Of a stretch of 35,241 nucleotides of DNA, positions 1-35,241 are shown in pieces (position 1 is the first letter of the stretch; every line of letters begins with the position of its first letter). Under the pieces are notes generated by a model that worked only from the letters and a program-made list of their open reading frames with translations, did not search any database and was not told the DNA's origin. This stretch comes from Lacrimispora sp. GTDB lineage: Bacteria; Bacillota; Clostridia; Lachnospirales; Lachnospiraceae. The DNA is taken from assembly GCA_029256305.1 (NCBI GenBank), contig JAQSYE010000008.1, positions 1-35,241 on the forward strand. Direction: 5' to 3'. The position numbers and the translations under genes were made by a program.

Positions 1-341
1 CCTGTGCTAATGTTCTCTAAGGATAATGTAACAGGTGCACTAACGACCTCAATAATTCCAGCTCCGTATACTTCACCGGTTTTTAGCGGCGAATTGCCTA
101 TTAAAAAGTCCGCTTGTGAGGTGACAAGCGCAAAAGACGTACCATTTGTAGATTGAGAAGACTGTGTTGCCAACCACCAGTCAATAGAAAATCGTCCAGC
201 CTCCAGAAAAGTGATGATGCCAGTGGCAGGGTTGTAATCTATATTTCCAGATGTGAAAACGACATTGTCAAAAAGAACATTATCTCCCGCATTTATACTT
301 ACGGCTCCATTTAATTCTAATTGGAGAGCTATATCAGCCAT
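1..341 (-). CDS. BclA C-terminal-like jelly-roll protein (partial, 3' end outside window)
   Basis: The first 113 codons of a minus-strand gene are visible; the rest lies beyond base 1. The ATG at 341-339 follows an AAGGGGG ribosome binding site. The protein starts directly with a beta-rich segment (MADIALQLELNGAVSINAG, then NVLFDNV and YNPATGIITF, then alternating strands). This resembles the C1q/TNF-like C-terminal domain of BclA-type exosporium glycoproteins. No collagen-like Gly-X-X repeats and no signal peptide precede it, so this would be a stand-alone head domain. Such proteins are often on spore or cell surfaces, but that role is inferred. A possible sporulation-type -10 lies upstream at 407-415. 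Family assignment is by eye from strand pattern and motifs. Confidence 0.6.
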   Translation of the reverse strand, partial: MADIALQLELNGAVSINAGDNVLFDNVVFTSGNIDYNPATGIITFLEAGRFSIDWWLATQSSQSTNGTSFALVTSQADFLIGNSPLKTGEVYGAGIIEVVSAPVTLSLENIST

Positions 342-406
342 AGTTATCCCCCTTGTTTCGAATAATTTTAAATATAATCCTAATCATTTAAATAATAGTA
401 TCCATA

Positions 407-415
407 TATTATATG
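407..415 (-). promoter_or_regulatory. Possible sigma-K/sigma-E type -10 element
   Basis: Read on the minus strand this is CATATAATA, which fits the sporulation sigma factor -10 pattern CATAnnnTA. It lies 65 bases upstream of the BclA-like start codon. I see no convincing -35 partner at the expected distance. The same bases contain TATAAT, so a vegetative promoter is equally possible. Confidence 0.25.
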
Positions 416-494
416 AGGTTGGCGGAATTTTGGGACAGACGGCAATAAAGCCTGATGAATTTAAAGACATTTGCGAATTGTGGTCGAAAATACG

Positions 495-523
495 CAAAAA
501 AAGCTCCTCAGAAGCTGAGGAGC
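495..523 (-). terminator. Intrinsic terminator of the oadB-oadG operon
   Basis: On the minus strand a perfect 8-bp stem (GCTCCTCA / TGAGGAGC, arms 503-510 and 516-523, 5-base loop) is followed by seven T residues (496-502). It lies 25 bases past the stop codon of the small gamma-subunit gene and separates that operon from the BclA-like gene. Confidence 0.85.
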
Positions 524-548
524 CATCTCATATACTAAAATAAAATAA

Positions 549-704
549 TCAATCCTTTTCTGAGTTGTCCTGTTTTAAATCAGATGAGCCTGTAATCTTT
601 GAAAGCAGGACAACTATTGCTGTTAAGATTCCAATTACTATAAATATAGAAGCCATACCTTTTCCCATAATTTCTAAAGCATAAATTACATTTTGTGTAT
701 TCAT
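549..704 (-). CDS. OadG-like small gamma subunit of a Na+-pumping decarboxylase
   Basis: This short gene encodes 51 residues. It has one predicted membrane helix (about residues 17-35, rich in I, V and L, preceded by GKGMASIF) and a charged cytoplasmic tail ending in QDNSEKD. This is the layout of the oxaloacetate/methylmalonyl-CoA decarboxylase gamma chain, which anchors the carboxyltransferase to the membrane pump. The tail is short and lacks the histidine-rich zinc-binding end of the Klebsiella protein. The ATG at 704-702 has an AAGGAG site just upstream. It follows the beta-subunit gene by 17 bases and precedes a terminator, so the operon is beta then gamma. No alpha subunit or biotin carrier is present nearby. 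Family call is by layout and context. Confidence 0.65.
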   Translation of the reverse strand: MNTQNVIYALEIMGKGMASIFIVIGILTAIVVLLSKITGSSDLKQDNSEKD

Positions 705-721
705 AGCGATTCTCCTTTCAC

Positions 722-1870
722 CTAACCCATATTCTTAAGAATCTGACTTACAAGATTAATAACTACTCCGCCTGCAACAACAGAACCAATCTGACCAGCC
801 ACATTTGCGCTGATCGCATGCATTAGGAGATGATTTGTCGGATCTTCCTTAAGCCCCATTTTCTGAATGACACGGGCCGACATGGGAAATGCAGAGATTC
901 CTGCAGCTCCAACCATTGGATTGATTTTGTTCTTCAAAAACAGATTCAGGAACTTTGCAAATAAAACGCCGCCGATGGAATCAAAAACAAATGCAACTAA
1001 TCCAAGGAGCATAATTAATAAAGTTTTGGCATTTACAAATGCTTCCGCCTGCATACTAAAGGAAATCGTGATGCCAAGCAGCAAAGTGATGAGATTTGCA
1101 AGCGTGGTCTGAGCGGTATCAGATAAGCTTCCCAGGCAGCCGCATTCTCTGATTAAATTTCCAAACATAAGAAAGCCTACCAGTGCAACAGACTGGGGTG
1201 CGATGAGACCAGCGACGATGGTAACTATAATTGGAAATAGGATTCTGGTTAATTTAGTTACAGATGACGGATTATATTCCATCCGGATCATACGTTCCTT
1301 TTTGGTGGTAACCAGTCTGATTGCAAAAGGTTGTACAATTGGTACAAGCGCCATATACGAATATGCAGCTACCGCAATTGCGCCCATATAGTTTGAGTGC
1401 ATAATTTGAGAAACCAGAATAGAGGTAGGACCATCTGCAGCGCCAATAATACCGATGGCTGCAGCGTCATTGAGATCGAAGTTAAAGAGTACCGCCAGTA
1501 GAATTGTAAAAAAGATACCAAACTGTGCAGCACCGCCGAATAGAAACATCTTCGGATTAGAGAGTAGAGGGCCAAAATCTATCATGGCTCCGATTCCGAT
1601 AAATAGTAGAATTGGCAAAGCTTCAGAAGATTCGATGGTAGTCTCGAACAGCCACTGTATAATTCCATTCACGTTGCCTACCCCTTCAATTGTCTGATTG
1701 AGTACACCAGATAAGGGCAGGTTAACAAGAATGGCTCCGAAACCCATCGGCAACAGAAGTGAAGGTTCAAATCCTTTGGATATGGCCAGATAGATTAGTA
1801 AACCTCCGATCCCATACATAACCAACTGTTGCCAAGTAATTGCTGTGACACCTGACAATAAAAACTCCAT
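722..1870 (-). CDS. oadB: Na+-translocating decarboxylase beta subunit (OadB/MmdB/GcdB family)
   Basis: A 382-residue multi-spanning membrane protein that couples decarboxylation of carboxybiotin to Na+ export. The two diagnostic regions are present. GAADGPTSI near residues 143-151 contains Asp146, which matches the Na+-binding Asp203 of Klebsiella OadB. NPMVGAAGISAFPMSARV near residues 317-334 matches the second conserved ion-pathway segment. Length is typical for the family after the variable N-terminus. The start codon at 1870-1868 follows an AAGGAGG site. The substrate of the complex (oxaloacetate, methylmalonyl-CoA or glutaconyl-CoA) cannot be told, because the alpha subunit that decides it is absent here. 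The gene is divergent from the membrane pyrophosphatase gene, another ion pump. Confidence 0.92.
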   Translation of the reverse strand: MEFLLSGVTAITWQQLVMYGIGGLLIYLAISKGFEPSLLLPMGFGAILVNLPLSGVLNQTIEGVGNVNGIIQWLFETTIESSEALPILLFIGIGAMIDFGPLLSNPKMFLFGGAAQFGIFFTILLAVLFNFDLNDAAAIGIIGAADGPTSILVSQIMHSNYMGAIAVAAYSYMALVPIVQPFAIRLVTTKKERMIRMEYNPSSVTKLTRILFPIIVTIVAGLIAPQSVALVGFLMFGNLIRECGCLGSLSDTAQTTLANLITLLLGITISFSMQAEAFVNAKTLLIMLLGLVAFVFDSIGGVLFAKFLNLFLKNKINPMVGAAGISAFPMSARVIQKMGLKEDPTNHLLMHAISANVAGQIGSVVAGGVVINLVSQILKNMG

Positions 1871-1913
1871 AATAAAAATCCTCCTTAGTTTGGTTTTCTT
1901 TTTTTGTGCAAAC

Positions 1914-1930
1914 TATAGATGAAATCTATA
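1914..1930. promoter_or_regulatory. Inverted repeat upstream of oadB (possible operator)
   Basis: TATAGAT-GAA-ATCTATA is a perfect 7-bp inverted repeat with a 3-base centre. It lies 43 bases upstream of the oadB start codon, where the promoter or leader would be. It could be an operator or a weak AU-rich RNA hairpin. Confidence 0.3.
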
Positions 1931-2237
1931 AAAATAACATTAATTTTATGGAAAAACAATAAAAAATATAATTTAATTCTAAACTATTACTGTTATTTAT
2001 GTCAATGTGTTCTTGAATTATATCTGTTAATTATCCGTTAATATTCCACATAAGTTTATATTTAGGATTAATGGTTTATATCTAATAATTGTCATAAATT
2101 ATAAGCCTATAAGCAATGTTTAATAACAAAAACAGTGTAAAATATACATAATACACAAATAAAAAACATAAAAACAGCAGAAAAGCCAATGATATATGTG
2201 CATTGTATTTAATTGTGTGAGAGCATTTATTTGATGC

Positions 2238-2266
2238 TTGAACTTATTACACTAAAATGCTAGTAT
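2238..2266 (+). promoter_or_regulatory. Candidate sigma-A promoter for the membrane pyrophosphatase
   Basis: TTGAAC (2238-2243), a 17-base spacer and TAGTAT (2261-2266), about 40 bases upstream of the start codon. The elements match the consensus at 5 and 4 of 6 positions. Confidence 0.45.
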
Positions 2267-2305
2267 TGGAGGCAAAGCGAAATTTGCTTAATAAATGAAA
2301 GGGAG

Positions 2306-4447
2306 ATGAGCTCTTTGGTATTTAATTTACAGTTTTTTCAGATCTTATCTATTATTATTTCAATGCTTGCTTTTGGCACAGCATTCTGGCTTTACCGATG
2401 GGTGGAAGCACAGCCTTCCTCCGATCAAAGGATAGCAGAAATCAGTAAATTGATCCGCAATGGTGCAAACACATTTCTCACAAAAGAATACAAGACCTTA
2501 TCGCGTTTTTGTCTTGTAGCAGCAGTTGTCATACTGATATTACTTCCTGTACCCATATGGAAAGGTAATATTCTTGGTAATATCATTATGGCAGTTTCGT
2601 ATTTGTTCGGTACAGTATTTTCTGCAATTGCGGGCAAGATCGGTATTAATATTGCAACGATTGCTAATGTGAAGGCGGCTGAGGCTTCCACAAAAGGAAT
2701 CAAGCAATCGTTCATGTCAGGATTCAGGGGCGGAGCCGTCATGGGGATGGCAGTTGTGGGCTCCAGCCTTCTGGGAGTGACTTTGGTGTTACTTTTGACA
2801 AACAATACTACAGCACTTCTCGGGTTCAGCTTTGGCGCAAGTTCCATGGCTCTATTTGCAAAGGCGGGCGGCGGTATATTTACAAAAACAGCAGATATCA
2901 GCGCTGATCTTGTGGGAAAGGTAGAGCTTGGAATCCCTGAGGATGATCCCAGAAATCCTGCAGTTATTGCCGATAATGTCGGTGATAATGTAGGAGACGT
3001 AGCTGGAATGGGAGCAGATTTATTTGATTCCAATGTGGCTTCCATGGCGGCTGCGCTGGTTATGGCAGTACCTCTTGATAGCGCCTGTAAAGCAGCCGGT
3101 CAGACGGCCAATAATGCAGCAATGGTTTTCTGCTATGCAGCAGTTGGTCTGCTGGCTTCCATGGTGGGGGTTATGACTGCAAAAATGAAAGAGGGCGGAG
3201 ATCCCACTCTGGCATTAAATACAAATACATACGTGACAACGGGGCTATATAGCGTATTGACAGCCGCCGCGACATGGGCTTTTGGCTTCTCATGGCGCAT
3301 CTGGGGGGCCAGTGTTATTGGTCTTTTGGTAGGTGTAATCATTGGTCTTGCCAGTGACTATTTTACGGATGATAAAAGACCTCCGGTTCGTGCAGTGGCA
3401 AAGGCCTGTGAGTCCGGACCCGCATTTACTATCTTATCTGGAATCAGCTATGGTTTAATGAGTACCCTTCCGTCTATGATCGGAATTGGTGTGTCAGCAC
3501 TTGCTGCCTACAAGCTTTGCTACCCAATGGGCGGAGGAAGTGTGGAATATGCCATGTTCGGTATATCTATGGCTGCAGTTGGAATGCTTTCCATAGTGGG
3601 AATGATTATATCCAACGATGCGTATGGACCAATCGTAGATAATGCCAGAGGTCTGGTTGAGATGGGGGATCTGGGAGATAAGGCGCTTGAGATAACCGAT
3701 TCCTTAGACAGCGCAGGAAACACAGTAAAGGCTGTAACGAAAGGGTTTGCCATCGGAGCGGCCGGACTTACCGTAATTGCGCTGTTGGGAGCATTTATGA
3801 GTGAAGTGAATACGGCCATAGATGAACTGAACGCTGCTTCGGCGGGAGCGATTATGGATAAGATTACAGGCTTTGACGTGATTAATCCCAATGTCTTTTT
3901 TGGACTGTTAATCGGTGCCGCAATCCCCGCATTGTTTTCAGCCATGCTGATGCTTGGAGTTGACCGGAATGCACAGCGTATGGTTGCTGAAATTCACCGT
4001 CAGTTTAAAGAAATTCCTGGTTTAAAAGAGGGAAAGAAAGGGGTTGTTCCGGAATACGACAAATGTATTGAAATTGCCACTGACGGAGCTATCAAGGAGC
4101 TGATTCCAGCTGGACTGATGACGATTATTGCCACTCTTTTAGTTGGATTTATCGGAGGCGTTCAGTCAATTGGCGGTTTCATTACAGGTAATATTGTGAG
4201 TGGATTATTATTTGCATTATTCATGTCCAATTCAGGCGGGTTATGGGATAATACCAAGAAATATATTGAAGCAGGTAATCATGGCGGTAAGAATTCACCG
4301 GCTCATAAAGCAGGTGTAGTGGGAGATACAGTAGGAGACCCATTTAAAGATACAGCAGGCCCGTCAATAAATACCCAGATAACAGTAGTATCCCTGATCG
4401 CTTCCCTGACGGCAACTATTTTCCTTACCTTTAATCTGTTTGGCTGA
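2306..4447 (+). CDS. hppA: Membrane-bound proton-translocating pyrophosphatase, K+-independent type
   Basis: A 713-residue pump that hydrolyses pyrophosphate and exports ions. Hallmarks are present: DLVGKVELGIPEDDPRNPA (about residues 201-219) followed by DNVGDNVGDVAGMGADLFDS, which carry the acidic Mg-PPi ligands, and GDTVGDPFKDTAGPS near the C-terminus. The segment GNTVKAVTKGFAIG has Lys475 and Thr478 at the positions that separate the subfamilies: K+-independent enzymes have Lys, K+-dependent ones Ala. All known Na+-pumping members are K+-dependent, so this one is predicted to pump H+. The ATG at 2306 directly abuts its GGGAG site; a TTG three codons later (2315) has better spacing and may be the true start. 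A bidirectional-looking hairpin follows the stop codon. Confidence 0.95.
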   Translation: MSSLVFNLQFFQILSIIISMLAFGTAFWLYRWVEAQPSSDQRIAEISKLIRNGANTFLTKEYKTLSRFCLVAAVVILILLPVPIWKGNILGNIIMAVSYLFGTVFSAIAGKIGINIATIANVKAAEASTKGIKQSFMSGFRGGAVMGMAVVGSSLLGVTLVLLLTNNTTALLGFSFGASSMALFAKAGGGIFTKTADISADLVGKVELGIPEDDPRNPAVIADNVGDNVGDVAGMGADLFDSNVASMAAALVMAVPLDSACKAAGQTANNAAMVFCYAAVGLLASMVGVMTAKMKEGGDPTLALNTNTYVTTGLYSVLTAAATWAFGFSWRIWGASVIGLLVGVIIGLASDYFTDDKRPPVRAVAKACESGPAFTILSGISYGLMSTLPSMIGIGVSALAAYKLCYPMGGGSVEYAMFGISMAAVGMLSIVGMIISNDAYGPIVDNARGLVEMGDLGDKALEITDSLDSAGNTVKAVTKGFAIGAAGLTVIALLGAFMSEVNTAIDELNAASAGAIMDKITGFDVINPNVFFGLLIGAAIPALFSAMLMLGVDRNAQRMVAEIHRQFKEIPGLKEGKKGVVPEYDKCIEIATDGAIKELIPAGLMTIIATLLVGFIGGVQSIGGFITGNIVSGLLFALFMSNSGGLWDNTKKYIEAGNHGGKNSPAHKAGVVGDTVGDPFKDTAGPSINTQITVVSLIASLTATIFLTFNLFG

Positions 4448-4468
4448 TAATAAGGTATTTTAAGAAAG

Positions 4469-4508
4469 AGACCGCTTCCTCTGTCTTATAAGGCAGGTGA
4501 GGCGGTCT
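4469..4508. terminator. Hairpin between convergent hppA and lyase genes
   Basis: AGACCGC (4469-4475) pairs with GCGGTCT (4502-4508), and further pairing inside (CCTC/GAGG-like) extends the stem with small mismatches. A short TTAAATTATT follows on the plus strand and CTCTTTCTT on the minus strand. Its place between two convergent genes suggests a shared, bidirectional terminator. Confidence 0.6.
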
Positions 4509-4512
4509 TAAA

Positions 4513-6321
4513 TTATTCTATAGTTAATACGAGATCGTTGGTATCCATTGTCACCAGAACCCGGTAGATATCATGCTTCCAGGTTGTTTTTAGCCGATCA
4601 TCTGTTATGGGCAGGCATTCTTTCTTCATGTGGGAGCAGCCAGCTACAGACATACTCCCAAGATCCCCTATGATAATGCGGTTTCCTTCTAAGATTGGCT
4701 CCTCGTAAAACATGAGGGATAATACCGGTTGTAAAAGATCTCCTTCGTAATGATCCTTAATTACAATGGGTTGGCCTTTTTTCATAACGGCAGTTCTTTG
4801 GTACGAATGGATCCGTTTGTCCGGGTAGGCGCCAGCAATGTCCATTGTGATGCTGCAGACAGAGGAACTAAGTTCATAAGAGACGTTTTTGGCGGCAAAG
4901 TCAGCTCCGTCTTTTTGGATGATTTCAGTATTTCCATCAAGGAAAGAGGGGAGATTATGATATCGGGACTGCATGGTCCATATTTCATACCTTTCCGGAG
5001 AAAATGTCTTTTTGGTATAGGTTTCCACGCCCACATCGATCAGGAGTGGTTTGCCATCTTTATAAATGGTAAAGCTGCCGGTATCGTTGTGATTGTGGCT
5101 GTCATTGTTATCGCCTGCTTTGACGGCTAAGTATCGTACGTCATCTCTGGTAATGAAGATTCCCACACTTTCGTACCAGTAATCTTTATGTTTGATGGAA
5201 GGGGATTTATCAAAAGTCAGCATTTCTTCCTGTGTAAAAACGGTCTGGAGCCGATAGAATAAATTGTGTTCATTAACGTCTAAGGGATCCTCGCTGTTTT
5301 GATAATCGGATGCGGCAAAAGCCATCAGTTCCTGATTTTTCGTCCGCTTGCCGAATAAATATTCCCTGGCACCACAGCGACCGGCCACAGGAGAGCAGTC
5401 TGCAAAATTCACATAATAGATACCGTCAATATGAACGTTTAAAATGTATGCTGCAATGTTCCTGACTTTTTCATTTAAATATATGGTTTGAAAGGAATCA
5501 TCTGTGATGCCATTGAGTATCTCCAGACAATTAAACAAGCATAATCCTGCATGGCGGAAATACTGCGCGCCCTCATCACAACACCCGTCTTCTCCGTATT
5601 CATCCAGAAAATAGTCCATGCTCAGGCATGCTTTTTCAAGAATCTGTTTTTTCCTAACTTCATCAAGCTCTCTTGTAAATGCGGAGAGAAGTACATTCTG
5701 GGTGCACCACGCGGTCCAGTTATTCATAGGACTCTCGCCATCCCCCATCCACCAGAAATGCTCGTTAAGATAAGGCGTAAAGATCCGTTCTTCCAGATTT
5801 TTATTAATCATTGCAGAGAGAAACGGGCTAATAGTAAGAAGTTCCTGGCGGAGAAGATATTCTGTCATAGACAGTATAGCTCCGGTTTCAGCGGCAAACA
5901 AGTCAATGACAGGGCGGGTTACGTCAGGAAGGATGAATTGGGGTGTGTCCCGAATATAGGAATTGTGGGCAGGGAGCTGCCATGCATTTTCCTCACAGAT
6001 CAAAGATAGACCGTTGATAATATCATCAAGGAAACGTCCTTTATATTCTGCACATTCGGCCAGAACCAGAGAATTTAAGACAGTTCGTCTTAAAAACATC
6101 TTATCCTGATAATGGCTTCGGTTCCCTGTTCTCGTAAATTCCATGAAATCAGTTGCAGTAAGAGAGGGGTAATCAAAGTGGAGATAGTCCTCACCATCTT
6201 TGATCAGGCGTGATCGTAAGTCTTCTGGCACAGCTTCCCAGGCATCCCGTTGGGAGGCAGGAAAAAATGGATTAAAACTGGATATGGGTTGATTGAAATG
6301 TTGGAAGATTTCTGTAATCAT
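4513..6321 (-). CDS. Heparinase II/III family polysaccharide lyase, cytoplasmic
   Basis: A 602-residue protein with an N-terminal helical (alpha/alpha toroid) half and a C-terminal beta-sandwich half, as in the heparinase II/III superfamily (PL12, PL15, PL17, PL21 and relatives). The signature lies at the junction: SHNHND at residues 408-413, followed by TGSFTIYKDGKPLLIDVG. Upstream, NEHFWWMGDGESPMNNWTAW fits the toroid substrate region. These enzymes beta-eliminate uronic acid linkages and leave a 4,5-unsaturated uronide. There is no signal peptide, so it should act on imported oligosaccharides. It is the last gene of a minus-strand operon, 15 bases after the YesN-type regulator. Exact PL family and substrate (heparan, chondroitin or hyaluronan, alginate, other uronans) cannot be read from sequence alone. 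The neighbouring glucuronide enzymes favour a glucuronate-containing glycan. Confidence 0.85.
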   Translation of the reverse strand: MITEIFQHFNQPISSFNPFFPASQRDAWEAVPEDLRSRLIKDGEDYLHFDYPSLTATDFMEFTRTGNRSHYQDKMFLRRTVLNSLVLAECAEYKGRFLDDIINGLSLICEENAWQLPAHNSYIRDTPQFILPDVTRPVIDLFAAETGAILSMTEYLLRQELLTISPFLSAMINKNLEERIFTPYLNEHFWWMGDGESPMNNWTAWCTQNVLLSAFTRELDEVRKKQILEKACLSMDYFLDEYGEDGCCDEGAQYFRHAGLCLFNCLEILNGITDDSFQTIYLNEKVRNIAAYILNVHIDGIYYVNFADCSPVAGRCGAREYLFGKRTKNQELMAFAASDYQNSEDPLDVNEHNLFYRLQTVFTQEEMLTFDKSPSIKHKDYWYESVGIFITRDDVRYLAVKAGDNNDSHNHNDTGSFTIYKDGKPLLIDVGVETYTKKTFSPERYEIWTMQSRYHNLPSFLDGNTEIIQKDGADFAAKNVSYELSSSVCSITMDIAGAYPDKRIHSYQRTAVMKKGQPIVIKDHYEGDLLQPVLSLMFYEEPILEGNRIIIGDLGSMSVAGCSHMKKECLPITDDRLKTTWKHDIYRVLVTMDTNDLVLTIE

Positions 6322-6336
6322 GATGTGTTCTCCTTA

Positions 6337-7950
6337 TTATTCTTCTTCAGGATCCATGGTGTTATGCTGGATAAAGTCTCTGGGAGAGTATCCGGTGACT
6401 TTTTTAAATACTTTGCTAAAATAAAAAGCGCTTTCAAAGCCTAACTGATCGGCGACCTCATAAATCTTCATATCCTGTTCCAGGAGAAGAGTCTTTGCCC
6501 GATTGATCTTCGCCTGGGCGATGTATTCTGAAAATCCCAGCTGACAGTTCTTTTTAAACAGGATGCTTAAATAATTGGGACTTAATCCAAATACTCCTGC
6601 CACCTCATTTAAGCTAAGCTTTTCTGCGACGTGATTGTGAATATATTTCTGGACATTTGTAATGACATGGGCTTTATAAGTTTTACGCTTGGATTTTAAA
6701 ATCTCACACAAACCGTCACGTAGTACGGTCATCCATTCCACAATCTGCTCCACATTGCTAAATCGGTAAATTGAGCGGTAGCCGTCACTGTAGGAAGAGA
6801 AAATCTCCACCATATTTGCCTCTCCATCAGGCAGAAGAGACAATGCCAGATAAAGAATATTACAGGCACCGTCAGCTGCCTGGGAAAAACGAAGTGGATG
6901 AGCTTCAAACAGTTCTATAATCTCTGTTAAAGTGCGGGAGAGTACATCTGTATCAAATTCATTAAATGCCTTTGTAATTTCCCCTTTAAAGACAGAAATA
7001 TTAAAGGCATTTCGTATTGATTCCGTATCGCCGCTATTGAAAAAGACGATGGACTGAGCCCGGTCCATCCGTCCAAACGCCTGGCGGGCTTCCTGATAGG
7101 ACTCGCTGATTTTTAAAGGCTGGGGGAAAGGGGAACCTACGCCGGTTAGCAGAGTTACATTAAAATAATTGTTCACCATCTCAGTAGTATTTGTAAAGGC
7201 ATTTTTAATCGCCTCTTCCTGATAAGCGCTTAGGGAGTCAAGGTGAAAAACGACTGCAAAATGCTTTATATCCAGGGATACCACATAGGCGGGTAGATGC
7301 CTGGTTATAATTTCTTTCGCCATCTGCAGGGTGCTGCTATAAAGGTTCATCAGCTTACTGTATTCCATATCTGCATGGTTGTTTTCCTGTATTTCGCAAA
7401 ATGCAGCAAAGTAGCAATGCTCCGTAAAACTCAGCTTTAAATCCTTTGACTGCAGATCGAACTGCTCCTCACTGTCGAATAAATTGTGAAGCAGGCGCAT
7501 GAAAAATTTTTCATAATAGCTTTGAAGGAGGGGGCGACCCGATTCCTTGTATTCAATGGAAACACGGAGGCTTTCTAAACGTGAGAGGGCTTTTTGAACG
7601 GATTCCAGTAAGGAGTCAGCATTCAGCTCCAGCTTGATTAAATAATCCACAGCTTCGTACGACATTGCCTCTTTGATCAGCTGGAATTCTTCATAGCTGG
7701 TGAGAAAAATAAACAGAGGAATTTTACCGTATTTTTCTCGGCAGGCCTTCGCAAGATCCAGACCGTTCATAATAGGCATACGAATATCCGTAATGATGAT
7801 TTCTGGTGAATATTCCTCAATTAAGTCCAGGGCATTCTGCCCATTTACTGCAGTGCCGCAGATTTCAACTCCGTAGTCTGTCCAGCTTAACATGGATTTT
7901 ATTCCAATCTGAACCAGAGGCTCATCATCCACGATCAATAATTTTATCAT
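6337..7950 (-). CDS. YesN-type response regulator with AraC DNA-binding domain
   Basis: A 537-residue transcription factor. It has a receiver domain at residues 1-120 (acidic pocket D8-D9, phospho-acceptor D55 in IIITDIRMP, conserved K in YLIKLE), a long middle region of about 300 residues, and an AraC-type double helix-turn-helix at about 430-530 (LSLNEVAGVFGLSPNYLSIL, then IYEVADQLGFESAFYFSKVF and GYSPRDF). It should be phosphorylated by the kinase gene 5 bases upstream. By analogy with other YesMN pairs it should activate the adjacent lyase and the divergent transporter operon. The ATG at 7950-7948 has only a modest ribosome binding site, so translational coupling to the kinase gene is likely. 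Confidence 0.92.
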   Translation of the reverse strand: MIKLLIVDDEPLVQIGIKSMLSWTDYGVEICGTAVNGQNALDLIEEYSPEIIITDIRMPIMNGLDLAKACREKYGKIPLFIFLTSYEEFQLIKEAMSYEAVDYLIKLELNADSLLESVQKALSRLESLRVSIEYKESGRPLLQSYYEKFFMRLLHNLFDSEEQFDLQSKDLKLSFTEHCYFAAFCEIQENNHADMEYSKLMNLYSSTLQMAKEIITRHLPAYVVSLDIKHFAVVFHLDSLSAYQEEAIKNAFTNTTEMVNNYFNVTLLTGVGSPFPQPLKISESYQEARQAFGRMDRAQSIVFFNSGDTESIRNAFNISVFKGEITKAFNEFDTDVLSRTLTEIIELFEAHPLRFSQAADGACNILYLALSLLPDGEANMVEIFSSYSDGYRSIYRFSNVEQIVEWMTVLRDGLCEILKSKRKTYKAHVITNVQKYIHNHVAEKLSLNEVAGVFGLSPNYLSILFKKNCQLGFSEYIAQAKINRAKTLLLEQDMKIYEVADQLGFESAFYFSKVFKKVTGYSPRDFIQHNTMDPEEE

Positions 7951-7955
7951 ATCTA

Positions 7956-9830
7956 TTACCTTTCTGCCGATTGATTTTCTGCACGTAGCACGTAAGGCAG
8001 CCGAATGGTCATGGTGGTAAACTCCCCCAGCCGGCTGGTAATTGTAATTCCATATTCTGGTCCGAAATCATATTGAATCCGTTTGTTTACATTGCTGATT
8101 CCCACGTGACGGAAAAATTCTGTTTTGTTGTGAGAATCTGTATCTTCCCCTAGAACCTTATGAATCATTTCTTCCGACATTCCGATTCCGTTGTCAGTCA
8201 CACGGATCATCAGACATTTTTCTCCAGCCACATCCGTTTCCTCGGCTGATACAATAATTTTACCTGCCGCTCCTTTGGGCTCGATTCCATGAAACAGTGC
8301 GTTTTCAATAATGGGCTGAAGAGAAAACCGATGAATCTGACAATTGTAAAGCTCATCGGATTCAATCTGATATTCGATGGTTACACTACCGCCGTAACGA
8401 TACTGTTGTATCAGAAAATAGTCCTTTATAAGCTCCAACTCTTCTCTTAATGGAATCAGGGAAGCGGTCCCTTTCGATACATTCTTTAAAAGCCGGGCCA
8501 GCGCAGTTGTCATATCTGCAATCCCTCCGGCATTTTGAATGGTCGCCATCCACTTGATGGAATTTAATGTGTTGTAGAGAAAATGGGGATTGATCTGGCT
8601 TTGAAGAATCTGATATTCCAGATCTTTCTTCTGCTTTTCATCTGAAACCCGCTTTTCCATGAGCATAAGAATATTGCCGGACATCGTGTTAATGCCTCTT
8701 CCGATCTGACCCAGCTCATGATTCCATTCAATGGCATTGTCTCTCGAAAAATCACCAGTTGAAATACTGTCTATTTTATTACTTAACTTGTGAATTGGCT
8801 CCATAATAAAACGATTTAGAAAAAATGCAAGCAGGATGCCCATAGAGACGATAAAAAAGCAGATTCCTATAATGAGCAGTGTGTATAAATTTTTCTGCTG
8901 TTTAAACTGTTGTTCTGATAAAATCTGTGATATACTCCAGCCATTCACTCCATCTATGGGCCGTTCCACAAGAATTCGTTTGTCCCCGTTGTTCATCGTT
9001 ACCGGTTGAACCAGAGTACCTGCAGATAAGGAGTCCTTTCTGATAGAGTTTTTTGGAATCTCATAGGGCTTTTCGATTTCAACCAATGTATTTGATTGAA
9101 AACGAAAGGTTTTATCTCCCATATTTATAAAAAGAAGACTGTCCTCAGGAAGGGGATAAGATGCAAGATAATCAGTAAATAGTCTGGTTGAAATTTCCAC
9201 ATAAGTCCATCCAATGATTTCGGAATTAAATTTGTCGTAAACGGGACGAATAATCGGAATAAACTCTCCCTGGCTGACAGAAGATAATGGGTCATGAATC
9301 AACCCCATCCATAAAAAATCGTCGGCCTCAAATAAAGGCTGAAAAAAATCGCTTTTTCTTATGAGCTTGGCAGCATAAGGAGAGGAGGTGCTGACGGAAG
9401 ATGTCATGTGGAGAAAGTTATTTTCATTGGTTGTAGAAACAATAACACGAATGTATTTGTAGGACCTGGTCTTATAATATTCCTCTTTCAGACGATTATG
9501 GGTAGAAAGAGCCATTGGCCTTAAATTATTGGAATCATTTGATGCGGTGGGCAGTTTGTTTAAATCTTTAAACGCTTCCAGATAGTCCTGTATGATTCCG
9601 TTAGAACAGCACCATTTACTGAAATAAATAATATCTTTCATGTCTGTTGCTATATTGTTGCTCACAACCTGAAGACTGAATTCTGCGGACTGGACCTGGT
9701 TTTTTCTGAGAAATAACTGGAAGACTGAGAAACAGACCGTGGTTGTAAGGACTGTAATCAGCAGCGTAACGGCTGCCGTCAGCATCATGATTTTTCCTCG
9801 TATTGTTTTTGGAATCAGTGTTTTCCACAT
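7956..9830 (-). CDS. YesM-type sensor histidine kinase
   Basis: About 624 residues. An N-terminal membrane helix (IRGKIMMLTAAVTLLITVLT onward) precedes an extracellular sensor region of about 270 residues (Cache-like). A second membrane helix follows (LYTLLIIGICFFIVSMGILL), then a HAMP linker (MEPIHKLSNKIDSISTGDF). Next come the His_kinase dimerisation motif QINPHFLYNTLNS, with phospho-acceptor His416 in this numbering, and a HATPase domain (ENALFHGIEPKG, then VTDNGIGMS). A TTG at 9842 lies only one base after the AGAAAGGA site, too close. I prefer the ATG at 9830, 13 bases from it. It should sense an extracellular sugar, perhaps through the lipoprotein encoded divergently. First gene of the kinase-regulator-lyase operon. 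Confidence 0.92.
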   Translation of the reverse strand: MWKTLIPKTIRGKIMMLTAAVTLLITVLTTTVCFSVFQLFLRKNQVQSAEFSLQVVSNNIATDMKDIIYFSKWCCSNGIIQDYLEAFKDLNKLPTASNDSNNLRPMALSTHNRLKEEYYKTRSYKYIRVIVSTTNENNFLHMTSSVSTSSPYAAKLIRKSDFFQPLFEADDFLWMGLIHDPLSSVSQGEFIPIIRPVYDKFNSEIIGWTYVEISTRLFTDYLASYPLPEDSLLFINMGDKTFRFQSNTLVEIEKPYEIPKNSIRKDSLSAGTLVQPVTMNNGDKRILVERPIDGVNGWSISQILSEQQFKQQKNLYTLLIIGICFFIVSMGILLAFFLNRFIMEPIHKLSNKIDSISTGDFSRDNAIEWNHELGQIGRGINTMSGNILMLMEKRVSDEKQKKDLEYQILQSQINPHFLYNTLNSIKWMATIQNAGGIADMTTALARLLKNVSKGTASLIPLREELELIKDYFLIQQYRYGGSVTIEYQIESDELYNCQIHRFSLQPIIENALFHGIEPKGAAGKIIVSAEETDVAGEKCLMIRVTDNGIGMSEEMIHKVLGEDTDSHNKTEFFRHVGISNVNKRIQYDFGPEYGITITSRLGEFTTMTIRLPYVLRAENQSAER

Positions 9831-9889
9831 GATAAATGACAAGTCCTTTCTTTAATAAAGTGCGTTGATACGTAACATTACCATTTTTT

Positions 9890-9918
9890 AAGTTAGCCTA
9901 TTTCCTGTAAAATGTCAA
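9890..9918 (-). promoter_or_regulatory. Candidate promoter of the kinase-regulator-lyase operon
   Basis: On the minus strand a perfect TTGACA (9918-9913) is followed by a 17-base spacer and TAACTT (9895-9890), a weak -10. It lies about 60 bases upstream of the kinase start codon. Confidence 0.4.
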
Positions 9919-10027
9919 TGAAAAGAGCCCTGTTATTTTTATAAATGCAGGTCAATATGTATACAAAAGATAAATTTTACTGTTTATCTTAAAATAATAC
10001 ATGTTTTAGCAATGCAAAATTAATTTA

Positions 10028-10045
10028 TGAATAAATAGTGAATAA
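10028..10045 (+). promoter_or_regulatory. Direct repeat, candidate YesN binding site
   Basis: TGAATAA occurs at 10028-10034 and again at 10039-10045, 11 bases apart, which places both copies on one face of the helix. The repeats end 19 bases before the weak -35 position of the lipoprotein promoter. AraC-type activators usually bind such tandem sites next to weak promoters. In AT-rich DNA a 7-base repeat can arise by chance. Confidence 0.3.
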
Positions 10046-10064
10046 TTTCTTAGATAATTTCCAT

Positions 10065-10093
10065 TCTTTATAAGTAGGATAGAGCGCTATAAT
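10065..10093 (+). promoter_or_regulatory. Candidate activator-dependent promoter of the glycan operon
   Basis: A perfect TATAAT (10088-10093) lies 60 bases upstream of the lipoprotein start. The bases at the -35 position (TCTTTA, 10065-10070, 17-base spacer) match the consensus poorly, as expected for a promoter that needs an activator. Confidence 0.5.
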
Positions 10094-10153
10094 AGACACA
10101 TAGTAAATCACAAGGGGTTTACTGAGAACAATTTCAAATCAGGAGGGAATACA

Positions 10154-11503
10154 ATGAAAAAAAGAGCACTTAGCCTTGCGATTGCCTGTACCATGGCAGT
10201 TACTGCACTTGCAGGCTGCAGCGGCGGTTCCAAAGAAACCACAGCTGCAACAACGGAAGGAACCAAAGCAGAGACAAAGGCAGCAGAGACGACTGCATCA
10301 GCAGGCGGACAGACAACGCTGAAATGGTCAGTCTGGGATATCAGTTCTACGACTTATTATCAGCCGCTGATCGACGCATTTGAGAAGGCACACCCGGATG
10401 TTAAAATCGAGATGGTGGATCTTGGTTCTACCGATTATCAGACGGTTCTGGCAACTGAATTAACAGGAAGCGGTTCCGATTTTGATGTGGTAACAGTAAA
10501 GGATGTTCCAGGATATATGACTTTGGTAAACAAAGGAGTATTAGAACCCTTAGACAGTTACATCGATTCTTCCAAAGTGGATTTAGCCCAGTATAAAGGC
10601 CTTACCGATCAGATTAAGGTTGAAAATAAATTATATGAGCTTCCATTCCGTAACGATTTCTGGGTAATGTTCTATAATAAGGATATCTTTGATAAGGCAG
10701 GCGTTGCTTACCCAACCAACGATATGACATTTGAGCAGTATGATAAGCTGGCAAGAAGCTTAACCGTAGACACACCAGGACAGGAAGTATACGGAGCACA
10801 CTATCATACATGGAGATCTGCAGTACAGCTGTTTGGTGTACTTGACGGAAAAAATACCATTGTTGACGGAAAATATGATTTCTTAAAGCCTTACTATGAT
10901 ATGGTATTAAAAGAGCAGGAAGACGGCGTATGCCAGGATTATGCTACTTTAAAAACCAGCGGACTTCATTACTCAGGCGCATTTGCCCAGGGTAACATTG
11001 CTATGATGAACATGGGTACCTGGTTTATCTCCACCTTAATGGATAAGATCCGTACTGGCGAATATACAGACTGCAAGAACTGGGGAATCGTGAAATATCC
11101 TCACGCAGAAGGCGTAGAGCCAGGATCTACACTTGCTACCATCACTTCTCTTGCAATTCCTGCCAATGCACCACATAAGGATCTTGCATGGGAATTCATC
11201 AACTTTGCAAGCGGAAAAGACGGAGCAGAGATTCTTGCTTCTACCGGAACCATTCCAGCTGTTATGAACAGCACAGTAGCTGATCTTGTATCCAGTGCAG
11301 ACGGATTCCCTAAGGCTGACGGAACCAGTGTTGAGGCTCTTAACACTGCAAAGCTTTACTTAGAGATGCCTGTTAATGCAAAGAGTTCTGAAATCGAAAC
11401 TGTATTAAATGAAGCACATGATGCAATTATGACAGGAAGTATGACTGCAGATGACGGCATTGCACAGATGAATGAAAAGATTAGCGCAATTCTTGGTAAA
11501 TAA
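10154..11503 (+). CDS. Sugar ABC transporter substrate-binding lipoprotein (module 1)
   Basis: A 449-residue extracellular binding protein. It has a lysine/arginine start, a hydrophobic signal and lipobox LAGC with Cys22 as the lipidated residue. A Thr/Ala/Lys-rich linker to about residue 50 follows, then a family 1 extracellular solute-binding fold (TLKWSVWDISS, SDFDVVTVKD, LPFRNDFWVMFYNKDIFDKAG). It should capture the oligosaccharide and hand it to the two permeases that follow. The first gene of the plus-strand operon has a strong AGGAGGG site. A hairpin follows the stop codon, which would favour high expression of this gene relative to the permeases. The ligand is inferred from the downstream uronidases. 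Confidence 0.93.
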   Translation: MKKRALSLAIACTMAVTALAGCSGGSKETTAATTEGTKAETKAAETTASAGGQTTLKWSVWDISSTTYYQPLIDAFEKAHPDVKIEMVDLGSTDYQTVLATELTGSGSDFDVVTVKDVPGYMTLVNKGVLEPLDSYIDSSKVDLAQYKGLTDQIKVENKLYELPFRNDFWVMFYNKDIFDKAGVAYPTNDMTFEQYDKLARSLTVDTPGQEVYGAHYHTWRSAVQLFGVLDGKNTIVDGKYDFLKPYYDMVLKEQEDGVCQDYATLKTSGLHYSGAFAQGNIAMMNMGTWFISTLMDKIRTGEYTDCKNWGIVKYPHAEGVEPGSTLATITSLAIPANAPHKDLAWEFINFASGKDGAEILASTGTIPAVMNSTVADLVSSADGFPKADGTSVEALNTAKLYLEMPVNAKSSEIETVLNEAHDAIMTGSMTADDGIAQMNEKISAILGK

Positions 11504-11523
11504 AGCAGCGTGGTAATAAAAAC

Positions 11524-11550
11524 AGGCGGGCAGCATATTACAGCCCGCCT
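11524..11550 (+). terminator. Hairpin between binding protein and permease genes
   Basis: AGGCGGGC (11524-11531) and GCCCGCCT (11543-11550) form a perfect 8-bp GC-rich stem with an 11-base loop, followed by TATTTAAAAA. The T-run is short, so it likely acts as a partial terminator or mRNA stabiliser. Confidence 0.65.
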
Positions 11551-11634
11551 TATTTAAAAACTTCTGATTAGATTTTGACGGATAATAACTGGAAAAGGAG
11601 GATAAGCCGTTTTATTTGGCTTTTAAGACAGAAT

Positions 11635-12702
11635 ATGGCTAAGACAATAACAGAAGCGCAAAAACAGGAAAAAATCGCGGCTTTACATGAGAAACGCGAT
11701 GCACTCAGTCTTTTGTTAAGAGACGCAAAACGTACCCATGAGCGCGACAGTCTGATTGCGAAAATCGAAACAATAGATGAGAAAATTAAGAAGGTGAGGA
11801 CGGGGGAGATTCTTACCAGGCAGGAAAAAAGAAATTTAGTTGCCTATTCTTTTATCGCTCCCAATTTTATCGGGTTTGCCATTTTTACTCTGGGCCCCAT
11901 TATCTTTGCGTTTGTGTTGGCATTTATGCGCTGGGATGGAAACAGCCCCATGAAGTTTGTAGGACTTAAAAATTTTATTGACATGATTGGCAATGCAAGA
12001 TTTCATTCTTCTTTTGTAAATACCATCGTGTACTGTATCGCCACCGTACCTTTAACTCTGGCCAGTGCACTGGGATTGGCAGTGGTTTTAAACCAGAAAA
12101 TAAAGGGAAGAAATTTCTTCCGTACGGTGGGATTCTTTCCCTATGTAGCCTCTTTGGTTGCAGTGGCAGCTGTATGGAACATGCTCTTTAGTCCCCAGAA
12201 GAGCGGTCCGGTCAATATGATTTTATACAATCTGGGCGTTCATGCGAAAAGTCTGCCCAAATGGTCAGCAGATCCCCACTGGGTCATGTTCACCATCGTG
12301 CTCTTTAGTGTATGGAAGAATATGGGTTACTACATGGTAATTTATCTTGCAGGACTTCAGGGAATAAACGCAGAGCTCTATGAAGCGGCCGGACTTGACG
12401 GCTGTAATTCCTGGCAGCGGTTCCGTTATATCACCTGGCCCCAGCTTCAGCCTACCACATTCTTTGTTACAATTATTCTGACCATTAACTGCTTTAAGGT
12501 TTACGATATTGTATATATGCTTGCAGGCGGTTCTAACGGCATCGTCAGCTCGCAGGCAATGGTTTTAGTTTACCATATTTATGAGGAAGCATTCCGTAAC
12601 TGGAATTTAGGCTATTCCAGTGCAGTCGCAATGGTGCTGTTTTTAATGGTTCTTGCCATCACCCTGGTTCAGTTCCGCGGTGAGAAAAAATATGCAAACT
12701 AG
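11635..12702 (+). CDS. Sugar ABC transporter permease, MalF/UgpA type (module 1)
   Basis: An inner-membrane permease of about 355 residues with six predicted helices. The EAA loop EAAGLDGCNSWQRFRYITWP contacts the ATPase. It carries an unusual N-terminal cytoplasmic extension of about 65 charged, heptad-like residues before the first helix (YSFIAPNFIGFAIFTLGPI), probably a coiled coil. The start is uncertain. The frame is open from a TTG at 11575 without a ribosome binding site; an AGGAGG sits at 11596-11601, 33 bases before the ATG at 11635 that I chose. It works with the next permease and an ATPase not encoded in this operon, probably a shared MsmX-type protein. Confidence 0.88.
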   Translation: MAKTITEAQKQEKIAALHEKRDALSLLLRDAKRTHERDSLIAKIETIDEKIKKVRTGEILTRQEKRNLVAYSFIAPNFIGFAIFTLGPIIFAFVLAFMRWDGNSPMKFVGLKNFIDMIGNARFHSSFVNTIVYCIATVPLTLASALGLAVVLNQKIKGRNFFRTVGFFPYVASLVAVAAVWNMLFSPQKSGPVNMILYNLGVHAKSLPKWSADPHWVMFTIVLFSVWKNMGYYMVIYLAGLQGINAELYEAAGLDGCNSWQRFRYITWPQLQPTTFFVTIILTINCFKVYDIVYMLAGGSNGIVSSQAMVLVYHIYEEAFRNWNLGYSSAVAMVLFLMVLAITLVQFRGEKKYAN

Positions 12703-12719
12703 AAGAAGGAGGATATAAC

Positions 12720-13556
12720 ATGAAAGTTAAAAGCACAAATAATAAAATCAGCAGATCCCTCCTGTATGTGGTTTTGCTCATTCTTACAGCGGCTATGCTG
12801 GTTCCATTTGCATGGATGCTTTCGGCATCATTAAAGCTTGATAAAGACGTATTTATCTTTCCAATCCGGTGGATCCCACAAAATCCCCGGTGGATGAACT
12901 ATATTGATATCTGGACGAAAATCCCTCTTATGACTTTTGTGGGAAACACGGTTAAGATTACACTAATCGTAACATTTCTCCAGATTTTAACCAGCAGCTT
13001 TGCTGCCTATGCGTTTGCAAAGTTAAAATTTAAATACAAAGACACCCTGTTTATGGCTTATATTGCCACCATCGCTGTTCCATGGCAGGTTTACATGGTT
13101 CCTCAGTTCATGATGATGAGAAATTTTGGGCTCAATGATTCCCATCTGGCAATTATTTTCCTTCAGGCGTTTTCCGCTTTTGGAGTATTCATGATGAGAC
13201 AGTTCTATCAGGGAATTCCGGATGAATTGTGTGAAGCAGCAAGAATTGACGGTATGTCAGAGTATCAGATTTATTCAAAAATCATGCTCCCATTGTCAAA
13301 ACCGGCGCTGTCAACGCTTACGATCTTTACTTTTGTAAATACTTGGAATGACTTTTTAGGACCTTTGATTTATTTAAAAACAGAATCCAAGAAGACACTT
13401 CAGTTAGGATTAAAAATGTTTATCAGCCAGTACAGTTCGGAATACGGACTGATTATGGCCGCATCGGTGCTTTCCCTAATTCCCGTATTAATTGTATTTT
13501 TATCTTTGCAGAAATATTTCGTAGAAGGTATTGCAGCTACTGGCGTGAAAGGATAA
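12720..13556 (+). CDS. Sugar ABC transporter permease, MalG/UgpE type (module 1)
   Basis: A 278-residue partner permease with six predicted helices. It has the EAA loop EAARIDGMSEYQIYSKIMLP and the family's C-terminal end (FVEGIAATGVKG). The start has a strong AGAAGGAGG site. The gene begins 17 bases after the previous permease and is followed 3 bases later by the GH2 gene, so all are on one transcript. With the MalF-type partner it forms the membrane channel for the lipoprotein-bound oligosaccharide. Confidence 0.93.
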   Translation: MKVKSTNNKISRSLLYVVLLILTAAMLVPFAWMLSASLKLDKDVFIFPIRWIPQNPRWMNYIDIWTKIPLMTFVGNTVKITLIVTFLQILTSSFAAYAFAKLKFKYKDTLFMAYIATIAVPWQVYMVPQFMMMRNFGLNDSHLAIIFLQAFSAFGVFMMRQFYQGIPDELCEAARIDGMSEYQIYSKIMLPLSKPALSTLTIFTFVNTWNDFLGPLIYLKTESKKTLQLGLKMFISQYSSEYGLIMAASVLSLIPVLIVFLSLQKYFVEGIAATGVKG

Positions 13557-13559
13557 ATA

Positions 13560-15389
13560 ATGGAAATAATAAAAAATTTCGTAGACAATATCCATAACGA
13601 TGATTATAAAAGAAACTATGGATTCCCTATTTTACAAGGGGAATCCATGGTATTTCCCGGAGGAAGAAGAACGCAGTCCCTAAACGGCGAATGGAACTTT
13701 TCTGTAGATCAGTACGATAACTGTCTGAGAGCCAAATGGTTTTTGGAACAGGAAACAAATGACGAAGGGCGCAGCGTTCCTCTTGATTATGCCTTTGATG
13801 AGTGGGATAATATCAAGGTGCCGGGAGTATGGAATCTTGCTAAACCGGAATATTTTTATTACGAGGGACCAGCGGTATACAGCCGCCGGTTTTCTTTGGA
13901 AAAAGAGAACAAAGGGCGAGTGTTCTTACAGTTTGGTGCAGTTTCCTATGAGGCAAGAATATTTTTAAATGGGGCTTTTCTGGGGATTCACAAAGGAGGT
14001 TCGACTCCGTTTTCCGTAGAGATAACGCATCATTTAAAGGCTGAAAACCGACTGATTGTGGTGGCGGATAATACGAGAAGAAAAGAGCAGATTCCCAGTG
14101 AGAATACCGACTGGTTCTTATATGGCGGAATCTACCGGGATGTTTCTCTTCTTTTTGTGCCCGATGTTTATATAAAAAGTATGAGGGCGAGTCTCATTGA
14201 CAGGGAAACTGGAGCGATTGAGGTAACAGCTCTTATAGATGGGGATATAAATCGGACAGACAGCGAAGTTACTTTTTCCATTCCGGAACTTAACATAGAG
14301 GATAATTTTCCTGTAAGCGCAGACGGAACCTGTACTAAGATTGTAAATGCAGATAAATTATCTCTTTGGAGTCCTGAGAATCCAAAACGCTACCAAGTGT
14401 ATCTGACGTTGAGAGAAAAGAATGAAATTAAGGATAAGGTGTCAGATGTCATTGGTTTTCGAACCATAGAAACGAAGGATAGAAAGATCCTGTTAAACGG
14501 CAGACAGGTCTTCTTACGAGGAGCCTGTCTCCATGAAGAAACCGAAGATCATGGAAAGGCAGTAACAAGGGAGGATATCAGGGAAGCATTTCAAAGAGCG
14601 AAAAAGATGAACTGCAATTTTCTGCGTCTTGCCCATTATCCCCATACGCAGTGGGTATCTGAGATTGCGGATGAGGAAGGAATTTTACTTTGGGAGGAGA
14701 TTCCGGTGTACTGGTGGATTGATTTTTCCAACCCACAGGCCTTAAACGATGCCAGGAACCAGCTTTCGGAATTAATCTCCCGGGACTTCAACCGGGCAAG
14801 TGTTATTATCTGGTCGGTAGGGAATGAAAACCCGGATACAGATGCCAGATATCACTTTATGAAGGACCTGGCACAGACAGCTAAAAAGGAGGATCCTTAC
14901 CGTTTGATTTCAGCAGCATGTCTGGTAGATTCCGTAAATTTAAGAATTGCTGACCGGCTGGAGCGTCATCTGGATGTCATTGGATTTAATGAATATTACG
15001 GCTGGTATGATCCCGATTATGAGAAGTTGACAGAAATTCTTAATGGTTCCAGACCGGAAAAACCAGTTATTATCAGTGAATTTGGAGCGGATGGCTATAA
15101 GACCGATCAGAAACTAAGGAAAAGTGTCCGTGGCTCTGAAGAAGAGCAGGAAGAAATATATAAAAGACAGGTGGAGCTGTTTGGAAAAACAGAATACATT
15201 CAGGGCACTGCACCCTGGATTCTTTATGATTATCGGACTCCCAAGCGGCTTGGCGCATATCAGAAAGGCTACAACATCAAGGGGCTGGTGACTGCGGACA
15301 GGAAGAGAGAGAAACCTGCGTTTGCAGTTATGAAAGATTTTTATGAGGAGGTAAGGATAAATGAAAGAAACGACAAAGGAACTGTTTGA
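13560..15389 (+). CDS. GH2 family beta-glucuronidase-like enzyme
   Basis: A 609-residue glycoside hydrolase family 2 protein of the size of bacterial beta-glucuronidases. It has a jelly-roll domain (about 30-200, ending GGIYRDVSLLF), an Ig-like domain (about 205-300) and a TIM barrel (about 310-600). The acid/base is Glu423 in WSVGNENP and the nucleophile Glu507 in ISEFGADG, aligning with E. coli Glu413 and Glu504. Near the end, YNIKGLVTADRK contains Asn572 and Lys574, which align with the Asn-x-Lys pair that binds the C6 carboxylate in beta-glucuronidases. GH2 beta-galactosidases lack this pair. No signal peptide is present, so it should act in the cytoplasm on saturated glucuronides. A perfect 10-bp inverted repeat lies inside the gene near its start. 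Overlaps the next gene by 29 bases. Confidence 0.85.
   Translation: MEIIKNFVDNIHNDDYKRNYGFPILQGESMVFPGGRRTQSLNGEWNFSVDQYDNCLRAKWFLEQETNDEGRSVPLDYAFDEWDNIKVPGVWNLAKPEYFYYEGPAVYSRRFSLEKENKGRVFLQFGAVSYEARIFLNGAFLGIHKGGSTPFSVEITHHLKAENRLIVVADNTRRKEQIPSENTDWFLYGGIYRDVSLLFVPDVYIKSMRASLIDRETGAIEVTALIDGDINRTDSEVTFSIPELNIEDNFPVSADGTCTKIVNADKLSLWSPENPKRYQVYLTLREKNEIKDKVSDVIGFRTIETKDRKILLNGRQVFLRGACLHEETEDHGKAVTREDIREAFQRAKKMNCNFLRLAHYPHTQWVSEIADEEGILLWEEIPVYWWIDFSNPQALNDARNQLSELISRDFNRASVIIWSVGNENPDTDARYHFMKDLAQTAKKEDPYRLISAACLVDSVNLRIADRLERHLDVIGFNEYYGWYDPDYEKLTEILNGSRPEKPVIISEFGADGYKTDQKLRKSVRGSEEEQEEIYKRQVELFGKTEYIQGTAPWILYDYRTPKRLGAYQKGYNIKGLVTADRKREKPAFAVMKDFYEEVRINERNDKGTV
13618..13648 (+). repeat. 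Perfect inverted repeat inside the GH2 gene
   Basis: ATGGATTCCC (13618-13627) and GGGAATCCAT (13639-13648) are exact reverse complements around an 11-base centre. In mRNA they form a 10-bp hairpin about 60 bases after the start codon. There is no T-run, so it is not a terminator. Confidence 0.75.
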
Positions 15390-16542
15390 GAGTAAAACGG
15401 AGCTGGCAGCAGACGAGTGCCGCAAAGCCCTGGATTTTGCAATTGGACAGCTGAAAGATAATTTAGAGGAGTTCACCCACTCTTTTAAAAAGGCATACAG
15501 TGAAGATGGTTTTTATAAACCAACGCCCAATGTAAACTGGACCACCGGTTTCTGGACCGGACAGCTGTGGCTGGCTTATGAGTGGAGCAGAGATGACGCA
15601 TTTGCTAAAGCGGGCAGCATTCAGGCAGAAAGCTTTTTAAAGCGAATTGAAGATAAGGTGGAAGTGGATCATCACGATATGGGATTTCTGTATTCCCCAT
15701 CCTGTGTGGCAGCCTATAAGCTTGTGGGAGATGAAACGGGAAAGAAGGCGGCAATCAAGGCAGCAGACCAGCTCATCAGCCGTTTTCAGCCGATCGGGGA
15801 GTTTATTCAGGCTTGGGGTCCCATGAACCAGCCGGAAAATTACCGCTTTATCATTGATTGTCTGTTAAACCTGCCTCTTCTTTACTGGGCTTCAGAGGAA
15901 ACAAATGATTCCCGGTACAGAGAGATTGCAGAAAAACATATTCACACAGCCATCGCCAATGTTATAAGAGAAGACGATTCCACCTGGCATACCTTCTTTA
16001 TGAATATGGAAACAGGTGAGCCTGATCACGGAGCGACCTGTCAGGGATACCGGGACGGATCTGCATGGGCAAGAGGTCAGGCCTGGGGCGTATACGGCTG
16101 TGCGTTAGCATACCGTTATACAAAAAGAAAAGAATATGTGGAAGATTTCAAGCATGTGACAGGATACTTCCTGGATCATCTTCCGGATGATTTAGTGCCT
16201 TACTGGGATTTGGAATTTACAGACGGATCAGGAGAGCCAAAAGATTCTTCTTCTGCCTCCATTGCGGCCTGCGGAATGCTTGAAATGGCCAAATATTTGC
16301 CGGAGCCGGAAGCGGCTTATTATCGTTCCATTGCTAAGAAGATTATGGAATCGGTAGTGGTTGGTTATGCAGTAAAAGATGGTACAAAATCCAACGGACT
16401 GGTGCTTCACAGTACGTATTCCAAGAAATCTCCATACAATACCTGTACTCCAGAAGGCGTGGATGAATGCAATATCTGGGGAGATTACTTCTATTTAGAA
16501 GCGCTTATCCGTCTGTCCGTAGACTGGAATCCATATTGGTAA
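15361..16542 (+). CDS. ugl: GH88 unsaturated glucuronyl hydrolase
   Basis: A 393-residue, all-helical (alpha/alpha)6 enzyme. It hydrates the vinyl ether of 4,5-unsaturated uronides produced by polysaccharide lyases and so releases the sugar at the non-reducing end. Both catalytic-region aspartates are present: Asp106 in DHHDMGFLYSPS and Asp166 in RFIIDCLLNLPLLYW, matching Asp88 and Asp149 of the Bacillus enzyme. Arg238 in WARGQAWG plus Ser351, Ser354 and Lys356 in HSTYSKK fit the R...SxxSxK pattern of streptococcal enzymes that prefer sulfated GAG disaccharides. No signal peptide. The ATG follows GAGGAGG by 9 bases and overlaps the GH2 gene. It is the logical partner of the lyase gene across the divergent promoter. 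Confidence 0.93.
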   Translation: MKETTKELFESKTELAADECRKALDFAIGQLKDNLEEFTHSFKKAYSEDGFYKPTPNVNWTTGFWTGQLWLAYEWSRDDAFAKAGSIQAESFLKRIEDKVEVDHHDMGFLYSPSCVAAYKLVGDETGKKAAIKAADQLISRFQPIGEFIQAWGPMNQPENYRFIIDCLLNLPLLYWASEETNDSRYREIAEKHIHTAIANVIREDDSTWHTFFMNMETGEPDHGATCQGYRDGSAWARGQAWGVYGCALAYRYTKRKEYVEDFKHVTGYFLDHLPDDLVPYWDLEFTDGSGEPKDSSSASIAACGMLEMAKYLPEPEAAYYRSIAKKIMESVVVGYAVKDGTKSNGLVLHSTYSKKSPYNTCTPEGVDECNIWGDYFYLEALIRLSVDWNPYW

Positions 16543-16573
16543 GCAATCAATCGATGAAAAGAGGCAAATGTTT

Positions 16574-18274
16574 ATGAAGCTTGAAACAAAAGAGGATTAC
16601 CGACAGCTGATGTTTCAACTGTTAGATCCATTAAAACCATTATATAGCAAGGGCTGTGCCAGACTGCACTTAGGAGACAGCGGGGTTACTTATCCTGAAG
16701 TGAGTATGGAGATGGAGGCATTCTCCCGGCCATTATGGTCTCTTGTCCCTCTATGGCTTGGTGGAGGAAAAGGCTTTGAAGAAATTTATGTAAAGGGTTT
16801 AATAAATGGTACAGATCCATTGCACTGCGAATACTGGGGCGGTTTTAATGATTACGACCAGAGGTTTGTGGAGATGGCTGCCATAGCAAGTGGTCTGATC
16901 TTCACTCCGGAAAAGATATGGGAGCCATTGGAAGAAAGAGAAAAAGACAATCTGGCTAAATGGCTTTACGGAATTAATGAACATTTCATACCGGACTGTA
17001 ACTGGCAGTTTTTTATGATTCTTGTAAACGTTGCCCTGCAAAAGCTTGGCTATCCATACAGCAAGGAAAATCTCCTGTCAGGTCTTGACAAAATTGAAAG
17101 CTATTATATCGGTGAGGGCTGGTACCGGGATGGCGGTTCCAGTCAGAAGGACTACTACATTTCTTTTGCCATGCATTATTACGGACTTTTATATTCTGTG
17201 GCAATGGAAGAAGAGGATCCAAAGCGGTGCTGTGAATTTAAAGAGCGGGCAAAGGTCTTTGCCAGAGATTTTATTTACTGGTTTGATGAAAATGGCGCTG
17301 CACTGCCTTTTGGAAGAAGCCTATCCTACCGCTTTGGCGAGGCCGCATTCTGGTCCGCTTATGTATTTGCAGGGCTTGATGATATTCCGGCTGGCGTAAT
17401 AAAGGGAATTTTGTCCCGCCATTTAAACTGGTGGCTGGATCAGAAAATTTTTGATCGGGACGGAGTGCTGACAATCGGATATTCCTATCCCAATCTCATT
17501 ATGGCAGAGCGTTACAATGCACCCGGTTCGCCTTATTGGGGAATGAAGACTCTTTTGTGTCTGGGACTTCCCGACAATCATCCGTTTTGGTCTGCAAAAG
17601 AGGAACCGCTGCCCGCACTTGACAGCTTAAAACCATTAAAACAGGCTGATATGCTGATGCAGCGGATTGGATCTGATGTGATTGCCTATCCTGCAGGCGT
17701 TTGTGAAAAATATGGTCACGGTCACGTACCGGAGAAATACTCCAAGTTTGCTTACTCTACCCGCTTTGGTTTTTCTGTAGCAAGGAGTCAGATCATACTG
17801 CATGAAAATGCTCCAGATTCTTCCCTGGCATTTGTGATAGATGGTGACGATTATGTTTTTGTAAGAAAATACAGTGACAGGTATGAAGTGTTAGAAGACC
17901 GTGTAATCAGCAGCTGGCACCCATTCCCAGGTATCTCCGTTACTTCAACCATTATACCGAAGGAATATGGTCATCTGAGAATTCATGAGATTAAAAGCAA
18001 GTATGACTGCACTGCCTATGACTGCGGGTTCTCTGTAAAAAAATATACAAAAGAATATGAGCAGAGGGCAGCAGGGATATTGGCAGTCATATCAAACGGG
18101 GAGCAAAGCTGTCAGGTTACGGGGAATGGTCCTGACGCTGCAGGCTTTGTCATTGAATCTGACCCCAATACCAACGTGCTTTATCCCAATGCGGCGATTC
18201 CGGCAGTTTCCTATCGGATAAAAAAAGGAGAGACGGTAAGGATAGAAACACAGGTTAAAAGCTCTGTCCGTTAG
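16574..18274 (+). CDS. DUF2264 family protein (GH154-like), putative glucuronidase
   Basis: About 566 residues. The N-terminal two thirds are helical and typical of DUF2264: FSRPLWSLVPLWLGGG near residues 40-55, EYWGGFNDYDQRFVEMAA, NWQFFMILVNVALQKLG, then YRDGGSSQKDYYISFAMHYYG. The C-terminal part (about 390 on) is beta-rich. CAZy groups such proteins with GH154, for which beta-glucuronidase activity has been reported; I rely on memory for this link. An ATG at 16568 is only 3 bases from the AGAGG site, whereas the ATG at 16574 has 9-base spacing and is preferred. No signal peptide. Last gene of the uronide operon; its role here may be another saturated-uronide specificity. Confidence 0.75.
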   Translation: MKLETKEDYRQLMFQLLDPLKPLYSKGCARLHLGDSGVTYPEVSMEMEAFSRPLWSLVPLWLGGGKGFEEIYVKGLINGTDPLHCEYWGGFNDYDQRFVEMAAIASGLIFTPEKIWEPLEEREKDNLAKWLYGINEHFIPDCNWQFFMILVNVALQKLGYPYSKENLLSGLDKIESYYIGEGWYRDGGSSQKDYYISFAMHYYGLLYSVAMEEEDPKRCCEFKERAKVFARDFIYWFDENGAALPFGRSLSYRFGEAAFWSAYVFAGLDDIPAGVIKGILSRHLNWWLDQKIFDRDGVLTIGYSYPNLIMAERYNAPGSPYWGMKTLLCLGLPDNHPFWSAKEEPLPALDSLKPLKQADMLMQRIGSDVIAYPAGVCEKYGHGHVPEKYSKFAYSTRFGFSVARSQIILHENAPDSSLAFVIDGDDYVFVRKYSDRYEVLEDRVISSWHPFPGISVTSTIIPKEYGHLRIHEIKSKYDCTAYDCGFSVKKYTKEYEQRAAGILAVISNGEQSCQVTGNGPDAAGFVIESDPNTNVLYPNAAIPAVSYRIKKGETVRIETQVKSSVR

Positions 18275-18282
18275 CAGAGTAA

Positions 18283-18311
18283 TTGATTTTCGTTACTGAC
18301 AGCTGTATAAT
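18283..18311 (+). promoter_or_regulatory. Sigma-A promoter of the second kinase-regulator module
   Basis: TTGATT (18283-18288), a 17-base spacer and a perfect TATAAT (18306-18311). This is a near-consensus promoter 35 bases upstream of the kinase start codon. It suggests basal, activator-independent expression of the second sensor pair. Confidence 0.75.
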
Positions 18312-18345
18312 CATATAAACAGTACAGCGAGGGAGGGCGAAGAAG

Positions 18346-20115
18346 ATGTGGATGAATAAAAGGCAGAAACTAAAAGCTTCTTATTACAACAGCTTCTTCG
18401 CCCTCATTGTCATCCCAATTCTGTTCATATCAATGCTATCCATCTTTATTCTTCGCGCTATGATGGTGGATTCTGCTGTATTAAACATCCGCCGAGCCCA
18501 GGACAATATTGTCTCTGTACTGGGAAATGAAGTCAAGGATGTATCGTTAAGGTTATCCCATTTTATATATGCCAATGACAGTGAAATTGTGAAAAATGCT
18601 GCAAAGACCAATTCCGATGATCCGGCTGAAAAATATTATTATACCAGGATTCTGACAGAATCCTTTAACTATGCCATGGTTCCGGTACAGGATATTCTGT
18701 CTGCTGTGTTTTATATGAAATCCGGAGATCACACCTATATGAAGGATGATATACTTTTAAAGCCAGAACAGTTAAAGACTTCTGACTGGTATGAGGAAGC
18801 ACTTTCGGAGCCTAACGTGGTAAAAGTCGGCTTTTATGATTATAGTGTCACTAATTCCAGAAAGAATGCATATACCCTTACCATAGCAGCCGGAATGTGT
18901 CCGGGAGCAGATGTGGACCGGGATGGCGTAATTGAGATGGCTGCATTGTTTGTTTCTTCTCAGGCAGGGCGGCTGATTAAAGAATATAATAAAGAAGCCA
19001 TCCTCGGTTCTTCCATGATAGCGGACAAGTCCGGTCATGTTATTTTTGACGCAGAAAATACAAAAGATTTATTGCCGGAAAAATTCACAGGTGATCAGCA
19101 GGAATTCCGCTACCGGTTAAATGGAAAACGTTATATGGGAGTTGTTACTGTAGAACCGGTAACGGGGCTTTCTATTATCAACGTAGTCTCCTATGAAACC
19201 CTGACAAGCAGCTTTAACCGGACAGCCATGATTCTGGTTGGTGTGGTTCTGTTCCTGTTTCTCCTTTTTTACCTTTTCTCCAGTTATTTTTTAAAGAGTA
19301 TCATAGAGCCTATTCACAACTCAGTGGAAGGTATGCGTATGGTAGAGGAAGGAAATCTGGAAGTCCACGTAGAACCAAAAGGACAGGCCGAGCTGCGAAC
19401 GATGATTCACTCCTTTAACAGTATGACAAGAAGGCTGAAAGGTCTGATTGCAGAGAACGAGGAACAGCAGCAAAAAAAACATGAGGCTGAAATCCGGGCA
19501 CTGCAGTCTCAGATTAACCCACATTTTCTCGTGAATTCCTTGAATTCGATTCGTTTTATTGCACAGATGTCAAAGTATGAGTCAATTGCACGAATGGCAG
19601 AGGCTCTCATAAAGATTTTATCCAGTTCCTTTCGAAGCAGCAATGGATTTTATACTTTAAAGGAAGAACTAGAGGTATTGGACAGTTTCATTTATCTTAT
19701 GAAAATCCGTTATTCCGACGGATTTGACATTGTATATCAGGTGGAAGACGCCTGTCTTTCGGTACCTGTTCCACGGCTTATTTTGCAGCCTGTGGTAGAA
19801 AACTCCATTGTACATGGTTTTGATGGATTGATGGAAGAGATGGGAATGATCTGGATTATTGGAGAGAAAAAAGATGACTGTATCTCTCTGGAGATCCGTG
19901 ACAACGGAAAAGGTATGACCAAGGAGGAGATTTCCGGCGTGCTTTCAGAAGAAGCTGGGGAAAACCAACACAGGAATATCGGAGTCCATAATGTGAAGAC
20001 AAGGTTATCCTTAAATTATGGAGAGCGCTGCAGCTTTGTGATGGAAAGTAAGGCAGGAGAATATACCAGAACCCTTATTCGCATTCCCACATCCGGAAAG
20101 GAGAATGAAGCTTGA
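18346..20115 (+). CDS. YesM-type sensor histidine kinase (module 2)
   Basis: A 589-residue membrane kinase. Membrane helix 1 is at about 15-40 and an extracellular sensor region of about 240 residues follows. Helix 2 comes next (MILVGVVLFLFLLFYLFSSY), then a HAMP linker (IEPIHNSVEGMRMVEEGNLE). The dimerisation motif QINPHFLVNSLNS carries phospho-acceptor His393, and a HATPase domain closes the protein (LILQPVVENSIVHGF, EIRDNGKGMT). The motif reads FLVN rather than the usual FLYN. Ribosome binding site GGGAGGG precedes the ATG. Its stop codon overlaps the TTG start of the regulator, so the two are translationally coupled. It should sense the ligand of the second transporter. Confidence 0.92.
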   Translation: MWMNKRQKLKASYYNSFFALIVIPILFISMLSIFILRAMMVDSAVLNIRRAQDNIVSVLGNEVKDVSLRLSHFIYANDSEIVKNAAKTNSDDPAEKYYYTRILTESFNYAMVPVQDILSAVFYMKSGDHTYMKDDILLKPEQLKTSDWYEEALSEPNVVKVGFYDYSVTNSRKNAYTLTIAAGMCPGADVDRDGVIEMAALFVSSQAGRLIKEYNKEAILGSSMIADKSGHVIFDAENTKDLLPEKFTGDQQEFRYRLNGKRYMGVVTVEPVTGLSIINVVSYETLTSSFNRTAMILVGVVLFLFLLFYLFSSYFLKSIIEPIHNSVEGMRMVEEGNLEVHVEPKGQAELRTMIHSFNSMTRRLKGLIAENEEQQQKKHEAEIRALQSQINPHFLVNSLNSIRFIAQMSKYESIARMAEALIKILSSSFRSSNGFYTLKEELEVLDSFIYLMKIRYSDGFDIVYQVEDACLSVPVPRLILQPVVENSIVHGFDGLMEEMGMIWIIGEKKDDCISLEIRDNGKGMTKEEISGVLSEEAGENQHRNIGVHNVKTRLSLNYGERCSFVMESKAGEYTRTLIRIPTSGKENEA

Positions 20116-21662
20116 AACAGGTACTGATTGTGGATGATGATACGATAATAAGAATTACACTCCGCTCTCTGATTGACTGGAATGAGATGGGATACAGCAT
20201 TGCAGCTGATGCCATAAATGGTCAGCAGGCGTTGGATTATATCAGGAATAATCCGGTAGATTTAGTTATTACGGACATGAAGATGCCAGTGATGGATGGA
20301 ATTGAACTTTTAAAAGAGTTAAATAAGGAAAAGTCAGTACCTGAGGTTTTGGTTTTAAGCGGCTACGATGATTTTAACCTTGTCCGCGATTCCTTTCGTT
20401 ATGGTGCCAGTGATTACATACTGAAAGAAGGGCTTACGCAGGAAGCCTTGATTTCTGTGTTAGAGAGATTAAAACAGATAAACCCAGCAGAAGAAAACGA
20501 CAAAAATGCAGAGGCTCATTTGGAAAAAGTGATCTCTGACCCGGTACTTCTTGCTGAAATGGCCATGGGAAAGCAATCGGTTTCCAAAGAATTGCTTTCT
20601 CAGGATTATTTAATGATCCAATTTGAAATAGAGGATTTCTATAAAGTTTCGGTCCGCTTTGGAGAAAATTATGAGGAAGAGCTGATTAAGCCTTTCATTG
20701 AATTGGCAGGTCAGATTCCCCGAGTGGTATCTCGCTGCATTATTGGTACACTGGCTCCTTCTCGGTACATAATGCTTTATCGGATTACGGATGCAGGTCA
20801 GTATCAGGAAAATGCAGTTTCTGCCTGCAGGCAATTATGCAATGTATGGAAGCATTTTATGAATCTTACAGTATCAGGAGGATTGAGCAGTCTGGGGCAT
20901 GGAGAGAAGGAGTTTTTTGACCGTTTGGAGGAGGCGGGCAGGCAGCTTAAGCTCTGCCCTCTAAAAGGAAAAGGGAATCTGTCCGCTCCTTGGGAGAAGA
21001 AAGCTGTATCCTATAAAGATGTGAAAGATATGGGCGATTTCTATAAGAAATTATTGAAAGGGCTGTTGCTGGGAGATGAGATGTTGGTTTCCCAGGAAAA
21101 GAGCCGTTTTTTTTCCGACCTTTACAGCAAAGGTTTAAAATCAGGAAAAGAGATGTGCCTGCACATGATCTGTGCTCTGGCATGGTTATTTTCAGAAAAC
21201 CACGATGACATCACTGCAGTTTTTCCAGAGGAAGTAAACTATTACGAAAAAATAGGGCGTATTGATGAAATCAGAAGTCTGGAATTGTGGATCAATAATT
21301 ATTTTCGCTGGATCATGGATTATCATATACATCAGTCAGACCGGAAGCAGATGAATATGATGAGCAGAGCAAAACGTTTCATTCTGGATAATTATGCAAA
21401 TCCGGAACTGACCCTGGGAAGTGTGGCTGGTTTTATCGGGTTTAATGAAAAATATTTCAGCACCCGTTTTACAAAGGAGGAGGGTATGACCTTTATCAAT
21501 TATTTAACGGAAGTACGCATCCGAAAAGCCATAGAGCTGATGGAGACAACAGACTTAAAGATATATGAGGTCAGTCAGAGAGTGGGATATAACAATGTGG
21601 AGCACTTTACAAGAGTTTTTAAAAAATACTGTGGGGTCAGCCCTGGAGGTTACAGGAAATAA
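20112..21662 (+). CDS. YesN-type response regulator with AraC DNA-binding domain (module 2)
   Basis: A 516-residue partner of the preceding kinase. Its receiver domain (acidic D8-D10, phospho-acceptor D55 in LVITDMKMPVMDG, then YILKEG) is followed by a divergent middle region and a C-terminal AraC-type domain at about 415-515 (LTLGSVAGFIGFNEKYFSTR, IYEVSQRVGYNNVEHFTRVF, GVSPGGYR). It starts at a TTG (20112-20114) that overlaps the kinase stop in the sequence TTGA, with AAGGAG 8 bases upstream. It likely activates the binding protein gene that begins 98 bases downstream. That gap has a TATGAT (21722-21727) without a good -35, in keeping with activator dependence. Confidence 0.92.
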   Translation: MKQVLIVDDDTIIRITLRSLIDWNEMGYSIAADAINGQQALDYIRNNPVDLVITDMKMPVMDGIELLKELNKEKSVPEVLVLSGYDDFNLVRDSFRYGASDYILKEGLTQEALISVLERLKQINPAEENDKNAEAHLEKVISDPVLLAEMAMGKQSVSKELLSQDYLMIQFEIEDFYKVSVRFGENYEEELIKPFIELAGQIPRVVSRCIIGTLAPSRYIMLYRITDAGQYQENAVSACRQLCNVWKHFMNLTVSGGLSSLGHGEKEFFDRLEEAGRQLKLCPLKGKGNLSAPWEKKAVSYKDVKDMGDFYKKLLKGLLLGDEMLVSQEKSRFFSDLYSKGLKSGKEMCLHMICALAWLFSENHDDITAVFPEEVNYYEKIGRIDEIRSLELWINNYFRWIMDYHIHQSDRKQMNMMSRAKRFILDNYANPELTLGSVAGFIGFNEKYFSTRFTKEEGMTFINYLTEVRIRKAIELMETTDLKIYEVSQRVGYNNVEHFTRVFKKYCGVSPGGYRK

Positions 21663-21760
21663 ATCTGACGAAACATCAAGTTTTCAAACCATATCTCATA
21701 GAGAAGGCTGTCCTGAAATGGTATGATGATTGCATCAAAAACAAGGGAGGTATTTCAAAC

Positions 21761-23107
21761 ATGAGAAAACGTATGCTGGCCATGGGACTCTGCGCAGCGA
21801 TGGTTATGGGGAGCATCGCTGGATGTTCTTCCTCTAAGGAGACTGGGGAGACAAAAAAGGAAGAGAGTGCATCGGCGGGAACAGAAGCGGACAAAGATTT
21901 AGAAGGCAGTCTGGTATTTGCGATCTGGGATAATAATTTAATGGATTACATTGATGAACATGATATGGTGGGGAAATTTCAGGAAAAATATCCAAATGCT
22001 GATATTGAAGTAGAAAAGATCAAAGATGATTCGGAATACTGGAATTCAATGAAGATGAGAACTTCTGCAAATCAGCTTCCGGATGTAATGTTTAATAAAC
22101 CATTTACCTTATCCAGATTTAAAGATTATCTCATTGATCTGTCTGATTTAGAAGCCGCAAAAAACAATGAACTGGCTTCCGGATATGCCATGGATGGCAA
22201 GGTACTTGGAATTCCTATGACAGCTGGATATGAATATGTGTATTACTGGAAGGATATGTTTAAAGAGGCCGGAGTAGAAGTTCCGACTACCTGGGAAGAG
22301 TTAGAAACGGCAGCCCAGACTCTTCAGGACCATTTTAGCCAGAAGGACCCGGATTTTATGGCAATCGCACTTGGAGCAAAGGATGAATGGCCGGATTATC
22401 CATTCATGGAGTTTATGCCTGCTCTCCAGGGAGGAAACGGACAGAACTGGAATGATATGGCAAAGACAGATGCTCCCTTTGCAGAAGGAACTGATATTAA
22501 TAAGGCTTATAACAAGGTAAACAGTCTGTTTAGCAGGAATGTATTCGGCAAAGACCCACTGGGCATGGGAAATGATCAAGTTACCTCCCTGTTCGCTCAG
22601 AAAAAAGCGGCTGTCATTGCTTTGGGAGACTGGGGACTTCAGAATATCAAGAGCGGAACTGACGATATTTCTCAGCTTGGAACCTTCTATCTCCCGGTCA
22701 GGGACAAAAAAGATGATCCTTATCGTGTCATCGTTCAGGGCGATTCATTTATGGGTGTGACTACCCACAGCAAGAATCCGGAACTGGCAAAAGCTTTTGT
22801 GGAATGGTTTTATAGTGAGGACTGGTATCCTGGATATATCAATTATGTAACAAGTGCTTCTTCCATGAAGAACTTTACTAAAGAAAAAGATCCGATTCTT
22901 GCTCAGGCAGATGATTTGCAGCCGGATAAGGTGCTGGTAATGTATGATGGAGGAGGAGATCAGTTCCAGTCTATTCAAAATGAAATTGCTTTCGACTATA
23001 AGAAACTGGGAGCTTCTATGTTTACCGAAGGGTTTGATCTAAAAGCCCAGCTTGATGAACTCAATCGTAAATGGGCGGAAGCCAGGACAAAATTGGGAAT
23101 AAAATAA
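21761..23107 (+). CDS. Sugar ABC transporter substrate-binding lipoprotein (module 2)
   Basis: A 448-residue extracellular binding protein. It has a signal peptide with lipobox IAGC (Cys22), a short acidic linker and a family 1 solute-binding fold (LVFAIWDNNLMDYIDEH, NQLPDVMFNKPFTLSRF, YVYYWKDMFKEAGVEVPTTW). It is about the size of the first binding protein but clearly diverged from it, so the ligand probably differs. Ribosome binding site GGGAGG. A strong terminator-like hairpin follows and separates it from the permease genes. The beta-galactosidase at the end of the operon suggests a galactoside ligand. Confidence 0.92.
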   Translation: MRKRMLAMGLCAAMVMGSIAGCSSSKETGETKKEESASAGTEADKDLEGSLVFAIWDNNLMDYIDEHDMVGKFQEKYPNADIEVEKIKDDSEYWNSMKMRTSANQLPDVMFNKPFTLSRFKDYLIDLSDLEAAKNNELASGYAMDGKVLGIPMTAGYEYVYYWKDMFKEAGVEVPTTWEELETAAQTLQDHFSQKDPDFMAIALGAKDEWPDYPFMEFMPALQGGNGQNWNDMAKTDAPFAEGTDINKAYNKVNSLFSRNVFGKDPLGMGNDQVTSLFAQKKAAVIALGDWGLQNIKSGTDDISQLGTFYLPVRDKKDDPYRVIVQGDSFMGVTTHSKNPELAKAFVEWFYSEDWYPGYINYVTSASSMKNFTKEKDPILAQADDLQPDKVLVMYDGGGDQFQSIQNEIAFDYKKLGASMFTEGFDLKAQLDELNRKWAEARTKLGIK

Positions 23108-23120
23108 TTGACAAAAGAGA

Positions 23121-23154
23121 GGGGGCAGGGTGAAAGAACCCTGCCCCCCTTTTT
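23121..23154 (+). terminator. Strong hairpin with T-run between binding protein and permeases (module 2)
   Basis: GGGGGCAGGGT (23121-23131) and ACCCTGCCCCC (23138-23148) form a perfect 11-bp stem with a 6-base loop, followed by CTTTTT. It qualifies as an intrinsic terminator. Its place inside the operon implies partial read-through to keep permease levels below those of the binding protein. Confidence 0.85.
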
Positions 23155-23172
23155 CATAAATAGGAGGTATCC

Positions 23173-24066
23173 ATGAAATCACTGGAAAAACAGAAACTAA
23201 GATTTATTGTCTGCGCCCTCATCATTCCAATGGTTTTGCTGATTGGATTTGTGGTGGTCCCGGCCTTTGATTTAATACGTATGAGCTTTACTAACTGGGA
23301 TGGATTTTCAAAAAACTTTGATTTAATCGGGTTTGATAATTACCGGGCGATGTTTAAAAATAAGGACTTATGGCTGTCTCTGCGCAACAATGCGGTTTAT
23401 TTTTTCGGACATTTAATTTTTATCCCCATTGAACTGATGTTTGCAGTGCTGTTAACCTCGCGGCTTCGTGGGGCAAGATTTTATAAGACCATGGTGTTTA
23501 TGCCCTACATTATAAATGGAGTTGCCATTTCCTATGCCTTTTCTTACTTTTTTTCCCCAATTAACGGCGCTTTTAATGAGATTCTGACCATGGTTCACTT
23601 AGAAGGCCTGATAAGAAACTGGCTTTCGGATCCCAAAATTGTAAACATTGTTCTTACCTTTGTATCTTTGTGGCGCTTTTCCGGCTACCATGTGATTCTT
23701 TTTATGGCTGCACTTCAGTCTCTCCCTCAGGATGTGCAGGAGGCAGCAAGAGTTGATGGAGCCAATGCATGGCAGATGTTTCGGAATATACAGATACCCG
23801 CCATAATGCTGATGGTAGATTTTGTTCTGTTTGATAACATCAGAGGAGCTTTGCAGGTATTTGATATTCCTTATGTCATGACCAGCGGAGGTCCTGGTTA
23901 TGCATCTTCTACCTTCACTCTTTATACCATTGATACAGCTTTCAAATACAGCAACTTCGGTCTCGCTGCTACGATGGCAGTGGCAATTATGACGATGATT
24001 GTGGTAATCTATCTCATACAGAATAAGATAATTCACGGACTTATTTTAAAAGGAGGGGAAAAGTGA
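23173..24066 (+). CDS. Sugar ABC transporter permease, MalF/UgpA type (module 2)
   Basis: A 297-residue permease with six predicted helices and the EAA loop EAARVDGANAWQMFRNIQIP. Unlike the first-module counterpart it has no N-terminal extension: the first helix starts at about residue 10 (LRFIVCALIIPMVLLIGFVV). Ribosome binding site AGGAGG lies before the ATG, just after the hairpin. It overlaps the next permease gene by one base or a few, which indicates translational coupling. Confidence 0.93.
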   Translation: MKSLEKQKLRFIVCALIIPMVLLIGFVVVPAFDLIRMSFTNWDGFSKNFDLIGFDNYRAMFKNKDLWLSLRNNAVYFFGHLIFIPIELMFAVLLTSRLRGARFYKTMVFMPYIINGVAISYAFSYFFSPINGAFNEILTMVHLEGLIRNWLSDPKIVNIVLTFVSLWRFSGYHVILFMAALQSLPQDVQEAARVDGANAWQMFRNIQIPAIMLMVDFVLFDNIRGALQVFDIPYVMTSGGPGYASSTFTLYTIDTAFKYSNFGLAATMAVAIMTMIVVIYLIQNKIIHGLILKGGEK

Positions 24067-24899
24067 TGAACAGACGTACTGCCCAGCAGGGACTAAAACA
24101 GGTTATCTGCATTTCCATGGTTTTCATTGTTCTGGCACCCATTCTCTTAACCTTATTTGCAGCTTTCAAAACCAAGGCTGACATGGTAAATACTTCGCCA
24201 TTGCTGATGCCTCCGGTTTCAAGAATTACATTTGCCAACTTTGAAAAGGTGCTGAGGGATAAATATTTGCTGATTGGTTTTAAAAATACAGGTTTTATTC
24301 TTGTAGTCAGTATTTTCTTTAATGTACTGTTCGGAACATTAACAGCATTTATTCTGGAACGCTTTGAATTCCGTCTGAAAAAAGTGATTTTAAGCCTGTT
24401 TTTCCTGGGAATGCTCATTCCCAGCTTTGTTACGGAGATTGCACGTTTTAAGATCATTAATGGAATTGGTCTTTACAATACTCTGGGTGCACCCATTGTA
24501 ATTTATATCGCATCGGATCTGATGCAGCTTTTTATATACCGTCAGTTTATTTCGACACTTCCGGTTTCTCTTGATGAAAGTGCGATGTTAGATGGCTGTT
24601 CTTATTTCAGTCTGTTTACCAGAATTATTTTTCCGCTGCTGGCACCTGCCACAGCAACCGTGGTTATTATTAAGGCAATTACGATTATCAACGATATGTA
24701 TATACCATATCTTTACATGCCAAAGAATAAACTGCGGACGCTGACCACTTTTTTGATGAACTATGCCAATGCACAGCAGGGCTCCTGGCAGAAACTGGCC
24801 GCGGGGATTATTATTATTATGCTGCCAACCATTGTTATTTACGTTTTTTTTCAGAAATATATTTTGGCGGGAATTGCTTCCGGAGCAGTAAAAGAATAA
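24066..24899 (+). CDS. Sugar ABC transporter permease, MalG/UgpE type (module 2)
   Basis: About 277 residues, six predicted helices, with a variant EAA loop DESAMLDGCSYFSLFTRIIFP, in which Ser-Ala replaces Ala-Ala. The C-terminus AGIASGAVKE is typical. A GTG at 24063 is possible, but the ATG at 24066 has better spacing (7 bases) from AGGAGGGG. No ATPase gene accompanies the permeases. The beta-galactosidase gene follows after 93 bases. Confidence 0.93.
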   Translation: MNRRTAQQGLKQVICISMVFIVLAPILLTLFAAFKTKADMVNTSPLLMPPVSRITFANFEKVLRDKYLLIGFKNTGFILVVSIFFNVLFGTLTAFILERFEFRLKKVILSLFFLGMLIPSFVTEIARFKIINGIGLYNTLGAPIVIYIASDLMQLFIYRQFISTLPVSLDESAMLDGCSYFSLFTRIIFPLLAPATATVVIIKAITIINDMYIPYLYMPKNKLRTLTTFLMNYANAQQGSWQKLAAGIIIIMLPTIVIYVFFQKYILAGIASGAVKE

Positions 24900-24992
24900 A
24901 ATATACAGGAAATCATAAAAAATACAATGGAATCTTTTACTGCCTTCGATTATAATAGATATAATGTTTTTTTAAAGAAGGAGGGGTTTTTA

Positions 24993-27900
24993 ATGGAAGA
25001 AAAAACCGCAAAACTGGAATGGCTGAATGATCCTGAAGTGTTTTCTGTAAACAGAATTGCTGCTCATTCCGATCATCAATATTTTGGGACAGAAAGGGAT
25101 GCGGCTGAAGGTAATATGAAACTATGCCAGCCGCTTAACGGAACATGGCAGTTTTCCTATGCAGAGAAACCGGAAGAGAGAGTAAAGGAATTCTATCAAA
25201 GAGATTTTATTGCGGATAGTTTTGATACGATTATGGTTCCCGGCCATATAGAACTGCAGGGTTTTGGCAGATGTCAGTATATTAATACCATGTATCCCTG
25301 GGATGGAGTTTCTGATTTAAGACCTCCCTTTACCGATCCGGAAAACAATCCGGTAGGAAGTTATTTAAGAGAATTTGAACTGGAAACCGGATTAAAGGAT
25401 AAGCGCCTTTTTCTCTCGTTTCAGGGAGTGGAAACAGCTTTTTACGTATGGCTGAACGGAGTTTTTATTGGTTATTCAGAGGATTCCTTTACTCCTTCCG
25501 AATTTGATGTTACTCATGCAGTCTGTGACGGAGTCAACCGCCTTGCAGTAGAGGTATATAAAAGAAGCAGTGCAAGCTGGATTGAAGACCAGGATTTCTT
25601 CCGCTTCTCCGGTATATTCCGTGATGTTTATTTATATGCCATTCCTTCCTGCCACGTAAGGGACTTATTTGTGCATGCAGATGTTTCTGATAATTATAAG
25701 GATGGACTTTTACGGGCAGAGTTAAATCTTACCGGCGAAGTCAAAGGAAGTATCAGCGCTGTTTTAAAGGACAGAGACGGGAAAAATGTGCTGTTCTTTG
25801 ATGCCCAGCCGGCGAAAGCGGATACAGTGCTTACCGGCTGTGTGCCGGAAGCTCGTTTATGGAACGGAGAGGATCCTTATCTTTACCAGTTATGGGTTTC
25901 CCTATTTGACGAGAATGGACAGTTAATAGAGATAATTCCTCAAAAAGTGGGATTCCGCCGGTTTGAACTGGTAAACCGTGTTATGTGTCTGAATGGAAAA
26001 CGGATTGTATTTCGCGGAATTAACCGCCATGAGTTCAATCTCAGAAGAGGAAGGGCCATTACAAAAGAGGATATGCTGTGGGACATCCGTTTCTTAAAAC
26101 AGCATAACATGAATGCAGTCCGTACCTGTCATTATCCCGATCAGAGCCTGTGGTATCAGCTGTGTGACGAATACGGCATTTATTTAATTGATGAGGCGAA
26201 TTTAGAAAGTCATGGTTCCTGGCAGAAGATGGGGGCTTGTGAGCCCTCCTGGAACGTACCAGGAAGTCTGCCTGAGTGGAAAGAATGCGTGGTGGACCGT
26301 GCAAAATCCATGCTGGAGCGGGATAAGAACCATCCCAGTGTACTCATCTGGTCATGCGGCAATGAATCCTATGCCGGAGAGGATATTCTGGCTATGTCAG
26401 ATTTCTTCCGGGAAAGAGATTCTGACAGACTGGTTCACTATGAAGGTGTTTTCTGGAACAGGGAATTTAACCGGACCAGTGACATGGAGAGCCGCATGTA
26501 TGCAAAACCGGATGAAATAGAGGTTTATTTAAACGATGATCCTCAAAAACCGTTTATATTGTGCGAATATATGCACGCCATGGGCAATTCCCTTGGCGGC
26601 ATGCATAAATATACGGATCTGGAAGACCGCTATGAGATGTATCAGGGTGGTTTTATCTGGGACTATATTGATCAGTCACTGATGAAAAAGGATGCATATG
26701 GAGAAGAGCATATGACATACGGCGGTGATTTTGAAGACCGTCCTACGGATTACAGCTTCTGCGGTGACGGTATTGTTTACGCAGACCGTACAGCCTCTCC
26801 CAAAGCCCAGGAGGTAAAATATCTCTATCAGGATCTTCGGCTCATGCCGGATGAAACGGGAGTAAGAATTGAAAACCGCAGGCTGTTTGAAAACACCTCT
26901 GACTGTGAATTTATTTATACCGTATTAAAGAACGGGGAACCAATTTTCCAGGAGCGGTTTGAAGCCATTGTGGAACCGTTAAAGAGTGAATATTTCACGG
27001 TCGGAATCCCGGAATGGAAAGACCCAGGAGAGTACGTTCATCAGGTATCTGCGGTCTTAAAGGAAGACACTTTATGGGCAGATTCCGGTTTTGAAACTGC
27101 TTTTGGAGAGAGCCTGCGAATGATAAAAGGAGAGCCATTGCCTGGTAGTAAGAAGCCATTAAACATAGTTTACGGAGATGTAAATATTGGTGTATCAGGA
27201 GAAGGTTTTAGAATTCTCTTTTCCAGACAGGAAGGAAGTATTGTTTCCATTGTGTATGGCGGGAAAGAATGGGTGGGAAGACCTGTTATGCCTGTATATT
27301 GGAGAGCGACTACAGATAATGATAAGGGAAATAAATTCTCTGTTAAAAGCTCCATGTGGTTCGGGGCAGGCAGATTTCCTTCTTACAGGAGTGAAAACTG
27401 CAAGGTGGAAGAAAGAGAAGACGGCATTACAGTTACGTATACCTATCAGCTTTCTACTGCGCCGGAGACCGAAACAGAGGTTACCTATGAGGTAAATTCA
27501 ACAGGGGCCATCCATGTGAAAGCGGTATATCATGGAAAAGAAGGACTGCCAGAGCTTCCTGCTTTTGGTATGAGACTCATAACTCCGGCTGCGGCAAAAC
27601 AGTTTACCTGGTATGGCAGTGGACCGGAGGAGAATTACTGTGACCGGAAAGAAGGGGCCAGACTTGGAATCTATAAAGACACCCCTGAGGGAAATGTATC
27701 TCCTTATCTGGTTCCCCAGGAATGCGGAAACAGGACCGGAGTACGCTGGCTGAAGGTTTCTGACCGAAAGGGGAATTCCATCGGTTTCCGGGCTGTTAAG
27801 GCGCCATTTGAGACTTCAGTTCTCCCATATACGGCTGAGGAACTGGAAGTTGCCACTCATATGGAGGAACTTCCTGCTCCAAGGTATACAGTCATTAGCA

Positions 27901-28052
27901 TCTTCGGAGCGATGAGAGGAGTAGGAGGAGATGACAGCTGGGGAGCACCAGTTCATCCAGAATACTGCATTAATGCGGAGGGGGAACTGGTAACGGAATT
28001 TACCATTGAACGAATGAGCATGGAAGAGTTCGATGAATATCATTTTTCGTAA
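24993..28052 (+). CDS. lacZ: LacZ-type GH2 beta-galactosidase
   Basis: A 1019-residue enzyme, nearly the length of E. coli LacZ (1023). Domains in order: jelly roll (FFRFSGIFRDVYLYAIP near its end), Ig-like domain, TIM barrel (GINRHEFNLRRGRAITKEDM), second Ig-like domain and the large C-terminal beta-sandwich (Bgal_small_N: PVYWRATTDNDKGN). The acid/base is Glu458 in IWSCGNES and the nucleophile Glu525 in ILCEYMHAMGNS. The frame stays open from an ATG at 24927, but that has no ribosome binding site. The ATG at 24993 follows AAGGAGGGG by 6 bases and gives the family's normal N-terminus. No signal peptide, so it cleaves imported beta-galactosides. Last gene of the second module. Confidence 0.95.
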   Translation: MEEKTAKLEWLNDPEVFSVNRIAAHSDHQYFGTERDAAEGNMKLCQPLNGTWQFSYAEKPEERVKEFYQRDFIADSFDTIMVPGHIELQGFGRCQYINTMYPWDGVSDLRPPFTDPENNPVGSYLREFELETGLKDKRLFLSFQGVETAFYVWLNGVFIGYSEDSFTPSEFDVTHAVCDGVNRLAVEVYKRSSASWIEDQDFFRFSGIFRDVYLYAIPSCHVRDLFVHADVSDNYKDGLLRAELNLTGEVKGSISAVLKDRDGKNVLFFDAQPAKADTVLTGCVPEARLWNGEDPYLYQLWVSLFDENGQLIEIIPQKVGFRRFELVNRVMCLNGKRIVFRGINRHEFNLRRGRAITKEDMLWDIRFLKQHNMNAVRTCHYPDQSLWYQLCDEYGIYLIDEANLESHGSWQKMGACEPSWNVPGSLPEWKECVVDRAKSMLERDKNHPSVLIWSCGNESYAGEDILAMSDFFRERDSDRLVHYEGVFWNREFNRTSDMESRMYAKPDEIEVYLNDDPQKPFILCEYMHAMGNSLGGMHKYTDLEDRYEMYQGGFIWDYIDQSLMKKDAYGEEHMTYGGDFEDRPTDYSFCGDGIVYADRTASPKAQEVKYLYQDLRLMPDETGVRIENRRLFENTSDCEFIYTVLKNGEPIFQERFEAIVEPLKSEYFTVGIPEWKDPGEYVHQVSAVLKEDTLWADSGFETAFGESLRMIKGEPLPGSKKPLNIVYGDVNIGVSGEGFRILFSRQEGSIVSIVYGGKEWVGRPVMPVYWRATTDNDKGNKFSVKSSMWFGAGRFPSYRSENCKVEEREDGITVTYTYQLSTAPETETEVTYEVNSTGAIHVKAVYHGKEGLPELPAFGMRLITPAAAKQFTWYGSGPEENYCDRKEGARLGIYKDTPEGNVSPYLVPQECGNRTGVRWLKVSDRKGNSIGFRAVKAPFETSVLPYTAEELEVATHMEELPAPRYTVISIFGAMRGVGGDDSWGAPVHPEYCINAEGELVTEFTIERMSMEEFDEYHFS

Positions 28053-28054
28053 AA

Positions 28055-28072
28055 ATGACATACAGTTGTCAT
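28055..28072. promoter_or_regulatory. Palindromic candidate operator upstream of the DUF3788 gene
   Basis: ATGACA-TACAGT-TGTCAT is a perfect 6-bp inverted repeat with a 6-base centre. It ends 11 bases before an extended -10 (28081-28089), so it covers the -35 zone, where a dimeric repressor would block transcription. No dedicated regulator gene is adjacent. Confidence 0.4.
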
Positions 28073-28080
28073 GTTATGCG

Positions 28081-28089
28081 TGATATAAT
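28081..28089 (+). promoter_or_regulatory. Extended -10 promoter for the DUF3788-YjbR-DinB genes
   Basis: TGATATAAT matches the extended -10 pattern TGnTATAAT. There is no good -35 at 16-18 bases, which is tolerable for extended -10 promoters. It lies 44 bases upstream of the preferred start codon. Confidence 0.55.
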
Positions 28090-28133
28090 CCTAAAAAACA
28101 GGTGACAGAACAATGGAAAGAAAGGAGTTACTC

Positions 28134-28547
28134 ATGCTTGAAAAGAATCCATCCCGGGAAGAGATAATAAATTTAATTGGTGAGGAGGCATATCTTGCAT
28201 GGGAAGCTCTCTGCAGAAAAATAGAAGAAGCATATGACATGGACCGCCTCTGGAATAGCGGCGGTAAGGCATGGAAGTACGAATACAAATACCGCAGAGG
28301 GGGGAAGACCCTCTGCGCACTTTATACCAGAGAGGGCTGTTCTGGCTTTATGGTCATACTGGGTAAAGCAGAACGGGAGAAATTTGAGCTGGAAAGGCAG
28401 AACTACTCACCCCGGATACTGGAACTGTATGATGCGTCAACCACATACCATGATGGAAAATGGATTATGTTTCCCGCTGACGATGTCTCCCTGTTTGATG
28501 ATTTTATAAATCTTCTGATGATAAAAAGGCGTCCTAACAGAAAATAG
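28134..28547 (+). CDS. DUF3788 family protein
   Basis: About 137 residues, soluble, of unknown function. Features match the DUF3788 family: an N-terminal helix with LIGEEAYLAWEALCRKIEEA, an aromatic-rich strand set (AWKYEYKYRRGGKTLCALY), and a C-terminal motif with DGKWIMFPADD followed by a helix. An ATG at 28113 is in frame, but the AAAGGAG at 28121-28127 supports the ATG at 28134. First of three closely spaced genes (18 bases to the next). Proteins of this kind often sit beside YjbR and DinB-like genes as small stress or DNA-related accessory genes, but no role is established. Confidence 0.75.
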   Translation: MLEKNPSREEIINLIGEEAYLAWEALCRKIEEAYDMDRLWNSGGKAWKYEYKYRRGGKTLCALYTREGCSGFMVILGKAEREKFELERQNYSPRILELYDASTTYHDGKWIMFPADDVSLFDDFINLLMIKRRPNRK

Positions 28548-28565
28548 AGGATTTAGGGAGGTACT

Positions 28566-28937
28566 ATGAAATATCCGTGGATTAATGCGTTTTTAAAGGA
28601 AATGAATGGAGTTACCAGTGATTTTAAAGAGGAATGGAACTGGGACAGATATATGATTGACGGTAAGATGTTTGCAGCTATCTGCAGAGATGATCAGGGG
28701 AAAGAAAAGCTGATATCCTTGAAGTTAGACCCTTTGGAAGGTGATTTTCTAAGGCAGCAGTTCAAGGACATTGTACCGGGATATTATATGAATAAGATTC
28801 ATTGGAATTCGGTAATGGCAGACGGAGAAGTGCCTGAAGATTTATTAAAAGATATGCTGGAAAAGTCTTATACTCTTATTTTCGCAAAGTTGCCTAAAAA
28901 AAGACAGAAGGAATTGTTGGACGGGAAGAACATATAG
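28566..28937 (+). CDS. MmcQ/YjbR family protein
   Basis: A 123-residue protein of the MmcQ/YjbR fold (CyaY-like, double-wing DNA-binding type). Characteristic stretches are KLISLKLDPLEGDFLRQQF, then VPGYYMNKIHWNSV and LLKDMLEKSYTLIFAKLPKK. The motif YxMNKxHWN is the family signature. GGGAGG lies before the ATG. Cellular role is unknown; DNA binding is a family-level suggestion only. It sits between the DUF3788 and DinB-like genes on one likely transcript. Confidence 0.85.
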   Translation: MKYPWINAFLKEMNGVTSDFKEEWNWDRYMIDGKMFAAICRDDQGKEKLISLKLDPLEGDFLRQQFKDIVPGYYMNKIHWNSVMADGEVPEDLLKDMLEKSYTLIFAKLPKKRQKELLDGKNI

Positions 28938-28940
28938 CAG

Positions 28941-29654
28941 ATGATTATGGGGGAGATTATGAAATATTTTGGAGAGGGATTAAGTGAAGAGCATAAGGCA
29001 CTAAATCAGGTGATCCGGAAAAAGCAAAGCACCAAAGAAGCGATAAATATTTTTCTGGACATTCATAAACAGCTGCATCGTTCGAATATAAAAGATAGGG
29101 AAGAAACTGAAACTGATCGTCTGTTTGGCGATTTAGAACCATGGGAATATGCAGTCATGCCTGGAAAAGATGATGAGACGATTGCCTGGGTGGTATGGCA
29201 TATTGCAAGAATCGAAGATTTGACCATGACTATTTTGGCTGCAAGGGAAAACCAGCTTTTTGACGAAGACTGGGGCAGAAGAATTAATTCTCCTATAAAA
29301 GATACAGGAAATGCATTAACCGATGAGCAGATCATGGCTTTCAGCAAACAGGTGAACTGCCAGGAGCTGCTTAATTACCGCAGTGCTGTCGGAGAAAGAA
29401 CCAGGGAAATCGTAAGCCGATTTACGTATGAAGATATGATACGGGATGTTAATGAGACTGACCTTATGAAGATACAAAGTGAAGGCGGGGTAACCTCTCA
29501 AAAAGATTCTGCGTGGCTGTTGGAGTTTTGGGGTACAAAAGATGTGGCGGGACTGCTGCTAATGCCGCCAACCCGGCATGTTATGCTCCACTTAAATGAC
29601 TGCTGTAAATGGAAGGAGAAAATTCGGACCAGAACGAAGTTTTTTCTTATTTAA
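28941..29654 (+). CDS. DinB-like four-helix protein
   Basis: About 237 residues, helical. Histidines in WVVWHIARIEDL and RHVMLHLNDC are placed as in the DinB/YfiT metal-binding bundle, where they hold a divalent metal. The family includes thiol-dependent transferases and many uncharacterised proteins. The start is ambiguous: ATGs at 28941, 28947 and 28959 are all in frame. The GGGGGAG at 28949-28955 is only 3 bases before the last of these, and the first is only 3 bases after the previous stop codon. No terminator is visible after the stop codon; the next recognisable signal is the promoter at 29697. Confidence 0.7.
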   Translation: MIMGEIMKYFGEGLSEEHKALNQVIRKKQSTKEAINIFLDIHKQLHRSNIKDREETETDRLFGDLEPWEYAVMPGKDDETIAWVVWHIARIEDLTMTILAARENQLFDEDWGRRINSPIKDTGNALTDEQIMAFSKQVNCQELLNYRSAVGERTREIVSRFTYEDMIRDVNETDLMKIQSEGGVTSQKDSAWLLEFWGTKDVAGLLLMPPTRHVMLHLNDCCKWKEKIRTRTKFFLI

Positions 29655-29696
29655 TCGACGGAAATCCACTCTACTTCATAAAAGTCCAAAATTTAC

Positions 29697-29725
29697 TTGA
29701 CAGAACAGAGAATTGGCAGTATTCT
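29697..29725 (+). promoter_or_regulatory. Sigma-A promoter of the ABC exporter leader
   Basis: A perfect TTGACA (29697-29702), a 17-base spacer and TATTCT (29720-29725). Transcription would begin near 29732, which puts the palindrome 29731-29747 at the start of the transcript and leaves a leader of about 325 bases before the exporter gene. Confidence 0.7.
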
Positions 29726-29730
29726 TATAA

Positions 29731-29747
29731 TTGTATATTAAATACAA
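29731..29747. promoter_or_regulatory. Palindrome at the transcription start (possible operator)
   Basis: TTGTAT-ATTAA-ATACAA is a perfect 6-bp inverted repeat with a 5-base centre. MarR-type repressors commonly use AT-rich palindromes of this sort at drug-exporter promoters, but no MarR gene is adjacent. It could also be a weak hairpin at the 5' end of the RNA. Confidence 0.35.
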
Positions 29748-29775
29748 CAAAATCTAAGAAAAGGAGGCAGGAACT

Positions 29776-29871
29776 ATGAAACGTAATCGTGGAATTAACG
29801 GAACCAATCAAATTGTCATTAATATATTGATGAATTCAGTCTGCCTCATGGAAAACTGTCTTAGCATCTAA
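29776..29871 (+). CDS. 31-residue leader peptide upstream of the ABC exporter
   Basis: A short ORF with an excellent ribosome binding site (AAGGAGG at 29761-29767, 8-base spacing) inside the exporter leader. It starts MKRNRGINGTNQIVINILMN and ends LMENCLSI. It has no run of a single regulatory amino acid such as Trp or His. Part of its ribosome binding site (GAGGCAG, 29764-29770) is exactly complementary to CTGCCTC within its own codons (29841-29847), so the RNA can fold to hide the site. Three hairpins follow. By comparison with BmrB of Bacillus subtilis, its translation may control read-through into the exporter genes. I recognise no homologue; the coding call rests on the ribosome binding site and context. 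Confidence 0.6.
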   Translation: MKRNRGINGTNQIVINILMNSVCLMENCLSI

Positions 29872-29889
29872 GGATGTCAGGGCAATTGC

Positions 29890-29914
29890 AGCTTCTTGAT
29901 CGAAGCTTCTTTTT
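29890..29914 (+). terminator. First leader hairpin with T-run
   Basis: AGCTTC (29890-29895) pairs with GAAGCT (29902-29907) around TTGATC, followed by TCTTTTTA. It is a short-stem terminator candidate only 18 bases after the leader peptide stop codon, close enough for a ribosome at the end of the ORF to influence it. Confidence 0.5.
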
Positions 29915-29924
29915 ATGAGTTAAT

Positions 29925-29955
29925 CCGCAGTCTGAATGACTGCGGTTATTTTTTT
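29925..29955 (+). terminator. Second leader hairpin, intrinsic terminator
   Basis: CCGCAGTC (29925-29932) pairs perfectly with GACTGCGG (29938-29945) around a 5-base loop, then TTATTTTTTT follows. This is a good intrinsic terminator upstream of the exporter genes. Confidence 0.8.
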
Positions 29956-29963
29956 GCTTATTT

Positions 29964-30003
29964 ACCGAAAAAGACCGCACTGCGCAGTCTTTTTCGGTTT
30001 TTT
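29964..30003 (+). terminator. Third leader hairpin, intrinsic terminator
   Basis: ACCGAAAAAGAC (29964-29975) pairs perfectly with GTCTTTTTCGGT (29987-29998), a 12-bp stem whose loop contains a further small pairing. A T-run follows to 30003. The stem lies 53 bases before the exporter start codon. Confidence 0.8.
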
Positions 30004-30055
30004 ACATATATGGAGAAAAATCATGGCGTTTGTTAAGAAAAAAGGAGGAAATAGT

Positions 30056-31783
30056 ATGAAAAATTTGTGGAAGTATGTAAGGAAATATAAGTTTCTTTAC
30101 GTTCTTGCCCTTGCAGCGATGATTATCAGCATTTTGCTTGATGCATCAGCACCCCAGATTACAAAACATATCATTGATGATGTAATTGTAGGCGGTCAGA
30201 CACAAATTCTTATGAGGCTGCTTTTGGGGCTTTTGGGAATTGGATTTGGAAGAGCGATATTTCAGTATACAAAGGAGTTTATCTTTGACTTTGTGGCAGC
30301 AAGGATCGCCTGTGGCTTAAGAAAGGATTTATTTGACCATATTCAGACGTTATCGGTGGGCTATTTTGACAGCCATAATACGGGAGAGCTGATGGCCCGG
30401 ATTAAGGATGATGCTGAACGGATCTGGAATGCATTTGGATTTGTGGGAATGCTTGTTCTGGAATGTTCCATTCACACAATCATTGTTCTTGTCTGCATGT
30501 TTCGGTTAAGTCCTGTTCTGACACTGATTCCTCTTGTCATTCTGCCGATTATCGCCTGGTATGCCTTAAAGATGGAAAAAGGGCTGGGAGAGGTTTATGA
30601 CAAGATCAGCGAGCAGACGGCAGAACTCAATACAGTTGCGCAGGAAAGTTTAGCCGGAGTCAGGACTGTTAAGGCATTTGCCAGAGAAGAATATGAAATC
30701 AGTAAATTTAAGAAGCATAACAAGCAGTATTATGACTTAAATATGAGTCAGGCAAAGCTGCTGATCCGCTACCAGCCGAACATCTCTTTCCTATCCAAGT
30801 TTCTCATGATGGCAGTCATTGTCATAGGTGGTATTCTTGTTATTATGAAAAAGATGTCCATAGGAGATTTGGGCGCATTTTCCGAATATGCAAACAATAT
30901 TATCTGGCCTATGGAAATGGTGGGCTGGTTAAGCAATGATATGGCGGCCGCATTTGCTTCTAACAAAAAGATAAAAAAGATCATGGAAGAGAGACCTGTT
31001 ATTGCAGATCCTGACAAACCGGTTCTTCCGGAGATAGTCAAAGGGGAGCTTACATTTCAGCATGTAGATTTTAAACTGGATGGAAAGGATATTTTAGACG
31101 ATATCAATTTCACCTTAAAAAAAGGAAAGACACTGGGAATTATGGGAGTCACCGGTTCGGGAAAGACGTCCATTGTCAATTTAATTGAACGTTTCTATGA
31201 TGTAACAGAGGGAGAGATTCTGCTTGACGGAATTAATATTAAAGATCTGCCACTTCCGTTGCTGAGAGGACAGATTTCGGTAGTTATGCAGGATGTATTT
31301 CTCTTTTCCGACAGCATTTCCGAGAATATAAAAACCGGAAACAAGGATGCTACCGAGTGGGAAAGCGTTCAGCAGGCAGCGATTTCTGCAGAAGCACACA
31401 GCTTCATCCAAAAACTTTCAGAACAGTATGATACGGTAATCGGTGAAAGAGGGGTTGGTTTATCCGGTGGTCAGAAGCAGAGAATCAGCATAGCCAGGGC
31501 CATTGCAAAGGAAACTCCCATCCTGATTCTTGACGACTCCACCTCTGCTCTTGACATGGAGACTGAACGAGAGATTGAATCTCATTTATCAGAGCTGAAA
31601 GACAGTTCCAAGATTGTCATTGCTCACCGGGTTTCAGCGGTGCGTCGGGCCGATGAGATTCTTATTCTGGAAGACGGAAAAATTATTGAGCGGGGAACTC
31701 ATGAGGAGCTTATGGCAAAACGGGGACAGTATTATAGAACCTATGAGGTTCAGTATGGAAAGGAGGCTGCATTATGTCAGTAA
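30056..31783 (+). CDS. Heterodimeric ABC exporter, subunit with degenerate ATP site
   Basis: A 575-residue half-transporter: six helices (about 1-320), then a nucleotide-binding domain (Walker A GVTGSGKTS, signature LSGGQKQR, Walker B ILILDDSTSALD, switch His in IAHR). Asp494 replaces the catalytic Glu after Walker B. This marks the non-catalytic-site partner in heterodimers such as BmrC and TM287. The frame is open from 29936, but AAAGGAGG 7 bases before the ATG at 30056 sets the start; upstream codons run through the third hairpin. Likely exports drugs or other amphiphiles from the cytoplasmic membrane. It overlaps the second subunit by 10 bases and is controlled by the leader. Confidence 0.93.
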   Translation: MKNLWKYVRKYKFLYVLALAAMIISILLDASAPQITKHIIDDVIVGGQTQILMRLLLGLLGIGFGRAIFQYTKEFIFDFVAARIACGLRKDLFDHIQTLSVGYFDSHNTGELMARIKDDAERIWNAFGFVGMLVLECSIHTIIVLVCMFRLSPVLTLIPLVILPIIAWYALKMEKGLGEVYDKISEQTAELNTVAQESLAGVRTVKAFAREEYEISKFKKHNKQYYDLNMSQAKLLIRYQPNISFLSKFLMMAVIVIGGILVIMKKMSIGDLGAFSEYANNIIWPMEMVGWLSNDMAAAFASNKKIKKIMEERPVIADPDKPVLPEIVKGELTFQHVDFKLDGKDILDDINFTLKKGKTLGIMGVTGSGKTSIVNLIERFYDVTEGEILLDGINIKDLPLPLLRGQISVVMQDVFLFSDSISENIKTGNKDATEWESVQQAAISAEAHSFIQKLSEQYDTVIGERGVGLSGGQKQRISIARAIAKETPILILDDSTSALDMETEREIESHLSELKDSSKIVIAHRVSAVRRADEILILEDGKIIERGTHEELMAKRGQYYRTYEVQYGKEAALCQ

Positions 31784-33549
31784 ATTCCAGCAGAATGGAT
31801 GAGGAACAGAAAGAGGTATTGAAAAAAGATACCATAATCCGTCTGTTTCGTTATCTACTAGCTTATAAAAAGAAAATTGTGCTTGTGCTGTTTATCATGG
31901 CGGGTACCATTACCATCAGTTTGCTAACGCCCCTTCTGATGGAGTATGCGGTAAATGTCTGTGTGGCGCAAAAAGATATAAAAGGACTTCTTTATGTGGG
32001 CATTGGAGCAATGGGATTATTTCTGTTGTTTTTAGTAGGTACGAAGGTTCGTATGCGTATCATGGCGGAAGTCTCAAACCGGGTGCTTTTAAACATCAGA
32101 GAGGAACTATACCAGCATATCCAGTCTTTGGGGTTTGGCTTCTTTGATAGCCGCCCCACAGGAAAGGTACTAGCAAGAATTATTGGTGATGTAAATTCAC
32201 TAAAAGATGTATTATCAGATAGTGTCACCCAGCTGATTCCGGATTTTATCACCGTTATCTGTGTACTCAGTATTATGCTGATCAAGAATTATCGTCTGGC
32301 GATGGCAGCTTTGTTAACGATTCCCATTCTGGCGGTTGGAATGTTTTTTATTCAGACTACCGTCCATAAAAGATGGCGGATATACAGAAAGAAAACATCT
32401 AATTTAAATGCCTATATTCACGAAGATTTATCAGGAATCAGGATTATTCAAAGCTATGCCGCTGAGGATGAGACAAAAGAGGTTTTTCACGATCTGGTTG
32501 ACCAGCATTACCGTTCCTTCATTGATGCAGTAGTGGTCGCAGACGCATTCGGCCCTCTTGTAGAAATAACATGGGGAATGGGTGGGTTTCTGCTTTATTT
32601 TATCGGAATTAAGGTAGTGGGGGTAGAACAGATCGGAATTGGTACGTTTCTGGCATTCTCCACATACATCGCCATGTTCTGGAGTCCCATACGTAATCTT
32701 GCCAATTTTTATAATAAATTGACCACCAATATCTCAGCTGCAGAACGAATCTTCGATATCATAGATACAGAAGTTGAAATTAAGGATGAAGAGGGTGCAG
32801 TAGAACTAGAGGCATTGAAAGGTGAAGTAAGGTTTGAGGAAGTTTCCTTTGCATATGGAGATGAACCAGACCGGCTGATCCTGGATCATGTGAGTTTTGT
32901 AGCAAAACCCGGTGAAACAATCGCTTTAGTTGGACCAACTGGCGCAGGGAAAACAACCATTGTAAATCTGATCAGCCGTTTTTATGAAGTAACTGGCGGC
33001 AGAATCTATATTGATGATCAGGAGATCAGAAGCGTTACGTTAAATAGTTTAAGAAGTCAGATGGGTATCATGACCCAGGACAATTTCCTGTTTTCCGGAA
33101 CCATTCGGGATAACATTCGTTACGGACGTTTAAATGCTACAGATGAAGAGATTGAAGTGGCAGCCAAAGCAGTTAACGCCCATGATTTTATTATGAAGCT
33201 GGAAAAGGGATACGATACGGAAATCAGCGAGAGAGGAGCCGGTCTTTCCATCGGTCAGAGGCAGCTTCTGGCATTTGCAAGAACCATGGTATCAAAGCCC
33301 GGAATTCTGATTCTTGATGAGGCAACCTCAAGCATTGATACCCATACGGAGCTGCTTGTTCAAAAGGGAATTGAAGTGCTTTTAAAGGAACGGACTTCTT
33401 TTATTATCGCACACAGATTATCAACCATCCGCAAGGCTGACCGGATCTTTGTCATTGATCAGGGAACCATTCGGGAGGCTGGAAATCATGACGAATTAAT
33501 GAAATTGGAAGGCGCTTATTATGAATTATACCAAAGTCAGTTCGCCTGA
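31774..33549 (+). CDS. Heterodimeric ABC exporter, subunit with catalytic Walker B
   Basis: A 591-residue half-transporter: six helices in the first 320 residues, then a nucleotide-binding domain with Walker A GPTGAGKTT, signature LSIGQRQL (residues 491-498, Ile in place of the second residue of GG), Walker B LILDEATSSID with catalytic Glu516, and switch His in IAHRLST. Paired with the upstream subunit, the canonical site uses this Walker A/B and the partner's LSGGQ. The degenerate site uses the partner's Asp494 and this LSIGQ. This asymmetry is typical of BmrCD, EfrAB and TM287/288 exporters. AGGAGG lies 7 bases before the ATG, inside the end of the preceding gene. Confidence 0.93.
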   Translation: MSVNSSRMDEEQKEVLKKDTIIRLFRYLLAYKKKIVLVLFIMAGTITISLLTPLLMEYAVNVCVAQKDIKGLLYVGIGAMGLFLLFLVGTKVRMRIMAEVSNRVLLNIREELYQHIQSLGFGFFDSRPTGKVLARIIGDVNSLKDVLSDSVTQLIPDFITVICVLSIMLIKNYRLAMAALLTIPILAVGMFFIQTTVHKRWRIYRKKTSNLNAYIHEDLSGIRIIQSYAAEDETKEVFHDLVDQHYRSFIDAVVVADAFGPLVEITWGMGGFLLYFIGIKVVGVEQIGIGTFLAFSTYIAMFWSPIRNLANFYNKLTTNISAAERIFDIIDTEVEIKDEEGAVELEALKGEVRFEEVSFAYGDEPDRLILDHVSFVAKPGETIALVGPTGAGKTTIVNLISRFYEVTGGRIYIDDQEIRSVTLNSLRSQMGIMTQDNFLFSGTIRDNIRYGRLNATDEEIEVAAKAVNAHDFIMKLEKGYDTEISERGAGLSIGQRQLLAFARTMVSKPGILILDEATSSIDTHTELLVQKGIEVLLKERTSFIIAHRLSTIRKADRIFVIDQGTIREAGNHDELMKLEGAYYELYQSQFA

Positions 33550-33564
33550 TAGCTGCAAAAGGGA

Positions 33565-33593
33565 TTGACCGGACCGGATAAATGAAATAAAAT
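33565..33593 (+). promoter_or_regulatory. Promoter of the patatin-like phospholipase gene
   Basis: TTGACC (33565-33570), 17-base spacer, TAAAAT (33588-33593), each matching the consensus at five of six positions. It lies 20 bases before the start codon, so the transcript leader would be very short. Confidence 0.55.
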
Positions 33594-33613
33594 AGAAGGC
33601 GAGGTGATTTAGA

Positions 33614-34468
33614 ATGACAGAAGGAGCTTTAGTACTAGAAGGGGGATCCCTGCGGGGCGTTTTTACTGCGGGAGTTTTGGATGTGTTCATGGAACAGGAG
33701 ATTGAGATGTCCTATGTAAACGGTGTTTCAGCCGGTTCCATGTCAGGTATGAGCTATGTCAGCAAGCAGATAGGCAGAACCATAAAAGTAGATTTAGATT
33801 ATGTCAATGATAAACGTTTTTTAAGTTTTCGGAATTTAATGGAAAAGCGTTCGATCTTTAACTTTGACTTCCTGTTTGGGGAATTGAGCAATACATTGGT
33901 CCCATTTGATTATGACACTTTTTTTAAATCTGAACAGATTTTTGAGGTAATTGCGACCCGCTGTAAGACGGGAAAGCCGGAATATTTTGAAAAAAGCAGA
34001 TGTGAAAATTTTATTGATGCAGTAAAGGCTTCCAGCAGCATTCCCATACTTTCCAGAATGATTACGGTGGAAGGGAAGAAATATTTAGATGGCGGCTGCT
34101 CCATGCCGGTGGATTATCAGAGAGCGATTGATCTGGGGTATGAAAAGATCGTGCTGATTCTCACCAGAGAACCGGGATATCGGAAACCATCCCTTGATAA
34201 ATGGACGAAAAAAGGGTATGAGCGTTATTTCGCACCTCTTCCCAGATTTTTAAAGGCACTGGAGGACGTACCAGAGAGATATAACCGAATGCAGAAAGAG
34301 ATTGACCGCCTGGAAAAAGAGGGAAGAATCTATGTGATCCGTCCCGATCACCCGGTTACGGTTCAAAGAACCGAACAGGACAAAAGGAAACTGGAGGCGC
34401 TGTATCAGGAGGGAAGAGGGATGGCACTGAAACATATGGATTCTCTGAAGGCCTACCTGAATCTGTAA
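33614..34468 (+). CDS. Patatin-like phospholipase family protein
   Basis: A 284-residue soluble acyl hydrolase of the bacterial patatin family (RssA/YjjU-like). The glycine-rich oxyanion segment GGSLRG is at residues 9-14. The nucleophile elbow GVSAG has Ser39, and DGG has Asp159, which together give the Ser-Asp dyad. The C-terminal third is basic and helical and may associate with membranes. GAGGTGA precedes the ATG. The substrate (phospholipid or other ester) is unknown. It is followed after 24 bases by the helicase gene without a terminator, so they may share a transcript. Confidence 0.9.
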   Translation: MTEGALVLEGGSLRGVFTAGVLDVFMEQEIEMSYVNGVSAGSMSGMSYVSKQIGRTIKVDLDYVNDKRFLSFRNLMEKRSIFNFDFLFGELSNTLVPFDYDTFFKSEQIFEVIATRCKTGKPEYFEKSRCENFIDAVKASSSIPILSRMITVEGKKYLDGGCSMPVDYQRAIDLGYEKIVLILTREPGYRKPSLDKWTKKGYERYFAPLPRFLKALEDVPERYNRMQKEIDRLEKEGRIYVIRPDHPVTVQRTEQDKRKLEALYQEGRGMALKHMDSLKAYLNL

Positions 34469-34492
34469 GGAAAGGAAAAAAGCGTACAATTT

Positions 34493-35241
34493 ATGAGTAT
34501 TTATGATACATTAAATTCTATGCAGAAGGAGGCGGTACTTCAAACTGAGGGACCGCTTCTTGTGCTGGCAGGAGCGGGCTCTGGAAAAACCAGAGTACTT
34601 ACGCACCGGATTGCTTATTTAATAGAAGAAAAGGGTGTGAATCCCTGGAACATACTGGCCATAACATTTACCAATAAAGCGGCAGGAGAGATGAGAGAGC
34701 GTGTGGATCGTCTGGTAGGATTTGGAGCAGACAGCATCTGGGTTTCCACATTTCATTCATCTTGTGTGCGCATACTAAGAAGACATATTGAAAGCCTTGG
34801 ATTTACTACTAATTTTACCATTTACGATTCAGATGACCAGAAAACTCTGATGCGGCATGTTTTAAAAAAGCTGGACTTAGATCCTAAGGTCTATAAAGAC
34901 CGAGCAATGCTTGGACTTATTTCCACAGCTAAGAATGAGCTGGTAAATGCTGCGGAGTTTGAACTCAACTCTTCCGGAGATTTTCGTCAGAAGAAAGCGG
35001 CATCTGTTTATACAGAGTACCAGAGTCAGTTAAAGAAGAACAATGCGCTGGACTTCGATGATTTGATTATGAAAACGGTAGAGTTGTTTCAGAATAATCC
35101 TGAGGTCTTAAACTACTATCAGGAACGTTTCAAATACATCATGGTGGACGAGTATCAGGATACCAATACAGCTCAGTTTCGTTTAATCGGTCTGCTTGCG
35201 GGAAAATACAAAAACCTGTGTGTAGTAGGCGATGACGATCA
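34493..35241 (+). CDS. pcrA: PcrA/UvrD-family DNA helicase (partial, 3' end outside window)
   Basis: The first 249 codons of a superfamily 1 3'-5' helicase used in repair and replication-conflict resolution. The Q-motif glutamine (Gln11 in LNSMQKEAV), Walker A GAGSGKT (27-33), motif Ia TFTNKAAGEM, motif Ib STFHSSCVRILR and motif II VDEYQD are present in order, and the start of motif III (VVGDDD) is reached at the edge. The first helicase domain and the start of subdomain 1B look normal, so a full-length gene of about 740 codons is expected beyond the window. The ribosome binding site (AAGGAAAGG) is rather far from the ATG. Confidence 0.95.
   Translation, partial: MSIYDTLNSMQKEAVLQTEGPLLVLAGAGSGKTRVLTHRIAYLIEEKGVNPWNILAITFTNKAAGEMRERVDRLVGFGADSIWVSTFHSSCVRILRRHIESLGFTTNFTIYDSDDQKTLMRHVLKKLDLDPKVYKDRAMLGLISTAKNELVNAAEFELNSSGDFRQKKAASVYTEYQSQLKKNNALDFDDLIMKTVELFQNNPEVLNYYQERFKYIMVDEYQDTNTAQFRLIGLLAGKYKNLCVVGDDD

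Follow-up and report, generated by a model that had tools for sequence, protein, structure and literature searches.

A probable ribosome-mediated attenuator ahead of a heterodimeric ABC exporter operon in Lacrimispora, with competing pairings of a strand inside the leader ORF

The leader of a two-gene ABC exporter operon in Lacrimispora sp. is probably a ribosome-mediated transcription attenuator, in which the early part of a short leader ORF would act as the sensor. A strand inside this ORF (segment B) is complementary in sequence both to the ORF's own Shine-Dalgarno (SD) region (segment A) and to the 5′ arm of the terminator T2 (segment C). The first-pass annotation had proposed an attenuator of this general kind but had left open which RNA pairing prevents termination; the competing pairings are now identified as SD:B against B:terminator arm. 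Its general reading holds in that a translated-looking ORF with mutually exclusive pairings precedes a heterodimeric exporter, and the details of the sensor have changed. The window, meaning the whole stretch of DNA that was analyzed, is 35,241 nucleotides (35 kb) of draft-genome DNA, and its relevant features are as follows.

29697..29725, + strand: sigma-A-type promoter TTGACA-17-TATTCT (TTGACA 29697-29702, TATTCT 29720-29725, 17 nt between)
29764..29770, + strand: segment A, GAGGCAG, within the SD region of the leader ORF; pairs with B (anti-antiterminator)
29776..29871, + strand: leader ORF of 31 codons, MKRNRGINGTNQIVINILMNSVCLMENCLSI (ATG at 29776, stop codon ending at 29871, SD region AAAAGGAGGCAGGAACT upstream)
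29834..29847, + strand: segment B, inside the leader ORF (29841-29847 pairs with A, 29834-29844 with C)
29890..29907, + strand: first hairpin T1, -6.4 kcal/mol; hairpin partly kept in relatives, T-run not conserved
29925..29945, + strand: terminator T2, -15.0 kcal/mol with at least two flanking bases
29927..29937, + strand: segment C, T2 5′ arm and loop; antiterminator partner of B
29938..29945, + strand: segment D, T2 3′ arm; pairs with C
29941..29956, + strand: D plus U-tract strand of the D:E hairpin predicted by folding
29964..29998, + strand: terminator T3 (E:F), -17.1 kcal/mol for the inner 33 nt
29966..29979, + strand: segment E, T3 5′ arm; can pair with D
30056..31783, + strand: exporter subunit 1, 575 aa, with ABC_membrane and ABC_tran domains; Walker B ends in DD, i.e., degenerate
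31774..33549, + strand: exporter subunit 2, 591 aa; Walker B DE, signature LSIGQ

Exporter genes, leader ORF, and hairpins

Both exporter genes, which overlap (30056..31783 and 31774..33549), encode ABC exporter half-transporters. Subunit 1 shares 80-96% identity over the best segment with 16 records assigned to Lacrimispora, Clostridium, Hungatella, and unplaced MAGs, on which grounds the window is classed as Lacrimispora-type DNA (Lachnospiraceae, Clostridia). Among the best 25 NCBIfam models listed for each subunit none reached its cut-off. Bacterial two-subunit exporters of known structure gave good matches, the first of which we take to be TM287/288 and the other being YheI/YheH (BmrCD); the solved structures that resemble the subunits best are YheI for subunit 1 (314 bits) and YheH for subunit 2 (344 bits). 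A Walker B ending in DD in one subunit and DE in the other is typical of heterodimers in which one of the sites is weak, and on this reading of the motifs the operon encodes a heterodimeric ABC exporter with one degenerate ATP site. The start supported by an SD is at 30056. The frame of subunit 1 is also open back to an ATG inside T2 (29936-31783, 615 aa), where an annotator may start the gene so that it spans both terminators. The region before the leader (28113-29654) holds three small genes, namely DUF3788, a YjbR-like gene, and DinB_2 (weakly mycothiol-transferase-like).

When 61 genomes were searched at the nucleotide level, the leader was present in every one of the 25 from its own genus (own genome included) and in none of the 36 that represent other genera within the family and order. 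One genome carries two identical copies (L041 and L049, both on one contig and 2.4 kb apart), the second at a locus that contains N, and either an assembly effect or a tandem duplication is possible; L049 was counted once, which leaves 25 distinct leaders, except in the peptide and promoter tallies (hence 26). The promoter, the SD, the 31-codon ORF, the three hairpins, and the exporter start at 30056 all lie where the first-pass annotation had placed them. TTGACA precedes 26/26 congeneric leaders and TATTCT 25/26 (TATCCT in L047) at a spacing of 17 nt (18 in L029), though the single promoter match in the window leader is no excess over shuffled sequences (mean 2.6). Just 5′ of the -10 box (window 29716-29725), GG[CA]AG occurs in 25/26 leaders and GGCTG in L040, a block that looks over-conserved for a promoter alone.

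The leader ORF has 30-37 codons across the genus. Over the stretch from the ATG to beyond B, all 25 leaders keep this frame open and none keeps either of the other two open, and the ATG and most of the SD are invariant; these comparisons point to selection for translation of the ORF. A conserved block of the coding sequence, TCTGCCTCA, is read in phase 1 in 19 leaders (..VCL..) and in phase 0 in six (..SAS..), giving different peptides, and since relatives read it in two frames, it is the RNA that is kept and not the residues. A conserved leader peptide was therefore rejected as a candidate, the C-terminal VCL, ACL, ITS, and FTS being the B block in different frames. The first-pass annotation had recognized no relative of the peptide; relatives of the leader are plentiful, although the peptide itself is not conserved. 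The window peptide starts with MKRNR (29776-29790), and in some leaders K/R-x-K/R near the N-terminus might additionally cause macrolides to stall ribosomes at early codons.

The 281-nt leader folds with a z-score of -4.64, better than all 200 shuffles. All three hairpins precede T-rich DNA, and a scan for terminator-like sites found two, the third hairpin not being among them, versus 0.9 in shuffled sequences. Among the 25 genus leaders, the proportion of paired cells is 98.5% for T2 and 99.3% for T3, in which three pairs are changed on both sides within the genus, but only 67% for T1, which has no T-run in the L034-L041 group. By this comparison, the conserved terminators between the leader ORF and the exporter are two (T2 and T3), not three, and T1 was rejected as a third. 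The three tandem terminators of the first-pass annotation thus exist as hairpins (at 29890, 29925, and 29964), and the comparison of homologous leaders that it had proposed bears out T2 and T3 but not T1. An ATG or GTG follows T1 (29914-29922 and the corresponding places in relatives), and in several relatives the 3′ arm of T1 contains letters resembling AGGAG; a second, very short ORF that overlaps T2 is possible.

Competing pairings in the genus, family, and class

Segment A (GAGGCAG) pairs with B (CTGCCTC) in 25/25 genus leaders without variation, an invariance that alone proves nothing. B (ATTCAGTCTGC) with C (GCAGTCTGAAT) forms ten pairs around a T.T mismatch, and B:C is paired in 97.6% of genus cells as compared with 5.5-42% when the segments are slid. 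Covariation of B:C within the genus is not significant, the observed value being reached in 88/500 shuffles. An alternative antiterminator, pairing CTCAT of B with an ATGAG after T1, was rejected by eye and is not kept in the L042/L044 group. A covariance model spanning B to T3 (R1; stricter filters were applied to large sets) gave only the window as a significant match in its own genome (next E 0.09), and the pattern AGGAGGTA..TACCTC occurred there at two places, equal to the backward control.

Beyond the genus, sequence-based searches with the leader itself found few members. R1 recovered the leader in five of 397 family genomes (own, G016, G081, G094, and G408), belonging to 3/334 genera. 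An exact-pattern search of the family gave 12 places in 10/299 genomes (own included), and inspection of five of these loci (L051 and L057-L060) identified one true leader, L059. A search based on the exporter (E up to 1e-170) reached 70/397 family genomes in 62/334 genera, and upstream of 66 of these 70 exporters a fixed rule found a candidate SD plus ORF; one of the four exporters that gave none, L106, had almost no upstream DNA. Together with the 25/25 genus genomes, this result is in keeping with the conserved small ORF that the first-pass annotation had led one to expect in related leaders. The rule selects some doubtful ORFs (e.g., L118, L123, L137, and L139), which were kept in the counts where long enough; with seven doubtful ones left out, the remaining 59/66 candidates measure 22-48 codons (median 30).

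Support for A:B extends across the family. Among 64 candidates (the other two of the 66 were too short), 52 show complementarity that is significant at p < 0.05 when 200 dinucleotide shuffles serve as the reference, 30 of them with p no higher than 0.01, and the same test on a control, the exporter's own SD and first codons, was positive in 2/64. For covariation, B was picked solely by its match to GAGG so that the SD core stayed out of the test, which covered 58/66 leaders (eight had no GAGG or no core complement, and the first site was used in 11 multi-site cases). Flank positions +1 to +5 pair in 91, 88, 83, 57, and 29% of these 58 leaders; +1, +3, and +4 exceed every one of the 1000 partner shuffles (means 76, 67, and 37%), and +2 and +5 do not. 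The pairs are C-G or U-A at +1 and G-C or A-U at +3. On these shuffle statistics, which leave shared descent among the leaders uncontrolled, A:B covaries outside the SD core across the family.

Support for B:C, counted in 62/66 leaders (three had no terminator and one was too short), is less uniform than that for A:B by the same kinds of sequence test. The best partner of the terminator 5′ arm overlaps B in 42/62 leaders versus 13.7 by random placement, but shuffled arms (744) also reach the overlap in 43% of cases and arms taken from other leaders (734) in 46%, which weakens random placement as evidence for B:C. Against shuffles, p < 0.05 was obtained in 22/62 leaders when the B window was shuffled and in 25/62 when the arm was shuffled, about three being expected, so that B:C is singly non-significant in 37 to 40 of the 62; with the strongest terminator in place of the first, the corresponding numbers are 19 and 17. 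The window's own B:C gave p 0.015 (B shuffled) and 0.005 (arm shuffled). Compensated changes occur in L080 (CCATAG.C.CTGC with GCAG.T.CTATGG), L082 (ACACAG with CTGTGT), L089 (AACAG with CTGTT), and L078 (AGCAG with CTGCT). In addition, the type of the SD flank in A (GAGGC or GAGGT) associates with the type of the terminator arm in C (Fisher p 2e-5, in the 43/61 leaders that fit classes of our own definition).

In the class, an exporter search (E up to 1e-150) was positive in 19/391 genomes, and 14 loci were inspected without shuffles. An SD-complementary ORF was found in 7/12 loci from other families, namely 2/2 in f76, 1/1 in f86, 3/4 in f64, and 1/1 in f37, and was judged present in none of the four in f28, where two candidates resembled the tail of the upstream gene.

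Predicted ribosome sensing and alternative explanations

From these pairings, we infer an order of folding, a drug response, and a role for T3. Without a ribosome, A:B would form once B is made, leaving C for D, and T2 would stop the RNA polymerase. A freely moving ribosome would reach and cover B while C is being made, and T2 would again form. A ribosome held at the start or the first few codons would cover A and free B, so that B:C could block T2 and the exporter would be transcribed. The sequence of the leader peptide would then carry little weight, the length of the ORF and the position of B being what counts, and the likely inducers would be drugs under which ribosomes are arrested at initiation or on the first codons. 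T3 may serve as a second terminator, and since E can take the D released by B:C, one event may relieve both.

Folding was predicted for all 25 genus leaders with the ribosome footprint forced unpaired at each codon. In RNA ending in the T2 loop, the probability of B:C in 25/25 leaders is 0.71-0.96 while the P site holds any of codons 1-4, and in 25/25 it is 0.00 once the footprint spans the whole of B. It stays at 0.5 or above up to codon 16 in the window leader and only to codon 4 in L042, L044, and L045. The predicted sensor is thus the early ORF, being codons 1-4 in all 25 leaders and reaching codon 16 in that of the window. In the same RNA without a ribosome, B:C exceeds 0.5 in 13/25 leaders (0.93 in the window's) and A:B in 12/25, so in those 13 the OFF state would need A:B to form first and persist; A:B can form some 80 nt earlier than B:C. 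With T2 complete, T2 stands at 0.9 or more at equilibrium for every ribosome position in 21/25 leaders, the exceptions being L036 and L037 (0.89), L041 (0.73), and L046 (0.14). Since T2 dominates at equilibrium, antitermination would have to be decided kinetically, ahead of the transcription of D. The bmrB antiterminator is likewise the less favorable structure in the account of Reilman and co-workers, as given in the available part of that paper (PMC4191407).

A D:E cascade that relieves both terminators is plausible from the folding. D plus the U-tract can pair with the T3 5′ arm in 25/25 leaders (-10.3 to -16.2 kcal/mol, T3 itself having -14.4 to -18.6). In RNA ending just past E, D:E exceeds 0.5 in 25/25 leaders given B:C and in 1/25 with a ribosome over B; once T3 is complete, it beats D:E at equilibrium in 23/25. 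Outside the genus, the D:E match is kept by eye with changed letters in L076 (ACGGTC with GACCGT) and L059 (GTGGC with GCCGC), and L066, similarly by eye, has a different outer T3 stem but retains GCCGC. The cascade would not be general in the family, because the scan of the 66 candidates gave one terminator in 35 and two in 21 (three in two, none in eight).

Peptide-specific stalling is an unlikely alternative, under which macrolide-type drugs would stall the ribosome at a motif of the leader peptide (R-N-R, residues 3-5), like the +X+ motifs of erm leaders, with the remainder as in the proposed mechanism. K/R-x-K/R starting at residues 2-8 occurs in 14/66 family candidates, where shuffled peptides give 6.1 (at most 13 in 500 shuffles), and in 10/26 genus leaders, where they give 2.9 (at most 8); RYR (tlrB) and RLR (hflXr) are named as such motifs in the available parts of the literature, and the permissive range up to codon 16 in the window leader is compatible with stalling there. 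However, the early motif is absent from 52/66 family candidates and 16/26 genus leaders, the peptide is otherwise not conserved, and purine-rich ORF starts could by themselves raise K/R.

It is equally improbable that SD:B only throttles translation of the leader ORF, T2 and T3 acting constitutively to keep the basal level of the exporter low and no drug switch being involved. Such autoregulation would fit the much better support for A:B than for B:C and the predicted presence of T2 and T3 as equilibrium structures in nearly all ribosome states, but it leaves unexplained the significant B:C complementarity with compensated changes in over a third of 62 leaders and the tracking of C type by A type (in the 43/61 leaders and our own classes), and a leader whose peptide is not conserved but which stays open in just one frame calls for a regulatory reason. 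A riboswitch-like leader that binds a ligand or protein, in which the ORF would be incidental, is highly improbable. The RNA is strongly folded and has conserved blocks, but the SD and the pairings of A, B, C, D, and E explain the main ones, and an incidental ORF would hardly be open in 25/25 leaders against 0/25 for the other frames. Rfam gave no match at the gathering score in the window, and five weak matches (E 0.0059-0.76) all lie below their own thresholds.

The proposed attenuator with a sensor in the early ORF is accordingly preferred to these readings, and a wider generalization of it is offered tentatively, as a possibility that may well fail. Exporter leaders across the Clostridia may carry a complement to their own ribosome-binding site and thereby sense a ribosome stuck at initiation, whatever the peptide. 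The Lacrimispora clade may add a six-segment chain, A-B-C-D-E-F, in which a ribosome that is held would shift B onto C and, as a result, D onto E, so that two successive terminators dissolve, with the formation of T2 licensing T3 as a coupled fail-safe. If so, an ABC exporter would in many Clostridia be under the control of a single, simple RNA device that responds to ribosomes detained close to the translation start, through pairings and not through a stalling peptide, which would explain the silence of the exporter until needed. It would also provide a search motif for further members (an SD flank echoed in the terminator arm, with its complement inside the leader ORF) and a clean test of tandem-terminator relief by one event.

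Comparison with known attenuators

No paper on this leader class was found in the literature searched, which did not extend to subscription papers and preprints, so it may already be published. Attenuators of the trp type set pairings 1:2 and 3:4 against 2:3. The window leader follows the same pairing logic, but it has no run of amino-acid codons and its segment 1 is the ribosome-binding site; the logic is also described in PMC4191407.

The leader of bmrCD in B. subtilis resembles the present one in having a leader ORF (bmrB), a predicted anti-antiterminator, antiterminator, and terminator, and a heterodimeric multidrug ABC exporter downstream, as described in the available part of the source (PMC4191407). 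According to the same text, bmrB has 53 codons and one terminator, and its three alternative structures all lie within nt 60-162 of the ORF. The layout, which the first-pass annotation had called the same, therefore differs. In the window leader, the SD ahead of the start codon takes the part of the first partner, T2 follows the stop codon at a distance of 53 nt, two terminators are conserved, and the terminator and both alternative structures are not all inside the leader ORF, A preceding its start codon.

In the vmlR leader of B. subtilis, a start-arrested ribosome on a uORF prevents the anti-antiterminator, so that initiation is sensed and not a peptide motif, according to the accessible text (PMC9226507). 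The likeness would lie in the lack of a peptide motif and in a ribosome held at the start as the signal, which folding predicts to free B in 25/25 genus leaders, 13 of which allow B:C with no ribosome as well; the vmlR leader differs in its three-codon uORF, in an SD reported to lie unpaired in front of the hairpin, and in the ABCF gene downstream (PMC9226507). The cplR leader of Clostridioides difficile is similarly a clostridial uORF attenuator, for which, as for Lmo0919, anti-SD elements are named in a figure legend, and a change of the start codon abolishes induction, in the portion of the paper available (PMC10201436). It differs in its three-codon uORF MR[I/M], in a terminator that hides the SD of the main gene, and in its ABCF target (PMC10201436). 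The uORFs of vmlR and cplR, as described in these texts, have about three codons in contrast to the 31 of the window leader, which sets it apart from them. In E. coli, the uORF toiL responds to retapamulin, and tetracycline stalls ribosomes at its start codon, as reported in the available part of the source (PMC12121999), which gives a precedent for start-arresting drugs as the predicted inducers. The logic of the leader is that of bmrB, vmlR, and cplR, and its placement differs, in that the SD itself serves as the first strand and the shared strand lies within an ORF of about 30 codons.
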